Positions 1-64,000 of a DNA stretch of 64,000 nt are shown here, one piece after another (within the stretch, counting starts at the first letter, position 1; the number at the start of each line of letters is the position of its first letter). Where the stretch lies: assembly GCF_000182745.2 (NCBI RefSeq), contig NC_016027.1, forward strand, positions 2,641,001 through 2,705,000. Reading direction: 5' to 3'. This DNA is from Komagataeibacter medellinensis NBRC 3288. Its GTDB lineage: Bacteria; Pseudomonadota; Alphaproteobacteria; Acetobacterales; Acetobacteraceae. The position numbers and the translations under genes were made by a program. The notes below the pieces were generated by a model. That model saw nothing but the letters and a program-made list of their open reading frames with translations. It did not search any database and had not been told where the DNA came from.

Positions 1-26
1 TTAAAAAGGCAGCACCCAAAAACGTC
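1..26. repeat. Partial copy of dispersed bipartite hairpin repeat (cut by window edge)
   Basis: The first bases match the right end of the intergenic repeat seen complete at 45746-45822 and 38478-38555: an AAAAAGGC stem arm, then GCACCCAAAAACGTCC. The left part lies outside the window. It sits just downstream of the stop codon of the minus-strand gene ending at 56, like other copies that sit at gene ends. Confidence 0.6.
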
Positions 27-55
27 CATTCTTTTCTATTTCTAACGCGCGTGCC

Positions 56-622
56 CTAGCGGCGCGGCGTGGCCTGCGGCTGATTTTCAGGCTGTTCCTC
101 GGGCTGGCTGCCTTCGCCCCCCATGGCCTTGATCAATGCCTGGGTCTGGGCTTCATGTGACTTGATCAGTTTGACGTTATCGGGGTTGAGCGTGGGCATG
201 GAGCGGCTGTCCTGCGCGGGGTGCTGCATTACGGCGGTGGTCATGCCAAAGGTGGTGATGCCCATCACGAATTCCCGTGCCGTCATGCCATATTTCTGCA
301 GGATCGGCTGGAGTTGCGGCATGGCTTCCGTGCGCTTGATGGTATCTTCAAGCGACATGTTGGGCGTTTCGGGCGGGGAAATCCGCGACTCGCGGATCTG
401 CTCGATCACCGGTGTCATGCGCGAAAAGAAATCCTTTGGCAGCTTGTACTGCGCCACTGTCTGCATGTCGTGTTGTATGGCGGCCTGCTGGGCAGCGCTG
501 GGGGCCTGCTGCTGTGCAGCGGGTTGCTGTGCCTGCACCGGGGTCAGGTAGGCGGGCAGGCAGGTGAGCGCCAGCGCGCAGGTGGTGGCGACAAGCGCCT
601 TGCGGAAGGGGGAAGCGGTCAT
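56..622 (-). CDS. Secreted Gln/Pro-rich protein of unknown function
   Basis: A protein of 188 residues whose family I do not recognise. Residues 1-32 look like a Sec signal peptide: a basic start (FRK), a hydrophobic stretch rich in Ala and Leu, and a likely cut after PVQA. Next comes a Gln/Ala-rich spacer, then a predicted helical core (about 50-150) with many Met residues and the segment QKYGMTAREFVMG. The C-terminus is again Gln/Pro rich. Its ATG overlaps the TGA of the upstream aminopeptidase gene by four bases (ATGA), so the two are probably translationally coupled. It probably acts in the periplasm; role unknown. Confidence 0.75.
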   Translation of the reverse strand: MTASPFRKALVATTCALALTCLPAYLTPVQAQQPAAQQQAPSAAQQAAIQHDMQTVAQYKLPKDFFSRMTPVIEQIRESRISPPETPNMSLEDTIKRTEAMPQLQPILQKYGMTAREFVMGITTFGMTTAVMQHPAQDSRSMPTLNPDNVKLIKSHEAQTQALIKAMGGEGSQPEEQPENQPQATPRR

Positions 623-1866
623 GGCTGGTTACTCCATTCACCCTGTCGCATCAGGGGTTCGCGGGTGCCATCATGGTTGATGGCGTCCACGTCGATCTTG
701 CTGGACCCGATCATCCAGTCAATATGGATGAAGCTGCTGTTCGCACCCTGCTGGGCCAGATGCGCCTCGGTCAGGGTGTCGGTATCAAGCATGCACTTGG
801 CATAGGACTGACCCAGCGCGATGTGGCTGGCCGCGTTCTCGTCAAACAGGGTGTTGCGGAACAGGATCCCGCTTTCGGAAATGGGGGAGGACGCGGGTAC
901 AAGCGCGACCTCACCCAACCTGCGCGCGCCATCATCGGTATCAAGGATGCGCTCGAGCACCGCCTGCCCTTGGCTTGCGCGGGCTTCAACAATACGGCCG
1001 TCCTCAAAGCGCACGGCAATATCGTCAATCAGCGTGCCTTGGTGGAACAGCGGCTTGGTCGCGCGCACCGTGCCGCTGACCTTGCGGGCGTGCGGGGTGG
1101 TGAACACTTCCTCGGTGGGAATGTTCGGGTTGCATACAATGCCGTTGCCCGCAGGTTCCGCACCGCCTGCCCAGGCATGGCCATCGGCCAGGCCCACGGT
1201 CAGGTCGGTATCGGGGCCGCTAAAGTGCAGGGCGGCAAAGCGGCGGTCATTGAGCCACGTCGCCCGTCTGTGCAGGCGGGCGTTGTGGGCTTCCCATTCC
1301 GCCACCGGGTCATCCACCATCACGCGCGATGCCTGGAAGATCGCATCCCACAGGCGCGAAACCGCTTCCTTTTCGGGCAGGTCGGGAAAGACCTGTGCCG
1401 CCCAGGCCGGGGTGGCGAAGGCCACGATGTTCCAGTTGATGGCAAAGCGCGTGATCAGTTCCATGGCCGGGCGCCCCGCGCGTGATGCCGCGCGTGCCAC
1501 GCGGGAGACGCGCTCGGGGTCTTCATTGGCCAAAAGCACAGGGTTGCCGCCGGTAATTGCCATGCGGGCCGCGCCCTTGCGGTAGGCGGTGGCCATGCCG
1601 TCGTGCAGCCAGTCGGCGGCGGTATCGAGTGTGTCGTCGGCGGCGTGGTGGAAGCGTGCCAGGGTTGTTATGTCATCGGCATAGAAAGGCGTAACTAGCG
1701 ATGCCCCGGCCCTGTAGGCATGTTCCGTGATCCGGCGTACCAGTGGCACGGCATCAAGCGGTGCCGTAATGAGAAGTTGCTGGCCATGGGCGATGTTCAC
1801 GCCAACACGCACGGCCACTTCAGCCAGGCGGTCCAGAAGATGTTCATGCTGGGGGGAAAGAGCCAT
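619..1866 (-). CDS. M29-family metallo-aminopeptidase
   Basis: A protein of 415 residues resembling M29 aminopeptidases (AmpS/PepS/thermophilic aminopeptidase T), cytosolic two-metal exopeptidases that remove N-terminal residues from peptides. The length fits the family (about 410). The C-terminal domain holds the metal-ligand signature FIHIDWMIGS (His-x-Asp) and, before it, DENAASHIALG with its Glu and His; the N-terminal half has the family's LITAPLDAVPLVR region. There is no signal peptide, so it should be cytoplasmic. Its stop overlaps the start of the secreted Gln-rich gene. Family assignment is firm; substrate preference cannot be read from sequence. Confidence 0.88.
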   Translation of the reverse strand: MALSPQHEHLLDRLAEVAVRVGVNIAHGQQLLITAPLDAVPLVRRITEHAYRAGASLVTPFYADDITTLARFHHAADDTLDTAADWLHDGMATAYRKGAARMAITGGNPVLLANEDPERVSRVARAASRAGRPAMELITRFAINWNIVAFATPAWAAQVFPDLPEKEAVSRLWDAIFQASRVMVDDPVAEWEAHNARLHRRATWLNDRRFAALHFSGPDTDLTVGLADGHAWAGGAEPAGNGIVCNPNIPTEEVFTTPHARKVSGTVRATKPLFHQGTLIDDIAVRFEDGRIVEARASQGQAVLERILDTDDGARRLGEVALVPASSPISESGILFRNTLFDENAASHIALGQSYAKCMLDTDTLTEAHLAQQGANSSFIHIDWMIGSSKIDVDAINHDGTREPLMRQGEWSNQP

Positions 1867-1987
1867 GCGTCATCATATCCTGTAAGAAGCGGGTCATGTG
1901 CCGCATGCCCGCGGGGTGGGTGCAGGATAGACGACACGCTCCCTTTAGGTAAGATGATAACCGAAAACCGGCGGGAGCATGCAGTCA

Positions 1988-2320
1988 ATGAAACAGGTGC
2001 CTTCGGGTTCCCGCGCCCTGTGCACGCTGGAAGCCGCGCGCGAAGCCCCGCAGCGTGTGCTGTGCGATGGTCGCGCGCTGGTGGTGTGGATGGTGGAGGA
2101 GGATCGTCCCGGCGTGATCGATGACCGCTGCCCGCATGGCAATGCCCGGCTTTCCGCCGGTTATGTGCTGTATGGGCGGATTGTCTGCCCACTGCATATG
2201 TGGACATTTGGCCCCGATGGGTGCGCGCAGGCCCCTGGTGGTCGGACCGAAGCGGCGGGGCCTGCGCCGCGCGCCTATGAATGCTGGGTCAGCGGGGGGC
2301 AGGTCTGGGCGCGGGTATAG
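1988..2320 (+). CDS. Small Rieske [2Fe-2S] domain protein
   Basis: About 110 residues, essentially one Rieske domain. The cluster ligands are visible as Cys48-Pro-His50 and, 16 residues on, Cys67-Pro-Leu-His70. Stand-alone proteins of this size resemble NirD-like or dioxygenase-ferredoxin subunits that pass electrons to a partner enzyme, but no oxygenase or reductase partner is adjacent. I chose the ATG at 1988 because GGGAG at 1973-1977 is correctly spaced for it; the in-frame ATG at 1979 is too close. The gene runs opposite to both neighbours, and its last 32 bases overlap the end of the DUF4186 gene tail to tail. Confidence 0.8.
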   Translation: MKQVPSGSRALCTLEAAREAPQRVLCDGRALVVWMVEEDRPGVIDDRCPHGNARLSAGYVLYGRIVCPLHMWTFGPDGCAQAPGGRTEAAGPAPRAYECWVSGGQVWARV

Positions 2321-2810
2321 GTGCGGGCCGTCTGTCCTCGCGCCGGAGCCATTCCTGTATCACTGCAAGGATGTAAGCCTGCTGGTGCACATCCAGCTTC
2401 TGGCCCGCAGGCATGGCATGCCATTGGGCAACGCAGCCCCGGCAGCAGGTACCGGTGGCATGCTGGGCGATAAAGACCGGGTGGCCGCGCCATGGCGTCT
2501 GTCGGCCATCCTTGTCAGGCTGGGCCGGGGCCAGACGTGTCGCCACGAAATCCGCCGCATGCGCCATGACTTCGGGCAGGCCGCGCTGGTCCAGATAGGC
2601 GCGCTCCTTCATGCCAAGGTGGAAGCGGGCACGAAAGCGCGAATACCCCAGTCGTTCCCACAGTTCGGGCGCAACAGCAGGCAGGGGTGGCAGGGTCGGG
2701 GCTGCCGGTGGGACGGGCTTTGGTGTGGGCGCGGCAGGGGCCTGCGGGGCGGCGAACAGATCCGCCTGCCCGGCAGGTACCGCCCTTGTGCCTGCGCGCC
2801 GGGAAGACAT
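2289..2810 (-). CDS. DUF4186 family protein
   Basis: A protein of 173 residues. After a variable Ala/Pro-rich N-terminus (1-55) it carries a conserved block typical of DUF4186: RFRARFHLGMKERAYL, then HAADFVATRLAP, GHPVFIAQHATGTCCRGC and an AYILAVIQEWL tail. Two adjacent Cys plus a third in TCCRGC, with nearby His, suggest a metal or redox site, but no biochemical function is known to me. It starts 12 bases after the tyrS stop on the same strand, so it is probably cotranscribed with tyrS. Its 3' end overlaps the convergent Rieske gene. Confidence 0.8.
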   Translation of the reverse strand: MSSRRAGTRAVPAGQADLFAAPQAPAAPTPKPVPPAAPTLPPLPAVAPELWERLGYSRFRARFHLGMKERAYLDQRGLPEVMAHAADFVATRLAPAQPDKDGRQTPWRGHPVFIAQHATGTCCRGCVAQWHAMPAGQKLDVHQQAYILAVIQEWLRREDRRPAPIPAPRPAPR

Positions 2811-2822
2811 GCGCCCGCCCGT

Positions 2823-4070
2823 TCAGCGTGGCTGGACCAGAATGTGGCGCTTGCGGCCCGAGGAGAGCTTGACCGCGCCATCAATCAGGTCCGCGCCCGA
2901 GATTACCTGCGCCTCATCACCCACCACCACATCATTTACCCGGGCACCCCCGCCCCGGATCAGGCGGCGGGCCTCACCATTGCTGGCGGCAAAACCGGCT
3001 TCGACAAACAGGCGGAAGGCAGGCACACCTTCGGCCAGCAGGGCAGCAGGCACGGTTACCGTGGGCAGGGCGGCGGCGGTCACGGCCCCTTCCTCAAATG
3101 TGCGACGCGCGGCGTCCGCTGCTTCCTGTGCGGCGGCGCGGCCGTGGCATAGGGCCGTGGCTTCGGTCGCCAGAACCTTTTTCGCCTCGTTGATCTCGGC
3201 ACCACCAAGGGCTGCCAGCCGTTCGCATTCCGCAATGGGAAGGTCGGTAAACAGCTTGAGGAAGCGGCCCACATCCGCATCCTCCACATTGCGCCAGAAC
3301 TGCCAGTAATCGAATACCGGCAGCCTTGCCGCCGAAAGCCAGACCGCGCCCTGTGCCGTCTTGCCCATCTTGGCGCCGGAACTGGTGGTGAGCAGCGGCG
3401 TTGTCAGGCCGAAAACCTGCGCGCCGTTCATCCGGCGCACAAGGTCGATGCCCGATACGATGTTGCCCCACTGGTCCGATCCCCCCATCTGAAGGGTTAC
3501 GCCATGGCGGAGGTTGAGTTCACGGAAATCGTAAGACTGGAGGATGGAGTAATTGAACTCCAGGAACGTCAGTCCCTGTTCACGCTCAAGCCGCGAGCGC
3601 ACCGAGTCGAAGGAGAGCATGCGGTTGACGGAAAAATGGACGCCCACATCGCGCAGCAGGTCGATGTAGGAGAGTTTGTCCAGCCAGTCGGCATTGTTGG
3701 CCAGCAGTGGGTCTACCGGGCCATCACCCAGTGGCAGGAACTGTCGCAGGCAGCCTTCCACCCCGCGCAGGTTGGTGGCGATGGTCTCGGCTGTCATCAG
3801 CCTGCGGGCTTCCTCGCGGAAGGACGGGTCACCGATCTTTGCCGTGCCGCCACCCATCAGGGCAACCGGGCGGTGGCCATGGCGGTGCATGAGTCGCAGC
3901 AGCATGATCTGGATCAGGCTGCCCACATGCAGGCTGTCTGCCGTTGGATCAAACCCGATATAGCCCCCGACCGGTCCGGCCTGCATGGCGGCATCAAGTG
4001 CTTCCATGTCGGTGCACTGGAATATGAAGCCGCGTGCTTCGGCCTCCCGGAGGAATTCACTCTTGGGCAT
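2823..4070 (-). CDS. tyrS: Tyrosyl-tRNA synthetase
   Basis: A class I aminoacyl-tRNA synthetase of 415 residues that charges tRNA-Tyr in the cytoplasm. The HIGH-type motif is HVGS (48-51) after the Tyr-pocket segment [14 protein letters not shown], and the KMSKS-type loop appears as KMGKT (234-238). GGSDQWGNI (196-204) is the usual TyrS signature. The last 65 residues form an S4-like RNA-binding domain ([14 protein letters not shown]). Length is normal for bacterial TyrS. It heads a probable two-gene transcript with the DUF4186 gene. No T-box or other leader is apparent in the 114 bases upstream. Confidence 0.97.
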
Positions 4071-4184
4071 GATCTGTTCCGCGCTGTGATGGGCCTGGCT
4101 GGCCGGGTCGCCCCCCGGCGCGGATCAGCCTCTAGCATGTTCACGGCGCCACAGGGAACAGCCCACGGCCAGCAGGCCGGGAAA

Positions 4185-4850
4185 TCAGTCCGCCGCCAGC
4201 GCCAGCGTGGTGCGGTTCATGACCGTGCTCACATGGTCTTCCAGCGCCTCGGCCACCTGGTCGGCCTGGTCGGCAAACACATGGTCGGCACCTTTGAAGA
4301 TGCGGTAGTCCACGCTTACGCCTTTCTGGGTGTTGAGCTTGTCCACCAGCTTGCGGATGGCGGGTTCGGGCACGAGTTCATCATTCTCACCCGCAATCAT
4401 CAGTCCGCCGCACGGACACGGGGCAAGGAAGCCGAAATCGTAGTAATTGGCGGGCGGCGCAACACTGATCCAGCCCGTGATCTCGGGCCGGCGCATGAGC
4501 AGTTGCATGCCCACGAACGCACCAAAGGAATAGCCGGCAATCCACAGCCCGCTGGCGTTGGGGTTGATCATCTGCATCCAGTCAAGGGCGGCGGCGGCAT
4601 CGGAAATCTCGCCAATGCCCCCGTCATAACGCCCCTGCGAGCGGCCGACCCCGCGCGAATTGTAGCGCATGACCGAAAAGCCCATCTTCTCGAATGCGCG
4701 GTACATCGCGTAGGTGATGCGGTTGTTCATGGTTCCGCCATGCAGCGGGTGGGGATGGAGCACCAGGGCAAGCGGCGCGTTGGGCGCGCTTGAGTGGTGG
4801 TATCGACCTTCCAGGCGGCCATCAGGGCCGGCAAACATGACCTCAGGCAT
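4185..4850 (-). CDS. Alpha/beta hydrolase (COG2945-like)
   Basis: A protein of 221 residues with an alpha/beta hydrolase fold: oxyanion/HP segment LHPHPLHGGTMNN (31-43), the nucleophile elbow GYSFG with Ser108, an acid at NDELVPE and the catalytic His in GADHVF near the C-terminus. The RGVGRSQG segment resembles COG2945 esterase-like hydrolases. The start MPEV at 4850 has GGGA a few bases upstream; an upstream in-frame start at 4895 would add a Cys-rich stretch unlike the family. No signal peptide. The substrate is unknown; the gene stands alone on the minus strand. Confidence 0.82.
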   Translation of the reverse strand: MPEVMFAGPDGRLEGRYHHSSAPNAPLALVLHPHPLHGGTMNNRITYAMYRAFEKMGFSVMRYNSRGVGRSQGRYDGGIGEISDAAAALDWMQMINPNASGLWIAGYSFGAFVGMQLLMRRPEITGWISVAPPANYYDFGFLAPCPCGGLMIAGENDELVPEPAIRKLVDKLNTQKGVSVDYRIFKGADHVFADQADQVAEALEDHVSTVMNRTTLALAAD

Positions 4851-5433
4851 AGGTATCCCGCATTTGCATCTCCCCGTGCATTCCAGGCATTGCATCGGGA
4901 ACGGTTACTGTAACAGCCTGCCTGACCGGCGATGCCCCGTCAGGTCGGCAGGCGGAGGAAACACTGTTTTTTGTGCACGGCGCGCCGGGTGCAGGAAACG
5001 GTCCTGTATTCATCCGGTCAGTGCTGCACAAAAGACAGAATTGATCCGGCCTGGTGCCCCAGGCCGAAAGTAAACCCATACCCAGCCGCCTGATAATGGG
5101 CATTACGGCTACAAGATAGCAGTGCATCTTCAGCAGGCGTGCCCTGCGCGGGGGGCAGGCATGGTGTGGATGGGTATACTGCCCGAGCGTTGGTGGCAGG
5201 CGGTTGCCATGCCAGCAGGGGGCTGTCGTGTTGGTTCGCTCTCCTTGCCATCCTCTGCGGGCGGGATGGGCGATACTGGGGCAGCGGTATGAAAACGGTG
5301 CGTCCATTCTCCATAACACGTTGCAATAAATATTATGTTGCGCTGACTTATAACTGTATGGATTCCCAAAATGCCAGATAAATCGTAATCCACGTCGCAA
5401 AATGACTTGGCGCAACCCATATGGCTGGACAGC
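4851..5433. other. 583-bp divergent intergenic region
   Basis: This gap separates the minus-strand hydrolase from the plus-strand desulfurase cluster. No convincing gene is seen. The right third (about 5310-5400) is markedly richer in A and T than its surroundings (TAAATATTATG, ACTTATAACTG) and is the likely promoter region of the desulfurase operon. I cannot fix -35 and -10 boxes with confidence and see no recognisable IscR- or Fur-type operator. Confidence 0.5.
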
Positions 5434-6570
5434 ATGAGTACCGCACGCGACCGCTTTACATACCTTGACGCCAATGCCACCGAGCCGCTCCGCCCGCAGG
5501 CTCTTGCCGCCATGGCGGCAGCGGCGGAGGTGGTGGGCAATCCGTCATCCGTGCACCGTGCGGGACGGGCGGCGCGTGCATTGCTTGAAACCGCGCGGGA
5601 GGACATGGCCACTACTTTTGGCGTGCAACCCGATAACTGCATTTTCACTTCCGGCGGCACGGAGGCCAACGTGCTGGCCATGACCGGGCAGGCGCAGGGC
5701 AGGCGTATTCTGGTGGGCGCGACCGAGCACGATGCCGTGCGCCGTGCTGCTGCTGCGGAGATCGTTTCCGTCATGTCTGATGGCGTGATCGACCGCATGA
5801 TGCTGGAGCGCCTGCTGGCAGTGCCGGGTGCGGCCCCGGCACTGGTCTGTATCATGCTGGCTAATAACGAGACCGGGGTCATCAATCCCGTGCGCGAAAT
5901 CGCGGACCTGTGCCACGCCCATGGTGCGCTGCTGCATGTCGATGCGGTACAGGCGGCGGGCCGGATCAGTTTTGATATGGCGGCGCTGGGGGCCGACAGC
6001 ATTGCGGTTTCAGGCCATAAATTCGGCGGCCCGAAAGGCGCGGGGGCCGTGCTGCTGGCCGGGGAGCGCTTTCGCGCGCTGGTGCCCATGCTGGCTGGCG
6101 GCGGACAGGAGCAGGGTCGGCGAGGTGGTACCCCGGCCCTTCCCGCCATTGCAGGCATGGCTGCCGCCGCCCGTGTGGCAGTAGCGGAAATTCCGCATCA
6201 GGCCACCCGTCTTGGCGCCCTGCGCGACGGGATCGAGCGCGCGGCACGAACGGTGGGTGCTGTGGTGTGTGGTGCGGCCAGTTCCCGGCTCGCCAATACA
6301 ACCTGCCTGCTGCTGCCCGGCAGGCAGGCCCAAACACAGTTGATCGCACTGGATATGGCCGGATATGGCGTGTCGGCCGGTTCGGCCTGTTCATCGGGCA
6401 AGGTCACGCGTTCGCATGTGCTTGAAGCCATGGGGCTGGGGGCAGAAGCGGGCTGCGCCATCCGTGTCTCCCTGCCATGGTCGGTGGCCGAGGCGGATGT
6501 GGAGGGGTTTATCGCCGCCTATACGGCCATGGCGGCCCGTCTGCCCGCTGCCAGCGGGGTGGGGGCATGA
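5434..6570 (+). CDS. Cysteine desulfurase (class V aminotransferase), first of a tandem pair
   Basis: A PLP enzyme of 378 residues that should convert L-cysteine to L-alanine and load sulfane sulfur on a Cys. The PLP Lys is in SGHK (Lys196), the cofactor-stacking His in TEHDAV, and the mobile Cys loop reads SAGSACSSGK with Cys319. TLDANATEPLRP at the N-terminus replaces the usual YLDNxATTP pattern, a slight divergence. The ATG at 5434 was preferred over a TTG at 5407. The stop overlaps the start of the second desulfurase (ATGA). It is more diverged than its neighbour, so it may serve a dedicated acceptor rather than general Fe-S assembly. Confidence 0.9.
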   Translation: MSTARDRFTYLDANATEPLRPQALAAMAAAAEVVGNPSSVHRAGRAARALLETAREDMATTFGVQPDNCIFTSGGTEANVLAMTGQAQGRRILVGATEHDAVRRAAAAEIVSVMSDGVIDRMMLERLLAVPGAAPALVCIMLANNETGVINPVREIADLCHAHGALLHVDAVQAAGRISFDMAALGADSIAVSGHKFGGPKGAGAVLLAGERFRALVPMLAGGGQEQGRRGGTPALPAIAGMAAAARVAVAEIPHQATRLGALRDGIERAARTVGAVVCGAASSRLANTTCLLLPGRQAQTQLIALDMAGYGVSAGSACSSGKVTRSHVLEAMGLGAEAGCAIRVSLPWSVAEADVEGFIAAYTAMAARLPAASGVGA

Positions 6571-7745
6571 AGGAAGAAGACCTGATCTATCTCGACTACC
6601 AGGCCACCACGCCGTGTGACCCGCGTGTGATGGAGGGCATGCTGCCGTGGTTTACCCAAAGTTTTGCCAACCCCCACAGCCTTGACCACGCAGCCGGGCG
6701 GGCAGTGCACGAAGCCGTGGAACAGGCCCGCGCCGAAGTAGCCGCCCTGCTGGGGGCGGAAGCGCGAGAGATCGTGTTGACTTCGGGGGCTACGGAAGCC
6801 AACAACCTTGCCATCAAGGGCGCGGTCCGCCACCTGCTGGCGCGCGGTGATGCGCGCAGGCGGGTCATTACGCTGGCAACTGAACATAAATGCGTGCTGG
6901 AATCGGTGCGCGACCTTGCACATGAAGGCTGCGAACCGGTCATCCTGCCCGTCCGCCCCGATGGTACGCTGGACCCGGACGTGCTGGCCCGCGCACTGGA
7001 AGTGCCCACCCTGCTGGTCAGCATCATGGGCGCCAATAACGAAACCGGCGTGCTGCACGATATTGCGGCCTTTGCACCGATTGTCCGCCGTGCCGGCGCA
7101 CTGCTGCACAGTGACCTGGCGCAGGCGGCGGGCAAGGTGGATGTGGACGTGCGTGCATGGGACCTGGATCTTGCATCCGTTTCCGCTCACAAGCTGTATG
7201 GGCCAAAGGGCGTGGGTGCGCTGTTCGTGCGCCGCAGGCCACGGGTGCGGCTGGCCCCGCTGTTTTCGGGTGGCGGGCAGGAACGTGGCCTGCGTTCAGG
7301 CACGCTGCCAGCCCCTCTGATTATCGGCTTTGGTGCTGCGTGCCGTCTGGCGCAGGCGGAAGGGGCGGCGGAGCGGACACGGATCGCGGCCCTGCGTAAC
7401 CGGATGCTGGTGGCATTACAGGCGGGCTGCGCGGGCGTGCAGGTACACGGGCGTATGGAAGGGCGGCTTGCGGGCAACCTCAACCTGCGCTTTGCAGGCG
7501 TGCGGGCGGTGGACCTGCTGGCGGCGGTGCCACAGCTGTGCCTGTCCGCCGGGTCGGCGTGTTCCTCGGCCGAAGTGGTGCCGTCCTATGTACTGACCGC
7601 CATGGGGCTGGACGGGATTGCAGCGGCGGAAGGCTTGCGTCTGGCCGTCGGACGCTATACCTCAGCCGCCGATGTGGATCGCGCGGCGGAGATCTTGTGC
7701 CAGGCTGTGGCACGGTGCCGCGCGCAAGGCAGTGTTTTGCCCTGA
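6567..7745 (+). CDS. iscS: Cysteine desulfurase IscS-like, second of a tandem pair
   Basis: A protein of 392 residues with all desulfurase hallmarks: YLDYQATTPCDP at the N-terminus, TLATEHKCVLES with the stacking His, Lys209 in SAHKLYGPKG, and the active-site loop SAGSACSSAE with Cys332. The GNLNLRF segment is also typical of IscS. The start at 6567 overlaps the preceding stop by four bases, indicating translational coupling of two paralogues. Downstream follow an adrenodoxin-type ferredoxin and mnmA, so the expected role is sulfur supply for tRNA thiolation and possibly Fe-S assembly. No iscU, iscA or hscBA is present here. Confidence 0.93.
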   Translation: MKEEDLIYLDYQATTPCDPRVMEGMLPWFTQSFANPHSLDHAAGRAVHEAVEQARAEVAALLGAEAREIVLTSGATEANNLAIKGAVRHLLARGDARRRVITLATEHKCVLESVRDLAHEGCEPVILPVRPDGTLDPDVLARALEVPTLLVSIMGANNETGVLHDIAAFAPIVRRAGALLHSDLAQAAGKVDVDVRAWDLDLASVSAHKLYGPKGVGALFVRRRPRVRLAPLFSGGGQERGLRSGTLPAPLIIGFGAACRLAQAEGAAERTRIAALRNRMLVALQAGCAGVQVHGRMEGRLAGNLNLRFAGVRAVDLLAAVPQLCLSAGSACSSAEVVPSYVLTAMGLDGIAAAEGLRLAVGRYTSAADVDRAAEILCQAVARCRAQGSVLP

Positions 7746-7775
7746 GTGGGCCAACAGCACAGGCAGGATGGAAAG

Positions 7776-8090
7776 ATGGCGCATATAACATTTATTGAGC
7801 GTGACGGCAGCCGCCGCGAAGTCGCGGCCCCGCTGGGCCTGTCGGTCCTGGAAATCGCTCACAAGAACGGGATCGACCTTGAAGGCGCGTGCGAGGGTTC
7901 TCTGGCTTGCGCGACCTGCCATGTGGTGGTGGACCCCGAATGGGCACCGAAGCTGTCCTCCCCCACCGAGGACGAGGAAGATATGCTCGACCTTGCCTTC
8001 GGGCTGGAAAAGACATCACGCCTGGGCTGCCAGATCGTGATGACCGACGCACTGGACGGCCTCGTGGTGCGCCTGCCGCGTACGTCCTGA
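7776..8090 (+). CDS. fdx: [2Fe-2S] ferredoxin, adrenodoxin/Isc type
   Basis: A protein of 104 residues that carries electrons, probably to the adjacent desulfurase/Fe-S machinery. The four cluster ligands are Cys39, Cys45, Cys48 and Cys85, spaced C-x5-C-x2-C-x36-C as in vertebrate-type ferredoxins. The segment [18 protein letters not shown] between them matches the acidic interaction helix of the Isc ferredoxin/adrenodoxin family. The start at 7776 was chosen over an upstream in-frame codon because [11 protein letters not shown] aligns with family N-termini and a purine-rich AGGATGGAAAG precedes it. It follows the second desulfurase by 30 bases, consistent with one operon. Confidence 0.92.
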
Positions 8091-8142
8091 CCGGTAATGC
8101 TGCAACTGCGCGCGGTATGGCGCGCAATATGATGTTTGACGC

Positions 8143-8178
8143 GCGATGCCCGGGGGCGGATAGTCCTGCGGGCATCGC
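8143..8178 (+). promoter_or_regulatory. Strong hairpin in the mnmA leader
   Basis: A perfect 9-bp stem, GCGATGCCC (8143-8151) with GGGCATCGC (8170-8178), and an 18-base loop lies 27 bases before the mnmA start. There is no U-run, so it is not a classical terminator. It could stabilise the processed mnmA mRNA or modulate its expression relative to the desulfurase genes; function is inferred only from position. Confidence 0.45.
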
Positions 8179-8205
8179 CTGTCTGTAGGGAAGTGGAATC
8201 AAGCC

Positions 8206-9303
8206 ATGCGCATTCTTGTGGCCATGTCCGGCGGGGTGGACAGTTCCGTCGTTGCCGCCCGTCTGGTGGACGAGGGGCACGAGGTGATCGGCGCCACCCT
8301 CCAGCTCTATGATTCACGCGAAAGCACCAAAAAAGGTGCCTGCTGCGCGGGGCGTGACATACACGATGCCCGCCGCGTGGCCGACCGGCTAGGCATCCCG
8401 CATTATGTGATTGATGCCGAAAGCCGTTTCAAGGACAGCGTGATCTCGACCTTTGCCGATGCCTATGCGGCGGGCGAGACACCGGTGCCCTGCGTGGCCT
8501 GCAACCAGGGCGTGAAGTTTACCGACCTGCTTGGCATGGCGCGTGACCTTGGAGTCGATGCCATGGCCACCGGGCATTACGTGCGCCGCGTTGAAGGTCC
8601 CGATGGCCCCGAGATGCACCGCCCCGTCGATGCCGGGCGTGACCAGTCGTGGTTCCTGTTTGCCACCACGCGCGACCAGCTTGATTTCCTGCGCTTCCCG
8701 CTGGGTGACATGCCCGACAAGGCTGCCGTGCGGGCAGAAGCCGAACGCTTTGGGTTGAGCGTGGCCACCAAGCCCGATAGCCAGGACCTGTGCTTCGTGA
8801 CCGATGGCTCTTATGCCGGGCTGGTGGAAAAACTGCGCCCCGATGTGACGGGTGCGGGTGAAATCGTGGACCAGGCCGGTCATGTGCTGGGCCAGCATGA
8901 AGGGGTGACGCGCTACACCGTGGGCCAGAGCAAGCGGCTGGGCAATGCGGCCATGCGTGATGGCGCACGCCAGATGGTGGTGGGTATCCAGCCCGCCAGC
9001 AGGCGGGTTGTGATCGGCCCGCGCGCGCAGGCGGTCACGCGTACCCTCATGCTGCGCGACATGAACTGGCTTATCTCCCCGCCGGGGCCGGATGGCCTGC
9101 GCTGCGTGGTCCAGATCCGCGCGCGTGAAGCCGTGCGGCCTGCCACCGTATGGCAGGTGTCAGGCGGCGCGCGGGTGGAACTGGATGAAGGGGCCGTGCC
9201 CGCGCCGGGGCAGGCCTGTGTCCTGTATGATGGCAGCAGGGTGCTGGGCGGTGGTTTCATCCGCCGGCCCGACAGTGAGGGGAAGGGCGTGTCCGATGAG
9301 TGA
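8206..9303 (+). CDS. mnmA: tRNA-specific 2-thiouridylase MnmA
   Basis: A protein of 365 residues that thiolates U34 of Lys, Glu and Gln tRNAs using sulfur relayed from a cysteine desulfurase. The ATP pyrophosphatase P-loop SGGVDSS (9-15) is at the N-terminus; catalytic cysteines are expected in PCVACNQGVKF and in SQDLCFV, both intact; ATGHYVRR and the TVGQ segment also fit. A potential target, tRNA-Lys(UUU), is encoded in this window at 53666. The gene follows two desulfurases and a ferredoxin on the same strand, which fits sulfur supply. Its last eight bases overlap the glutathione transferase gene. Confidence 0.96.
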   Translation: MRILVAMSGGVDSSVVAARLVDEGHEVIGATLQLYDSRESTKKGACCAGRDIHDARRVADRLGIPHYVIDAESRFKDSVISTFADAYAAGETPVPCVACNQGVKFTDLLGMARDLGVDAMATGHYVRRVEGPDGPEMHRPVDAGRDQSWFLFATTRDQLDFLRFPLGDMPDKAAVRAEAERFGLSVATKPDSQDLCFVTDGSYAGLVEKLRPDVTGAGEIVDQAGHVLGQHEGVTRYTVGQSKRLGNAAMRDGARQMVVGIQPASRRVVIGPRAQAVTRTLMLRDMNWLISPPGPDGLRCVVQIRAREAVRPATVWQVSGGARVELDEGAVPAPGQACVLYDGSRVLGGGFIRRPDSEGKGVSDE

Positions 9304-9967
9304 TGGCATGTTGGTGATCGGTACGCGGCGATATTCCTCATGGTCGTTGCGGGGCTGGCTTGCGGTCAGGCTGGCGGGCCTGGATGTGCGTGAACAGATG
9401 ATTCCGCTGGCCGATAACGGGCAGACGACGGCCATCGCCACCCTCTCGCCCAATGGCAAGGTGCCCTATCTGGAGCATAACGGCATTGCGGTGTGGGAAA
9501 GCCTTGCCCTGTGCGAATACTGCGCCGAGCACGTCCCTGGCCTGTGGCCTGCTGATGCCCGTGCCCGCGCCTATGCCCGCAGCATTGCGTCCGAGATGCA
9601 TGCGGGCTTCCGCGCCCTGCGCCAGGCCATGCCCATGAATACCGGGCGCGACAACCGCGCGCTGGCAGGAGGCACCACACCCGATATCGATGCCGACATC
9701 ACCCGCATCGATGCCATCTGGACTGAAGCGCGGCTGGATTTCGGCAAGGGGGGGGATTTCCTGTTCGGCGCGCGGTTTGGCATGGCGGATGCCATGTTTG
9801 CGCCTATCGTCTCGCGTCTGCTGTCCTATGGTATTACGCCGCCCTCGCCGCAGTCTCAGGCCTACATGGCCGCCGTGCGGGCCCATCCGCTGGTGGCGCA
9901 GTGGTATGAACAGGCGGCGCAGGAGCCAGCGGACTGGCGGCTGTCGCGTTTTGAGGACATCGCCTGA
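9296..9967 (+). CDS. Glutathione S-transferase family protein
   Basis: A protein of 223 residues with an N-terminal thioredoxin-like domain (IGTRRYSSWSLRGWLAV, then the conserved cis-Pro region GKVPYLEHNG and the WESLALCEY motif that binds the gamma-glutamyl moiety) and an all-helical C-terminal domain (ADAMFAPIVSRLL with the N-capping motif). The S-S-W-S segment suggests a Ser-type active site. The start at 9296 lies within the end of mnmA and has AGGGGAAGG at proper spacing. Substrate unknown; cotranscription with mnmA is likely from the overlap, but a functional link to sulfur transfer is only suggested. Confidence 0.85.
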   Translation: MSDGMLVIGTRRYSSWSLRGWLAVRLAGLDVREQMIPLADNGQTTAIATLSPNGKVPYLEHNGIAVWESLALCEYCAEHVPGLWPADARARAYARSIASEMHAGFRALRQAMPMNTGRDNRALAGGTTPDIDADITRIDAIWTEARLDFGKGGDFLFGARFGMADAMFAPIVSRLLSYGITPPSPQSQAYMAAVRAHPLVAQWYEQAAQEPADWRLSRFEDIA

Positions 9968-9981
9968 GCCAGCCCGCATCC

Positions 9982-11079
9982 ATGCCGTGGCGCGTGGCGG
10001 TGGTGCTGCCCGCGCGTGAAGGGTTCAGTCACGGCGCGGTTGGTGCGATTGGCCTGCAGGTGGCAACTCTTGCAGGTACGCAGGATGTGATCGTGGGACC
10101 GCCGCTGGCAGGCCCCGCCCTGCTGCCCGGTCATGAATACCACGCGATCCAGCCCGGCCTGTGGCCACCGGGCAGCCGCAGCGTGCGCTATGCTGCGGCA
10201 TGCCTGCGTGCCGTGGCCCATATCGCGCCTGCTGTAGTGGAGGTGCATAACCGCCCCGATACCGCCCGGTACATTGCCCGCCACCGTCCCGGCCAGCGCG
10301 TGCTGCTGGTGCTGCACAACGACCCGCGGGGTATGCGCGGAGCCGATACGCCCGCCCTGCGGCGCGACTTGCTGGGCATAATGGATGTGGCCTGTGTGTC
10401 GGGCTGGTTGCGCGCGCGGTTCCTGGAAGGGTTGCCCGCTGCATGCGGGGAACGGGTTGGCGTCTCGCCCAATGGCGTGGTGCTGCCCGAACATGTCGTG
10501 CCCATGGCGCAGCGTGACCCCTGTGTGCTGTTTGCGGGCCGCGTGGTGGCAGATAAGGGGGCGGACCTGTTCGTCGCAGCCTGCGCTCAACTGGCCCCGG
10601 TGCATCCGGGCTGGCGCTTTTGCATGATCGGGGCCGACCGTTTCCGTTCTGATGCGCCGCCTACACCCTTCGTGACCGGCCTGCTGCCACATGCCCGTGC
10701 GGCCGGGGTGGACATGGCGGGCTACAGGCCACATGCGGATGTGCTGGCCGCCATGGGGCGGGCGGCCATCGTGGTGGTACCCAGCCGCTGGCCCGAACCC
10801 TTCGGCATGACCGCGCTTGAAGCCATGGCGGCAGGCGCCGCCCTTGTGGCATCTCCTCATGGTGGCCTGCCCGAAGTGGTGGGGGAGGGCGGTCTGCTGT
10901 GCCCGCCAGACCCCGCATCCGGCCTGGCGCGCGTGGTGGGGCGACTGATGGCGGACCCCGATGCCCGCGGCAGCCTTGCCGCGCGCGGGCGCGGCCAGGC
11001 CGCGCGTTTCAGCGTAGCCCATGCCCGTGCCTGCCGCAGTGCCCTGCGTGCAGCCTGCCTGCACCGCGCGCCGGGCTGA
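9982..11079 (+). CDS. Glycosyltransferase family 4 protein
   Basis: A protein of 365 residues with the GT-B fold of GT4 enzymes. The N-terminal domain begins with WRVAVVLPAREGFSHGAVG (the acceptor-side glycine loop). The C-terminal donor domain has LFAGRVVADKGADLF, then VVPSRWPEPFGMTALEAM with the E-x7-E nucleotide-sugar site, and ASPHGGLPEVV. It starts 14 bases after the GST stop. The sugar and acceptor cannot be deduced; a role in cell-envelope or exopolysaccharide glycosylation is a guess from family. A second GT4 gene lies 2.4 kb downstream. Confidence 0.85.
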   Translation: MPWRVAVVLPAREGFSHGAVGAIGLQVATLAGTQDVIVGPPLAGPALLPGHEYHAIQPGLWPPGSRSVRYAAACLRAVAHIAPAVVEVHNRPDTARYIARHRPGQRVLLVLHNDPRGMRGADTPALRRDLLGIMDVACVSGWLRARFLEGLPAACGERVGVSPNGVVLPEHVVPMAQRDPCVLFAGRVVADKGADLFVAACAQLAPVHPGWRFCMIGADRFRSDAPPTPFVTGLLPHARAAGVDMAGYRPHADVLAAMGRAAIVVVPSRWPEPFGMTALEAMAAGAALVASPHGGLPEVVGEGGLLCPPDPASGLARVVGRLMADPDARGSLAARGRGQAARFSVAHARACRSALRAACLHRAPG

Positions 11080-11193
11080 CATTTTTCTGCACCGATGGGT
11101 ATGGGACAGGCAGCGCCATGGCCCTATATCTGGTTGGAACAAGGCTTACGCCGCCCGTACCGTGCCACACGCTAGTGAAAGACAGGAAGCCAC

Positions 11194-12195
11194 ATGTCCG
11201 ATATCGCCCAGGCAGCACCCGATGCCGCCGCCCAGAACGCCCTTGTGCCGGTTACGGTGCTGACGGGCTTTCTGGGTGCTGGCAAGACTACGTTGCTTAA
11301 CCATATCCTGACCGTCCAGCACGGCCGTAAATACGCGGTGGTGGTGAACGAGTTCGGTGAACTTGGTGTGGACAACGACCTTGTGGTGGATGCCGACGAG
11401 GAAGTGTTCGAAATGAACAACGGCTGCATCTGCTGCACCGTGCGCGGCGACCTGATCCGCATCCTTGGCAACCTGATGAAGCGCCGCGCGAAGTTCGATG
11501 GCATTATTGTCGAGACAACCGGCCTGGCCGACCCCGCCCCCGTGGCCCAGACCTTTTTTGTGGACGAGGACGTACGCGGCAAGACCCGGCTTGATGCCGT
11601 GGTTACGGTGGTGGATGCCTACAACGTCATCCAGACGCTTGATGAAAGCCCCGAGGCGGTCAACCAGATTGCTTTTGCCGATGTCATCATCCTCAACAAG
11701 ACCGATCTTGTCGATGAAGCCGGGCTTGAGGCGATTGAAAAGCGTATCCGCTCCATCAATGCCGTGGGCCGCATCCACCGCGCGCAGCGTGGTGACGTGC
11801 CGCTGTCCGATGTGCTGGACCAGGGCGGCTTCGACCTGCAGCGCGCGCTTGAACACGCGCCACATTTCCTTGAAGACACCAGCCACAAGCATGAAGCCGA
11901 TGTGACATCCCTGTCCTATGAAGTGGAAGAACCGCTGGATGCCGCCAAGTTCCAGGCATGGATCGGTGCCGTACTGCAAGAGCAGGGGGCCGATATCCTG
12001 CGTGCCAAGGGCATCCTCAATTATGCGGGCGAGGACCAGCGCTTCGCTTTCCAGGCCGTGCACATGATGGCCGATGGCGGCTTCATCGGGCCATGGAAGG
12101 AAGGCGAGCCGCGTGTCTCGCGCCTTGTGTTCATTGGCCGCAACCTCAACCGCCCGCAGTTGCGTCGTGGTTTTGAAAGCTGCCGTGCGAAATGA
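11194..12195 (+). CDS. CobW/G3E-family GTPase (metallochaperone-like)
   Basis: A protein of 333 residues. It has the P-loop GFLGAGKTT (25-33), the metal-binding CxCC motif as CICC (Cys78, Cys80, Cys81), the switch segment VETTGLADPAP and the guanine motif NKTD; the C-terminal CobW_C domain occupies about 230-333. Family members (YeiR, ZigA, ZNG1) load zinc or other metals into client proteins in the cytoplasm. Its TGA overlaps the ATG of the WD40 gene (ATGA), so the two proteins are probably made together. No clear Zur box is visible in the 114-base upstream gap. Identity of the metal is unproven. Confidence 0.92.
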   Translation: MSDIAQAAPDAAAQNALVPVTVLTGFLGAGKTTLLNHILTVQHGRKYAVVVNEFGELGVDNDLVVDADEEVFEMNNGCICCTVRGDLIRILGNLMKRRAKFDGIIVETTGLADPAPVAQTFFVDEDVRGKTRLDAVVTVVDAYNVIQTLDESPEAVNQIAFADVIILNKTDLVDEAGLEAIEKRIRSINAVGRIHRAQRGDVPLSDVLDQGGFDLQRALEHAPHFLEDTSHKHEADVTSLSYEVEEPLDAAKFQAWIGAVLQEQGADILRAKGILNYAGEDQRFAFQAVHMMADGGFIGPWKEGEPRVSRLVFIGRNLNRPQLRRGFESCRAK

Positions 12196-13271
12196 GCGAT
12201 ACAGTAAACGACACCATGGTCCCCACCCTGCTTGAACGCCGTGGGGCCATCCGCCAGCTTGACGGCCACGTAACCGGCTGCGCCATTGCGCGCGATAGCC
12301 AGCAGGTCGCCTTTGTCACGGCGGAAGGCGACATTGTGGTGGCCGACCGGCCTGACTGGGACCGCTCGGATGCGTGGAATGTCACGACCGTGCATGATGG
12401 CGCGATCCTGAGTATCGCACCCGATGCAGCAACCACCGGCTTCCTGACCGGCGGTGATGACAATGCCCTGCGCCGGATTATGGCCGATGGTAGCGTAAGT
12501 GACCTGGTACAGGGCCGTCGCTGGATCGAGCACGTCACCACCTGGTGCGACGATAGGGGCAGGGGCGGCGTGATCGCGTTCGCATCAGGCAAGCAGGTCG
12601 AACTGCGTGATGCGGGTGGACACGCGACACTCAAGGTGCTGGAGCATCCTTCCACCGTCAGTGGCATCGTGTTTGATGCCAAGGGCAAACGCATCGCGGC
12701 TTCGCATTACAATGGCGCATCAATGTGGTTCGTGCAGGCAAAGGTGGATACCGTGCGCCCGCTGGAATGGAAGGGCAGTCATATCGGTATTGCCATCCAC
12801 CCTGCCGGCGAGGCGCTGGTCACGTCCATGCAGGAATCGGAACTGCATGGTTGGCGGCTGTCGGATGGACATAACATGCGCATGAGTGGCTACCCGTCCA
12901 AGGTGCAGTCCATGGCGTTCACGCGTAACGGCAAGTGGCTGGTGACCAGTGGGGCGGACACGATTGTCATGTGGCCGTTCTTTGGTGGCGGCCCGATGGG
13001 CAAGCCCCCGGCAGAAGCCGGTGGCATCCCCGGCGTGATGTGTACCCGTGTGGCCTGCCACCCGGTGCATGACATCGTGGCGGCAGGCTTTGCCGATGGC
13101 TCGGTGCTCATGGCCGATACGGCGGCACAGCGTATCCTGCCGGTCTGTATGGGGGGGGGCGGTGCCGTCACGGCGCTGGCCTTCAGTCCCGACGGGTGCG
13201 GCCTTGCTTTCGGCACGGAAGATGGCCGTGCCGCCGTGGTCGATCTCTCGGCACGCCAGGAGACGGCCTGA
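12192..13271 (+). CDS. WD40-repeat beta-propeller protein coupled to CobW GTPase
   Basis: A protein of 359 residues built of degenerate WD40-like blades: recurring D-G-x-hydrophobic turns and blade endings such as TGGDDNALRRIM, KGKRIAASHYNG, NGKWLVTSGADTIVMWPF and DGCGLAFGTEDGRAAVVDL. About six or seven blades fit the length. No signal peptide or enzyme motif is seen, so it should be a cytoplasmic scaffold. The four-base overlap with the CobW gene suggests it works with that GTPase, perhaps as a docking partner or client adaptor; this is an inference from context. The dispersed repeat copy at 13307 follows its stop. Confidence 0.82.
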   Translation: MSDTVNDTMVPTLLERRGAIRQLDGHVTGCAIARDSQQVAFVTAEGDIVVADRPDWDRSDAWNVTTVHDGAILSIAPDAATTGFLTGGDDNALRRIMADGSVSDLVQGRRWIEHVTTWCDDRGRGGVIAFASGKQVELRDAGGHATLKVLEHPSTVSGIVFDAKGKRIAASHYNGASMWFVQAKVDTVRPLEWKGSHIGIAIHPAGEALVTSMQESELHGWRLSDGHNMRMSGYPSKVQSMAFTRNGKWLVTSGADTIVMWPFFGGGPMGKPPAEAGGIPGVMCTRVACHPVHDIVAAGFADGSVLMADTAAQRILPVCMGGGGAVTALAFSPDGCGLAFGTEDGRAAVVDLSARQETA

Positions 13272-13306
13272 AACGCCTGCGTGGAAAATATCGTGCAATC
13301 ACATGG

Positions 13307-13382
13307 AAGTTTTTGGTGAGACTTTTCCCTGAAAACTTCAGGGCATGTCGCCTTTGTGAAAGAAGGCGACATCCAGAAAATC
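13307..13382. repeat. Dispersed bipartite hairpin repeat, copy B
   Basis: About 76 bp: it starts AAGTTTTTGGTGA, has a first weak hairpin and then a strong one, TGTCGCCTT with AAGGCGACA (about 13345-13370), and ends CCAGAAAATC. It has the same order of parts as the copy at 38478 and the inverse of those at 19878, 45746 and 50620. It may terminate the WD40 transcript. A short AT-rich stretch follows and may hold the promoter of the next glycosyltransferase. Confidence 0.7.
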
Positions 13383-13458
13383 CTGTTATTGTTATCAATA
13401 CGCTGTTTTCACACAGTTTCTAAAGGCGTTCTGCCACGGGCAGAAGGAGAACGGTGCC

Positions 13459-14496
13459 ATGCGGGTACTCCATGTCATGGCGGCACGCGGTAATGGCGGG
13501 GCGGAGCTTTATGCAACGGATGCCATGCTGGGCCTGCAGGCAGCGGGGCTTACGCAATGCGCTGTGCTGCATCCTGCCTCCCCCCGACTGGCGGAAATGC
13601 GGGGGCAGGGCATGACGGTGGAGACCACGCCGCTACGCTTTCCCCTTCGCGCGCTGGCCCGCCACAGGCTGCGCCAGGTGATTACGCGCATGCAGCCCGA
13701 TCTGATTCACTGCTGGCTGCGTCGCGCGGCCGAACTGGTGCCCGCGCATACCGGCGTGCCGGTGATCGGCTGGTTTGGCAATTACAAGGACCTGCGTCCG
13801 TTCGCGCATTGTGACTGGTTTGTTGGCTGCACGCCGGATATGGCGCAGTCCATGCGCGCGCGCGGCGCACCGGCGGGCAGGGTGGCCTATATCCCCACCT
13901 TTTCCTCCGTAACCCCCGCGCCACCAGTCAGTCGGCAATCGCTTGATACACCGCCCGATGCCCGCGTGCTGCTGGTGCTCTCGCGCCTGCATCCGGCCAA
14001 GGGGCTGGAAACGCTCCTCGATGCATTGCCCGTCCTGCCGGACTGCCATGTCTGGCTGGCAGGCGAAGGGGAGCTGAGGGCAGAGCTGGAAGCACAGGCA
14101 GCACGGCTGGGTGTGAGCGCGCGGGTGCATTTCCTGGGCTGGCGCACGGACCGGGGGGCGCTACTGGCCGCCGCCGACATCTGCGTGCTGCCTTCACGTT
14201 ACGAGCCGTTTGGCACCGTTATTCTGGATGCATGGTCGATGGATGTGCCGCTGGTGGCGTGTGCCGCGGCTGGCCCGCGTGCCCATGTGCGTGATGGCGA
14301 GAACGGCATGCTGGTACCCGTTGAGGATGCTCACGCACTTGCGGCGGCCCTGCGGCGGGTGCTTGATGACCCGGCCCTTGCCGCCCGCATCGTGGCTGGC
14401 GGCAGGCGGGATTATGATGCGGGGTTTACCCCGCAGGCCGTAACCCGCCAGTGGCTGGCGCTGTACGACCGGGTGCTGTCAGCGCGCGGCGGGTAG
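13459..14496 (+). CDS. Glycosyltransferase family 4 protein
   Basis: A protein of 345 residues of GT-B fold. The N-terminal motif MRVLHVMAARGNGGAELYA is the GT4 acceptor-domain signature with the GGAE loop. The donor domain shows LLVLSRLHPAKGLETLL, VHFLGWRTDRGALLAAADI, VLPSRYEPFGTVILDAW (the EPFG and Asp/Glu site) and AAGPRAHVRDGENG. AGAAGGAGA precedes the ATG. Acceptor and sugar unknown. Its 3' end overlaps the convergent ClC gene by 18 bases. Together with the GT4 gene at 9982 it brackets the CobW-WD40 pair, but its own promoter region and the repeat upstream suggest separate expression. Confidence 0.85.
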   Translation: MRVLHVMAARGNGGAELYATDAMLGLQAAGLTQCAVLHPASPRLAEMRGQGMTVETTPLRFPLRALARHRLRQVITRMQPDLIHCWLRRAAELVPAHTGVPVIGWFGNYKDLRPFAHCDWFVGCTPDMAQSMRARGAPAGRVAYIPTFSSVTPAPPVSRQSLDTPPDARVLLVLSRLHPAKGLETLLDALPVLPDCHVWLAGEGELRAELEAQAARLGVSARVHFLGWRTDRGALLAAADICVLPSRYEPFGTVILDAWSMDVPLVACAAAGPRAHVRDGENGMLVPVEDAHALAAALRRVLDDPALAARIVAGGRRDYDAGFTPQAVTRQWLALYDRVLSARGG

Positions 14497-15849
14497 CGGG
14501 GGCGTTGCGGGCGGTTTGGGGGCGGTTGCCATGCCATCAAGGAACGCTTCGGCCAGAGCGGCATAAAGCGGCTGTGAACAGATCATGCGCGAGACGCCAT
14601 AGGCCAGGAACGACGTGGCCAGCAGCGCCAGCGTGACCTGCTGGTTATCGCACATTTCCATCACGATGACCGAAGCCGTAAGCGGCGATTGCACCACGGC
14701 GGAGAAATAGGCCACCGTACCCAGCAGCACCACGGCACCCGGCGTGGTATGCGGCAGGAACTGTGCCACCCACCCGCCAAAACCCGCGCCAATGGCCAGT
14801 GAGGGCGCAAACAGCCCGCCCGGAATGCCCGAACAGTAGGAAATGATGGTGGCGATGAACTTCAGGATGAAGAAGGACGCAGGGTAGTGCGTCTTGCCTT
14901 CAATGATTTCATGCGCCTGTTCGTAGCCCGTGCCGTAGGTAATGCCGTTCGATGCAATGCCGATTATGGCCAGCAGCAGCCCGCAGGTGGCCGCGAACGC
15001 CACCGGCCTGCCGCGCGCAAACCGCCCCAGCCCACCGGGCAGGCCGCGTGTTGCCCGGATGAGGATGGCTGAAAACACCCCCCCGCCAATCCCGCCCAGA
15101 ATGCCGCAGGTCGGCACCGCGATCCAGCTTATGCCAATGGGCACCACCACGTCCGTATGTCCGAAATAGCTATAGTTTCCTACCAGCGCGATGGCTGTCA
15201 CACCCGACAGGATCACGCCGGTCAGCATGGTGCCGCTGGTGCGCTGTTCAAAGGAATGGCTGAGTTCCTCAATGGCAAACACGATCCCGGCCAGTGGGGT
15301 GTTGAACGCCGCCGACACGCCGGATGCGCCACCCGCAAGGATCAGTCCGCGCCGCATGCTGACGGTGGACAGGTTGAGCCACCGCCCGCAGGCATGCATG
15401 ATTGCAGCCCCGATCTGCACGCTTGGCCCCTCGCGCCCGATAGAGCCGCCCGCCACCAGTCCCAGCGTGGTCAGCACGATCTTGCCCGCTGCCACCCGCA
15501 GCGAGAGCAGCCGGTCGATGATGCCGAAGTTTTCAAGGTGCAGGGTGGCGATGGTCTGCGGTATGCCGCTGCCCTGGGCACCGCGGAACCATGTACGCGT
15601 CAGCCACGTGGAAAGTGCCAGCCCCGCAGGGGTAAGGCCCAGCATGATCCACGGGCTGATGGCAACGATATGGTTGCGTAACATGGCGGCACCATCGGCT
15701 GCCATGGCAAAGCCTACGGCTACCACGCCCACCATAACGGCCGCCGCCCAGCATGCCAGCTTGCGCCTCCATTGCTCGGTGGTGATGCGGGCGGAGCGGC
15801 GCAGGTGGCGCATGTGCCGCCGGCGGATCTCGGTTAAGTCGGTTCGCAT
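14479..15849 (-). CDS. ClC-family chloride channel/antiporter
   Basis: An integral membrane protein of about 456 residues with around a dozen hydrophobic helices. The selectivity signatures are all present: GSGIPQT, GSIGREGPSVQIG with the gating Glu, and GIPGGLFAPSLAIGAGFG. The segment AGIVFAIEEL keeps the internal proton-pathway Glu of bacterial H+/Cl- exchangers, so exchange rather than pure channel activity is likely. I placed the start at MRTDLTEIRRRH; the open frame extends 72 codons further upstream without family features. It could help acid tolerance, as ClC antiporters do in enteric bacteria; that is inference. There are no C-terminal CBS domains. Confidence 0.9.
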   Translation of the reverse strand: MRTDLTEIRRRHMRHLRRSARITTEQWRRKLACWAAAVMVGVVAVGFAMAADGAAMLRNHIVAISPWIMLGLTPAGLALSTWLTRTWFRGAQGSGIPQTIATLHLENFGIIDRLLSLRVAAGKIVLTTLGLVAGGSIGREGPSVQIGAAIMHACGRWLNLSTVSMRRGLILAGGASGVSAAFNTPLAGIVFAIEELSHSFEQRTSGTMLTGVILSGVTAIALVGNYSYFGHTDVVVPIGISWIAVPTCGILGGIGGGVFSAILIRATRGLPGGLGRFARGRPVAFAATCGLLLAIIGIASNGITYGTGYEQAHEIIEGKTHYPASFFILKFIATIISYCSGIPGGLFAPSLAIGAGFGGWVAQFLPHTTPGAVVLLGTVAYFSAVVQSPLTASVIVMEMCDNQQVTLALLATSFLAYGVSRMICSQPLYAALAEAFLDGMATAPKPPATPPLPAAR

Positions 15850-16012
15850 GACCGGCAGGGAACTTTCAGCAACAGCACTGGCAGGTAAACCGGGGGGTAG
15901 CAGTCCGGTTGCGCGACAAGGGTAGTTTTTATCGCAGACCAGCCTGTCATTTTCATGATGGCCGTCGTGCTCCGGCCTGTAACGGTGGCCTTGATGGGGG
16001 CGGGCAGGCTGG

Positions 16013-16915
16013 TCAGGGAAGGACCAGCACGCCGGTATGCTTGGCCTTGCGTTCGGGCTCGACATGGATGTTGATCAGCGCGTTCCCCACGCCCGCGCGC
16101 AGACCTTCCTCCACACGGTCACAGATATGGTGGGCATCCTCTACGCTCATGGTGCCGGGCACGACAAGGTGGAATTCGATAAAGGTCATCGCGCCGACAA
16201 TGCGCGCGCGGATGTCATGTGCCTCCATCGCCCCGGTGGCGGTGTGGGAGATAATGGAGCGGATTTCGGTCAGCGTTTCCGAATTGGGGGCCTCGTCCAT
16301 CAGGCCCGCAATCGAGGTGCGCATCATGTCCCACCCCGTACGCAGCACGTTAACCGAGATCATGGCGGCCAGCAGCGGGTCAAGCCACAGCCAGCCGGTT
16401 AGCGGGATCAGGATAAAGCCCCCGATCAGCACGGCCGATGTCCACACATCGGACAGCACGTGGTGCCCGCTTGCCACCAGCGCGGGCGAGTGGTGCGCCC
16501 GCCCCAGTCGCAGCAGAACCAGCCCCCACCCGAGGTTGAGCAGCCCCGCCCCGCCATTGAGGCTGATGCCCAGCAGCGAATCCTCGGGTGCATGCATGTG
16601 CTGGAAACCGACCCAGGCTTCATGCGCGATGGTGATGGCGGTAATGACAACCAGCACCCCTTCCGCCACGGCAGAGAGGTATTCAGCCTTGTAATGGCCG
16701 TAGGTATGGTTGTGGTCGGGCGGCAGGCTGGCTACCCGCAGCGCCCACAGCCCCGCCACGGCGGACACCACGTTGATGATCGTCTCCACCGCGTCGGAAT
16801 ACAGTGCGATGCTGTCGGTCACCCGCCACGCGGCATATTTCATGCCCAGCGCAACAAGACTGACCGCAACGCTGCACCATGCGGCCAGGATCTTGGTATC
16901 GATTCTTGCAGGCAT
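16013..16915 (-). CDS. Cation diffusion facilitator transporter, DxxE-type
   Basis: About 300 residues: six predicted helices followed by a cytoplasmic ferredoxin-like domain (from about 205) typical of CDF exporters. TM2 carries YSDAVETIINV, where the common D-x3-D or H-x3-D metal site reads D-A-V-E-T, while TM5 carries HHVLSDV (H-x3-D). HNHTYGHYKAEYLSA is the usual loop after TM2. The start at 16915 begins 22 bases after the upstream CDF stop; an earlier in-frame start would overlap that gene. Its metal may differ from that of the neighbouring CDF. Proton-coupled export of a divalent metal is the expected role. Confidence 0.87.
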   Translation of the reverse strand: MPARIDTKILAAWCSVAVSLVALGMKYAAWRVTDSIALYSDAVETIINVVSAVAGLWALRVASLPPDHNHTYGHYKAEYLSAVAEGVLVVITAITIAHEAWVGFQHMHAPEDSLLGISLNGGAGLLNLGWGLVLLRLGRAHHSPALVASGHHVLSDVWTSAVLIGGFILIPLTGWLWLDPLLAAMISVNVLRTGWDMMRTSIAGLMDEAPNSETLTEIRSIISHTATGAMEAHDIRARIVGAMTFIEFHLVVPGTMSVEDAHHICDRVEEGLRAGVGNALINIHVEPERKAKHTGVLVLP

Positions 16916-16937
16916 GCGGGGCAGGTTATCCTTGTTT

Positions 16938-18026
16938 TCAGACCGTATGCGCGCTGGCGAGAACACAGTGGTCGGCATCGTTCAGGGTTTCGATCTGGAA
17001 GGTGGGGTGCATGATGCCAAAACGTGCATTCAACTCGCGTGCGGCCTGGTTCAGCAGCCCTTCGGCCGGTTGGCCGCTTTCACGCGCATTACGCACCAGA
17101 TGTACGGTCAGCGCCGTCTCGGTCGTGCTGATGGGCCAGATATGCAGGTCATGCAGGTCGCACACGCCGGGCAGCGTGCGCAGGAAGGCGGCAACCTGTG
17201 CGGGGTCTATGCCACGCGGCACGCGGTCCAGCGCCATGTCCAGTGAATCCCGCAACAGCGACCATGTGGCCGCAATGATGGAAAGCGAGACAACAAGGCA
17301 GATGATGGGGTCGATTCGCAGCCAACCTGTCAGCAGGATCACACCGCCGCCCGCCACCACAGCCAGCGACATCAGCGCATCCGACGCCATATGCAGGAAC
17401 GCGCCATGCAGGTTGAGGTCTTTCTTGCCCCCGCTTGCAAACAGCAGGGCCGTGGCGCCGTTCACCACAATGCCGATGCCTGCTACCACCATGACCGCCG
17501 CACCGGCAACCGGGTGCGGGTGGATGAGGCGCAGCACAGCCTCCCACATGATCCCGCCGGTTACGACCAGCAGGGCGATGGCATTGCCAAGGGCGGCAAG
17601 GATGGAGGAGCGGCGCAGGCCGTAGGTGAAATTGGTGCTGGGCGAGCGGCGCGAGAGCACCTCGGCCAGCCACGCAGCCCCCAGCGCCAGCACATCGGAC
17701 AGGTTGTGCCCGGCATCCGCCAGCAGTGACAGCGCATGACTGCGCACGCCCCATGCCGCTTCCCCGATCACGTAGACAAGGTTGAGGGCGATCCCGATGG
17801 CGAATGCCCGCCCGTATGATGCGGGCGTGTGCACGTGATGGTGGCCGAACAGCCCGCCATGGCCGTGGTCGTGCCCGCAGTCATGGTCCGCGTGGTCTTC
17901 GTGGTCATGTCCCGCATGGTCGTGTCCGTCATCATGCCCGGTGGGCGTGGTGGCAGCCTGTACGGGATCATGCGCGTCCGTATGGTCATGGTTGTCAAGG
18001 CAATGATCATGTTGGCATTTGCCCAT
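16938..18026 (-). CDS. Zinc-type cation diffusion facilitator with His-rich N-terminus (CzcD/ZitB-like)
   Basis: About 362 residues. Residues 1-65 are extremely rich in His and Asp (repeated GHDH/DHxDH), a cytoplasmic metal-binding tail typical of zinc CDF proteins. Six helices follow; TM2 has LLADAGHNLSD and TM5 has HMASDAL, both H-x3-D, the tetrahedral Zn/Co site. The C-terminal domain has DLHDLHIWPIS. I use the ATG at 18026; a GTG at 18101 would add 25 residues. It is the first gene of a minus-strand pair with the second CDF. Expected role: zinc or cobalt/cadmium efflux across the inner membrane. Confidence 0.9.
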   Translation of the reverse strand: MGKCQHDHCLDNHDHTDAHDPVQAATTPTGHDDGHDHAGHDHEDHADHDCGHDHGHGGLFGHHHVHTPASYGRAFAIGIALNLVYVIGEAAWGVRSHALSLLADAGHNLSDVLALGAAWLAEVLSRRSPSTNFTYGLRRSSILAALGNAIALLVVTGGIMWEAVLRLIHPHPVAGAAVMVVAGIGIVVNGATALLFASGGKKDLNLHGAFLHMASDALMSLAVVAGGGVILLTGWLRIDPIICLVVSLSIIAATWSLLRDSLDMALDRVPRGIDPAQVAAFLRTLPGVCDLHDLHIWPISTTETALTVHLVRNARESGQPAEGLLNQAARELNARFGIMHPTFQIETLNDADHCVLASAHTV

Positions 18027-18178
18027 GGGGTTGTGTCCATCCGCATGAAGGTAAGGGTAGCGCGGCCTGCCTAGCAGAAGGTTATGGCCTCTCACCAGCA
18101 CTTAGCACGTTTTGCGCGGGCATGCGCCGTGATAAGCCACCCGCATGGCCTTCCCACTGCCACAGGAAATATGACCCG

Positions 18179-19864
18179 ATGATCCGACTGACCGAACTGC
18201 GCCTGCCCCTTGGCCATGCGAAGGACGCCCTGCGCCATGCCGTGGTTGAACGGCTGGGTGTTGCGGCAGCAGATGTAGGGGAGATCAGTGTGTTCCGCCG
18301 TGGCCATGACGCGCGCAGGCGTAGCCGTATCATGCTGGTCTATACGGTGGACTGCGTGGTGGCGGACGAGGCGGCGGTGCTGGCGACCCATGCGGGCGCG
18401 CGTGATATCCTGCCCGCCCCCGATACCGCCTACCATCCTGTCTTGGACGATGGCGCGCAGATCGCTGCCCGCCCCGGCTTTACCCGCCCGGTGGTAATCG
18501 GCGCAGGACCGTGCGGGCTGATGGTGGCCCTGGTGCTGGCGCAGATGGGCCTGCGCCCGCTGGTGCTGGAGCGTGGCAAGGTGGTGCGCGAACGCACGGT
18601 CGATACCTTTGCCCTGTGGCGTAGATCCATTCTGACACCCGAGAGCAACGTGCAGTTTGGTGAAGGCGGGGCTGGCACGTTTTCCGACGGCAAGCTGTAC
18701 AGCCAGGTCAGTGACCCGCGCCATTACGGGCGTAAGGTGCTGGCGGAGTTCGTGCGCGCTGGCGCGCCCCCCGAGATCGAATATCTCTCCCGTCCCCATA
18801 TCGGCACATTCCGGCTGGTCTCGATGGTGGAGCATATCCGCGCCGAGATCGAATCTCTTGGTGGGGAATACCGTTTTGGCGCGCATGTGCGCGAGTTCGT
18901 GATGCGTGATGATGGCGCCGGTAGCCAGCGCATTGCCGCCCTGCGCCTTGCCGATGGGGCGGAGATCGTGACCGACCATGTGGTGCTGGCCATAGGCCAC
19001 AGCGCGCGTGATACGTTTGAAGCACTGCATGCGGCGGGTGTGGCCATGGTGGCCAAGCCGTTCTCGATCGGGGTGCGGATCGAGCATCCGCAATCCGTCA
19101 TCAATACCGCACGCTACCACCGCCCCGAACCCGTGCCCGGTCTGGGGGCGGCTGATTACAAGCTGGTGCATCATGCCAGTAATGGCCGCGCGGTCTATTC
19201 CTTCTGTATGTGCCCTGGCGGTACGGTGGTGGCCGCGACATCGGAACCAGGACAGGTGGTAACCAATGGCATGAGCCAGTATTCCCGTGCCGAGCGCAAT
19301 GCCAATGCGGGTATTGTGGTAGGTGTTACGCCAGAACAGGACTATCCCGGTGGCCCGCTGGCGGGTATCGCCTTCCAGCGCGAGTGGGAACGCAAGGCGT
19401 TCGTGGCCGGTGGGGGAGCCTATTTTGCCCCGGCCCAGACTGTGGGCGATTTCCTTGATGGCAGGCCCTCTACCGCGTTGGGTGATGTCGTGCCGTCCTA
19501 CCGCCCCGGTGTCACGCCCACCGATCTCGCGCGTTGCCTGCCAGCTTTTGCCATTGATGCCATACGCGAGGCCCTGCCCCATTTCGATCGCAGGTTGGCC
19601 GGTTTTTCCATGCGTGATGCGGTCATGACCGGGGTGGAGACACGCACGTCGTCACCGCTGCGCATTCCGCGCGGGGGGGATGGGCAGAGCATCAACGTGC
19701 GCGGCCTGTTCCCGGCGGGTGAGGGGGCGGGCTATGCCGGTGGCATCCTGTCCGCCGGAATTGATGGCATCCGCATTGCGGAGGCCGTGGCCCTGTCGCT
19801 TGCCGGGCGTAAGGTGGAGCAGGCGCTCCAGCGTGGCATGACACATGCGACGGAAGCGCAGTAA
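18179..19864 (+). CDS. COG2509-type FAD-dependent dehydrogenase of unknown substrate
   Basis: A protein of 561 residues with an N-terminal extension (1-95, VVERLGVAAADVGEI, a small alpha/beta domain) and then the dinucleotide motif VVIGAGPCGLMVALVLA (103-119). NVQFGEGGAGTFSDGKL and RPHIGTFRLVSMVEHIR are typical of the uncharacterised COG2509 flavoproteins, and the end has GLFPAGEGAGYAGGILSAG, the FAD-closing motif. The ATG at 18179 is preceded by AGGAAAT at good spacing. It runs opposite to the CDF genes. The family's reaction is not established, so no specific substrate is given. Confidence 0.85.
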   Translation: MIRLTELRLPLGHAKDALRHAVVERLGVAAADVGEISVFRRGHDARRRSRIMLVYTVDCVVADEAAVLATHAGARDILPAPDTAYHPVLDDGAQIAARPGFTRPVVIGAGPCGLMVALVLAQMGLRPLVLERGKVVRERTVDTFALWRRSILTPESNVQFGEGGAGTFSDGKLYSQVSDPRHYGRKVLAEFVRAGAPPEIEYLSRPHIGTFRLVSMVEHIRAEIESLGGEYRFGAHVREFVMRDDGAGSQRIAALRLADGAEIVTDHVVLAIGHSARDTFEALHAAGVAMVAKPFSIGVRIEHPQSVINTARYHRPEPVPGLGAADYKLVHHASNGRAVYSFCMCPGGTVVAATSEPGQVVTNGMSQYSRAERNANAGIVVGVTPEQDYPGGPLAGIAFQREWERKAFVAGGGAYFAPAQTVGDFLDGRPSTALGDVVPSYRPGVTPTDLARCLPAFAIDAIREALPHFDRRLAGFSMRDAVMTGVETRTSSPLRIPRGGDGQSINVRGLFPAGEGAGYAGGILSAGIDGIRIAEAVALSLAGRKVEQALQRGMTHATEAQ

Positions 19865-19877
19865 TCAGAAAGGATAA

Positions 19878-19953
19878 AAGTTTTTGGGCGTCGCCTTTCT
19901 TCAAAAAGGCGGCGTTCTTTGCAGCTGTTTGAAAAAGATTCACCAAAAAACTT
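19878..19953. repeat. Dispersed bipartite hairpin repeat, copy C
   Basis: About 76 bp with near-perfect terminal inverted repeats, AAGTTTTTGG (19878) and CCAAAAAACTT (ends 19953). Internally there is a GTCGCCTTTCTTCAAAAAGGCGGC-type hairpin, written here in parts (arms about 19890-19897 and 19905-19913), and a weaker second hairpin. It lies exactly in the gap between the convergent stop codons of the COG2509 gene and priA, where it could terminate both transcripts. Confidence 0.8.
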
Positions 19954-19970
19954 TTGAACCGGCCGGTTCC

Positions 19971-22241
19971 TTACAGGAACGACACCGGGTCAATATCCAC
20001 ATCAATCCGCGCCCCGCGCTCTGGCTTCACGCGTGAGAGCCATTCGCGCATGATCGGTTGCACCGCAATATTGCGCCGCGCACGCAGCAGCAGACGGAAG
20101 CGGTGCCGCCCGCGCAGGATGGCCAGTGGCGCAGGCGCAGGCCCAAGCACCTGCACGCCGTCCATCCGGGGGGCGTTCTGGCCCAGGGCGCGGGCGGTCA
20201 TGTCGGCGGCATCGGGCATCTCGGCGCTGACGATCACAGCAGCCAGCCTGCCATAGGGCGGCCAGAATCCGGGGCGGCGCTGTTCGGCCTCCTGCTGCAT
20301 GAAACTGGCAAAGTCTCCCGATACCAGCGCCTGCATGACCGGGTGGTCGGGCACGTAGCTCTGTAACAGCACGCGTCCCGGCGCCTCGGCCCGGCCCGCG
20401 CGGCCCGCAACCTGATGGAGCAACTGCACCGTGCGCTCCGACGCCCGCAGGTCGCCCCCCCCCAGGCCGAGGTCGGCATCCACAATTCCCACCAGCGTCA
20501 GGTGCGGGAAATGCCAGCCCTTGGCCACGATCTGCGTGCCGATCACAAGGTCGATCTCGCGCCGGGCTATGCGCTCGACTGCGGCGGCGGTGGCGGCGGG
20601 GCCGCTCAGTGTATCACTGGCCATGACCAGAATGCGGGCATCGGGGAAGGTGGCGCGGGCTTCCTCCGTTATACGTTCCACGCCGGGGCCGATGGGCGTC
20701 AGGCTGTCGGCATCGGCGCATTGGGGGCAGGTCTGGGGAATGGGCTCGTCATACCCGCAATGGTGGCAGGTCAGGATATGGCGCGCGCGGTGTTCCACCA
20801 GCCATGCGGTGCAGTTGGGGCACTGCATGCGGTGGCCACAGGTGCGGCACAGCGTAAGCGGCGCATAGCCGCGGCGGTTGAGGAACAGCATCGCCTGCTC
20901 GCCACGGCCCACCGCATCATTGATCGCGTCCGTCAGCACGGGCGAGAGGAACAGCCCGCGCCCGGGCGGGTCGGCGCGCATGTCCAGCGTTTCCACATCG
21001 GGCATGCTGGCATTGCCGTGGCGCGCACCCAGTTTGAGGTGCCGGTAGCGGCCCGCCCCCACATTGGCCAGGCTTTCAAGGCTGGGCGTGGCGGAAACCA
21101 GCACTACTGGCGCGCGGCTCATGCGCGCGCGCACCACCGCCATGTCGCGTGCGTGGTAGGTTACGCCGTCTTCCTGCTTGAAGGCGGTTTCGTGCTCCTC
21201 ATCTACAATGATCAGGCCAAGCTGGTCGAATGGCAGGAACAGCGCAGAGCGCGCGCCCACCACTACGCGCGCCGTGCCATCGGCCACCGCCCGCCACGTC
21301 AGCCTGCGCACGCGCGCGCCCAGGTCAGAATGCCACAGGGCAGGCTGGGCGCCAAAGCGGCGGTCAAAGCGACCGGTCCACTGGGCGGACAGGGCAATCT
21401 CGGGCAGCAGTACCAGTGCCTGCCTGCCAGCGGCAACACAGGCGGCAATGGCTTCCATGTAGATCTCGGTCTTGCCCGATCCAGTCACCCCTTCCAGCAG
21501 GGTGATGGAAAAACCGTCCTCGGCCACGCGTGCGCGCAGTTCGGTTGCGACAGTCGCCTGCGCGCCTTCCAGTACCGGCGGGCAATGTGCGGGGTCGGGC
21601 ATGGCGAAGGGCGGCGGAGGGGTGATTTCAACTGCCTGTAGCGCGCCCGCCTGCGCCAGCCCTTTAATGACGGCGGCACTCACGCCCGCGCGCCGGGCCA
21701 GTTCCGTTGTGGTGAGCGGGGTGCCCCCGGATGCGGTATCAAGCACTTTGTGCCGCGCAGGCGTCAGCCGCAGGTCCGCAGGCGGTGTCGGGGCGGTTAT
21801 CCACCCTGTGGCGGGGCGGGGCAGGGGGGCCAGCGCATTGGCCCGCAGCGCCATGGCCAGCACCATGCCCGGTGGCGAGAGGGTGTAGGCGGCTACCCAG
21901 TCCACGAACTGGCGCAACTGGGCGGGGAGCGGCGGCAGGTCCAGGCGGGCTGCTACGGGTTTGAGGCGGCTGGTGGGCACGTCCTTTTGTGGTGGCGGCG
22001 TGAACTCTGGTGGCAGGCAGGATGTGGCGTCCCATATCACCCCCGTTTCCGTGCGGCGGCCTAGCGGCACGGTTACGATGTCCCCCGGCCGTGATCCCGC
22101 CAGCCGTGGCGGCAGCACGTAATCCAGCGGCCCGGCAAAGGGCAGGGTAAGCATGACCCGTACGCGCCCGTCCCCCGCGGGGGTGGGCAGCAGGTCGGAC
22201 TGTGTGGGATTGCGGTCAGGCATGCGTTTTTCTATCGTCAT
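19971..22241 (-). CDS. priA: Primosomal replication-restart helicase PriA
   Basis: About 756 residues. Domains: N-terminal 3'-DNA-binding domain (VMLTLPFAGPLDYVLP, about 30-45), winged helix (about 160-215), then a DEAH helicase with Walker A LLEGVTGSGKTEIYMEA, LLPEIALS and the IIVDEEHE box. The Cys-rich zinc module CRTCGHRMQCPNC and CHHCGYDEPIPQTCPQC supplies eight Cys, as in all PriA proteins. The chain ends with the C-terminal domain that binds replication forks. The start is uncertain: 22241 (MTIEKRM) is used, with 22223 as an alternative. It restarts stalled replication forks with DnaB/DnaC-type partners. Confidence 0.95.
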   Translation of the reverse strand: MTIEKRMPDRNPTQSDLLPTPAGDGRVRVMLTLPFAGPLDYVLPPRLAGSRPGDIVTVPLGRRTETGVIWDATSCLPPEFTPPPQKDVPTSRLKPVAARLDLPPLPAQLRQFVDWVAAYTLSPPGMVLAMALRANALAPLPRPATGWITAPTPPADLRLTPARHKVLDTASGGTPLTTTELARRAGVSAAVIKGLAQAGALQAVEITPPPPFAMPDPAHCPPVLEGAQATVATELRARVAEDGFSITLLEGVTGSGKTEIYMEAIAACVAAGRQALVLLPEIALSAQWTGRFDRRFGAQPALWHSDLGARVRRLTWRAVADGTARVVVGARSALFLPFDQLGLIIVDEEHETAFKQEDGVTYHARDMAVVRARMSRAPVVLVSATPSLESLANVGAGRYRHLKLGARHGNASMPDVETLDMRADPPGRGLFLSPVLTDAINDAVGRGEQAMLFLNRRGYAPLTLCRTCGHRMQCPNCTAWLVEHRARHILTCHHCGYDEPIPQTCPQCADADSLTPIGPGVERITEEARATFPDARILVMASDTLSGPAATAAAVERIARREIDLVIGTQIVAKGWHFPHLTLVGIVDADLGLGGGDLRASERTVQLLHQVAGRAGRAEAPGRVLLQSYVPDHPVMQALVSGDFASFMQQEAEQRRPGFWPPYGRLAAVIVSAEMPDAADMTARALGQNAPRMDGVQVLGPAPAPLAILRGRHRFRLLLRARRNIAVQPIMREWLSRVKPERGARIDVDIDPVSFL

Positions 22242-22336
22242 GCATCGTCCGTGTCTTGTCCATTGGTTATGTATGGCGCGCACATGGCCCTGACAGTCCG
22301 GTATGGGGTAAGGAAAACAGGGGGGAAGGACGCACG

Positions 22337-23338
22337 ATGGCCGAGCACATGATGGCAACCGGAGCGCGGGATGCCTTTCTGCACTGGATGGAAACCGAAC
22401 GCCGGGCTGCTCCCCTTACGCTTACCGCCTATAGGGGGGATCTGGATCGCTTCCTTGCTTTCGTGACCGGCCATCTGGGTGCGGAGCCGAACCTCGCCGC
22501 GCTGGCCGGTCTGTCGCTGGCCGACCTGCGGGCATGGCTGGCCCATGAACATGCACAGGCCCTGGGGGGCAGGCGCGCCACGACACAGGACCGCGCGGCC
22601 CGTACCCGTGCGCGCCGGGTTTCGGCCCTGCGGTCCTTCTACCGCTACCTTGCGCGTTATCATGGGGTGGATAATCCGGCCCCCGGCCTGCTGGCAACTC
22701 CGCGCACCCGCCGCCCTCTGCCGCGCCCCCTGCCGGTAGCGCAGGCGCTCGAAGTACCCGAAGGTGTTGCCGACATTGCCCATACCCCCATGGCGCAGGT
22801 ACGCGATGGCGCGCTGTTTATGCTGCTGTATGGTTGCGGGCTGCGCATTTCCGAGGCGCTGGGACTGGACGTGCGTGACCTTGACCGCGCGCAGGCACTG
22901 GGGGACAGCACAAAGGGCGATGGCGTGCTGCGCATACAGGGCAAGGGCGGGCGTGAGCGCATGGTGCCGGTGTTGCCACAGGTCATGGTGGCACTCAGGC
23001 GCTGGCGGGGCGTGCATCCGCTGCCGCAGGCGGATGCGCCACTTTTTGTTGGCGTGCGCGGCGGGCGACTGCAGGCGGGCATTGCCCAGCGCGCCATGCG
23101 CACATGGCGGCACATGGCAGGACTGCCCGAGCATGCAACCCCGCACGCCCTGCGGCATTCATTTGCCACTCACCTTATGGAAGGGGGGGCTGACCTGCGC
23201 GTGATACAGGACCTGCTGGGCCATGCCAGCCTGTCCACCACCCAGCGCTACACCCTTGCCGACGAGGCACGGCTGATGGATGTCTGGACACGCGCCCATC
23301 CCCATGCCACCGATACCCCGCCCGATACAGCATACTGA
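22337..23338 (+). CDS. xerC: Tyrosine recombinase XerC
   Basis: A protein of 333 residues. The N-terminal SAM-like core-binding domain (about 10-125) contains LTAYRGDLDRFLAF; the catalytic domain has Arg170 (GCGLRISEALGL), Lys204 in the beta-hairpin, His270-x-x-Arg273 (HALRHSFATHL), His296 (LLGHASLSTTQRY) and the nucleophile Tyr305. The spacing is that of the Xer proteins that resolve chromosome dimers at dif with FtsK. The ATG at 22337 follows GGGGGAAGGA. It is divergent from priA and followed within 12 bases by pip. Nothing around it suggests a mobile element. XerD is possible, but the sequence looks closer to XerC. Confidence 0.88.
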   Translation: MAEHMMATGARDAFLHWMETERRAAPLTLTAYRGDLDRFLAFVTGHLGAEPNLAALAGLSLADLRAWLAHEHAQALGGRRATTQDRAARTRARRVSALRSFYRYLARYHGVDNPAPGLLATPRTRRPLPRPLPVAQALEVPEGVADIAHTPMAQVRDGALFMLLYGCGLRISEALGLDVRDLDRAQALGDSTKGDGVLRIQGKGGRERMVPVLPQVMVALRRWRGVHPLPQADAPLFVGVRGGRLQAGIAQRAMRTWRHMAGLPEHATPHALRHSFATHLMEGGADLRVIQDLLGHASLSTTQRYTLADEARLMDVWTRAHPHATDTPPDTAY

Positions 23339-24303
<965 letters not shown>

Positions 24304-24304
<1 letters not shown>

Positions 24305-25257
24305 TGGTGGGGCTGCTTGCCCGCCCGGTCTGCGGCTTGCTGGTCGCACTGGCGCTGGGCGTACTGTCCGTAACCCCTGCCATGGCGCAAGAGGTGTCAC
24401 GCCTGTGTAGTCATGAGCGCGTGGCCCAGGTGCCGCTGCGTGATGATGGGGGCTACCTTTCCATCGTGATCAGCATTGCGGGGCACAGTCTGAGCGCGCT
24501 GGTCGATACGGGTTCCGATGGCGGCCTGCTTACGCCCGAGATGGTGGGTTCCCTGCGCCTGCGCCTGGACCCCGACCACGAGACCATCGTGCACGGCACC
24601 GGCGGCGTGGCGCAGGCCACCCCCAATGCCATCGTACCCGACCTGCGGGTGGGAGATGTGGATTTCGGCGCGCGTTCCGTCCCGGTGGGCGAACTGCCCG
24701 GCCAGCCGATGATCCATCCCCCGGTGGCGGGGCTGCTGGGGGGTGATATTCTGTCGCGCTTCGATCTGGACATGGATGTGGCGGGCGGCACGCTGGCGCT
24801 GTGGAATATCCGGCATGACTCTGTGGCCTGCGCGCCACCACCGGCGTGGGACGGGCCGTATGAAACATTGCCCCTGCGCCGGCAGGACAACCGCTTTTTG
24901 CTGGAAGTTCAGCTTGCGGGCAGGCCGGTCACGGCCCTGCTCGACAGTGGGGCGCGTTCGCGCATCATCTCACCCGAAATTGCGCACCGCGCTGGCATCA
25001 GCCAGTCGGATCTGGCGCGCGATCCCGGTGGGGTTACGGCGGGGGTGGACGGGCATCAGGATATCTATCACTGGCACCGTTTCACTACCCTGCAGGTCGG
25101 CCACGAACTGGAGCGCAATGTCATGCTGACCGTGGCCCCGCTGCGTGAGCACCTTGAAATGCTGCTTGGATCGGACTGGTTCGCCCACCACCGGGTGTGG
25201 ATATCCTATGCCACGAACCAGGCTTTTGTCCGCCCCGCGCGCAGGCCGGGTGGCTGA
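24304..25257 (+). CDS. Secreted protein with two retropepsin-like aspartyl protease modules
   Basis: A protein of 317 residues. Residues 1-29 form a signal peptide (hydrophobic core, cut after AMAQ). Two similar modules follow, each with an aspartyl protease flap and catalytic triplet: LVDTGSDGG (Asp68) and LLDSGARSR (Asp214). Both keep the D-T/S-G core, and PVAGLLGGDILSRFD and EMLLGSDWFAHH are the matching family-specific ends of each module. This resembles a pepsin-like bilobal arrangement made from retropepsin folds, so the chain may form an intramolecular dimer. It is probably periplasmic. It is translationally coupled to proline iminopeptidase; whether it cleaves protein is untested. Confidence 0.82.
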
Positions 25258-25258
25258 A

Positions 25259-25290
25259 CCGTCCGGCCCACGGTCATGCGGGCCGGACGG
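25259..25290. terminator. Bidirectional strong hairpin between convergent genes
   Basis: A perfect 11-bp stem, CCGTCCGGCCC (25259-25269) with GGGCCGGACGG (25280-25290), and a 10-base loop lies between the stop of the retropepsin-like gene and that of the minus-strand gene at 25300. No T-run follows on either side, so Rho-independent termination is not certain. Confidence 0.55.
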
Positions 25291-25299
25291 GGTGGTGGG

Positions 25300-25785
25300 T
25301 CAGCCCTTGAGCTTCGTGTTGCACACGCTGTAATAGCCGCCGCCCGCCTGGATCCAGCGCAGGCCGCCATTGGCGTTGGTGGCCTTGTTGGCGTTGTACT
25401 GGTCAAGGCAGGTGTGCAAGCGCGCCTTGCCAGCCGATTCCTTGCTGTATTTCTCGGCAATGGCGGTGGGCATCGTGGCGTTGGTGGCGGCCGCAGTGGT
25501 AGCGGGGGCGGCAGCCGGTGCCGCGGGCTTGGCGGTCGGCGCTGCCGGAACTGCCGCCGCGGGTGCTTCGGCGGGCTTGGTGGTGGCCGCGGCAGTGGCC
25601 GTATCACCGCACTGGGCAGTCTTGAAATCCTTGTAGCTCTGGCCATTCAGGCTGCCTGCGGTGCGGGCGGCCGCGAATTTCTGGTGGCAGGCCTTGGATG
25701 TCTCGCGGGCCTGGGCCACGCCGCCGCACAGGGTCAGGGCAAGGGCCGATACGGCCGCGATCTTGAAACGGTAGGATGAAGTCAT
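25300..25785 (-). CDS. Secreted Cys- and Ala/Pro-rich protein of unknown function
   Basis: A protein of 161 residues. Residues 1-26 are a clear signal peptide (SSYRFKIAAVSALALTLCGG, cut near AQA). The mature chain has two small Cys-containing segments, ACHQKFAAAR with KTAQCG at the front and LHTCLDQYN with YYSVCN at the end, joined by a low-complexity Ala/Pro/Thr linker (about 62-105). The arrangement suggests two disulfide-bonded mini-domains on a flexible tether, exported to the periplasm or surface. I do not recognise the family. It follows glnK on the same strand with a gap of 41 bases. Confidence 0.75.
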   Translation of the reverse strand: MTSSYRFKIAAVSALALTLCGGVAQARETSKACHQKFAAARTAGSLNGQSYKDFKTAQCGDTATAAATTKPAEAPAAAVPAAPTAKPAAPAAAPATTAAATNATMPTAIAEKYSKESAGKARLHTCLDQYNANKATNANGGLRWIQAGGGYYSVCNTKLKG

Positions 25786-25826
25786 GGTAAGGGGTCAATC
25801 CTGAAATGACTGAAAAAGGAAGGGGC

Positions 25827-26270
<444 letters not shown>

Positions 26271-26369
26271 TCACATGCTCCCTGACCGGCAAGTGCGCTT
26301 GTGCGTTGCTACCCGGGGAGAGTAAATCCGTTGGGCTTGCCCCAGACAGGGTTCAGAACAGGAAACGAC

Positions 26370-27602
26370 ATGAACGCGAACACGCCATCTTCCACAGCAT
26401 CCGGGGCCCTTGGGGTCGATGTCTGCATTGTGGGGGCCGGGCCTGTGGGGGCAACACTGGCCTGCCGCCTTGGGGCTGCGGGTATGCAGGTTGCCATTAT
26501 TGATCGCGCGGCCCTGCCGCCCATGGAACACCCGGCTTTCGATGGCCGGGCCTATGCCATTGCCGCAGGCTCGCGCCGCCTGCTGGAGGCGGCGGGCGTG
26601 TGGCAGCGCCTGCCCATGGAGTCGTGCGAGATCCGCGAGATCCGCGTGACCGATGGCAGGCCGGGGCGGCCGCCTTCGCGCCTGTTCCTTGAATTCGGCC
26701 CCGATGATGCCGACCAGCCCTTTGGCGCCATGATCGAAGCCCGTGCCCTGCGCGTGGCGCTGAATGCATCCCTGCACGCAACGCCGGGCGTGCATGTTTT
26801 CGCCCCTGATGAGGGCAGCGTGACCCGCAGGCCCGAAGGGGCGGAAATCCGTACCACCAGCGGCCGGGTCATCCATGCCCGCCTGGTTGTCGCGGCTGAA
26901 GGGCGGCGCAGTCCGCTGCGCGAGCAGGCACGCATCGCCGTGACCCGCCTGCCGTACAACCAGTGTGGCATTGTCTGTGCCGTAGCCCATGAACGCCCGC
27001 ATGAGGGGCGCGCGTTGGAACACTTCCTGCCCGCAGGCCCCTTTGCCCAGCTGCCCATGGCGGGAACGGCGGAGCATCCCAACCTGTCCGCCCTGGTCTG
27101 GACCGAGGGCGAGAAGGTGGCCCACCGCCTGGCGGAACTGCCGCAGGTGGCTTTTGCCCATGAAATCCGCCGTCGTATGGGCGATGAATGGCTGGGTGCC
27201 GTGACCCCGGTGGGGCAGCGCTGGGTCTATCCGCTTTCCGCGCAGTACGCGCAGCGTTATGTCGATACGCGGCTGGCGCTGGTAGGCGATGCGGCGCATG
27301 GTATCCACCCCATAGCGGGGCAGGGGCTCAACCTTGGCTTCCGTGATGTGATTGCCATGGCCGATATCCTGATGGGCGTGCATGCGTGTGGGGGGGATGT
27401 GGGCGCGCCCGATGTGCTGCGCTCCTACCAGGCGCGCTGCCGACCTGCCAACATGCTCATGCTGGCTGCAACCGATGCGCTGGAGCGTCTGTTCGGCAAC
27501 GATAACCCCGTGCTGCGCCTGGCACGCGACGTGGGGCTTGCCACCGTCAACCGCATAACACCGCTGCGCCGTAGTTTTGCCCGCCACGCCATGGGGCTGT
27601 AG
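26370..27602 (+). CDS. UbiH/UbiF-family FAD monooxygenase (ubiquinone biosynthesis)
   Basis: A protein of 410 residues with the flavin hydroxylase layout: VDVCIVGAGPVGATLACRLG (about 16-35, the FAD Rossmann motif), a central DG-type segment, and LVGDAAHGIHPIAGQGLNLGFRDV near the C-terminus, the GD motif of UbiH/UbiF/UbiI. It should hydroxylate the ring of the ubiquinone precursor; which position cannot be told from sequence. The ATG at 26370 follows AGGAAACGAC. It is divergent from glnK and 60 bases before cysE. Confidence 0.88.
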   Translation: MNANTPSSTASGALGVDVCIVGAGPVGATLACRLGAAGMQVAIIDRAALPPMEHPAFDGRAYAIAAGSRRLLEAAGVWQRLPMESCEIREIRVTDGRPGRPPSRLFLEFGPDDADQPFGAMIEARALRVALNASLHATPGVHVFAPDEGSVTRRPEGAEIRTTSGRVIHARLVVAAEGRRSPLREQARIAVTRLPYNQCGIVCAVAHERPHEGRALEHFLPAGPFAQLPMAGTAEHPNLSALVWTEGEKVAHRLAELPQVAFAHEIRRRMGDEWLGAVTPVGQRWVYPLSAQYAQRYVDTRLALVGDAAHGIHPIAGQGLNLGFRDVIAMADILMGVHACGGDVGAPDVLRSYQARCRPANMLMLAATDALERLFGNDNPVLRLARDVGLATVNRITPLRRSFARHAMGL

Positions 27603-27661
27603 GCGGCACTTGCCCTGCCCGCACGTAACCAACCGGGCCAGATGGCCGGAACGGATCTGTC

Positions 27662-28525
27662 ATGTCTGAAAAACAGCCTGCTGCCCTTTCCATGCCGCCG
27701 CGCAGGCAGCCCGTGCTGCCCCCCACGCTGGGGCATGTGGACCCTCACGACCTGTGGCAGGAAATCGTCAGCGGCGCATGTGGCTGCAACGACCCGCTGG
27801 TCAAGGGCCTGCTGGCCACCGGCATCCGCAACCATGGCTCGTTCCGTGGTGCACTGGCGGCCCTGATCGGGCGCAAGCTGGGTGATCGTTCGGTAGCGGA
27901 TGACGCGCTGGCCGAACTGGTGACGGAAGTGTTCGATGCCGATCCCGATATCGTGGCGGCGGCGGCGGCAGACCTCGTGGCCATTCGTGAGCGAGACCCC
28001 GCCACGGCGGAATACGTGACACCGTTCCTGTTCTTCAAGGGCTACCATGCGGTGCAGAGTTACCGCGTGGCGCACTGGCTGTGGCATAATGGGCGCGGCT
28101 ACCTTGCCCTGCACCTGCAAAGCCGCTGCTCCGAGCTGTTTGCGGTGGATATTCACCCTGCCGCCCGCCTGGGTCGGCGCATCCTGCTGGACCATGGCAC
28201 GGGAATCGTGATTGGCGAGACCTCGGTGCTGGAGGATGATGTCTCGCTGCTGCAGGGCGTGACGCTGGGCGGTACCGGCAAGAACGTGGGAGACCGCCAT
28301 CCCAAGGTGCGCCGGGGCGTGCTGATCGGGGCGGGGGCCAAGATTCTGGGCAATATCGAGATTGGCGAGGGAGCCAAGGTGGGGGCGGGGTCTATCGTGC
28401 TTGAATCCGTCTCGCCCTACACCACGGTGGTGGGTAATCCGGCGCGCCCGGTGGGCACGCGGCATTCCAGCCTTCCTGCCTTTACCATGGACCAGATGCT
28501 GCCACCCATTGACTATATTATCTGA
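27662..28525 (+). CDS. cysE: Serine O-acetyltransferase
   Basis: A protein of 287 residues that makes O-acetylserine from serine and acetyl-CoA, the first step of cysteine synthesis. An N-terminal helical domain (about 1-145, LADDALAELVTEVFDAD) precedes a left-handed beta-helix of hexapeptide repeats. The catalytic His is in LLDHGTGIVIGE; GVTLGGTGKNVGDRHPK and GNPARPVG are characteristic. The product can feed the desulfurases encoded upstream, though no direct linkage exists. Its stop is five bases before the next flavoprotein start. Confidence 0.96.
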   Translation: MSEKQPAALSMPPRRQPVLPPTLGHVDPHDLWQEIVSGACGCNDPLVKGLLATGIRNHGSFRGALAALIGRKLGDRSVADDALAELVTEVFDADPDIVAAAAADLVAIRERDPATAEYVTPFLFFKGYHAVQSYRVAHWLWHNGRGYLALHLQSRCSELFAVDIHPAARLGRRILLDHGTGIVIGETSVLEDDVSLLQGVTLGGTGKNVGDRHPKVRRGVLIGAGAKILGNIEIGEGAKVGAGSIVLESVSPYTTVVGNPARPVGTRHSSLPAFTMDQMLPPIDYII

Positions 28526-28529
28526 GCGT

Positions 28530-29786
28530 ATGACCGAATTCGTTTTCAGACCGCATGTGGCGGTCATTGGTGGCGGCCCCGCCGGGCTGGCCTGTGCCGA
28601 GATCCTGTCCGACCGGGGGTGTGCCGTCAGCGTGGTGGAGCAGATGCCCACCATGGGCCGCAAGCTGCTCATGGCCGGGCGCGGTGGGCTGAATCTGACC
28701 CATACCGAGACCCCCGCGCTCTTTGCCGCCCGCTATGGCACGGCACAGCCCATGATGGCGCGCGCGCTGGCGGCCTTTACCCCGTGCGACATGGTGCAGT
28801 GGGCCGAAGGACTGGGTCAGCCCTGCTTTACCGGTAGCAGCGGGCGTGTATTCCCGCGCGCCATGAAGGCTTCTCCCCTGCTGCGCGCGTGGCTGGCGCG
28901 TCTGGCGGAGCGGGGCGTGCGCCTGCTCACCCGCCATCGCTGGGAAGGGTGGGATACGGAGGGCAGGCTACGTGTGCGCGGCCCCGGTGGGCAGGCAGGC
29001 TGGCGGGTCAACGCCACCGTGCTGGCCATGGGGGGCGCAAGCTGGGCGCGGCTTGGGGCGGACGGCGCATGGCGTGAGCGCCTGCTGGCACTGGGTGTGG
29101 ATGTTGCGCCCTTTGCCCCCGCAAATTGTGGCTTCATGACTGACTGGAGCGCGGATTTTACAAATCGTTTTGCCGGCACGCCCCTGCGCGGCATTGCCCT
29201 GACGGGCCCGAATGGGCAGACCGTGCGCGGAGAGGCTGTCGTGACCGGAACGGGCCTGGAAGGCGGTGCGGTCTATGCCCTGTCGGCCACGATTCGTGAC
29301 CGGATTGCCCGTGATGGCCATGCCTTTGTCCATATCGACCTGCGGCCCGCGCTGGGGGTGGCGGATATTACCACCCGCATTGCCCGCGTGCGGGCGCGTG
29401 AAAGCCTGTCCAATACCCTGCGCAAGGCGCTACGGCTTACACCCGAGGCCATTGCCCTGCTGCGCCAAGGCGGTGATGGCCCGCTGCCACGCGACCCGGC
29501 GGCGCTGGCCCGGCGGGTCAAGGCCGTGCCGGTCATGCTGCGCGCGCCAGCGGCACTGGACCGCGCCATATCGGTTGCAGGCGGCATTGCCTGGTCTGCG
29601 CTGGACGAACGGCTCATGCTGCGTGCCCTGCCCGGTGTCTTTGCCGCAGGCGAGATGCTGGACTGGGAAGCGCCGACGGGCGGCTACCTTCTGCAGGGCT
29701 GTATGGCCACGGGGCGTCTGGCGGGTGAAGGGGCATGGGAATGGTTGCGGGACTCGCAGCGCGGGCGGTATCCGTCAGCGCCATGA
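28530..29786 (+). CDS. HI0933/TIGR03862-type flavoprotein of unknown substrate
   Basis: A protein of 418 residues. It opens with HVAVIGGGPAGLACAEILS (the FAD-binding fold) and has TMGRKLLMAGRGGLNLTH, the signature of the HI0933/BaiN/TIGR03862 families. SGRVFPRAMKASPLLRAWL and the C-terminal FAAGEMLDWEAPTGGYLLQG are also typical of this group. The reaction of TIGR03862 proteins is not established. The gene is squeezed between cysE and the HerA-like ATPase gene, whose ATG overlaps its TGA, so all three may form one transcript. Confidence 0.83.
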   Translation: MTEFVFRPHVAVIGGGPAGLACAEILSDRGCAVSVVEQMPTMGRKLLMAGRGGLNLTHTETPALFAARYGTAQPMMARALAAFTPCDMVQWAEGLGQPCFTGSSGRVFPRAMKASPLLRAWLARLAERGVRLLTRHRWEGWDTEGRLRVRGPGGQAGWRVNATVLAMGGASWARLGADGAWRERLLALGVDVAPFAPANCGFMTDWSADFTNRFAGTPLRGIALTGPNGQTVRGEAVVTGTGLEGGAVYALSATIRDRIARDGHAFVHIDLRPALGVADITTRIARVRARESLSNTLRKALRLTPEAIALLRQGGDGPLPRDPAALARRVKAVPVMLRAPAALDRAISVAGGIAWSALDERLMLRALPGVFAAGEMLDWEAPTGGYLLQGCMATGRLAGEGAWEWLRDSQRGRYPSAP

Positions 29787-31300
29787 GTGTTACAATCACG
29801 ATCGGGGACCGGCGCGGGGCTGTTGCGGGTGATGCCCCGGTAACCATGGACCTTGCCGAACTGCTGTCCACCCGCCTGCTGGTGCAGGGCAATTCCGGTT
29901 CGGGCAAGTCGCACCTGCTGCGCCGACTACTTGAACAGTCGGCCCGCATGGTACAGCAGGCGATCATTGACCCCGAAGGCGATTTTGTAAGCCTGGCGGA
30001 GCGTTTTGGTCATCTGGTGATCGATGCCGCCGAACATACCGAAGCCGCCCTGCAGGCTGCGGGCGAGCGGATGCGCGTGCATCGCGCCTCTGTCGTGCTG
30101 AACCTTGAGGGCGTGGATGCGGAAGTGCAGATGCGCCGCGCCGCCGCCTTCCTTGGTGGCATGTTCGAGGTGCCGCGTGACTACTGGTACCCCGTGCTGG
30201 TGGTGGTGGATGAAGCCCAGCTTTTTGCGCCTGCGGCAGCGGGCGAGGTCTCGGATGAAGCACGCCGGGCCTCGCTTGGCGCCATGACCAACCTTATGTG
30301 CCGTGGGCGCAAGCGCGGGCTTGCAGGCGTAATCGCCACCCAGCGCTTGGCCAAGCTGGCCAAGAATGTCGCGGCCGAAGCCTCCAACTTCCTCATGGGG
30401 CGCACCTTCCTCGATATCGACATGATGCGCGCAGCCGACCTGCTGGGCATGGAGCGCAGGCAGGCTGAGAGTTTCCGTGATCTGGAGCGTGGGTATTTCG
30501 TGGCCCTCGGCCCTGCCGTATCGCGCCGTCCGCTGGCCGTGAAGATTGGCCCGGTCGAGACCGAAAGCCGTTCCGCAGGTCCCACCCTGATGCCGTTCGA
30601 GCCGATGGCGGTGGGTGAGGAAATACGTGAACTGATCCTGACCCCGGTGCCCGAGCGTGAGGTGGTGCCGCGCGCGCCGCGCAACTTCAGCCCGCCGCCC
30701 GATATCCTGGCCCAGCTTGCCGCCCATGCCGATACCGCGACGGTGGCGGAAACCGGGATGGAAGCCGAGGAAGCCCCCCCTGTGGATGCGGCGGCCCTGC
30801 GCCAGCGCTTTCTCGAGATCCTGACCGACATATTGCGTGACGAGGATGCGGGGTTCCGCCCCGTGCATGTGCTGTACCAGGATTTTCTGGTCCGCTGCCG
30901 CATAGAGGGCATGGGCCGCGATGCGCTGGACATGCCGCGCTTCCGCCGCCTGCTGGCGGTGGCCCGCGCTGGTGTGGACGTAGAGACGGCAGAAACGGAT
31001 CAGTGGCAGCAGGCCGAACAGATGGCCGTCGTGCTGCCTGAGGACATACAGGGTATCTTCCTGCTGATTGCGCGCGCCGCCCTGCAGGGTCAGCCCTGCC
31101 CATCGGACAGCCTGATCGCGCGCACCTATGGCACCCATTCCCTGGGCCGCGCCCGCCGCCAGTTGACCTATCTGGAGGAGCAGAACATGATCGTGCTCCG
31201 TAATGACGGGCTGGGTCGCCGGAGTGCTGCCATTATCGGTCCCGGCTGGGAAACCGCGCCCGCAATGCCCGATGGGCGGACGGGCCAGAACCTGCCCTAG
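29783..31300 (+). CDS. HerA/DUF87-like P-loop ATPase
   Basis: A protein of 505 residues. N-terminal ATPase core: an initial beta-rich strand region, GNSGSGKS (36-43) as Walker A, VVVDEAQ (140-146) as Walker B, then the sensor-like segment MTNLMCRGRKRGLAGVIATQ and the Arg-finger region. This arrangement matches HerA/DUF87 hexameric DNA translocases, although it lacks the usual HAS barrel. Residues about 275-505 form an unknown C-terminal part with a helix-turn-helix-like stretch GTHSLGRARRQLTYLEEQ near the end. No NurA nuclease gene is adjacent. It overlaps the previous stop (ATGA). Role in DNA handling is possible but unproven. Confidence 0.8.
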   Translation: MSVTITIGDRRGAVAGDAPVTMDLAELLSTRLLVQGNSGSGKSHLLRRLLEQSARMVQQAIIDPEGDFVSLAERFGHLVIDAAEHTEAALQAAGERMRVHRASVVLNLEGVDAEVQMRRAAAFLGGMFEVPRDYWYPVLVVVDEAQLFAPAAAGEVSDEARRASLGAMTNLMCRGRKRGLAGVIATQRLAKLAKNVAAEASNFLMGRTFLDIDMMRAADLLGMERRQAESFRDLERGYFVALGPAVSRRPLAVKIGPVETESRSAGPTLMPFEPMAVGEEIRELILTPVPEREVVPRAPRNFSPPPDILAQLAAHADTATVAETGMEAEEAPPVDAAALRQRFLEILTDILRDEDAGFRPVHVLYQDFLVRCRIEGMGRDALDMPRFRRLLAVARAGVDVETAETDQWQQAEQMAVVLPEDIQGIFLLIARAALQGQPCPSDSLIARTYGTHSLGRARRQLTYLEEQNMIVLRNDGLGRRSAAIIGPGWETAPAMPDGRTGQNLP

Positions 31301-31460
31301 CCTTTACTCCGCACGCATCTATTCGCCACTGCCAGCGGGCACAAGATTTGAGTGGAAATCAAGCGATACGGGATGGATGCCTCGCTCCGTCCTGTCATGC
31401 ATGCTGTTCGTGTCAAGGAGTTGGCCTGAAACGGCGCATTGATGAAAATCGGGAGGATCG

Positions 31461-31508
31461 CAGTTTCTGGGCGTTGTCTTTTGTCGTAAAAGCGATGTTT
31501 TCTAACAG
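31461..31508. repeat. Left half of a split, degenerate copy of the dispersed repeat
   Basis: CAGTTTCTGGGCGTTGTC and then AGCGATGTTTTCTAACAG match, with several mismatches, the left half of the copy at 19878 (GTTTTTGGGCGTCGCC, then GGCGGCGTTCTT). The matching right half is found only after the tandem array, at 31828. The assignment depends on weak similarity. Confidence 0.45.
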
Positions 31509-31572
31509 ATTGTCGGATTTGGACTTTTTGCGCAATAATATTGCTTGAATTATGAAAATAATAGAATTTCTA

Positions 31573-31767
31573 AAACAGGAAACAGGAAACAGGAAACAGG
31601 AAACAGGAAACAGGAAACAGGAAACAGGAAACAGGAAACAGGAAACAGGAAACAGGAAACAGGAAACAGGAAACAGGAAACAGGAAACAGGAAACAGGAA
31701 ACAGGAAACAGGAAACAGGAAACAGGAAACAGGAAACAGGAAACAGGAAACAGGAAACAGGAAACAG
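31573..31767. repeat. Perfect heptanucleotide tandem array, (AAACAGG) x 27.9
   Basis: The 7-bp unit AAACAGG repeats 27 full times plus six bases without a single mismatch over 195 bp. Because 7 is not a multiple of 3, every reading frame cycles through the same seven codons and none is a stop on either strand, so open frames here carry no coding evidence. Such perfect arrays usually change length by polymerase slippage. The array sits about 270 bp downstream of the ATPase stop and 250 bp beyond the rne stop codon. Confidence 0.97.
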
Positions 31768-31827
31768 AAATATGTTTTCATAAGTTATGAATAATATCCA
31801 TTCCAAATCCCGATCCGACAGCCTGAT

Positions 31828-31862
31828 AAAGCTTTTTTTGGAATAGATTCACCAAAAATATT
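31828..31862. repeat. Right half of the split dispersed-repeat copy
   Basis: AAAGCTTTTTTTGGA and GATTCACCAAAAATATT match the right end of the copy at 19878-19953 (GCTGTTTGAAAAAGATTCACC, then AAAAAACTT). It is separated from its left half (31461-31508) by 319 bp that contain the heptanucleotide array. Confidence 0.45.
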
Positions 31863-31958
31863 GATGATTTCAGGGTATTACCAGTCTGGTCTTTTCAGAC
31901 AGCCTGCCCGCGCTGGCTCATGGGCTGAATGTTGATGGCCGTGACGGGACCGCGTAAC

Positions 31959-31991
31959 AAAAAACCTGCCTTCTTGCGAAGGCAGGTTTTT
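31959..31991 (-). terminator. Rho-independent terminator of rne
   Basis: The perfect inverted repeat AAAACCTGCCTTC (ends 31973) and GAAGGCAGGTTTT has a four-base loop TTGC, with T-runs on both sides, so it works in both directions. On the minus strand it lies 33 bases after the rne stop codon. On the plus strand it could stop read-through from the ATPase gene. Confidence 0.88.
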
Positions 31992-32023
31992 CTGTTTTCA
32001 GCCTGTTAGCATGGCTGCGCTGT

Positions 32024-34960
32024 TCAGCGTTTCCACCAACCGGTGCGGCGGCGGGGCGCGGCTTCTTCCGCTGTATCCGCTACCGGAGTTTCGGTCGTGC
32101 CGTCCTTGGCTTCCGTGGCGTCTTCCGCTTTCTTGCGGCGGCGGGCACGGGTTGCGGTTGCAGGCGTGGTGGCTGCCTTGCGGGTTGTAGCCCGCTTGCG
32201 GGGTGCTGGCTTGGGAGCGGCTTCACCAGCGGTTTCCGTTGCCTCCACAGCCGCATCCGCTGCCGCAGCTTCGGTTTCCACCTTCTTGCGGCGCGTCACG
32301 CGGCGGCGCTTAGGGGCTTCTTCCGTCGCCGTGGCATCGGCGGTTTCCGCAGGTGCTGCAGGGGTTTCCGCCGGAGCGTCAGCGGGTTCATCTGCCTTGG
32401 CCGTCTTGCGGGTGGCACGGCGGCGCGTGGTAGCCGCCGTGCCCGTGGTCGTGCCCGCAGCCTTGCTGCTGGCGCGCCTGCGGGTGGGCTTGGCTTCAGC
32501 CTTCGCGGCCTCCTCATCCTTTGCCGGTGCTTCCGTCTCGGCTACAGGCGCAGCTTCCGCTGCCGCAGCCTTGGTGCGGCGTGCGGTTGTCGTTGCGCGG
32601 GTAGCACGGCGGCGGCGCGGCTTGGGCGCTTCCTCCACCGTTTTGGCCGGGGCGGCTTCAGCTTCAGGCTCCGCTACCGTTTCCGTTACCGCGTCGATTG
32701 CCGGTACTGCTGCAGGGGCGGGAGCCTCTACGGTGGCTTCAGGTGCGGCTTCGCTTTCCGTCACGCTCTCTTCAGCCGGCGTGCGACGGCGTGAGCGGCG
32801 GCGTGAGCGGCGCGGCTTGGCTGCAGCTTCTTCCGCAACGAGCGCATCGGGGGTTTCCACCACTTCCACCACGACAGGATCGGCTTCCGCTACCTGTTCG
32901 ACAGGGGCCGTGGTCTGTTCGATCACATCGAAGATGTCGATGATCGCATCCCCATACGGGTCTGCCGGGGTGGGGCCACGATAGGCTTCGGGAGCGGGGA
33001 CTGCGGGGGCCGCTTCGGTCGCCTGAGCGACCTGCGTTGTGCCCTCGTTCCCTTCCACTGCGGTCTGGTCAGCCTGGGTGGCGGAACCACCACGGCGGCG
33101 ACGGCGGCGACGGCGACGGCGGTGGTCGGTTCCCGATGCGATGTCCTCGTCCTCATCCGTGCTGGCGGCGACTTCAGGCGTGGCTTCGGCAGCAGGGGGG
33201 TCGGCCTGGATCTGGATCTCGCGCACATGGCTGCTTTCAGCCGGGGCATGCTCGATAATCGCCGGGGCTTCGAAGCGGGCCGTCTGCGGGCGGACACGCT
33301 CGATGGTGCAGTCCTGCGCCTGCAGGGCGGCGTCAGGTGCGAAGACGACCTGCATCTTGTGCCGGGTCTCGATTTCACTCAGCCAGGTGCGCTTGTTGTT
33401 GAGGATGTAGAACGCCACTTCCGGTGCAACCTTGACCGAAAGCTCAGCAGCCTTGCGCTGCATGCCCTCGTCCTCGATCGCGCGCAGCACATGCAGTGCC
33501 GAGCTTTCGATTCCGCGCACGATGCCGGTGCCCATGCAATGCGGGCAGGGCATGAAGGCGGACTCGGCAATGGAGGGGCGCAGGCGCTGGCGTGACATTT
33601 CCAGCAGGCCGAAATGGGAGATCTGGCCAACCTGGATGCGCGCGCGGTCGGTGCGCAGCGCGTCCTTGAGCTTACGCTCGACCATGCCGTTGTGCTTGCG
33701 GCTTTCCATGTCGATGAAGTCGATCACGATCAGGCCGGCCAGGTCACGCAGGCGCAGTTGACGGGCGACTTCCTCGGCTGCTTCCAGGTTGGTGCGCAGC
33801 GCCGTTTCCTCGATATTGCGCTCACGCGTAGCGCGGCCCGAGTTAACGTCGATCGCGACCAGCGCCTCGGTCTGGTTGATGACCAGATAGCCGCCCGATT
33901 TCAGCTGTACGGAAGGCGAGAGCATGGAATCCAGCAGCCCCTCCACCTTGTAGTGCGAGAACAGCGTCTGCTCGTGGTCCTGCCACAGCCGCACTTTCTG
34001 CGCGTTCTGCGGCATGAGCATGCGCATGAACTCACGCGCGGACTTCCAGCCCGGCTCGCCATCGATCAGGATCTCGCCCACTTCGCGCGTGTAGATATCG
34101 CGGATGGCGCGCTTGATCAGGCTGGCTTCCTCGTAAATCAACGCGGGTGCGACCGATTCCAGCGTATGCTGGCGGATGTCGTCCCACAGACGCAGCAGGT
34201 ATTCGCAGTCGCGCATGATTTCGGCGCGCGGGCGCTGGGCACCGGCGGTGCGCACGATCATGGCCATGCCGCGCGGGATCTGTAGTTCGGTAATGATGTC
34301 ACGCAGGCGGCGGCGGTCGGCCACCGACGTGATCTTGCGTGAAACGCCCCCGCCACGCAGCGAGTTGGGCATCAGTACGCAGTAGCGGCCCGCCAGTGAG
34401 ACGTATGTGGTCAGCGCAGCACCCTTGTTGCCACGTTCTTCCTTGACCACCTGCACCAGCAGGATCTGGCGGCGGCGGATGACTTCCTGGATCTTGTAGT
34501 TGCGCAGGAAGCGCGCGATACGGCGCTGGGCCTGTGCTTCGTCGCCGGTATCGTTCTCGCCGCCCACGGTTTCGGGCTCGTCACTTTCGGTGCCTTCTTC
34601 CGTGTCTTCGGCGGCGGCGGGCGCGTCCTCTTCCTCGTCGTCACGCGCGCGGCGTTCTTCTTCCGCGCGGCGTTCTTCTTCCTGAAGGGCCAGCAGTTTT
34701 TCGCGGTCGGCTACGGGGATCTGGTAGTAATCGGGGTGGATTTCGCTGAAGGCGAGGAAACCGTGGCGGTTCCCGCCGTAATCCACGAACGCGGCCTGGA
34801 GGCTGGGCTCCACGCGGATGACCTTGGCAAGGTAGATGTTGCCCTTGAGCTGCTTCTTGGAAGCGGCTTCGACATCGTAATCCTCAAGGTGGTGACCATC
34901 CATCACGACCACGCGGGTTTCTTCCGCGTGGGTCGTGTCGATCAGCATGCGTTTGCTCAT
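32024..34960 (-). CDS. rne: Ribonuclease E
   Basis: A protein of 978 residues, the main mRNA-processing endonuclease and scaffold of the RNA degradosome. N-terminal catalytic half: S1 domain (VDYGGNRHGFLAFSEI), an acidic insert (about 90-135), RNase H-like and DNase I-like parts with the metal Asp residues in ALVAIDVNSGRATR and GLIVIDFIDMES, and the zinc link CPHCMGTG. The C-terminal half (about 575-978) is disordered: a run of ten Arg (614-623), then Ala/Glu stretches alternating with basic blocks such as PKPRRRRATRATTTARR. Such tails in alphaproteobacteria bind RNA, RhlB and other degradosome partners. No neighbouring gene appears cotranscribed. Confidence 0.95.
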   Translation of the reverse strand: MSKRMLIDTTHAEETRVVVMDGHHLEDYDVEAASKKQLKGNIYLAKVIRVEPSLQAAFVDYGGNRHGFLAFSEIHPDYYQIPVADREKLLALQEEERRAEEERRARDDEEEDAPAAAEDTEEGTESDEPETVGGENDTGDEAQAQRRIARFLRNYKIQEVIRRRQILLVQVVKEERGNKGAALTTYVSLAGRYCVLMPNSLRGGGVSRKITSVADRRRLRDIITELQIPRGMAMIVRTAGAQRPRAEIMRDCEYLLRLWDDIRQHTLESVAPALIYEEASLIKRAIRDIYTREVGEILIDGEPGWKSAREFMRMLMPQNAQKVRLWQDHEQTLFSHYKVEGLLDSMLSPSVQLKSGGYLVINQTEALVAIDVNSGRATRERNIEETALRTNLEAAEEVARQLRLRDLAGLIVIDFIDMESRKHNGMVERKLKDALRTDRARIQVGQISHFGLLEMSRQRLRPSIAESAFMPCPHCMGTGIVRGIESSALHVLRAIEDEGMQRKAAELSVKVAPEVAFYILNNKRTWLSEIETRHKMQVVFAPDAALQAQDCTIERVRPQTARFEAPAIIEHAPAESSHVREIQIQADPPAAEATPEVAASTDEDEDIASGTDHRRRRRRRRRRGGSATQADQTAVEGNEGTTQVAQATEAAPAVPAPEAYRGPTPADPYGDAIIDIFDVIEQTTAPVEQVAEADPVVVEVVETPDALVAEEAAAKPRRSRRRSRRRTPAEESVTESEAAPEATVEAPAPAAVPAIDAVTETVAEPEAEAAPAKTVEEAPKPRRRRATRATTTARRTKAAAAEAAPVAETEAPAKDEEAAKAEAKPTRRRASSKAAGTTTGTAATTRRRATRKTAKADEPADAPAETPAAPAETADATATEEAPKRRRVTRRKKVETEAAAADAAVEATETAGEAAPKPAPRKRATTRKAATTPATATRARRRKKAEDATEAKDGTTETPVADTAEEAAPRRRTGWWKR

Positions 34961-35601
34961 AAACAGGCGTACTCCGGTATGTCGCGTTCCGGCATCCGGG
35001 CTGCGCGTGCACGATGTGGCGGCAGGAGGGAGCAGGTGGAACGGACAGAAATATTAAAAATAACGCGACCGGACCCGGAAAGGACACCACCGCGCGGCGC
35101 GCGGGCGGACAGACCATGCATGGCGACCGGATGCGGCGCGCAGTGGCCGCTCGCAGTCAGGCATGGTGTCATCGCATGTGCGCAGAGGGGAGCGCGTGGT
35201 GTTCAATCCATCCTCGGTCATGGTTGGGGAGGTGCCGTCCGGCCCGATTGCCGGGGCGGGGCCTCCGTATCGACTTGTATGCCATCCGGTTTCCTGTCGA
35301 TGGGGAACACCGGCGCGGCAGCTTCAGGTCATGCGCTGCATGTGCTCCCACGCCGTGGCGTGGCCGGAAAACAGGCCGGTAAGCGTATGCCGCGCATGCA
35401 TGATGCATGCCGGATGGAGAAATAATGCCCTGCGGGCATCCCGCCAGGCCAATCCTGCCTTTTGTGGCAGGTGGATCTGGTATGGTCCATCACGGCTGGG
35501 AAGCATGACGCAATGCGGCCCTTCCTGCAAGGGTGCATGTGTTTATCCCGCTGACGCGCCGCCCGTATGGTGGTAAGGGAAGCAGGTATGCCGCAACTGT
35601 T
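34961..35601. other. Divergent region between rne and the amidase gene
   Basis: About 640 bp without a convincing gene. It must contain the rne promoter and 5' UTR (minus strand) and the amidase promoter (plus strand). The only distinctly AT-rich stretch, AAATATTAAAAATAACG (near 35047-35063), is a reasonable place for the rne -10 box, giving a 5' UTR of about 80-90 bases. RNase E mRNA is often autoregulated through its 5' UTR; I see no specific conserved hairpin to support this here. Confidence 0.45.
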
Positions 35602-36543
35602 ATGACCGGAAGCAAGACCATGCCCCCATCCCGGCCTGATGGAAATGATGCCGCCGCCCGTGCGGGCAGCCTTGCCCGCCGTACGGTCGTAGGCGGGCTT
35701 GGCCTATGGGTGCCGGGTGTGAGCGTGGCCCGCACGCTGGTGCACACGCCTGCCCACGCGGCGGCCGCCCACCATGCCACTGCCACGCATGCGGCGCACC
35801 CCGTGTTGCACGCACCGGCCATAGTGGGGCGCGCGGCGCCACCCAGGCCGCTGATCATGCTGGACCCCGGCCATGGCGGCAAGGACCCCGGCGCCATCGG
35901 CATTTCCGGCACGTATGAAAAGCATGTGGCCGAGGCCGCGGCCAGCGAACTGCAACGCCAGCTTGAGGGCAGCGGCCGCTACCGCGTGGCCATGACCCGC
36001 GCCGATGACCGCTTCATCCCGCTTGAGGGGCGGGTGGACATTGCCCACAGCCACAAGGCCGCGCTGTTCATCTCCATGCATGCCGATGCACTGGTGGACC
36101 GTGGCGTGCGCGGCGCCAGCGTGTACACACTGGCAGCGAAGGCGTCGGATCGGCAGACCGCCATGCTGGCTCAGACGGAAAACAGCGCCGACCGCTTTGG
36201 TGGCCCCCGCGTGCATGCGGATTCGCCCGAAGTGCAGGAAATCCTGGCCAGTCTCGTGACCGAGGAAACGCGCCACGGCGCGGCCCATATGGCCAGCAGC
36301 ATCGTCTCCTCATTCCGTCCGCGTATCGGGCTTTTGCAGCACCCCTCCCGCCATGCCTCCTTCGTGGTGCTCAAATCGGCCGATATCCCCTCCGTGCTGG
36401 TGGAGATGGGGTTCATGTCCAACCGTATGGACGAGGCTGCCCTGCGCCAGGCGGCCCACCGCATGGTCGTGGCGGGTGCGATGGTGCAGGCCATCGACCG
36501 GTATTTCGCAACCGACAGTATGGTCACCCATGCCACGGGCTGA
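35602..36543 (+). CDS. N-acetylmuramoyl-L-alanine amidase (Amidase_3), probable Tat substrate
   Basis: A protein of 313 residues when started at 35602. The N-terminus contains SLARRTVVGGLGLWVPG, a twin-arginine pair before a hydrophobic stretch, so export by Tat is likely, as for AmiA and AmiC of E. coli. A His/Ala-rich spacer follows. The Amidase_3 domain carries the zinc ligands in LDPGHGGKDPGAIG (His), the YEKHVAEA segment (Glu) and ISMHADA (His), and the catalytic Glu in VLVEMGFMSN. It cuts the amide bond between MurNAc and the peptide in peptidoglycan during cell separation. The start is uncertain; an in-frame codon exists at 35533. Confidence 0.88.
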   Translation: MTGSKTMPPSRPDGNDAAARAGSLARRTVVGGLGLWVPGVSVARTLVHTPAHAAAAHHATATHAAHPVLHAPAIVGRAAPPRPLIMLDPGHGGKDPGAIGISGTYEKHVAEAAASELQRQLEGSGRYRVAMTRADDRFIPLEGRVDIAHSHKAALFISMHADALVDRGVRGASVYTLAAKASDRQTAMLAQTENSADRFGGPRVHADSPEVQEILASLVTEETRHGAAHMASSIVSSFRPRIGLLQHPSRHASFVVLKSADIPSVLVEMGFMSNRMDEAALRQAAHRMVVAGAMVQAIDRYFATDSMVTHATG

Positions 36544-36568
36544 AGGGTGGGGTGGCGTACTTTTGCGG

Positions 36569-36596
36569 TTGCAATCGGGGTTCGCGGCTGTATTGT
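36569..36596 (+). promoter_or_regulatory. Candidate sigma-70-type promoter of leuA leader
   Basis: TTGCAA (36569-36574), a 16-base spacer and TATTGT (36591-36596) resemble -35 and -10 boxes. The predicted start near 36603 would begin the transcript at, or one base before, the leader ATG at 36604, so the leader peptide may be translated from an almost leaderless mRNA. This is sequence inference only. Confidence 0.4.
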
Positions 36597-36603
36597 GCCC
36601 GGC

Positions 36604-36714
36604 ATGGTAACGACAGCGCACATCGTGGGGATCGGATCGGGCGCACATGCGCACGCCGCCGCGCGCGCATGTGCCGGTGCCGGGCTTCTTCGTCTTCGAC
36701 TTATCCGCCCCTGA
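36604..36714 (+). CDS. leuL: leuA leader peptide with clustered Leu codons
   Basis: A short frame of 36 codons ending L-L-R-L-R-L-I-R-P and TGA at 36712-36714. All four Leu codons are CTT, unusual in this GC-rich DNA, where leuA and its neighbours mostly use CTG. Clustered Leu codons next to the stop and alternative hairpins 140 bases before leuA are the hallmarks of ribosome-mediated attenuation, known for leuA in alphaproteobacteria. When Leu-tRNA is scarce the ribosome should stall on these codons. The N-terminal start is uncertain (ATG 36604 or GTG 36625), since no strong ribosome site is visible. Confidence 0.65.
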   Translation: MVTTAHIVGIGSGAHAHAAARACAGAGLLRLRLIRP

Positions 36715-36751
36715 GCGATCAGGGCCGGCTGCGTGCCGGCGCGCCCAGGGG
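36643..36751 (+). promoter_or_regulatory. leuA attenuator-type RNA structures
   Basis: Several stems are possible in the leader RNA. A 10-bp stem pairs GCACATGCGC (36643-36652) with GCGCATGTGC (36665-36674), upstream of the Leu codons. A stop-codon hairpin pairs CCCTGA (36709-36714) with TCAGGG (36719-36724), loop GCGA. GCCGGC pairs with GCCGGC (36724-36740). The segment CCCCTG (36708-36713) can alternatively pair with CAGGGG (36746-36751), excluding the stop-codon hairpin. No U-run follows, so the output could be Rho-dependent or translational rather than a classical terminator. Confidence 0.55.
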
Positions 36752-36855
36752 ATTGATCGGATCGGTTATGCCGGTTCGCGAACACGAAATGACAGGCGCA
36801 CCCAGGCGTGACGCCTCCCGCATCCCAGCAGGACCCAGGTCCCGAGGTTAGTACC

Positions 36856-38430
36856 ATGAGCATCGACCATCCCTCCTTTGGCCGTATCGATCCCAACCGC
36901 GTCATCATTTTCGACACCACGCTGCGTGATGGCGAACAGTCCCCCGGTTTTTCCATGAACCTGGCTGAAAAGCTGCGCATGGCCGAAGCGCTGGAAGAAC
37001 TGGGCGTGGATGTGATGGAAGCGGGTTTTCCCGTGGCATCGAAAGGGGATTTCGACAGCGTTCACCAGATCGCGCAGAAGGTGAAGGAGACCGTCGTGTG
37101 CGCTCTGGCGCGCAGTGGCGGCAGGAACGACATCGTCAGTGCGGGCGAGGCGATCAAGCCGGCAAGGCGTGGGCGCATCCACAACTTCATCTCTACCTCG
37201 CCGCTGCACATGAAGTACAAGCTGCGCATGGAGCCTGAAACGGTTCTGGAAGTGATCGAGGCGGGCAACCGCGCCGCGCGCCAGTTCACCGATGACGTGG
37301 AATGGTCCGCCGAGGACGGATCGCGGACCGATCCCGACTTTCTGTGCCGCTGCGTGGAAACCGCCATCCGCGCGGGTGCGACGACCATCAACATCCCCGA
37401 CACGGTCGGCTATTCTACCCCCGAGGATATGGCCCGCATTTTCAATGATCTGCGCACCCGCGTGCCGGGGGCGGATGGTGTTATCTTCTCCACCCACAAT
37501 CACAATGACCTGGGGCTGGGTGTCGCCAATACGGTTGCGGCGCTGAAGGCGGGCGCGCGGCAGGTGGAATGCACCATCAACGGCATTGGCGAACGCGCGG
37601 GCAATGCGGCGCTGGAGGAAATCATCATGGTGCTGCGCACGCGCCACGATGTGCTGCCCTACACCACTGGCATCCATACCGAACGCCTGCTGCGTACCTC
37701 ACGCATGCTGGCCACCATTACCGGCTTTGACGTGCAGCCCAACAAGGCCATCGTGGGCCGGAACGCGTTTGCGCATGAAAGCGGCATTCATCAGGACGGC
37801 ATCCTGAAGAATGCAGCGACCTATGAGATCATGACGCCGGAAAGTGTGGGCTGGAACCGGACATCGCTGGTGCTGGGCAAGCATTCGGGCCGCGCGGCCT
37901 TCCGCGATAAGCTCAAGGCGATGGGCTACGACAACATCGAGGAAACCGAGTTCAACGAAGCCTTCACCCGCTTCAAGGACCTGGCCGACCGCAAGAAAGT
38001 CATCTACGACGAAGACCTGGTCGCTCTGGTTGATGATGAAGTGCGCGACCATGCCCGCATCCGCTTCGTGTCACTGGATGTTACGGCCGGGTCCCGCCGT
38101 CCCGCCACCGCCGATTTGGTGCTGGAAGTCGATGGTGCGCGCAAGGAAGGTCATGCCGAAGGGCAGGGGCCGGTTGACGCGGCATTCAACGCCATCCGCA
38201 CCATTGTTGCCCATGATGCCACCCTGCAACTGTATTCCGTGGGTGCTGTGACCGAAGGCAGTGATGCGCAGGCCCGCACTTCGGTCCGTCTGGAAGAAGA
38301 TGGCAAGCTGGTGGACGGGCAGGGCGCGGATGCCGACACGCTGGTTTCCGCCGTGCGGGCTTATGTGCATGCGCTGAACAAGCTGCTGGTCAAGCGCGAT
38401 CGGGCAGAACCCGCAGCTCTGGATACCTGA
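36856..38430 (+). CDS. leuA: 2-isopropylmalate synthase
   Basis: A protein of 524 residues that condenses 2-oxoisovalerate and acetyl-CoA, the first committed step of leucine synthesis. The HMGL-like TIM barrel carries [16 protein letters not shown] (metal Asp and catalytic residues), the [12 protein letters not shown] segment and the metal His pair in [26 protein letters not shown] is also characteristic. The C-terminal LeuA regulatory domain (about 395-510) binds leucine for feedback inhibition. The ATG at 36856 is used. Expression is probably controlled by the leader peptide at 36604. Confidence 0.96.
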
Positions 38431-38477
38431 TGGGCTGTTTTCAAAAGACCGTCCGCGAAACGGGCGACAGGTGAGGG

Positions 38478-38555
38478 AAGGTTTCTGATGAAGCTTTTTT
38501 CAAAAAGCTTTGGATAAGGCTGCCTTCCTGAAAAAAGGCAGCACCCGGAAACGTC
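38478..38555. repeat. Dispersed bipartite hairpin repeat, copy D
   Basis: In the reverse orientation to the copy at 50620. It starts GGTTTCTGATGAAGC, has hairpin 1 (AAGCTTTTTT with CAAAAAGCTT, 38491-38510), then hairpin 2 (CTGCCTTCCTG with AAAAAAGGCAG, about 38520-38541), and ends GCACCCGGAAACGTC. It lies about 50 bases after the leuA stop and probably also helps end that transcript. Confidence 0.78.
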
Positions 38556-38612
38556 TGTTGTTCTTTATCGGAACTCTATTAGGTGGTGCGACCCTGTTAT
38601 AGTGCATGAACC

Positions 38613-38647
38613 GGCGCCCCACGGCAGGTCTCCCGCCGTGGGGCGCC
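38613..38647. terminator. Strong GC-rich hairpin downstream of the lipoprotein gene
   Basis: A perfect 13-bp stem, GGCGCCCCACGGC (38613-38625) with GCCGTGGGGCGCC (38635-38647), and a nine-base loop begins seven bases beyond the stop of the minus-strand lipoprotein gene. There is no T-run, so it may act with Rho or as an mRNA 3'-end protector. Confidence 0.55.
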
Positions 38648-38653
38648 GTGTGT

Positions 38654-39187
38654 TCAGTAACCGTCGTAATCTTCGGGATAGGCACCTTCCTGCTGCGGAT
38701 AGGCGGCCGGCCCGTAACCGCCCTGCCCGTAATAACCGGCGGGCTGCTGTCCATACCCGCCCTGCTGGCCATAATAGCCGCCCTGTTGAGGGTAGCTGGG
38801 CTGGGCATAGCCCCGCTGCTGTGCGCGATAGGCCGGGCGTGCGGTGCCTGCCGCCTGTGGGCAACTCTGTGGCGTGTAGCCCGGGGGTAGCACGCGGCCA
38901 TCGGGGCAGATGGTGGAGGGAGCCTCCCTGCGTGGGCGCCGTGTTGGCGTGGTGGCGGCTCCTATCGCGGCCCCACCTGCGGCACCGGCCAGCGCGCCAA
39001 TGGCAGCCCCCTGTCCGCCGCCTGCCAGTCCGCCAATAAGGGCGCCACCGCCCGCGCCAAGCAGGCCGCCGCCAATGGCGCGCTGGCCGGGGTCACGGGT
39101 GTCCTCGCATGCGCTCAGTCCAAGGCAAAGCCCGGCTGCCAGCAGGACTGCCGGGCGGATGGTCACGCGGGGGAATAATGTTTTCAT
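38654..39187 (-). CDS. Glycine-zipper outer-membrane-type lipoprotein
   Basis: A protein of 177 residues. The N-terminus KTLFPRVTIRPAVLLAAGL is a lipoprotein signal with lipobox L24-S-A-C27, so Cys27 should be lipidated. Next comes a long glycine zipper (about 35-72, repeats of GGGxxGxxxG such as LLGAGGGALIGGLAGG), a short Cys-containing segment (TICPDGRVLPPGY, then SCPQ), and a C-terminal tail rich in Gln, Gly and Tyr (QQGGYYGQQGGYG). Glycine-zipper lipoproteins of this kind occur in the envelope of many alphaproteobacteria. Function unknown. It is divergent from mreB. A start at 39286 would lose the lipobox geometry. Confidence 0.8.
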   Translation of the reverse strand: MKTLFPRVTIRPAVLLAAGLCLGLSACEDTRDPGQRAIGGGLLGAGGGALIGGLAGGGQGAAIGALAGAAGGAAIGAATTPTRRPRREAPSTICPDGRVLPPGYTPQSCPQAAGTARPAYRAQQRGYAQPSYPQQGGYYGQQGGYGQQPAGYYGQGGYGPAAYPQQEGAYPEDYDGY

Positions 39188-40538
<1,351 letters not shown>

Positions 40539-40681
40539 CGGACAGGACAAGTACGCTGCCTGCTGCGTGTGGAAGGCAGCGTGCCCAGGGGGAGACGCAG
40601 GACGATGCAGGTCCGGCGACCAGGCAGTATGGGACAACCCGGCAGGCGTGACGACAGCGTTACGCCTGAAGGGGCGGACTG

Positions 40682-41599
40682 ATGCCTGTTTCCATCCAGT
40701 TCCGTCAGGCGCTGGGCAAGCTGGTCCTGCCCGCGCTGATTCTTGTAGCCTGTGGCGTAATCCTGCTGGGCAAGGCGGATCGCGTGCTTGTCGAACGCCT
40801 GCGCATGCAGACCGCCGACCTGCTGGCCCCTGCCTACGCGCTGGTGGAGTGGCCGCAGGCCAAGCTGCGCTGGCTTTCGGGTAACTTACAGGACATCCGT
40901 AATCTTGAGGCCGAGAACATCCGCCTGCGCGCCGAGAACGAATCGCTGCGGCACTGGTATGATGTGGCGGCGGCGCTGGCAGATGAAAACGGCACGCTGA
41001 AAGCCAACCTGCACTGGATTCCCGATAACGCGCCCACCTTCGTCAGTGGCCGCGTGGTGCGCGATACGAGTGGGCTGTACGCGCGCGCGGTGCTGCTGGC
41101 GATCAACCCCGATACAGCGGTGCGCAAGGGGGGCATTGCGCTGGACGGCGCGGGACTGGTCGGGCGCGTGACCGAGGTGGGCAGGCGCTCGGCGCGTGTG
41201 CTGTTGATTACCGACTCGTCCAGCCGCCTGCCGGTAACCCTTGAATCCAGCCACGCTGCCGCCATCATGGCGGGCGACAACTCGCCCCTGCCGCGCATCA
41301 TCTTCTATCCGCAGGATAATGTGCCGATCGAGGGGGAGCGTGTCGTGACCAATGGTGAGATCGAGAGCCTGCCCGCTGGCCTGCCGGTGGGGCATGTGCA
41401 TTATGTGCGCCCCGGCCAGCCCGTGGTGGTGCCGGCGGCAGCATTGGACCATGTCGATATTCTGCGCATATTCGACTATGCCGACAGCGTGGCCCCCCCC
41501 GATGCGCCGGGCCGTGTGCCGCTGCCCCCACCAGTTGGGGGTACGCTGTCGCTGCCCACGCAGTTTCTGCCCCATGTGAACCAGGGGCTGCATGGATGA
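40682..41599 (+). CDS. mreC: Rod shape-determining protein MreC
   Basis: A bitopic inner-membrane protein of 305 residues. One N-terminal TM helix (about 15-35, LVLPALILVACGVILLG) is followed by a coiled-coil (about 65-105, with LEAENIRLRAENESLRHWY), then two beta-barrel lobes and a Pro-rich C-terminal tail. It interacts with MreD, PBP2 and RodA in the periplasm. The TGA overlaps the mreD ATG (ATGA). A gap of 143 bases from mreB contains no separate feature. Confidence 0.95.
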   Translation: MPVSIQFRQALGKLVLPALILVACGVILLGKADRVLVERLRMQTADLLAPAYALVEWPQAKLRWLSGNLQDIRNLEAENIRLRAENESLRHWYDVAAALADENGTLKANLHWIPDNAPTFVSGRVVRDTSGLYARAVLLAINPDTAVRKGGIALDGAGLVGRVTEVGRRSARVLLITDSSSRLPVTLESSHAAAIMAGDNSPLPRIIFYPQDNVPIEGERVVTNGEIESLPAGLPVGHVHYVRPGQPVVVPAAALDHVDILRIFDYADSVAPPDAPGRVPLPPPVGGTLSLPTQFLPHVNQGLHG

Positions 41600-42162
41600 A
41601 GAACTTCACGCCGCCGCCCATCCGTCCCACCATCCACCCGCGCACTGGGCTTGGCTACCGCATTGACCATGGCGTGCGCAGTGCCGTGCCCTGTCTGTTC
41701 GTATTTTTCGCCACCCTTGTGCTGTCCGCGCCGCTCAACCTGCCGGGGCAGGTGGAACTCATGCCCGCGCTGGTCATGGGCACGGTGTTCCTGTGGTCGG
41801 TATTCGTGCCTGCGGCCATGCCTTCGCTTGCGGTGTTCGTGCTGGGATTATGGGCGGATATACTCAGCTTCGGGCCGGCCGGGGTCATGCTGCTCATGAT
41901 GCTGATCGTGCATGGTGTGGCTCTGTCCGGGCGTTATATGCTGTCACGGGTTAATTTTTTTGTACTCTGGCTTGTGTTTGGCGTGGTGATGGTGGGGGTT
42001 ACGGCGCTACAATGGGCGCTATGTTCCGCACTGGCCTTGCATATTGTGGAGTTTCTGCCTTTTGTTTTCGAGACAGTCCTGTCCTTCGGCAGTTTTCCTG
42101 TCCTGTATGCAGGGTTTGTCTGGACTTACCGTTTTGTCGTCAATAACACGGATCGATCCTGA
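41596..42162 (+). CDS. mreD: Rod shape-determining protein MreD
   Basis: A protein of 188 residues with about five TM helices (e.g. VPCLFVFFATLVLSAPL, MPSLAVFVLGLWADIL). It completes the MreCD complex of the elongasome. Sequence identity in this family is low, so the call rests on topology, size and position: it overlaps mreC by four bases and precedes mrdA. A basic N-terminal tail (residues 1-25) is cytoplasmic. Confidence 0.9.
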   Translation: MKNFTPPPIRPTIHPRTGLGYRIDHGVRSAVPCLFVFFATLVLSAPLNLPGQVELMPALVMGTVFLWSVFVPAAMPSLAVFVLGLWADILSFGPAGVMLLMMLIVHGVALSGRYMLSRVNFFVLWLVFGVVMVGVTALQWALCSALALHIVEFLPFVFETVLSFGSFPVLYAGFVWTYRFVVNNTDRS

Positions 42163-42198
42163 GACGGATGTAACAGTGAGTCCGGGCCGGATGAGTGC

Positions 42199-44118
42199 AT
42201 GAAGTTGCGTAAGAAGAAATCCGGCACCCGGCTCATGTCCCGCCCCGAGGAAGGCAAGAACCCTTCACGTGGCGTCTTTACCCGCCGTGCCCTGCTGCTC
42301 ATGGCGGCGCAGGGAGCAGTACTGGGTGCATTGGGGGAACGCCTGTACGGGTTGCAGGTTCTCAACGGCAGCCATTATGCAAAGCTTGCGGAAAGCAACC
42401 GCCTCAGCAAACGCTTCTTTGCGCCCCCGCGTGGACGCATTACCGACCGGTTCGGTATTTCGGTCGCGGCCAACCGCGTCAACTGGCGTGCGTTGCTGCT
42501 GGCGGAGGAAACCAGCGACATTCCCGGCACGCTGGAGCGTTTTGCCCAGCTGGTGCCGCTGGAGCCGCGCGACACCACGCGCATCGAGCATGAACTGCGC
42601 CACAAGCGGCGCTTCATTCCGATCATGCTGCGTGATTTCCTGTCATGGGATGACATGGCGCGGCTGGAGCTTAACATGCCTTCCCTGCCGGGTGTGCTGA
42701 TCGATGTCGGCACTACGCGGGTCTATCCTTTTGGCCCGTTGCTGGCGCATGTGGTGGGTTATGTTGCCCCACCTGCGGAAAAGGACGTGGTGCACAATGC
42801 CGAACTGGCGTTGCCGGGCATGCGCGTGGGCCGCTCGGGCATTGAGCAGACGCAGGATAACAATCTGCGCGGACAGGTCGGGTCGGTCGAGATGGAGGTC
42901 AACGCCGTGGGCCGCGTCATGGCCGAGCTTGACCGTGATGAGGGGCTGACGGGCGACGAGATCACACTGACCATTGACAGCGGCCTGCAGCAGCAGGTTC
43001 TCGGCCACATTGCCGACCAGTCGGCCAGCGCCGTGGTGATGGACTGCCGCAATGGCGAGGTGCTGGCCATGGTCAGCAACCCCTCTTTCGATCCCGCGCT
43101 GTTCGATAGTGGTGTCAGCCAGGCGCAGTGGGTCGAATGGACCAATAACAGCCAGACACCGCTGATCAACAAGGCGGTATCGGGGCTGTACCCGCCCGGT
43201 TCCACTTTCAAGCCCGCCGTAGCCATGGCGGCGCTGCGCGCGGGCACGCTCTCGCCCAGTGATCGGATCAGCTGCCCCGGTTATATTGACGTGGGCGGCA
43301 CGCGCTTCCACTGCTGGTCGCGCTACGGGCACGGTTCGATCAACCTGCGTCAGGGTCTTAAATATTCGTGCGATGTGTTCTTCTATGAAGTGGCGCGCCG
43401 CACCGGCATGGACGTGATTGCCGCAACATCCGAACTGTTCGGGCTTGGGGCCAAGTTGCCCGAGATTGAACTGCCGCATGTGCGCCAGGGTCTTATTCCC
43501 ACCCCCACATGGCGGCGCGCGCATGGTCATCACTGGAATGGGGGGGACACCATTGTCAGTGGCATCGGGCAGGGATTTGTGCAGGTCACGCCGCTGCAAC
43601 TGGCTACCTATGCCTCGCGCATTGCCACAGGGCGCAATGTGCAGCCGCACCTGATCCGTTCGGTTGCGGGGCGGCTTGGGGGGCTGACCGATCTGGGCCA
43701 CGCGCCGGGCATGGACATGCCTGCGTCCTTTTTCGATGATATCCGCGCAGGCATGTATGCCGTGGTGAATGAGGAAGGCGGCACCGCGCCCAAGGCCCGG
43801 CTGAATATTCCCGGCGTGCAGATGGCGGGCAAGACCGGTTCGGCGCAGGTGCGCCGTGTCTCGCGGGCTATGCGTGAGAGCGGGCACTTCAATTCCGCCA
43901 GCCTGCCTTGGGAATACCGGCCCCATGCGCTGTTCATCTGTTACGCGCCCTATGATGCGCCGCGTTATGCCACTGCTGTGGTGATCGAGCATGGCAATGC
44001 GGGTGCCGATGTGGCTGCCCCCCTTGCGCGCGACATCATGAGCGATACCCTGCGCCGGGATCCGGTCAATCACCGTGAACCGCCGGGGCAGGAAGTGGCG
44101 CAGGCCGACGTGGACTGA
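42199..44118 (+). CDS. mrdA: Penicillin-binding protein 2 (peptidoglycan transpeptidase)
   Basis: A protein of 639 residues that crosslinks peptidoglycan for cell elongation. N-terminal TM anchor (about 29-45), PBP dimerisation domain with PPRGRITDRFG, then the transpeptidase: the active-site SxxK is Ser335-T-F-Lys338 in PPGSTFKP, SxN is probably in YSCD, and KTG is in MAGKTGSAQVRR. The FxxxRxSG-like segment and GIGQGFVQVTPLQLA also fit class B PBPs. It partners with RodA, encoded next. The beta-lactam target site is intact. Confidence 0.96.
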   Translation: MKLRKKKSGTRLMSRPEEGKNPSRGVFTRRALLLMAAQGAVLGALGERLYGLQVLNGSHYAKLAESNRLSKRFFAPPRGRITDRFGISVAANRVNWRALLLAEETSDIPGTLERFAQLVPLEPRDTTRIEHELRHKRRFIPIMLRDFLSWDDMARLELNMPSLPGVLIDVGTTRVYPFGPLLAHVVGYVAPPAEKDVVHNAELALPGMRVGRSGIEQTQDNNLRGQVGSVEMEVNAVGRVMAELDRDEGLTGDEITLTIDSGLQQQVLGHIADQSASAVVMDCRNGEVLAMVSNPSFDPALFDSGVSQAQWVEWTNNSQTPLINKAVSGLYPPGSTFKPAVAMAALRAGTLSPSDRISCPGYIDVGGTRFHCWSRYGHGSINLRQGLKYSCDVFFYEVARRTGMDVIAATSELFGLGAKLPEIELPHVRQGLIPTPTWRRAHGHHWNGGDTIVSGIGQGFVQVTPLQLATYASRIATGRNVQPHLIRSVAGRLGGLTDLGHAPGMDMPASFFDDIRAGMYAVVNEEGGTAPKARLNIPGVQMAGKTGSAQVRRVSRAMRESGHFNSASLPWEYRPHALFICYAPYDAPRYATAVVIEHGNAGADVAAPLARDIMSDTLRRDPVNHREPPGQEVAQADVD

Positions 44119-44168
44119 TCCTGGTCTCCGCGCGTCGCGCCATGTCCATGCCTGTTGTGGAGAATGGA

Positions 44169-45326
44169 ATGAAATTCCAGAAGCGCCTGCTGCGCGCCGA
44201 ACCCAATTTCCAGATCCTGACCAAGCTGTGGCAGGTCAACTGGCTGTATGTGATCCTGATCTGCGCGCTGGCAGTGGTGGGGTATATAGCGCTGTATTCC
44301 GCAGGTGGCGGCACGTCGCGCCTGTTTGCCGGCCCGCAGTCCCTGCGCTTCTGCTTTGGCGTGGTCATGATGCTGGGGATCGCGTTGATGAGCCCGGCCT
44401 TCCTGGTACGTATGGCGTGGCCGCTCTATATCTTCTCGCTTATCCTGCTGGTGGCGGTGCTGCGCATGGGGCATGTGGGCAAGGGGGCGGAGCGATGGCT
44501 CATGCTGGGCGGCATGCAGGTCCAGCCATCCGAACTGGCCAAGATTGCGCTGGTGCTCATGCTGGCGGCGTGGTTCCACAAGATCAGCTACCGCAACATG
44601 GGCAACCCGTTGCTGCTGGTCCCGCCCGCCCTGATGGTGCTGGCGCCCGTGGCCCTTGTGCTCAAGGAGCCCAATCTGGGCACTGCCGTTATCATCGGTA
44701 CGGTGGGGGCAAGCATGTTTTTTGGCGCGGGGATGCGGCTGTGGCAGATCGCGCTGCTCATCCTGCCGGTACCCATGCTGGCCAAGGTTGCCTACAGCCA
44801 CCTGCATGATTACCAGAAGGCGCGGGTCACTACTTTCCTGCATCCTGAAAGCGATCCGCTGGGGGCGGGCTACAATATCATCCAGTCCAAGATCGCGCTG
44901 GGGTCTGGCGGTATGTGGGGGCAGGGCTACCTGCACGGCACGCAGGGACAGCTTAACTTCCTGCCTGAAAAGCAGACCGATTTCATTTTCACCATGATTG
45001 CCGAGGAATGGGGTTATGTTGGCGGCATTACCGTCATTGGCATGCTGCTGCTGCTGGTCTTTGGCGGCATGCTGATCGCCATGCGCAGCCGCAACCAGTT
45101 CGGTCGCCTGCTGGGGTTGGGCATTTCGATGAACTTCTTCCTGTACTGCGCGGTCAACCTGTCCATGGTGATGGGGGCGATCCCGGTTGGTGGCGTGCCG
45201 CTGCCGCTTATTTCCTATGGCGGGTCAGCCATGCTCATGGTCATGTTTGGTTTCGGGCTGCTCATGTCCGCATGGGTGCATCGCAATTCCACCTTTGGCG
45301 AGGCCACACAGGGGGAAAAGGACTGA
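44169..45326 (+). CDS. mrdB: Lipid II polymerase RodA
   Basis: A protein of about 385 residues of the SEDS family with ten predicted TM helices; it polymerises lipid II glycans with PBP2. Conserved segments: QPSELAKIALVLMLA, FLPEKQTDFIFTMIAEEWG and MGAIPVGGVPLPLISYGGSAM near the end. The start at 44169 has GGAG six bases upstream, better than 44142. The TGA overlaps the ATG of the DUF3293 gene. Confidence 0.95.
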   Translation: MKFQKRLLRAEPNFQILTKLWQVNWLYVILICALAVVGYIALYSAGGGTSRLFAGPQSLRFCFGVVMMLGIALMSPAFLVRMAWPLYIFSLILLVAVLRMGHVGKGAERWLMLGGMQVQPSELAKIALVLMLAAWFHKISYRNMGNPLLLVPPALMVLAPVALVLKEPNLGTAVIIGTVGASMFFGAGMRLWQIALLILPVPMLAKVAYSHLHDYQKARVTTFLHPESDPLGAGYNIIQSKIALGSGGMWGQGYLHGTQGQLNFLPEKQTDFIFTMIAEEWGYVGGITVIGMLLLLVFGGMLIAMRSRNQFGRLLGLGISMNFFLYCAVNLSMVMGAIPVGGVPLPLISYGGSAMLMVMFGFGLLMSAWVHRNSTFGEATQGEKD

Positions 45327-45718
45327 TGGCGGCCATTATGCCGCCCACGCCTGCCGTTGCGCGTGCCTACCGCCTCAGCACCTATCACGCACCCGGCCTG
45401 CCGGTTGTGCGCATTGGCCACCGGCCGTCGTGGCGGGGCGTGGTGCCGCAGGGTGATGTGGTCCTGCTCAGCGCGTACAATCCTGGCGGCAGGCGGCGGC
45501 CCGATGGCTGGAACCGGCGTATGATGCGGCGGCTGGCCAGTGCCCTGGCGGGGTTGCCACATGTGCTGGGTGAAGGGCGGCTGGGGCGGTGGTCCGAACC
45601 GCTTTATGCCGTCCGAATGCCGCTTGCGCGCGGGATCGTGCTGGCGCGGCGGTTCCGGCAGAACGCGGTGGTCGTGCTGCATGGCAATAGGCCCGCGCGA
45701 CTGGTGTACCTGGCCTGA
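45326..45718 (+). CDS. DUF3293 family protein
   Basis: A protein of 130 residues. Conserved features of DUF3293 are AYRLSTYHAP at the front, the LLSAYNPGG segment (AYNP), a helix with DGWNRRMMRRLASALAG, RWSEPLYAV and LARRFRQNAVVVL. No enzyme motif or TM helix is seen. It overlaps rodA (TGATG) and has GGGGGAAAAGG upstream, so it is likely made with the elongasome genes. The reason for linkage is unknown; function uncharacterised. Confidence 0.78.
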   Translation: MAAIMPPTPAVARAYRLSTYHAPGLPVVRIGHRPSWRGVVPQGDVVLLSAYNPGGRRRPDGWNRRMMRRLASALAGLPHVLGEGRLGRWSEPLYAVRMPLARGIVLARRFRQNAVVVLHGNRPARLVYLA

Positions 45719-45745
45719 CCTTGAAAAAACCGGATAACCGTAAGG

Positions 45746-45822
45746 AAGTTTTTGGGTGTCGCCTTTTTTCAAAAAGGTGACGTCTTCTGAAGCTTTTTTG
45801 AAAAAAGCTTCACCAAAAACTT
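45746..45822. repeat. Dispersed bipartite hairpin repeat, copy E (best preserved)
   Basis: A 77-bp element with perfect 10-bp terminal inverted repeats, AAGTTTTTGG (45746-45755) and CCAAAAACTT (45813-45822). Internally it has hairpin 2 (GTCGCCTTTT with AAAAAGGTGAC, about 45758-45782) and hairpin 1 (GAAGCTTTTTT with AAAAAAGCTTC, about 45789-45811). It follows the DUF3293 stop and with copy F fills the gap up to glyS. Confidence 0.88.
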
Positions 45823-45849
45823 TTGTATGATTACGGGCTGTTTGCCGGG

Positions 45850-45915
45850 CAGCTTTTGAGAAACCTTAAAAAGAATGCCGCCCTTTTGCAAAAAAGGCGG
45901 CATCCAGGAACGTCT
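45850..45915. repeat. Dispersed bipartite hairpin repeat, copy F (partial)
   Basis: It lacks the left terminal repeat, but keeps a GCAGCTTTTGAG segment, then the strong hairpin ATGCCGCCCTTTT with AAAAAAGGCGGCAT (45874-45903) and the typical end CCAGGAACGTC. It lies 28 bases from copy E, making a tandem doublet, and just downstream of the glyS stop on the minus strand. Confidence 0.75.
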
Positions 45916-45935
45916 CTTGTTTTGCAGGCAGTCTC

Positions 45936-47996
45936 CTAGCCTTCAATCTGGCTGAAATCCGCGATCAGTACCGTCATGCGGCACAGTTCGGACAGCAGGC
46001 GCAGGCGGTTGGCGCGGACTGCCGGGTCGGGATCGTTGACTGTGACCACTTCAAAAAAGCGATCCAGCACGGGGCGCAGGCTGGCAACATCACGCATGGC
46101 GTCGGCATAGCGTTCCTGTGCTGTGGCCTGTTCCACGGCGGGGATGGCCTTCTGCAGGGCCTCGGCCAGAACCTTTTCCTCTGTCTGGGTGTACAGCGCG
46201 GGGTTGGGCGTGCCTTCATGCGGGCCGTCCTTGCGGTCTTCGATACGCAGGATGTTGGCCGCGCGCTTGGTCGCCGCCAGCATGTTGCGCCCGTCATCGG
46301 TGGCCAGCATGTCGGCTATGGCGGTGGCACGTGCCAGCAGGCGCACGATGTCGGTATCGGTATTGCCAACCGATACAGCGGCCAGAATGTCATGCCGCGC
46401 ACCTTCGCTGCGCAACTGTACGCGCAGGCGGTCAGCTATGAACTCGGGCAGCACATCAAGGTCGGGTGCAAGACGCAGGGCTTCGGGCAGGCCCTGTGCC
46501 GCTTCCCACAACACCTTGGCCAGGTCCAGCCGCAGCCCGTTTTCACGGATGATGCGGATCACGCCCAGCGCCGCGCGCCGCAGGGCATAAGGATCGCCTG
46601 AGCCACCGGGCTTTTCACCCACCGCGAAGAAGGCGACCAGCATGTCGATTTTGTCGGCTAGCGCCACGGCCACCGCAACCGGGGCGGTGGGCACGTCATC
46701 CTGAGGGCCGCGTGGCATGTAATGCGCGCCAATGGCATTGGCCACGGCATCGGGTTCCCCGTCATGACGGGCGTAATAAGCCCCCATGATGCCCTGCAAT
46801 TCGGGAAACTCGCCAACCATGCCGGTGGTCAGGTCGGCCTTGCACAACAGGGCCGCGCGTTCGGCCTGCGCCACATCGGCCCCGGTCATGCCTGCCAGCA
46901 CGCCTGCAAGGCGGGTGATGCGTTTTACACGCTCGCCCTGGCTGCCAAGGGATGCATGGAAGACAATCCGGTCAAGGTCGGGTACCCGGCTTGCCAGCGT
47001 GCGCGCACGGTCCAGATCCCAGAAATGGCGGGCATCGGCAAAACGCGCGCGCAGCACGCGCTCGTTGCCCGCAATGGTCAGCGCCCCGCCATCGCTGGGC
47101 AGCAGGTTGGCGACAAACGCAAAGCGCGGCGCGGCCGAGCCATCGCTGTTGCGCAGCGCGAAGTAGCGCTGGTTCACGCGCATGGAGACCTGCATCACCT
47201 CGGGTGGCAGGGTCATGAACGCATCATCGATCTGGCCAAGGAAGGGTACCGGCCATTCAGTCAGGCCCGCCACTTCATCAATCAGACCGGGATCGGCCAC
47301 CACGTTCAGCCCTTCCTCACGCGCAAGGCGGGCAACACCTTCGGCAATGGTGGTGCGGCGCACGCTTGCATCGGGTTCCACCTGGCGGGCGCGCAGGCCG
47401 TTCAGCCATTCCTTCGTGCTGGCAACGGCAAAGGCACCGGGCGCGGTAAAGCGGTGGCCTTCGGTCAGGTTATCCGCCTTCAGGCCATGGCCGTTATCTT
47501 CGCCTTCCGCCAGCGTGAAGTCCACGACCTGACCATCAAGCAGGCACACGATCCGGCGCAGCGGGCGCACCCATGTAAAGGCGCTGCTAACACCCCAACG
47601 CATGGATTTGGGCCATGGGAAGCGACGCAGCAGGCCGGGCAGCACATCGGCAACCTGCCGTGCCGCGGCAACGGGCGGGATCGTGCGGTGCAGTACCCAG
47701 AAGCCGTTTTCAAGCACCAGTGCGTCACGTTCCACGCCATGCTTGCGCATGAAGCCGGCCAGCGCCTTTTCCGGCGCGCTTTCACGCGGGCCGCGTTCAT
47801 CTACCGTGCCGCCGGGCACCGTTGCATCCACTGTCAGGGACAGCGCAATGCGGCGCGGGCCGGCATAGGACGTGGCGCCCTGCGGGTTGAGCGGGGCCAG
47901 TGCCTCGCACACAAGGCGTTCAAGGTCCGCCGCCGCGCGTGCCTGCATGCGGGCGGGGATTTCCTCGGAGAAGAGTTCGATCAGAAGTTCGGGCAT
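45936..47996 (-). CDS. glyS: Glycyl-tRNA synthetase beta subunit
   Basis: A protein of 686 residues, the large subunit of the alpha2beta2 glycyl-tRNA synthetase. N-terminal MPELLIELFSEEIPARMQ is the family's signature; AYYARHDGEPDAVANAI (mid-chain) and the HD-like and anticodon-binding helical regions (from about 550, YADAMRDVASLRPVLDRFFE) follow. Length is normal. glyQ lies six bases upstream on the same strand, as expected. Confidence 0.96.
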   Translation of the reverse strand: MPELLIELFSEEIPARMQARAAADLERLVCEALAPLNPQGATSYAGPRRIALSLTVDATVPGGTVDERGPRESAPEKALAGFMRKHGVERDALVLENGFWVLHRTIPPVAAARQVADVLPGLLRRFPWPKSMRWGVSSAFTWVRPLRRIVCLLDGQVVDFTLAEGEDNGHGLKADNLTEGHRFTAPGAFAVASTKEWLNGLRARQVEPDASVRRTTIAEGVARLAREEGLNVVADPGLIDEVAGLTEWPVPFLGQIDDAFMTLPPEVMQVSMRVNQRYFALRNSDGSAAPRFAFVANLLPSDGGALTIAGNERVLRARFADARHFWDLDRARTLASRVPDLDRIVFHASLGSQGERVKRITRLAGVLAGMTGADVAQAERAALLCKADLTTGMVGEFPELQGIMGAYYARHDGEPDAVANAIGAHYMPRGPQDDVPTAPVAVAVALADKIDMLVAFFAVGEKPGGSGDPYALRRAALGVIRIIRENGLRLDLAKVLWEAAQGLPEALRLAPDLDVLPEFIADRLRVQLRSEGARHDILAAVSVGNTDTDIVRLLARATAIADMLATDDGRNMLAATKRAANILRIEDRKDGPHEGTPNPALYTQTEEKVLAEALQKAIPAVEQATAQERYADAMRDVASLRPVLDRFFEVVTVNDPDPAVRANRLRLLSELCRMTVLIADFSQIEG

Positions 47997-48002
47997 GGTC
48001 TC

Positions 48003-48893
48003 TTATTCCTCGCCCGCCAGCCATGTTTCACAGCAGCGTTTGGCTAGCGTGCGCACACGACCGATATAGGAAGCGCGCTCGCTTACGCTGATCACGCCGC
48101 GCGCATCAAGCAGGTTGAACAGGTGGCTGGCCTTGAGGCACTGGTCATAGGCGGGCTGCGCCAGCCCGGCTTCGGCAAGGGCGGTGGATTCGCGCTCGGC
48201 ATCAATGAAGTGACGGTGCAGCATGTCCACATCGGCTACTTCAAAGTTGTGGCGGGAGTAGTCCTGCTCCGCGCGCAGGAACACGTCGCCATATTTGAGG
48301 CCCTGTCCGTTGAAATCGAGGTCATAGACATTCTCGATCCCCTGCACGTACATCGCGAGGCGTTCCAGCCCGTAGGTTAGTTCGGTCGAAGGCATGACGG
48401 TGGGAATGCCGCCAACCTGCTGGAAATAGGTGAACTGCGTCACCTCCATTCCGTCGCACCAGACTTCCCACCCCAGGCCCCAGGCGCCGATGGTGGGGTT
48501 TTCCCAGTCATCTTCCACAAAACGGATGTCGTGTTCCAGCGGGTCGATGCCAATGGCGCGGTAGCTGTCGAGTAGCAGTTTCTGGCTGTCTTCCGGCGTG
48601 GGTTTGAGCAGCACCTGATACTGGTAGTAATGCTGCAGCCGATTCGGGTTTTCACCGTAACGGCCATCGGACGGGCGGCGGCAGGGCTGCACGTAGGCGG
48701 CCTTCCACGGTTTTTTTCCCAGTGCGCGCAGCGTGGTGTGTGGTGAGAGCGTGCCCGCGCCGACTTCCGTGTCGTAGGGCTGGAGAATGGCGCAGCCCTG
48801 ATCGGACCAGAACTGGTGCAGCTTCAGGATCAGACCCTGAAACGACAGCGGGCGCGGGGTGGTGGGTGATCGGGGCACGGGGGCCGGGTCCAT
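48003..48893 (-). CDS. glyQ: Glycyl-tRNA synthetase alpha subunit
   Basis: A protein of 296 residues, the catalytic subunit (class II). It carries [18 protein letters not shown], the motif with [20 protein letters not shown] (motif 2 region), [18 protein letters not shown] and the Gly-rich [18 protein letters not shown]. The length is typical. A TGTA-rich leader or glycine riboswitch is not apparent in the 214 bases upstream, which separate it from the divergent DUF2076 gene. Confidence 0.96.
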
Positions 48894-49107
48894 GAACAGG
48901 ATGCTCCGCTAAACAGGGACAGGAGTATGCGCCATCTGGCGCAAAATCGCGCGGCAGCATACCGTTATGCCGCCCCGACCGGAAGGGAGGGCATGCAACC
49001 GGCCTGCATCCGTCCCGCATGGCGGGTGTCGGGTCTTGCACAATGCGCTCCGACGCGCCACATCGGATGGGGAGACGCTATCCCCACCCCAAGGCAGGAC
49101 AGACAGC

Positions 49108-49875
49108 ATGAATGACCAGGAACGTGATCTGATCACACAGTTTTTTGCCCGTGTGGGTGGTGTTACCACAGGGAGCGTGCCGCAGACGGCATCTTCCCTC
49201 CCGCCGATCGACCCGCAGGCCGATCAGTATATCGGGCAGATGTTCCAGAAATATCCCGAAGCGCGCTACCGTGTAACCCAGATGGCCGTGGTGCAGGAAG
49301 CGGCACTGGCCGAGGCACAGAACCGGATTCGCCAGCTCCAGTGGCAGCTCCAGCAGGCGCAGCAGCAACTCCAGCAACAGCAGGCCGCTCCTCCCCAGCC
49401 GCAGCCCAGCACTGGCGGCGGTTTCTTCAGCGGCATGTTCGGCGGCGGGCAGCGCGCGCAGGCGGCACCACCGCCGGGTTGGGGTGGGGGAGCCGCCCCC
49501 TCAAGCCCGCCGCCGCAGCCGGTCTACCCGCCGGGCATGCAGCCGGGGATGTTCCGCTCGGGTGGTTCGGGCTTCCTCGGTTCCGCGCTGACCACGGCGG
49601 CCGGTGTGGCCGGTGGCATGATGATGGGCAACGCGTTGACCGGCCTGTTCAGCGGCCATCATGACGAGGGTGGCTTTGCCAGTGGCATGCCGCAGGGCGG
49701 CACGGGCGAGACCATTATCAATAACAACTATGGTGACAGCACGGCCGGCACCGGCGGGGCCGATCCGTTCGCGGGTGGTGGCACCAGTGCGGATTCCGGG
49801 TTTGACGCCGGTGGCGGTGATTCGGGCGGGTTTGACGGCGGCGGTTTTGATTCGGGTGATGACAACAGTTTCTGA
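49108..49875 (+). CDS. DUF2076 family protein with Gln- and Gly-rich tail
   Basis: A protein of 255 residues. N-terminal DUF2076 segment: MNDQERDLITQFFARVGG, and later MFQKYPEARYRVTQMAVVQEAAL, followed by a long helix with a coiled-coil of Gln heptads (about 75-95, RIRQLQWQLQQAQQQLQQQ). The remainder is Gly/Pro/Ser-rich, with a hydrophobic glycine-zipper-like stretch (SALTTAAGVAGGMMMGNALT, about 160-180) and an acidic Gly/Asp/Phe tail. DUF2076 proteins are likely periplasmic ligand-binding or membrane-associated scaffolds, but function is unknown. AAGGCAGGA precedes the start at 49108. A strong terminator follows. Confidence 0.83.
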   Translation: MNDQERDLITQFFARVGGVTTGSVPQTASSLPPIDPQADQYIGQMFQKYPEARYRVTQMAVVQEAALAEAQNRIRQLQWQLQQAQQQLQQQQAAPPQPQPSTGGGFFSGMFGGGQRAQAAPPPGWGGGAAPSSPPPQPVYPPGMQPGMFRSGGSGFLGSALTTAAGVAGGMMMGNALTGLFSGHHDEGGFASGMPQGGTGETIINNNYGDSTAGTGGADPFAGGGTSADSGFDAGGGDSGGFDGGGFDSGDDNSF

Positions 49876-49898
49876 TCGACCGGGTTGAAGGAATACTG

Positions 49899-49929
49899 AA
49901 AAGGGCATCCGCTACGGATGCCCTTTTTT
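49899..49929 (+). terminator. Rho-independent terminator after the DUF2076 gene
   Basis: A GGGCATCCG with CGGATGCCC stem, loop CTA, is preceded by AAAA and followed by TTTTTTAT. It ends 12 bases before the alkB start, so alkB must be expressed by read-through or from a promoter within or before the hairpin. Confidence 0.9.
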
Positions 49930-49941
49930 ATGGGGTTGGAC

Positions 49942-50601
49942 ATGGCACAGCAGGAATTTGCACTGGACCCGCCGCAATGTGGCAGCCATGTGCCCGAATG
50001 GCTGGATACGGGGGCCTGCGTAATGCGGGGACTGGCTGTGACTCATGCTGCGGAGATGATTGCGGGTATAAGGGGCATTGCCCGTGCCGCCCCCTTTCGC
50101 CGTATGCCAACGCCTGGCGGCGGCGTAATGTCGGTCGCCATGACAGGCTGCGGGGCCGCTGGGTGGTGCAGCGACACGCAAGGCTACCGTTACGTGGCGC
50201 GCGACCCGCGCACGGACCGGCCCTGGCCGCCCCTGCCCGATGCATGGCGCGAGCTTGCCTGCGGGGCAGCGGAGCGTGCGGGATATACGGGGTTCGTGCC
50301 CGATGTCTGCCTGATCAATGGCTACCGCCCCGGTGCGCGCATGGGCCTGCATCAGGACCGTGATGAACGGCTGGACGCACCAGTGGTCTCGCTCTCTTTC
50401 GGGCTGCCTGCACTTTTTTTATGGGGCGGCCTGAAGCGCACGGATGCATGCCGGCGCATACCGCTCCTGCATGGGGATGTTGTGGTGTGGGGCGGCCCGT
50501 CGCGGCTTGTATTTCACGCTATCGCCCCGTTGCGCGCGGGTGAGCACCCGGTTACAGGCCCCTGTCGTTACAACCTGACGTTCAGGCGGGTCGGTGCATA
50601 G
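49942..50601 (+). CDS. alkB: AlkB-family Fe(II)/2-oxoglutarate DNA repair dioxygenase
   Basis: A protein of 219 residues that removes alkyl lesions such as 1-methyladenine by oxidative demethylation. Metal ligands are in LHQDRDE (His-x-Asp) and VFHAIAP (His); the 2-oxoglutarate Arg region is RYNLTFR at the C-terminus. GWCSDTQGYRY and PDVCLINGYRPGARMG are typical AlkB segments. The ATG at 49942 follows GGGGTTGGAC. It sits immediately after a terminator and has no ada gene nearby. Length fits the family. Confidence 0.93.
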   Translation: MAQQEFALDPPQCGSHVPEWLDTGACVMRGLAVTHAAEMIAGIRGIARAAPFRRMPTPGGGVMSVAMTGCGAAGWCSDTQGYRYVARDPRTDRPWPPLPDAWRELACGAAERAGYTGFVPDVCLINGYRPGARMGLHQDRDERLDAPVVSLSFGLPALFLWGGLKRTDACRRIPLLHGDVVVWGGPSRLVFHAIAPLRAGEHPVTGPCRYNLTFRRVGA

Positions 50602-50619
50602 CGTATTGATGGATGATTA

Positions 50620-50693
50620 AAGTTTTGGGTGCCCCCTTTATTTAAAAAGGCGGCACTCCCTGAAGCTTTTTGAAAAAGCTTCATCAGAAACTT
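50620..50693. repeat. Dispersed bipartite hairpin repeat, copy G
   Basis: About 74 bp: AAGTTTTGGGTGCC at the left, a hairpin with arms GCCCCCTTTA and TAAAAAGGCGGC, then GAAGCTTTTT with AAAAAGCTTC (50662-50682), ending TCAGAAACTT. It lies between the alkB stop and the convergent eda stop, where it could act as a shared terminator. Confidence 0.8.
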
Positions 50694-50712
50694 TTTCCTT
50701 ATTTTTAGCCTG

Positions 50713-51327
50713 TCAGGCGGCAAGCGTTGTCGCCTGCCGGGCGCGTGCGGTAATGGCCGTCACATCGGGCGTGCCAGCGGGCACCAGCCACGACCCTCCC
50801 ACGCACAGCACGGACGGCAGCGCCAGCCACTCTGCTGCCGTTTCTGCCTTGATGCCGCCGGTGGGGCAGAAGCGCGCCTGGCCAAACGGGGCGGACAGTG
50901 CCTTGAGCGCGGGAATGCCACCCGCCGCCGTTGCGGGGAAGAACTTGAAATGCGTCAGCCCCAGGTCCAGACCGCGCATGATGTCGCTGGCATTGGCGGT
51001 GCCGGGCAGCAGCGGCACGCTGGCTGCGCGCGCGGCATTGGCCACATTGGCGGTCAGGCCGGGGCTTACGATAAAGCGCGCACCGGCATCAACCGAACGC
51101 TTCAGGTCATCGCCGTTCAGCACGGTGCCAGCGCCCACAACAGCACCATCTACCTTTGCCATCTCGGCAATCACTTCCAGCGCGCACGGCGTGCGCAGCG
51201 TGACTTCCAGCGCGCGCAGGCCACCGGCCACAAGGGCCTCGGCCACGGGGCGGGCATGGGCGGGGTCGTTGATGATCAGCACCGGGATAACCGGGGCAAT
51301 CGTCATGATGTCTTCAATCTGGGCCAT
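50713..51327 (-). CDS. eda: KDPG aldolase (Entner-Doudoroff)
   Basis: A TIM-barrel protein of 204 residues that cleaves 2-keto-3-deoxy-6-phosphogluconate to pyruvate and glyceraldehyde-3-phosphate. Markers: ALEVTLRTPCALEVI (Glu of the active site), GAGTVLN, the catalytic Lys in LTHFKFFPA and CPTGGIK (phosphate loop). Length matches. It follows edd by 48 bases on the same strand, completing the two-step pathway by which acetic acid bacteria metabolise gluconate. Confidence 0.95.
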   Translation of the reverse strand: MAQIEDIMTIAPVIPVLIINDPAHARPVAEALVAGGLRALEVTLRTPCALEVIAEMAKVDGAVVGAGTVLNGDDLKRSVDAGARFIVSPGLTANVANAARAASVPLLPGTANASDIMRGLDLGLTHFKFFPATAAGGIPALKALSAPFGQARFCPTGGIKAETAAEWLALPSVLCVGGSWLVPAGTPDVTAITARARQATTLAA

Positions 51328-51375
51328 GGCTGGCTCCCTGTTTTGTGTGCCTGTAGGGTGGCCGGGTGGCCGTAA

Positions 51376-53214
<1,839 letters not shown>

Positions 53215-53665
53215 GGCTTCTCACAGACATTATATGACCCGCCCCGCAGGGGGGTGGGGCCGCCATCTATTGTAAACGACAGCGGGTTTGAATAGGGGCC
53301 AGATGTGCGATTATTCTGTGACCGCACGGCATATTGTTATCTATTGCAAAAAACTCCCTGTCATCAAGACATAAAATTATAAAAAAAATATAAATCCAAT
53401 AACATAATTATTATAGCGAATATCCAAGGGTATACGAACGCACCTGTTTTCCCCGGATGGCCTGCCATCTGGATCCGTACACCCCTTCTTCAGCCCTGCC
53501 TGACAGGGGGAAAGATCAGGATATTTACAGGAGCATGTATAAAGGGAGACGCGACGGAAAGTTCGCCATAGGGCGTGCGAATAGGCGCGCCCGCGCTGTG
53601 AAGGGCGGCGGTCATCCCGCTTGGTACAGGGACAGGCAGGTATGGTGGGGGAGCAGAAGATAAAA
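53215..53665. other. AT-rich intergenic region upstream of edd
   Basis: This 451-bp gap contains no gene. The portion 53325-53430 is exceptionally AT-rich for this region, with runs such as TAAAATTATAAAAAAAATA and AACATAATTATTATAG. It probably carries the edd-eda promoter and may bind a nucleoid protein, but no operator is recognisable. The right part, up to the tRNA gene, has ordinary composition. Confidence 0.55.
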
Positions 53666-53741
53666 TGGTGAGCCGGGTGGGATTCGAACCCACGACCATT
53701 CGATTAAAAGTCGAATGCTCTACCGACTGAGCTACCGGCTC
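53666..53741 (-). tRNA. tRNA-Lys (anticodon UUU)
   Basis: A 76-nt cloverleaf read on the minus strand: acceptor stem GAGCCGG with CCGGCTC, TAGCTCAGTCGGTAGAGC D-arm, anticodon stem TTCGA/TCGAA with loop CTTTTAA (anticodon TTT at 53706-53708), T-arm GTGGGTTCGAATCCCAC, and an encoded CCA (53666-53668). It is a natural substrate for MnmA, whose gene is at 8206. A promoter lies upstream at 53805-53833. Confidence 0.98.
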
Positions 53742-53804
53742 ACATTATCTGTATGAAGGGCCGACCTGCGGGGTAGAACCCTGCGGCATGGCGCCTTGGG
53801 CAGG

Positions 53805-53833
53805 TCTCTAAACATACGGGGCGGGAGTGTCAA
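53805..53833 (-). promoter_or_regulatory. Promoter of tRNA-Lys
   Basis: On the minus strand TTGACA (53833-53828), the exact consensus -35, is followed by a 17-base spacer and TAGAGA (53810-53805) as -10. Transcription would start near 53798, about 57 bases before the mature tRNA, leaving a 5' leader for RNase P. The spacing is optimal, though the -10 box matches only moderately. Confidence 0.65.
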
Positions 53834-53931
53834 CCGGTGCCGAACCCTTATTGGGGCCGTCTGACTGTAACAGGCGGCAGGGACGGGCGGCGCGTCTGTA
53901 AGGCAGGTGGCTGCCCGCAAGGTGTCCTGTT

Positions 53932-53955
53932 GGCCGGATGGCACGCCATCCGGCC
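53932..53955. terminator. Perfect hairpin downstream of the cyclophilin gene
   Basis: GGCCGGATGGC (53932-53942) with GCCATCCGGCC (53945-53955) forms an 11-bp stem with a minimal AC loop, ten bases beyond the minus-strand stop at 53965. There is no T-run. It probably ends the ssb-gyrA-coaD-cyclophilin transcript or protects its 3' end, separating it from the tRNA-Lys unit. Confidence 0.55.
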
Positions 53956-53964
53956 GGTATGCCA

Positions 53965-54456
53965 TCAGGCTTCGGCGTCTGCCGGGCGCATCTTGATGAT
54001 GCGGTCGGGGTCCTGCACCATGCCGCTCTGGCCTGCGCCGCGCTTGATCTGGTCGATATGGTCCATGCCCTCGATCACCTGGCCTACGATGGTGTACTGG
54101 CCATCGAGGTGGGGGGAGGGCTCGAACATGATGAAGAACTGGCTGTTCGCGCTGTCCGGGTTCATGGTGCGCGCCATGCCCACCGTGCCACGCTCGAACT
54201 TGGCGTTACGGGTGAACTCGGCCTTCAGGTCCGGCAGCTTGCTGCCCGATGTGCCGGTGCCCGTCGGGTCGCCGCCCTGTGCCATGAAGCCATGGATCAC
54301 GCGGTGGAAGGGCGTGTTGTCATAAAAGCCTTCCGCCGCCAGCGTGCGGATGCGTTCGGCCGCCAGCGGCGCAATATCGGGACGCAGGCGGATCACCACC
54401 CGCCCGGTCTTGAGATCGACGTTGATCAGGTCGGACTTGTTTTCTGTAGCAGACAT
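53965..54456 (-). CDS. Peptidyl-prolyl cis-trans isomerase, cyclophilin type
   Basis: A protein of 163 residues, no signal peptide, so cytoplasmic. Catalytic cyclophilin features: FHRVIHGFMAQGGDPTGTG (Arg and Phe/Met/Gln of the active site), GMARTMNPDSANSQFFIM and HLDGQYTIVGQVIEGMD. It accelerates proline isomerisation in protein folding. It lies 59 bases after coaD and is probably cotranscribed with it. The segment ADAEA ends the chain. Confidence 0.94.
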   Translation of the reverse strand: MSATENKSDLINVDLKTGRVVIRLRPDIAPLAAERIRTLAAEGFYDNTPFHRVIHGFMAQGGDPTGTGTSGSKLPDLKAEFTRNAKFERGTVGMARTMNPDSANSQFFIMFEPSPHLDGQYTIVGQVIEGMDHIDQIKRGAGQSGMVQDPDRIIKMRPADAEA

Positions 54457-54515
54457 CGTGATCCGTTTCGTAAATTGGGGTGTAGAAGGACGGGGCCAGA
54501 TGGCGCCCGCCCTGA

Positions 54516-55010
54516 TCAGCCGCGCAGGCGCGCGAGGATATGCCTGCGGGTAAAGGGTGGGACAAAACCGGAAATGTCCCCATCCAGCCGCGCGATCTCC
54601 TTCACCAGCCGGGAAGAGACGTACTGGTGTCCTTCCCGTGCCATAAGGAAGAGCGCATCAATGTCCGGTGCCATGTGCTGGTTCATACCGAACATCTGGT
54701 TCTCATACTCGAAATCCGCAACCGCCCGCAGCCCGCGAATGATTGCATGCGCCCCATGCGTACGGGCCGCATGCACCACCAGTCCGGTAAAGCCGACCAC
54801 GGTAATGGGGGTGGCGCGCCCGATATTGAGCGGTTCGATATCGGTGCGCAGGCACAGGATCCGTTCCTCCAGCGGAAGGAGGGGGTGCTTGTCCCGGTTT
54901 TCCGCAACCCCGATCACCAGACGGTCCACCAACGCGGCGGCACGTTCGATGATGTCCATGTGGCCACTGGTCACGGGATCGAACGTGCCGGGATAGAACC
55001 CCGTGCGCAT
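54516..55010 (-). CDS. coaD: Phosphopantetheine adenylyltransferase
   Basis: A protein of 164 residues that makes dephospho-CoA from 4'-phosphopantetheine and ATP. The nucleotidyltransferase motif GTFDPVTSGHMDII (T-x-G-H) and the ISSTxVR-type loop SSRLVKEIARLDGD are present; AIIRGLRAVADFEYE binds the substrate. The ATG at 55010 starts 10 bases after the gyrA stop, and its length fits CoaD (about 160). Upstream in-frame starts would run into gyrA. Part of the minus-strand ssb-gyrA-coaD-cyclophilin series. Confidence 0.95.
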   Translation of the reverse strand: MRTGFYPGTFDPVTSGHMDIIERAAALVDRLVIGVAENRDKHPLLPLEERILCLRTDIEPLNIGRATPITVVGFTGLVVHAARTHGAHAIIRGLRAVADFEYENQMFGMNQHMAPDIDALFLMAREGHQYVSSRLVKEIARLDGDISGFVPPFTRRHILARLRG

Positions 55011-55020
55011 GGTGGCGGCC

Positions 55021-57807
55021 TCAGTCATCCTGCCCCGCGCCGTCGGTCGGTGCGTCAGTTGCGGGGGAAACGCCTTCTTCCTCCCCGTCCTCCCCGTCAT
55101 CCATCACCGGGAAAACACTGGTAACTTCTTCCGTGTCGTTCAGGCGGAACAGGGTGACGCCACTGGCCTGGCGCGACATGATGCGCACCTGGTTGATGGG
55201 TAGGCGGATCAGGCGGCCCGCATCGGTCACCAGCATGACATCGGTGCCGTCCAGCACCGGCAGGGTCGCCACCACCGCGTTGCCGCGCTTGTTGGTGGAG
55301 AAGGTCATGTTGTTGATGCCTTGCCCGCCACGCCCGCTTACACGGTAGTCATAGGCGGAAGAACGGCGGCCAAAGCCTGCATTGCTGACGATCAGCAACA
55401 CTTCCTCGGTCGCTTCCAGTTCGGCAAAGCGTTCGGGGGTAAGCGGCAGGTCGCCCGTGGCTTCGCCTTCATCCGGTACCATGGCGTCTTCTGCTTCCTC
55501 GCCTTCCATGGCGGCCTCGGCCCGGCGGCGAGCATTGGCCATGCGCAGGTAGGCGGCGCGTTCTTCCACCGTGGCCTCGACATGGTTGAGCACGCACAGG
55601 CTGTTCACGCTGTCGCCTTCGGCCAGCCTGATGCCGCGTACGCCCGAACTGCCGCGACCGGCAAACACGCGCAGCGTGTCATCGGTGATCTGGAAGCGGA
55701 TGCAGCGCGCGTTACGGGTGGCAAGGAACACGTCCTGACCCTCGCGGCAGGTGGCGACGCCGATCAGGCGGTCCTCGTCTTCCAGCTTCATGGCGATCAG
55801 GCCCGACGAGCGGATATTGCGGAAATCGCTCAACCGGTTACGCCGCACGCTGCCCGATGCGGTGGCAAAGACAAGGTGCAGGTTTTCCCACAGTTCCTCA
55901 TCCTGCGGCAGGGGTAGGACCGCGGTGATCGTGTCGCTGCCAAGGTCGGGCAGCAGGTTGACCAGCGCGCGGCCCTTGGCGGTGGGGCTGGCTTCGGGCA
56001 GGCGCCAGACCTTTTCCCGATACGCCTTTCCGCCCGAGGAGAAGAACAGCACCCACTGGTGCGTATGTGCATTGAACGAGCGGACGATGATGTCATCCCC
56101 CCGCCTGCCTGCTGCCGTGCGACCGCGCCCGCCACGGTTCTGCGCGCGGAACACATCGAGCGGTGTGCGCTTGATGAAGCCTTCGCGCGTGATGGTGACC
56201 ACCATCTGCCCCGGCTCGATCAGGCTTTCATCGGTCTGGTCGCCGGCGTAATCGGCAATGTCGGTCGCGCGCGGGGTGGCAATCTCCGCGCGGATGGCGA
56301 CCAGTTCGTTGCGCATGACTTCCAGCCGGCGCGGGCGGCTGGCGATGATCTCCAGCAGGTCGTTGATCTTGACCGCCACTTCGGAGAGTTCCTGCTGGAT
56401 CTTGTCACGCTCCAGCCCTGTCAGGCGCTGCAGGCGCAGCTCCAGGATGCCGCGCGCCTGCGCTTCGGTCAGGTGGACCTTGCCCTCAACGATGACATTG
56501 CCATCGTCATGGATCAGTTCCAGCAGAGGCGCCACATCGGCTGCATCCCACCCGCGCGCCATCAGCGCCGCGCGCGCGCTCGTGGTGTCGGGGGCGGCGC
56601 GGATCAGCGCGATCACGGCATCAATGTTGGCTACCGCAATGACAAGACCAACCAGCAGGTGGGCGCGGTCACGGGCCTTGTTGAGGTCAAAGCGCGCGCG
56701 GCGCAGGATCACGTCCTCGCGGAAGCGGATGAACGCTTCCAGCACGTCCTTCAGGCCCATCAGGCGCGGCCTGCCTGCATCAAGGGCCAGCATGTTCACG
56801 CCAAACGAGGTCTGGAGCTGCGTGAAGCGGTAGAGCTGGTTGAGCACCACCTCCGGCGTCGCCTCACGCTTGATTTCAACGACGATGCGCATGCCCGAGC
56901 GGTCGCTCTCGTCGCGGATGTCAGAAATGCCCTCGACCTGCTTGGTGCGCACCAGGTCGGCAATGCGCTCCTGTAGCGTGGCCTTGTTTACCTGGTAGGG
57001 GATCTCGGTCACGATGATCGCCTTGCGGTCCTTGCGGATTTCCTCGATCTCGGCCTTGGCGCGGATGATGACCGATCCGCGACCGGTCTCGAACGCGCTA
57101 CGGATGCCCGCGCGGCCCAGAATGGTGCCGCCGGTGGGAAAGTCAGGCCCCGGCACGTATTCCAGCAGGTCATCAAGTGTCATGTCCGGCCGTTCGATCA
57201 TGGCCAGGGTCGCGTCAATGATCTCGCCGGGGTTGTGGGGCGGAATGTTCGTCGCCATGCCCACCGCGATGCCGGATGCGCCATTGACCAGCAGGTTGGG
57301 GAAGGCGGCGGGCAGGATTTTCGGTTCCTGCTCGCTTTCATCATAGTTGGGCTGGAAATCGACAGTGTCACGGTCGATGTCATCAAGCAGGAAGGACGCG
57401 GCCTTGGCCAGGCGTGCTTCGGTATAACGCATGGCGGCGGGCGAATCCCCGTCCACCGACCCGAAATTGCCCTGCCCGTCGATCAGCTTCACCCGCATCG
57501 ACCATGACTGCGCCATGCGTACCATGGCGTCGTAGATGGAAGAGTCGCCATGCGGGTGATATTTACCCATCACGTCACCGACCGCGCGGGCCGACTTGCG
57601 GTAGGGTTTGTCGTGGGTGAACCCGCTTTCGCGCATGGAATACAGGATGCGGCGATGCACCGGCTTCAGCCCGTCGCGCACGTCCGGCAGGGCGCGGCTG
57701 ACAATGACGGACATCGCGTAAGCGAGGTAGGAGGAGCGCATTTCCTCCTCGATCGTGACCGGCATCATGTCGGACGGGGGCAGGGGATCGTCGGGTATCT
57801 CGGTCAA
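55021..57807 (-). CDS. gyrA: DNA gyrase subunit A
   Basis: A protein of 928 residues. The winged helix and tower carry the catalytic Tyr in [11 protein letters not shown]; the quinolone-resistance region reads [17 protein letters not shown] with Ser and Asp at the usual resistance positions 83 and 87, so no common resistance change is seen there. The C-terminal domain has six beta-pinwheel blades with the GyrA box-like [12 protein letters not shown] segment (about 555-565). A low-complexity acidic insert (about 770-785) and an acidic C-terminal tail lengthen it. It introduces negative supercoils with GyrB. Confidence 0.97.
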
Positions 57808-57930
57808 GGCAGTTCCGTCATGTCAGGGTTATCCCGCCCATGGCCGCACTGGCGCATGGGCAGGACGTAAAAGGCAGGCAGGCACGGCGCGGGCGGCACC
57901 ATGTCCGTGCCTGTACAATAGCATGTCTTG

Positions 57931-57957
57931 CCCCCCGGCGCGAAGCGCCGCGCGGGG
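57931..57957. terminator. GC-rich hairpin between ssb and gyrA
   Basis: GGCGC (57937-57941) with GCGCC (57945-57949), loop GAA, extended by CCCC and GGGG flanks (57931-57957), lies 12 bases downstream of the minus-strand ssb stop. There is no T-run, so it may only partially reduce read-through from ssb into gyrA. Confidence 0.4.
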
Positions 57958-57969
57958 GTGTTAAGGGGT

Positions 57970-58539
57970 TCAGAACGGAATTTCGTCGTCCAGGTCACTC
58001 CCGCCGGAAGGAGCGTCCCAGCCGCCCCCCGTGCCGCCGCCCCCGCCGCCTGCCGGGCGGTCGTTGCGCTGGGGCTGCTGGCGCGCGGGTGCGCTGTATC
58101 CGCCGCCGCTACTGCCACTGCCACTGCCGCCGCCATAGCCGCCACTGTAACCGCCGCCTGTATCGTCTCCGCCGCCATCACCGCCACGGTTGCTGTCCAG
58201 AAGCACCAGTTCACCACGGAAGCGGTCCACCACGACCTCGGTCGTGTAGCGGTCCTGCCCGCTCTGGTCGGTCCATTTGCGGGTCTGGAGCGAACCTTCA
58301 AGGTAGACCTTGCGGCCCTTGCGCAGGAAGCGCTCCGCCACGTCGCCCAGGCGTTCGTTGAAGATGACGACGCGGTGCCATTCCGTCCGTTCGCGCCGCT
58401 CGCCCGATGCGCGGTCATTCCATGTGTCGCTTGTGGCCAATGTCAGCGAGACGATCTTCGCCCCGCTCTGGCTGGTGCGGACTTCGGGGTCCTTGCCCAG
58501 GTTGCCGACCAGAATGACCTTGTTGACGCTGCCCGCCAT
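57970..58539 (-). CDS. ssb: Single-stranded DNA-binding protein
   Basis: A protein of 189 residues that coats single-stranded DNA in replication and repair. OB-fold (1-110): [43 protein letters not shown] split over two motifs, and [14 protein letters not shown] Gly-rich disordered linker (about 120-180) leads to the conserved acidic tip DLDDEIPF, which docks partners such as PriA, encoded at 19971. It starts at 58539, preceded by GCAGGACAGC. It is divergent from uvrA, as in many bacteria. Confidence 0.96.
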
Positions 58540-58855
58540 GTGCTGTCCTGCTGCAGTTCGAGTATGGGACCGGCAGGTAGGTGGGGCCACAGGCCCCTGC
58601 CGGGTGCCACCGTGGCCGCCCTTGGGCAGCCGTGGCGAAATAGATGTGGTGATCTTACCGGAGACTCCTCTTTAGGGGAAGGCAGCGGTTTTCCGGCGGG
58701 GTATCGGCCTGCCGGGCAGTCAGTGGTGACATGACCGGGTGCGGAGCATGCTGCTGCTCTTGTCGTAACGGTCAGGCAGGGCCAGATAATGGGGCAGGCC
58801 GGCAATGGCGGTCGGCATCCCGCTCTCGCGCGCGGGGGCGGAACAGGGAGAGTTC
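58540..58855. other. Divergent ssb-uvrA promoter region
   Basis: This 316-bp gap between two DNA-repair genes contains no gene. In many alphaproteobacteria such regions have an SOS box (GTTC-N7-GTTC). The nearest match, GTTC at 58852-58855 with TTTC at 58863-58866, lies across the uvrA start codon and has one mismatch, so I do not call an operator. The uvrA ribosome site CAGGGAGAG is clear. Confidence 0.5.
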
Positions 58856-61800
58856 ATGAGCGTTTCTTCACGTCCGGGGCAGAAGGTTCCGGCGGCCCAG
58901 CATGTCAGCCAGCAGTCCATCCGCGTGCGGGGCGCACGGGCACATAACCTGAAAAATGTCGATATTGACATACCGCGTGACGCGCTGACGGTCATGACCG
59001 GGCTATCGGGGTCGGGCAAGTCATCGCTTGCGTTCGATACCGTCTATGCCGAAGGCCAGCGCCGGTATGTGGAAAGCCTGTCAGCCTATGCGCGGCAGTT
59101 TCTCGAACTTATGGGAAAACCGGACGTCGACTCGATCGAGGGGCTGTCGCCCGCGATTTCCATCGAGCAGAAGACGACCTCAAAGAATCCCCGTTCCACC
59201 GTCGGCACGGTCACGGAGGTACATGATTACATGCGCCTGCTGTGGGCGCGCGCGGGCGTGCCGTATTCGCCCGCTACCGGCCTGCCGATCGAGGCGCAGA
59301 CGATCAGCCAGATGGTTGATCGCGTCATGGCCATGCCGGAAGGTACGCGGTTGATGTTGCTGGCCCCGGTGCTGCGGGACCGCAAGGGTGAGTGCAAGAA
59401 GGAACTGGCCGAACTGCAGCGCAAGGGCTTCACCCGCGCCAAGGTGGACGGCACGCTCTATACTATTGACGAGGTGCCCGAACTCAACCGCCGCCTGCGC
59501 CATACGGTGGAAGCGGTGGTGGACCGCATCGTGGTCAAGGAAGGTATAGAAAGCCGTCTTGCCGACAGTTTCGAGACAGCACTCGGCCTGTCTGATGGCC
59601 TGGTCTATGCCGAAGAAGTGGTAAAGAAGCTGCCGGAGGGCGAGGAAGCCCCGCGCACGGTCTTTTCCTCACGTTTCGCCTGTCCCGTCAGCGGTTTCAC
59701 GTTGGAGGAGGTGGAGCCTCGCCTGTTCTCCTTCAACGCGCCGCAGGGTGCGTGCCCGGCCTGTGATGGTATCGGGCTGGAAACATTTTTCGATCCGCGC
59801 CTGATCGTGCCTGACGAATCGCTTTCGCTGGGCGGGGGTGCCATCGCCCCGTGGCGCAACAGCCAGAGCCCGTATTACACTCAGACGCTGGCCTCCATTG
59901 CCGCGCATTATGGCGTGTCGATGGATACACCCTGGGAGGACCTGCCCGAAGGCGTGCGTGACGTGATCCTTGAAGGCGGCAAGGACCCGATCGAGTTCAC
60001 GTATCGTGACGACCGCCGGGCCTACAGCCTGACCAAACCGTTCGAGGGCGTGGTCACCAACCTGCGCCGCCGCATGGCGGAAACCGACAGCGTATGGGTG
60101 CGCGAGGAGATGTCGCGCTACCAGTCCGAAAAGCCATGCCATGTGTGCGGTGGCGCACGCCTGCGGCCCGAGGCGCTGTCGGTCAGGGTGGCGGACCTGA
60201 ACATTGCGCAGGCATCGGACATGCCCATCCGCAAGGCGCTGGACTGGTTCGGCACGGTGGAAGCGACGCTTACGCCCCAGCGCGCCGAGATCGCGCACCG
60301 CATATTGCGTGAAATCCTTGACCGACTGCGCTTCCTTGATGATGTGGGGCTGGACTACCTCACGCTGTCACGCGGGTCGGCTACGCTGTCGGGGGGCGAG
60401 AGCCAGCGCATCCGCCTGGCCAGCCAGATCGGGTCGGGCCTGACGGGCGTGCTGTATGTGCTTGACGAACCCTCCATCGGGTTGCACCAGCGTGACAATG
60501 AACGCCTGCTGGGCACGCTGGATCGGCTCAAGAAACTGGGCAATACCCTGATCGTGGTCGAGCATGACGAGGATGCGATCCGCGCCGCCGACTGGCTGAT
60601 CGACATGGGGCCGGGCGCGGGCGTGAATGGCGGCATGGTCGTGGCCGCTGGCACACCGCAGGAAGTGGCCGAAAACCCCGATAGCCTGACGGGGGCGTAC
60701 CTGTCGGGCCGCAAATGCATTCCCGTACCGGCAAAACGCCGGGACATCGATCCCGCACGTGAACTGGTGCTGCGCGGGGCGACGGGCAACAACCTGAAGG
60801 ATGTGACGGCCAGGTTCCCGCTGGGCACCTTTACCTGTGTGACCGGGGTATCAGGCGGCGGTAAGTCCACGCTGGTGATCGACACGCTGTACAAGGCGCT
60901 TTCACGCAGGCTTATGGGGTCGGGGCAGAACCCCGCACCCTATGCGGCGATCGACGGGCTGGATCAGCTGGACAAGATCATCGACATCGACCAGTCGCCC
61001 ATCGGCCGCACCCCGCGTTCCAACCCGGCTACCTATACCGATCTGTTCGGTCCCATCCGCGACTGGTTTGCCGAACTGCCGGAAAGCAAGGCGCGAGGAT
61101 ACAAGCCCGGACGCTTCTCGTTTAATGTAAAAGGTGGGCGGTGCGAGGCGTGTCAGGGCGACGGCGTGCTCAAGATAGAGATGCACTTCCTGCCCGATGT
61201 GTTCGTCACCTGCGATACCTGCAAGGGTGCCCGCTACAACCGCGAGACGCTGGACGTGAAGTTCCGCGGCAAGTCGATTGCCGACGTGCTGGCCATGTCG
61301 GTGGATGAGGCGCTGCCCTATTTCTCTGCCGTGCCGCGCATCCGTGACCGGCTGGCCATATTGCAGCAGGTGGGGCTGGGCTACGTTGCGTTGGGCCAGC
61401 AGGCGACCACCCTTTCGGGCGGCGAGGCGCAGCGCGTCAAGCTGTCCAAGGAACTGGCGCGCAGGGCTACGGGTCGCACGCTGTACATCCTCGATGAACC
61501 CACCACGGGCCTGCATACCGAGGATGTACGCAAGCTACTGGAAGTGCTGCATGCGCTGGTGGACCAGGGCAATACGGTGGTGGTGATCGAACATAACCTC
61601 GAAGTCATCAAGACCGCTGACTGGGTTATCGACATGGGGCCGGAAGGCGGCGATGGCGGGGGGCGGATCGTGGCCTGCGGCACACCGGAAGATGTGGCCG
61701 CCAGCCCCGACAGCCATACCGGGCGATTCCTGCGCCCGTTGCTGGAGCACAGGCCGCTGGTCCCGGTTCCCGAACCGGCGGTGAAGCCTGTGGGCAGGGC

Positions 61801-61897
61801 AGGGACACGCGACAGAAAAGCCACAGCGGCCAAGGTGGCTGAACCTGCTAAAAAGAAAGGGAAACCGGCAAAGAGCAGTCGTAAACCTGTAAAATAG
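58856..61897 (+). CDS. uvrA: Excinuclease ABC subunit A
   Basis: A protein of 1013 residues that recognises DNA damage with UvrB. Two ABC ATPase modules: Walker [14 protein letters not shown] (N-terminal) and [11 protein letters not shown] (C-terminal), with the signatures [12 protein letters not shown] and [11 protein letters not shown]. The zinc module in the N-terminal half has Cys276, Cys300 and Cys303, but the second position is Ser279 (CPVSGFT) rather than Cys. The C-terminal zinc hook CEACQGDGV...CDTC is complete. A Lys/Ala-rich tail (about 980-1013) is extra. The start at 58856 follows CAGGGAGAG. Confidence 0.96.
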
Positions 61898-61918
61898 ACG
61901 TCTGTTTTTGCTGATGTC

Positions 61919-61986
61919 GGGGGCCTGGCTTAAAAAAACTTTGGCAGGGGTGCGGAAAACACTTGCACCCCAGGCCCCGCAGGCCT
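61919..61986 (+). promoter_or_regulatory. Candidate regulatory RNA leader of speD
   Basis: Two mutually exclusive structures are possible. Stem P1 pairs GGGGCCTGG (61920-61928) with CCAGGCCCC (61970-61978), nine perfect pairs, enclosing an inner stem GGTGC/GCACC (61949-61953 and 61965-61969) and the A-rich bulge CTTAAAAAAACTTTGGCA. The alternative hairpin AGGCC/GGCCT (61972-61976 and 61982-61986) uses the 3' arm of P1. It lies 71 to 137 bases before the speD start, where a switch responding to polyamine or S-adenosylmethionine would make sense; no known class is recognised. Confidence 0.45.
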
Positions 61987-62056
61987 TATCAGCGCCTTTC
62001 TTGGCCCAAGGGGGCAATTCTGCCCAACAGGCTGTCTACTGGTTTGGGGGTACGTG

Positions 62057-62521
62057 ATGAACGCACTTGCTCAACTGGGGATGGTCTCGGAACACCCGAG
62101 CGATAACCAGATCTCTTCAGCGCCGTTTTCGTCCGAGGACGACCGGAAAGATTACTTCGTCGAAAAAGACGGGATGAAGTTTGCGGGAACGCATCTTCTT
62201 GTCGATCTTTGGGACGCCCGGAATCTTGATGATCCCGAGCAGATTGACCGTACCCTGTGTGAGGCCGCCGTAACGGCCGGGGCTACGATTCTGCACAGCC
62301 ACTTCCATCACTTCACGCCCAATGGCGGCGTGTCGGGTGTGGTCGTGCTGGCGGAAAGCCACATTTCCATCCACACATGGCCCGAGCGCAACTTTGCCGC
62401 CGTGGACATTTTCATGTGTGGGGCATGCGATCCGCATCTTGCGATTCCGGTCATGCAGCGCCTGTTCCAGGCCGGCCGGATCGAGGTGGATGAGCAGCGC
62501 CGTGGGCGCGTGCCGCTCTGA
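62057..62521 (+). CDS. speD: S-adenosylmethionine decarboxylase proenzyme
   Basis: A protein of 154 residues that provides the aminopropyl donor for spermidine. The self-cleavage site is Glu100-Ser101 in LAESHISIHTWPE; Ser101 becomes the pyruvoyl group. His106 and Cys121 (DIFMCG) are the other catalytic residues, and GATILHSHFHHF is the usual preceding helix. It belongs to the short prokaryotic class 1b type; a 35-residue N-terminal extension is longer than in Thermotoga SpeD. A GTG three bases upstream is an alternative start. Confidence 0.95.
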   Translation: MNALAQLGMVSEHPSDNQISSAPFSSEDDRKDYFVEKDGMKFAGTHLLVDLWDARNLDDPEQIDRTLCEAAVTAGATILHSHFHHFTPNGGVSGVVVLAESHISIHTWPERNFAAVDIFMCGACDPHLAIPVMQRLFQAGRIEVDEQRRGRVPL

Positions 62522-62590
62522 GCGGCGGTAACCGGGGTATGGCTACCGATTGGCCCCGGTGTATCTTTCACTAAAAATAGTCGAAGTGCC

Positions 62591-62621
62591 GGGCCGGATT
62601 GATTTCCGGCCCGTGCTTTTT
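62591..62621 (+). terminator. Terminator between speD and speE
   Basis: GGGCCGGA (62591-62598) with TCCGGCCC (62605-62612), loop TTGATT, is followed by GTGCTTTTTC. It lies between two genes of one pathway, so it should lower speE expression relative to speD or require a separate speE promoter. Confidence 0.75.
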
Positions 62622-62655
62622 CATGTGTATTGATTAGGACGGAAAGGGGATCGCA

Positions 62656-63516
62656 ATGTCCCGTGAGTGGATCAGCGAAGGCCTGTACGAAGGCTGGCGG
62701 CAGGAACTGCGTGTGGACCGGATGCTGGCGCGCAGGAAAAGCGCGTTCCAGGATATCGCCGTGTTCGAGAACGTCGATCTTGGCCGTGTGCTGATGCTTG
62801 ATGGCGTGGTCCAGATCACGGAACGCGATGAATTCGTCTATCAGGAAATGCTGACCCATGTGCCGCTGCTCGAACATGGCGATGCGAAGCGCGTGCTGGT
62901 CATTGGCGCGGGCGATGGCGGCGTGCTGCGCCGCGTGCTGGAACACGGCACCGTTGAAAAGGCGGTGATGGTCGAGATCGACGGCGATGTCATCGAACTG
63001 TCCAAGAAGTTCCTGCCCGCCATTGCAGGTGATGCCTGGACCAACCCGCGCGCCGAAGTGATTGTGGGTGACGGGATCGAGTATGTCACCAACGCGGCTG
63101 ATGGGTCGTTTGACGTGATTATCGTGGACAGCACCGACCCGATCGGGGTTGGCGAAGTGCTGTTTACCGATTCGTTCTACAAGCACTGCGCGCGCATTCT
63201 CACCGCCAACGGCATTATCGTGAACCAGTGCGGCGTGCCATTCATGCAGGCGGATGAACTGCGTGACACCAGCGCGCGGCGTGGGCAGTTCTTTGACCAC
63301 GTATCGGCCTATGTCGCAGCCGTGCCCACCTATGTTGGTGGATTCATGACGCTGGGCGTTGCGGCCAAGGGCAGCGTGCCGGGCCGGCAGACAGTGGATA
63401 TGATCCGTGCACGCGCGGAAAAGGCGGGTATCAAAGGCACGCGGTACTGGACGCCGGAAATGCACGTTGCCTCCTTCACCCTGCCGCCCTACATCGCGCA
63501 GAACCTGCCGCGCTGA
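62656..63516 (+). CDS. speE: Spermidine synthase
   Basis: A protein of 286 residues that transfers an aminopropyl group from decarboxylated S-adenosylmethionine to putrescine. It shows FQDIAVFENVDLGRVLMLDG (N-terminal beta-domain), YQEMLTHVPLLEH, the nucleotide motif LVIGAGDGGVLRRVLEH, the aspartates in EIDGDVIELSKKFLP and the catalytic VDSTDPIG. AGGACGGAAAGGGG precedes the ATG. With speD it forms the complete spermidine branch, but a terminator lies between the two. Confidence 0.97.
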   Translation: MSREWISEGLYEGWRQELRVDRMLARRKSAFQDIAVFENVDLGRVLMLDGVVQITERDEFVYQEMLTHVPLLEHGDAKRVLVIGAGDGGVLRRVLEHGTVEKAVMVEIDGDVIELSKKFLPAIAGDAWTNPRAEVIVGDGIEYVTNAADGSFDVIIVDSTDPIGVGEVLFTDSFYKHCARILTANGIIVNQCGVPFMQADELRDTSARRGQFFDHVSAYVAAVPTYVGGFMTLGVAAKGSVPGRQTVDMIRARAEKAGIKGTRYWTPEMHVASFTLPPYIAQNLPR

Positions 63517-63545
63517 TTACGCGCCCATGGCAGGTGTATCGCATG

Positions 63546-63582
63546 CAAAAAGGCCGGGGAGCGCATGCCCCCGGCCTTTTTG
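63546..63582. terminator. Bidirectional terminator between speE and the ABM gene
   Basis: AAAAAGGCCGGGG with CCCCGGCCTTTTT around loop AGCGCATGC forms a long stem with T-runs in both directions. It lies between convergent stop codons and should end both transcripts. Confidence 0.9.
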
Positions 63583-63599
63583 CATGATAGGGCTGTGCT

Positions 63600-63911
63600 T
63601 CAGGCAACAGGAGCCATGCGAGCCGCCTTGCGCAGGCTGACCAGTTCCGCGCCCAGTTCCTTCACCCCGGTTTCGAAAACCTTGAAGTGAGGAGTGGCCA
63701 GGTGGGCCTCGAACGCGGCTTCATCATCATAGACTTCCAGCAAGATGATGGTCTGCGGGTCATCTGACGGGCTGACCGCTTCAAAGCGCTGGCAACCGGC
63801 TTCATCCGCCACGGAATGCGCGCTGTCATAAGCGCACAGTTCAAGAAAATGCGCGCGGTGTTCGGCTGCAATGCGGAATTCGGCCACAATGGTCAGCGGG
63901 CTTGTGGTCAT
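63600..63911 (-). CDS. Antibiotic biosynthesis monooxygenase (ABM) domain protein
   Basis: A protein of 103 residues forming one dimeric ferredoxin-like ABM domain: VAEFRIAAEHRAHFLELC, CQRFEAVSP and ILLEVYDDEAAFEAHLATPHFKVFE, where the last resembles YgiN and quinol/heme-handling ABM proteins. The H-F segment near 70-75 is the usual ligand-facing region. AAGGATAG lies before the start at 63911. The domain is found both in monooxygenases and in proteins of unknown role, so no reaction is assigned. It is convergent with speE. Confidence 0.85.
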   Translation of the reverse strand: MTTSPLTIVAEFRIAAEHRAHFLELCAYDSAHSVADEAGCQRFEAVSPSDDPQTIILLEVYDDEAAFEAHLATPHFKVFETGVKELGAELVSLRKAARMAPVA

Positions 63912-64000
63912 GGCGGGACTATCCTTGGGTTTATGTTGCGTAGCAGGAACGTATTGCCCGCAGGGCACAGGCCATGCCGTTGTGCCGCGGGGCGCTTTTC

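Follow-up and report, generated by a model that had tools for sequence, protein, structure and literature searches.

The 64-kb window, the whole stretch of Komagataeibacter DNA analysed here, carries a short dispersed repeat in the gaps at the ends of its genes. The best-preserved copy, at 45746–45822 on the minus strand (97.6 bits against R1, the covariance model described below), lies in a convergent gap between the end of an ORF at 45718 (+) and the end of a gene at 45936 (−). It is 77 bp long, its ends AAGTTTTTGG and CCAAAAACTT are perfect over 10 bp, and it encloses two inner hairpins; the 77-bp copy with perfect 10-bp ends and two stems that a sequence-only reading had placed at 45746 is thus borne out on the sequence. 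Its gap is shared with an older, degenerate copy in the opposite orientation (45840–45913, +, 28.0 bits), within which a hairpin followed by a T run (45873–45905, −) fits the canonical intrinsic terminator pattern. Three further copies occupy convergent gaps: 19878–19953 (−, 71.6 bits; gap 19864/19971), 38479–38554 (+, 76.4 bits; gap 38430/38654) and 50619–50693 (−, 72.7 bits), the last between an ORF end at 50601 (+) and a gene end at 50713 (−). The copy at 13307–13382 (+, 65.8 bits) is found in a tandem gap, downstream of the stop of a plus-strand gene at 13271. The five highest scores in the window are not independent of the model, since those five copies were among its inputs. At the window edge, only the 3′-end of a copy is present (1–25, +, 15.9 bits, E 0.11); the whole copy, at 2640950–2641025 of the host contig C3, starts about 50 bp before the window and scores 68.4 bits.

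All seven R1 matches in the window had been listed in the sequence-only reading, the degenerate one as 45850. That list also held a split copy, which gave no match to R1 in the window search and is recognised by eye only. Its left half (31461–31507, −) shows about 62% identity within the repeat family and its right half lies at 31828–31870 (−), the limits of both having been set by eye; the main repeat appears to be broken at approximately 31508–31825 by another small repeat. This second repeat has the ends CAGATTGTCGGATTTGG and CCAAATCCCGATCCGACAGCCTG and contains an expanded (AAACAGG)n array, while a relative of it without the array has nine matches in the genome, one of them at the window locus. 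The end sequence AAGTTTTTGG, with at most one mismatch, occurs at seven sites in the window where 1.28 are expected, a number reached in none of 100 shuffles. A scan of the window against Rfam returned a tRNA as the sole match above the gathering score and no match for the repeat.

Copy number and distribution of the repeat

The host genome (G000) comprises 3.51 Mb in eight contigs, with contig C3 accounting for 3.14 Mb. Model R1 was built on 34 copies, namely 30 host-genome copies found by similarity (44 matches, the best 40 of which were scored) and four further window copies, all aligned in one orientation. Its three-stem structure was named by hand, because the RNAalifold consensus confounded A and T runs that belong to separate hairpins. 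The host genome holds at least 139 matches at E ≤ 0.01, including at least two that overlap each other; weak copies may be missed, since scoring covered the best 150 of 1436 candidates from the first look. With 139 genome matches to one model, the family does not reduce to a few chance hairpins that lack a common structure, the outcome that had been named as counting against it. The matches are split 70 to 69 between the strands and all lie on C3; the seven remaining contigs, 376 kb in total, have no match. Plasmids of other Komagataeibacter do carry copies, unlike these seven contigs, and five of the six plasmid records with a match are from Komagataeibacter. Three short cores of 46–47 bp (C3:516731, 1591141 and 1815891) look like deletion products in which one hairpin contributes its first half and the other its second.

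At E ≤ 1e-6, R1 matched all 19 Komagataeibacter genomes, with 26 to at least 150 matches per genome. In a family-level sample of 150 genomes, 19 had a match. Strong matches in this sample (best E near 1e-26) were found in Komagataeibacter and in one other genus (g73), and the best E-values in the remaining genomes with a match ranged from 5e-8 to 8e-13. Weaker matches in other genera (for example g21, g34, g56, g68 and g80), with best E-values of about 1e-9 to 1e-12 and up to at least 32 per genome, are possibly other two-hairpin repeats. Among the matches listed in a search of the open-access literature on repeats of Komagataeibacter and acetic acid bacteria, no title or abstract start describes the family.

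The 77-bp repeat as the core of a mobile unit

The 77-bp sequence is only the inner core of a longer element. Full copies are about 162 bp long (156–163 bp in well-preserved ones) and end in 15-bp inverted repeats, GAGRCTGTTTGAAAA and TTTTCAAACARTCTC. Four host copies have approximately 160 bp in common, with inverted repeats near GAGGCTGTTTGAAAA and TTTTCAAACAATCTC that are set off from the core by about 30 and 24 bp, and some other host copies retain decayed remnants of them at the same distances. For instance, the window copy at 13307 is flanked by GAGACGGCCTGAAAC (13260–13274, +, five mismatches, 32 bp from the core) and TTTTCACACAGTTTC (13406–13420, +, two mismatches, 23 bp from the core), which gives a whole element of 161 bp when these remnants are included. 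A 1300-bp query around one full copy returned matches across the genus, many of which span from terminal repeat to terminal repeat. Among the 139 host matches, which were found by their core, a terminal repeat with at most three mismatches is present at the expected distance on the left in eight, on the right in seven and on either side in 10, compared with 0 and 0 in a swapped control.

Target duplications, proposed earlier as a check, were found: identical 3-bp flanks occur in 17 of 24 well-preserved copies, and all of them are TNA. The set comprises 20 copies picked for completeness from the genus matches and four from the host, and includes one mis-anchored copy (L162) and one insertion counted in two genomes (L159 and L160). 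For the full copy at C3:1788496, the flanks are joined at a single TCA, with no insert, in relatives G001 (L169) and G003 (L170). The homology there is short, about 75–110 bp per side, and a similar stretch exists elsewhere in the host genome, so these sites may be other copies of the stretch rather than the same locus. No clean empty site was found in the relatives for the copy at C3:552417. With terminal inverted repeats, 3-bp target duplications, insert-free targets and many copies, the family is a miniature inverted-repeat transposable element (MITE).

Candidate transposases

The sequence-only reading had left the choice between a REP/BIME and a MITE. The repeat is palindromic, dispersed, extragenic and present in both orientations, as would be expected of REP/BIME elements that depend on a TnpA_REP (RAYT) transposase for their movement. 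However, the TnpA_REP-type transposase that the same reading had proposed to look for was not found: the Y1_Tnp domain (PF01797) is present in none of the 19 Komagataeibacter genomes, while the control was positive in five of 14, and the REP/RAYT identity was rejected once this search came up empty. The 3-bp duplications and 15-bp terminal repeats are traits of DDE-type MITEs, and the consensus ends of the palindrome (AAGTTTTTGG and CCAAAAACTT) carry neither a GTAG nor a CGTC tag. In addition, CGTC-type REPs are reported in PMC3733652 to be absent from Acetobacteraceae. A REP/BIME origin is accordingly regarded as extremely improbable, and of the two earlier suggestions it is the MITE that stands.

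IS5-type transposase genes (PF13340) are present in all 19 genus genomes, in numbers that vary widely (63 matches in G011, 54 in G002 and six in G008). We take these resident elements to be of the IS1031 type; the IS1031 group of IS5 generates 3-bp duplications. Some of the resident elements have ends of the shape GNGNCTG... beside TNA-like bases, and because of this related end shape an IS5-type transposase is probably what moves the MITE in trans. Reading of 30 IS5-type loci revealed no element with ends identical to those of the MITE. The closest pair (L191:1388–2775, in G012) consists of an IS5-type gene between MITE-like ends with three and one mismatches, 1388 bp apart and with unequal flanks, and is a lead towards the cognate transposase. 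In the host genome, the terminal-repeat pattern with one mismatch occurs at 21 places, none of which form an IS-sized pair. The sites near C3:1712604 and 1817175 adjoin IS-like genes, but a search for a matching second end found none at either, so neither is put forward as the source; the terminal-repeat site at 142777 presumably adjoins a different IS.

Position of copies relative to genes

Genes were called with a home-made caller trained on the fetched stretches, which misses overlapping ORFs (such as those ending at 45718 and 50601), so that the gap classes and lengths given here are approximate. The earlier observation that copies sit in gene-end gaps in both orientations holds genome-wide, with the correction that the gaps are mainly convergent ones. 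The 139 host copies are located in convergent gaps (102), tandem gaps (34), divergent gaps (two) and at the edge of a stretch (one), and none lies inside a called gene. Most tandem copies (31/34) are closer to the upstream stop than to the next start, and 93 of the 102 convergent copies have a stop within 50 bp. The sequence TGAAAA as stop context is found beside nine of 175 stops at copies compared with five of 474, which is a modest hint. The syntenic stretches of 18 relatives, which were picked around copies, contain 88 matches when some of the weak ones are set aside: 60 in convergent gaps, 26 in tandem gaps and two at an edge, with none divergent and none within genes.

Since the fetched stretches had been chosen by their copies, a systematic sample of 20 × 20 kb (400 kb) was also taken. 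At 27 bits or more, copies are present in 12 of 43 convergent, two of 176 tandem and none of 40 divergent gaps; for gaps of 60–1000 bp the corresponding numbers are 11/31, 2/85 and 0/34. When weaker matches (20–23 bits) are included, the counts for convergent, tandem and divergent gaps become 13, 4 and 1 in all gaps and 12, 3 and 1 in those of 60–1000 bp. In gaps of up to 1000 bp, copy density is 1.44 per kb in convergent gaps, compared with 0.10 in tandem and 0 in divergent ones.

This distribution could in principle be that of a purely parasitic MITE, which inserts anywhere and survives where it is harmless, gene-end gaps being the safest places, and whose terminator-like features are useless to the host. 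Enrichment in convergent gaps also fits the mere tolerance of insertions, an argument that is made in PMC3049150 for pneumococcal repeats in such gaps. Full copies with intact duplications indicate mobility, and one of them, C3:1788496, sits in a divergent gap. Against pure parasitism stand the steepness of the density difference between convergent and other gaps, and the observation that the core remains recognisable in 139 matches of which just 10 keep a terminal repeat, although these were copies found by their core. Two further points against it, the lower divergence of the stems and the persistence of the element in particular gaps, are set out below. Taken with these, a wholly parasitic element is considered unlikely, if still a serious contender.

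Retention of the core in two convergent gaps

Retention was compared across the genus at two convergent gaps. The window gap (45720–45935) was located in all 18 relatives, with nearby DNA 85–90% identical, and the element is present there in 15 of them, five of these being partial matches (31–35 bits). In G004, G009 and G012 the gap is reduced to 32–35 bp and has no element. The minus-strand copy (45746) is seen in G000, G008 and G011 only, while the plus-strand copy (45840) is older. Reduced forms, consisting of a GCCGCC hairpin and a T run alone, occupy the gap in G005, G010, G013 and G017, and G007 has a single long palindrome. The idea that the older copy decayed after the new one took over was dropped, as several species with a single copy also carry partial copies. 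Among 13 named loci around this gap, R1 matches just the two from Komagataeibacter; that of Gluconacetobacter johannae has a GC-rich hairpin, by eye.

At the second gap (C3:2047855–2047954; orthologues L213–L229), the element is found in 17 of the 18 relatives. It has the host orientation in six (G003, G004, G007, G008, G011 and G012, the last shortened) and the opposite orientation in eleven, which could reflect either in-place inversion or repeated insertion. In G009 an unrelated GC-rich hairpin takes the place of the element. Retention of the core without its mobile ends in the same gaps across the genus speaks against pure tolerance of a parasite, without being decisive.

Predicted fold of the core and its flanking T tracts

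Structure prediction for RNA of the consensus core gives a three-way junction for both strands, in which AAGTTTTTGG and CCAAAAACTT pair as the outer stem around two hairpins. For four of the window copies, a set without those at 13307 and 19878, six folds were compared with shuffles and lie 2.9 to 6.9 sd below them. Copies of 45 bits or more were used in the analyses of flanks, T tracts and stem changes. Among 115 copies, the best fold includes the outer stem in 82 when one strand is read and in 71 for the opposite strand. The core is preceded by A-rich and followed by T-rich sequence: six or more T residues among the 12 bases that follow the core are found in 89/115 copies read on one strand and 82/115 read on the other, compared with 6.8% after gene stops.

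The stem-change analysis was further restricted to copies of 70–82 bases, which left 113 of the 139. In these, matched changes that keep pairing fill 63 cells compared with 33.2 ± 5.2, a value as high being reached in none of 500 whole-arm shuffles. Divergence from the consensus is 0.115 at stem positions and 0.215 in the rest of the core, which argues against terminator-like features that are of no use to the host. Arm-to-arm correction within a palindrome can produce matched changes too; given this, and because the choice of copies relied on a model that favours paired positions, the excess is not proof of RNA function. Shared descent could add to it as well. Among 34 near-consensus copies there was no excess of compensated changes over the tool's own control.

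A hairpin followed by a T-rich tract, the arrangement of an intrinsic terminator, is predicted on both strands. The stem directly before the T tract is the AT-rich outer one rather than a GC-rich hairpin, so the core is not a textbook terminator. In a simple terminator scan of 38000–51000, which was not above chance (14 calls compared with 10.8 ± 3.4 in shuffles), the degenerate copy was the only one of the repeats to be called and the intact copies were not. Classic terminators were noticed by eye in some element-free convergent gaps, but counting did not bear out a mutual exclusion with the element: a strict scan of convergent gaps of 40–400 bp found canonical terminators in three of the 25 that lack the element and in 15 of the 99 that carry it, some gaps possibly belonging to both sets.

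The same fold could instead act after transcription, by blocking 3′ exonucleases or by offering an RNase site that sets the 3′-ends or the stability of mRNAs, with termination taking place elsewhere, for example by Rho. A location directly downstream of stop codons, together with the stable folds predicted for the two strands, suits such a role equally well, and PMC10969869 describes cleavage by RNase III of transcripts that bear Correia elements. On the other hand, the T-rich tracts that directly follow the core on each strand are what termination would call for and are not required for stabilisation, and a preference for convergent over tandem ends would be left unexplained. A purely post-transcriptional role therefore seems to us improbable, a shade more so than pure parasitism. 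Of the functions suggested in the sequence-only reading, the ending of transcripts is the best supported, on the grounds of where the copies sit, how they are predicted to fold, their T tracts and their persistence in related species, from which a stop of the polymerase itself is inferred.

A proposed two-way terminator spread by transposition

The most probable explanation, and one held with reasonable confidence, is that the repeat is a MITE family of Komagataeibacter whose core would serve as a bidirectional terminator at gene ends. In the proposed sequence of events, the ~162-bp MITE, probably moved in trans by an IS5-type transposase, inserts at TNA with duplication of 3 bp, as is seen in the flanks of well-preserved copies. 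Its 77-bp centre is predicted to fold in either direction of transcription into an outer 10-bp stem and two hairpins of about 10 bp, followed by a T-rich tract. A copy at a gene end, above all between converging genes, would then stop transcription from both sides. Copies at gene ends appear to outlast speciation as their terminal repeats decay; such retention was observed at two gaps, and selection may account for it. As gene-end copies persist while the mobile ends are lost, we propose that the core now widely serves as a two-way terminator at gene ends.

A broader history can be put forward only tentatively, being somewhat less probable than its negation: an element with its own two-way stop sign may have come to occupy a large fraction of all convergent gene ends in the genus. 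Landing there would have come at low cost, the mobile ends would have been lost, the A-rich flank would sometimes have been lent to a stop codon, and the copies would have been kept as three-way-junction terminators indifferent to orientation.

If this is correct, terminators, which are usually thought to evolve locally, can spread by transposition and be co-opted in bulk, in this case within a genus used for cellulose and vinegar production. The family could then be a source of ready-made two-way terminators. It would also hold a warning for genome comparison, because copies vary in place and orientation between species. The family makes testable an old question, namely whether the short repeats that bacteria carry where genes converge are parasites that the host tolerates or components that do a job.

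Comparison with known repeat families

Several known systems share some features with the Komagataeibacter MITE. REP/BIME elements, as described in PMC3733652, are likewise short extragenic palindromes that are often found in convergent and tandem gaps; unlike them, the Komagataeibacter repeat has no Y1 transposase and no GTAG or CGTC tag at its ends, and leaves target duplications. Some IS5-type elements (PF13340) of the same genomes resemble the MITE in having GNGNCTG... ends beside TNA-like bases, but the MITE is without a gene. Correia elements of Neisseria also have terminal repeats, exceed 100 copies and affect transcripts, according to the review in PMC10969869. That account places Correia copies mostly upstream of genes, with promoters, whereas in Komagataeibacter the copies are downstream of genes and almost absent from divergent gaps. 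The same review considers it conceivable that MITEs create terminators.

In Neisseria and Pasteurellaceae, DNA uptake sequences form a repeat family that likewise supplies many of the terminator hairpins of a genome (PMC1852404). These are described there as paired uptake signals of 9–11 nt with no transposable unit, unlike the Komagataeibacter MITE. SPRITE of Streptococcus pneumoniae, as presented in PMC3049150, is also a terminator-like dispersed repeat near coding sequences that is enriched between convergent genes, and its co-option as terminators is proposed by the same authors who argue for tolerance in convergent gaps. According to that description, the terminal repeats of SPRITE are AAAA/TTTT only and target duplication could not be established. 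In contrast, the Komagataeibacter MITE has a predicted three-way-junction core and terminal repeats of 15 bp, duplicates TNA on insertion, has insert-free targets and is retained in two gaps across the genus.
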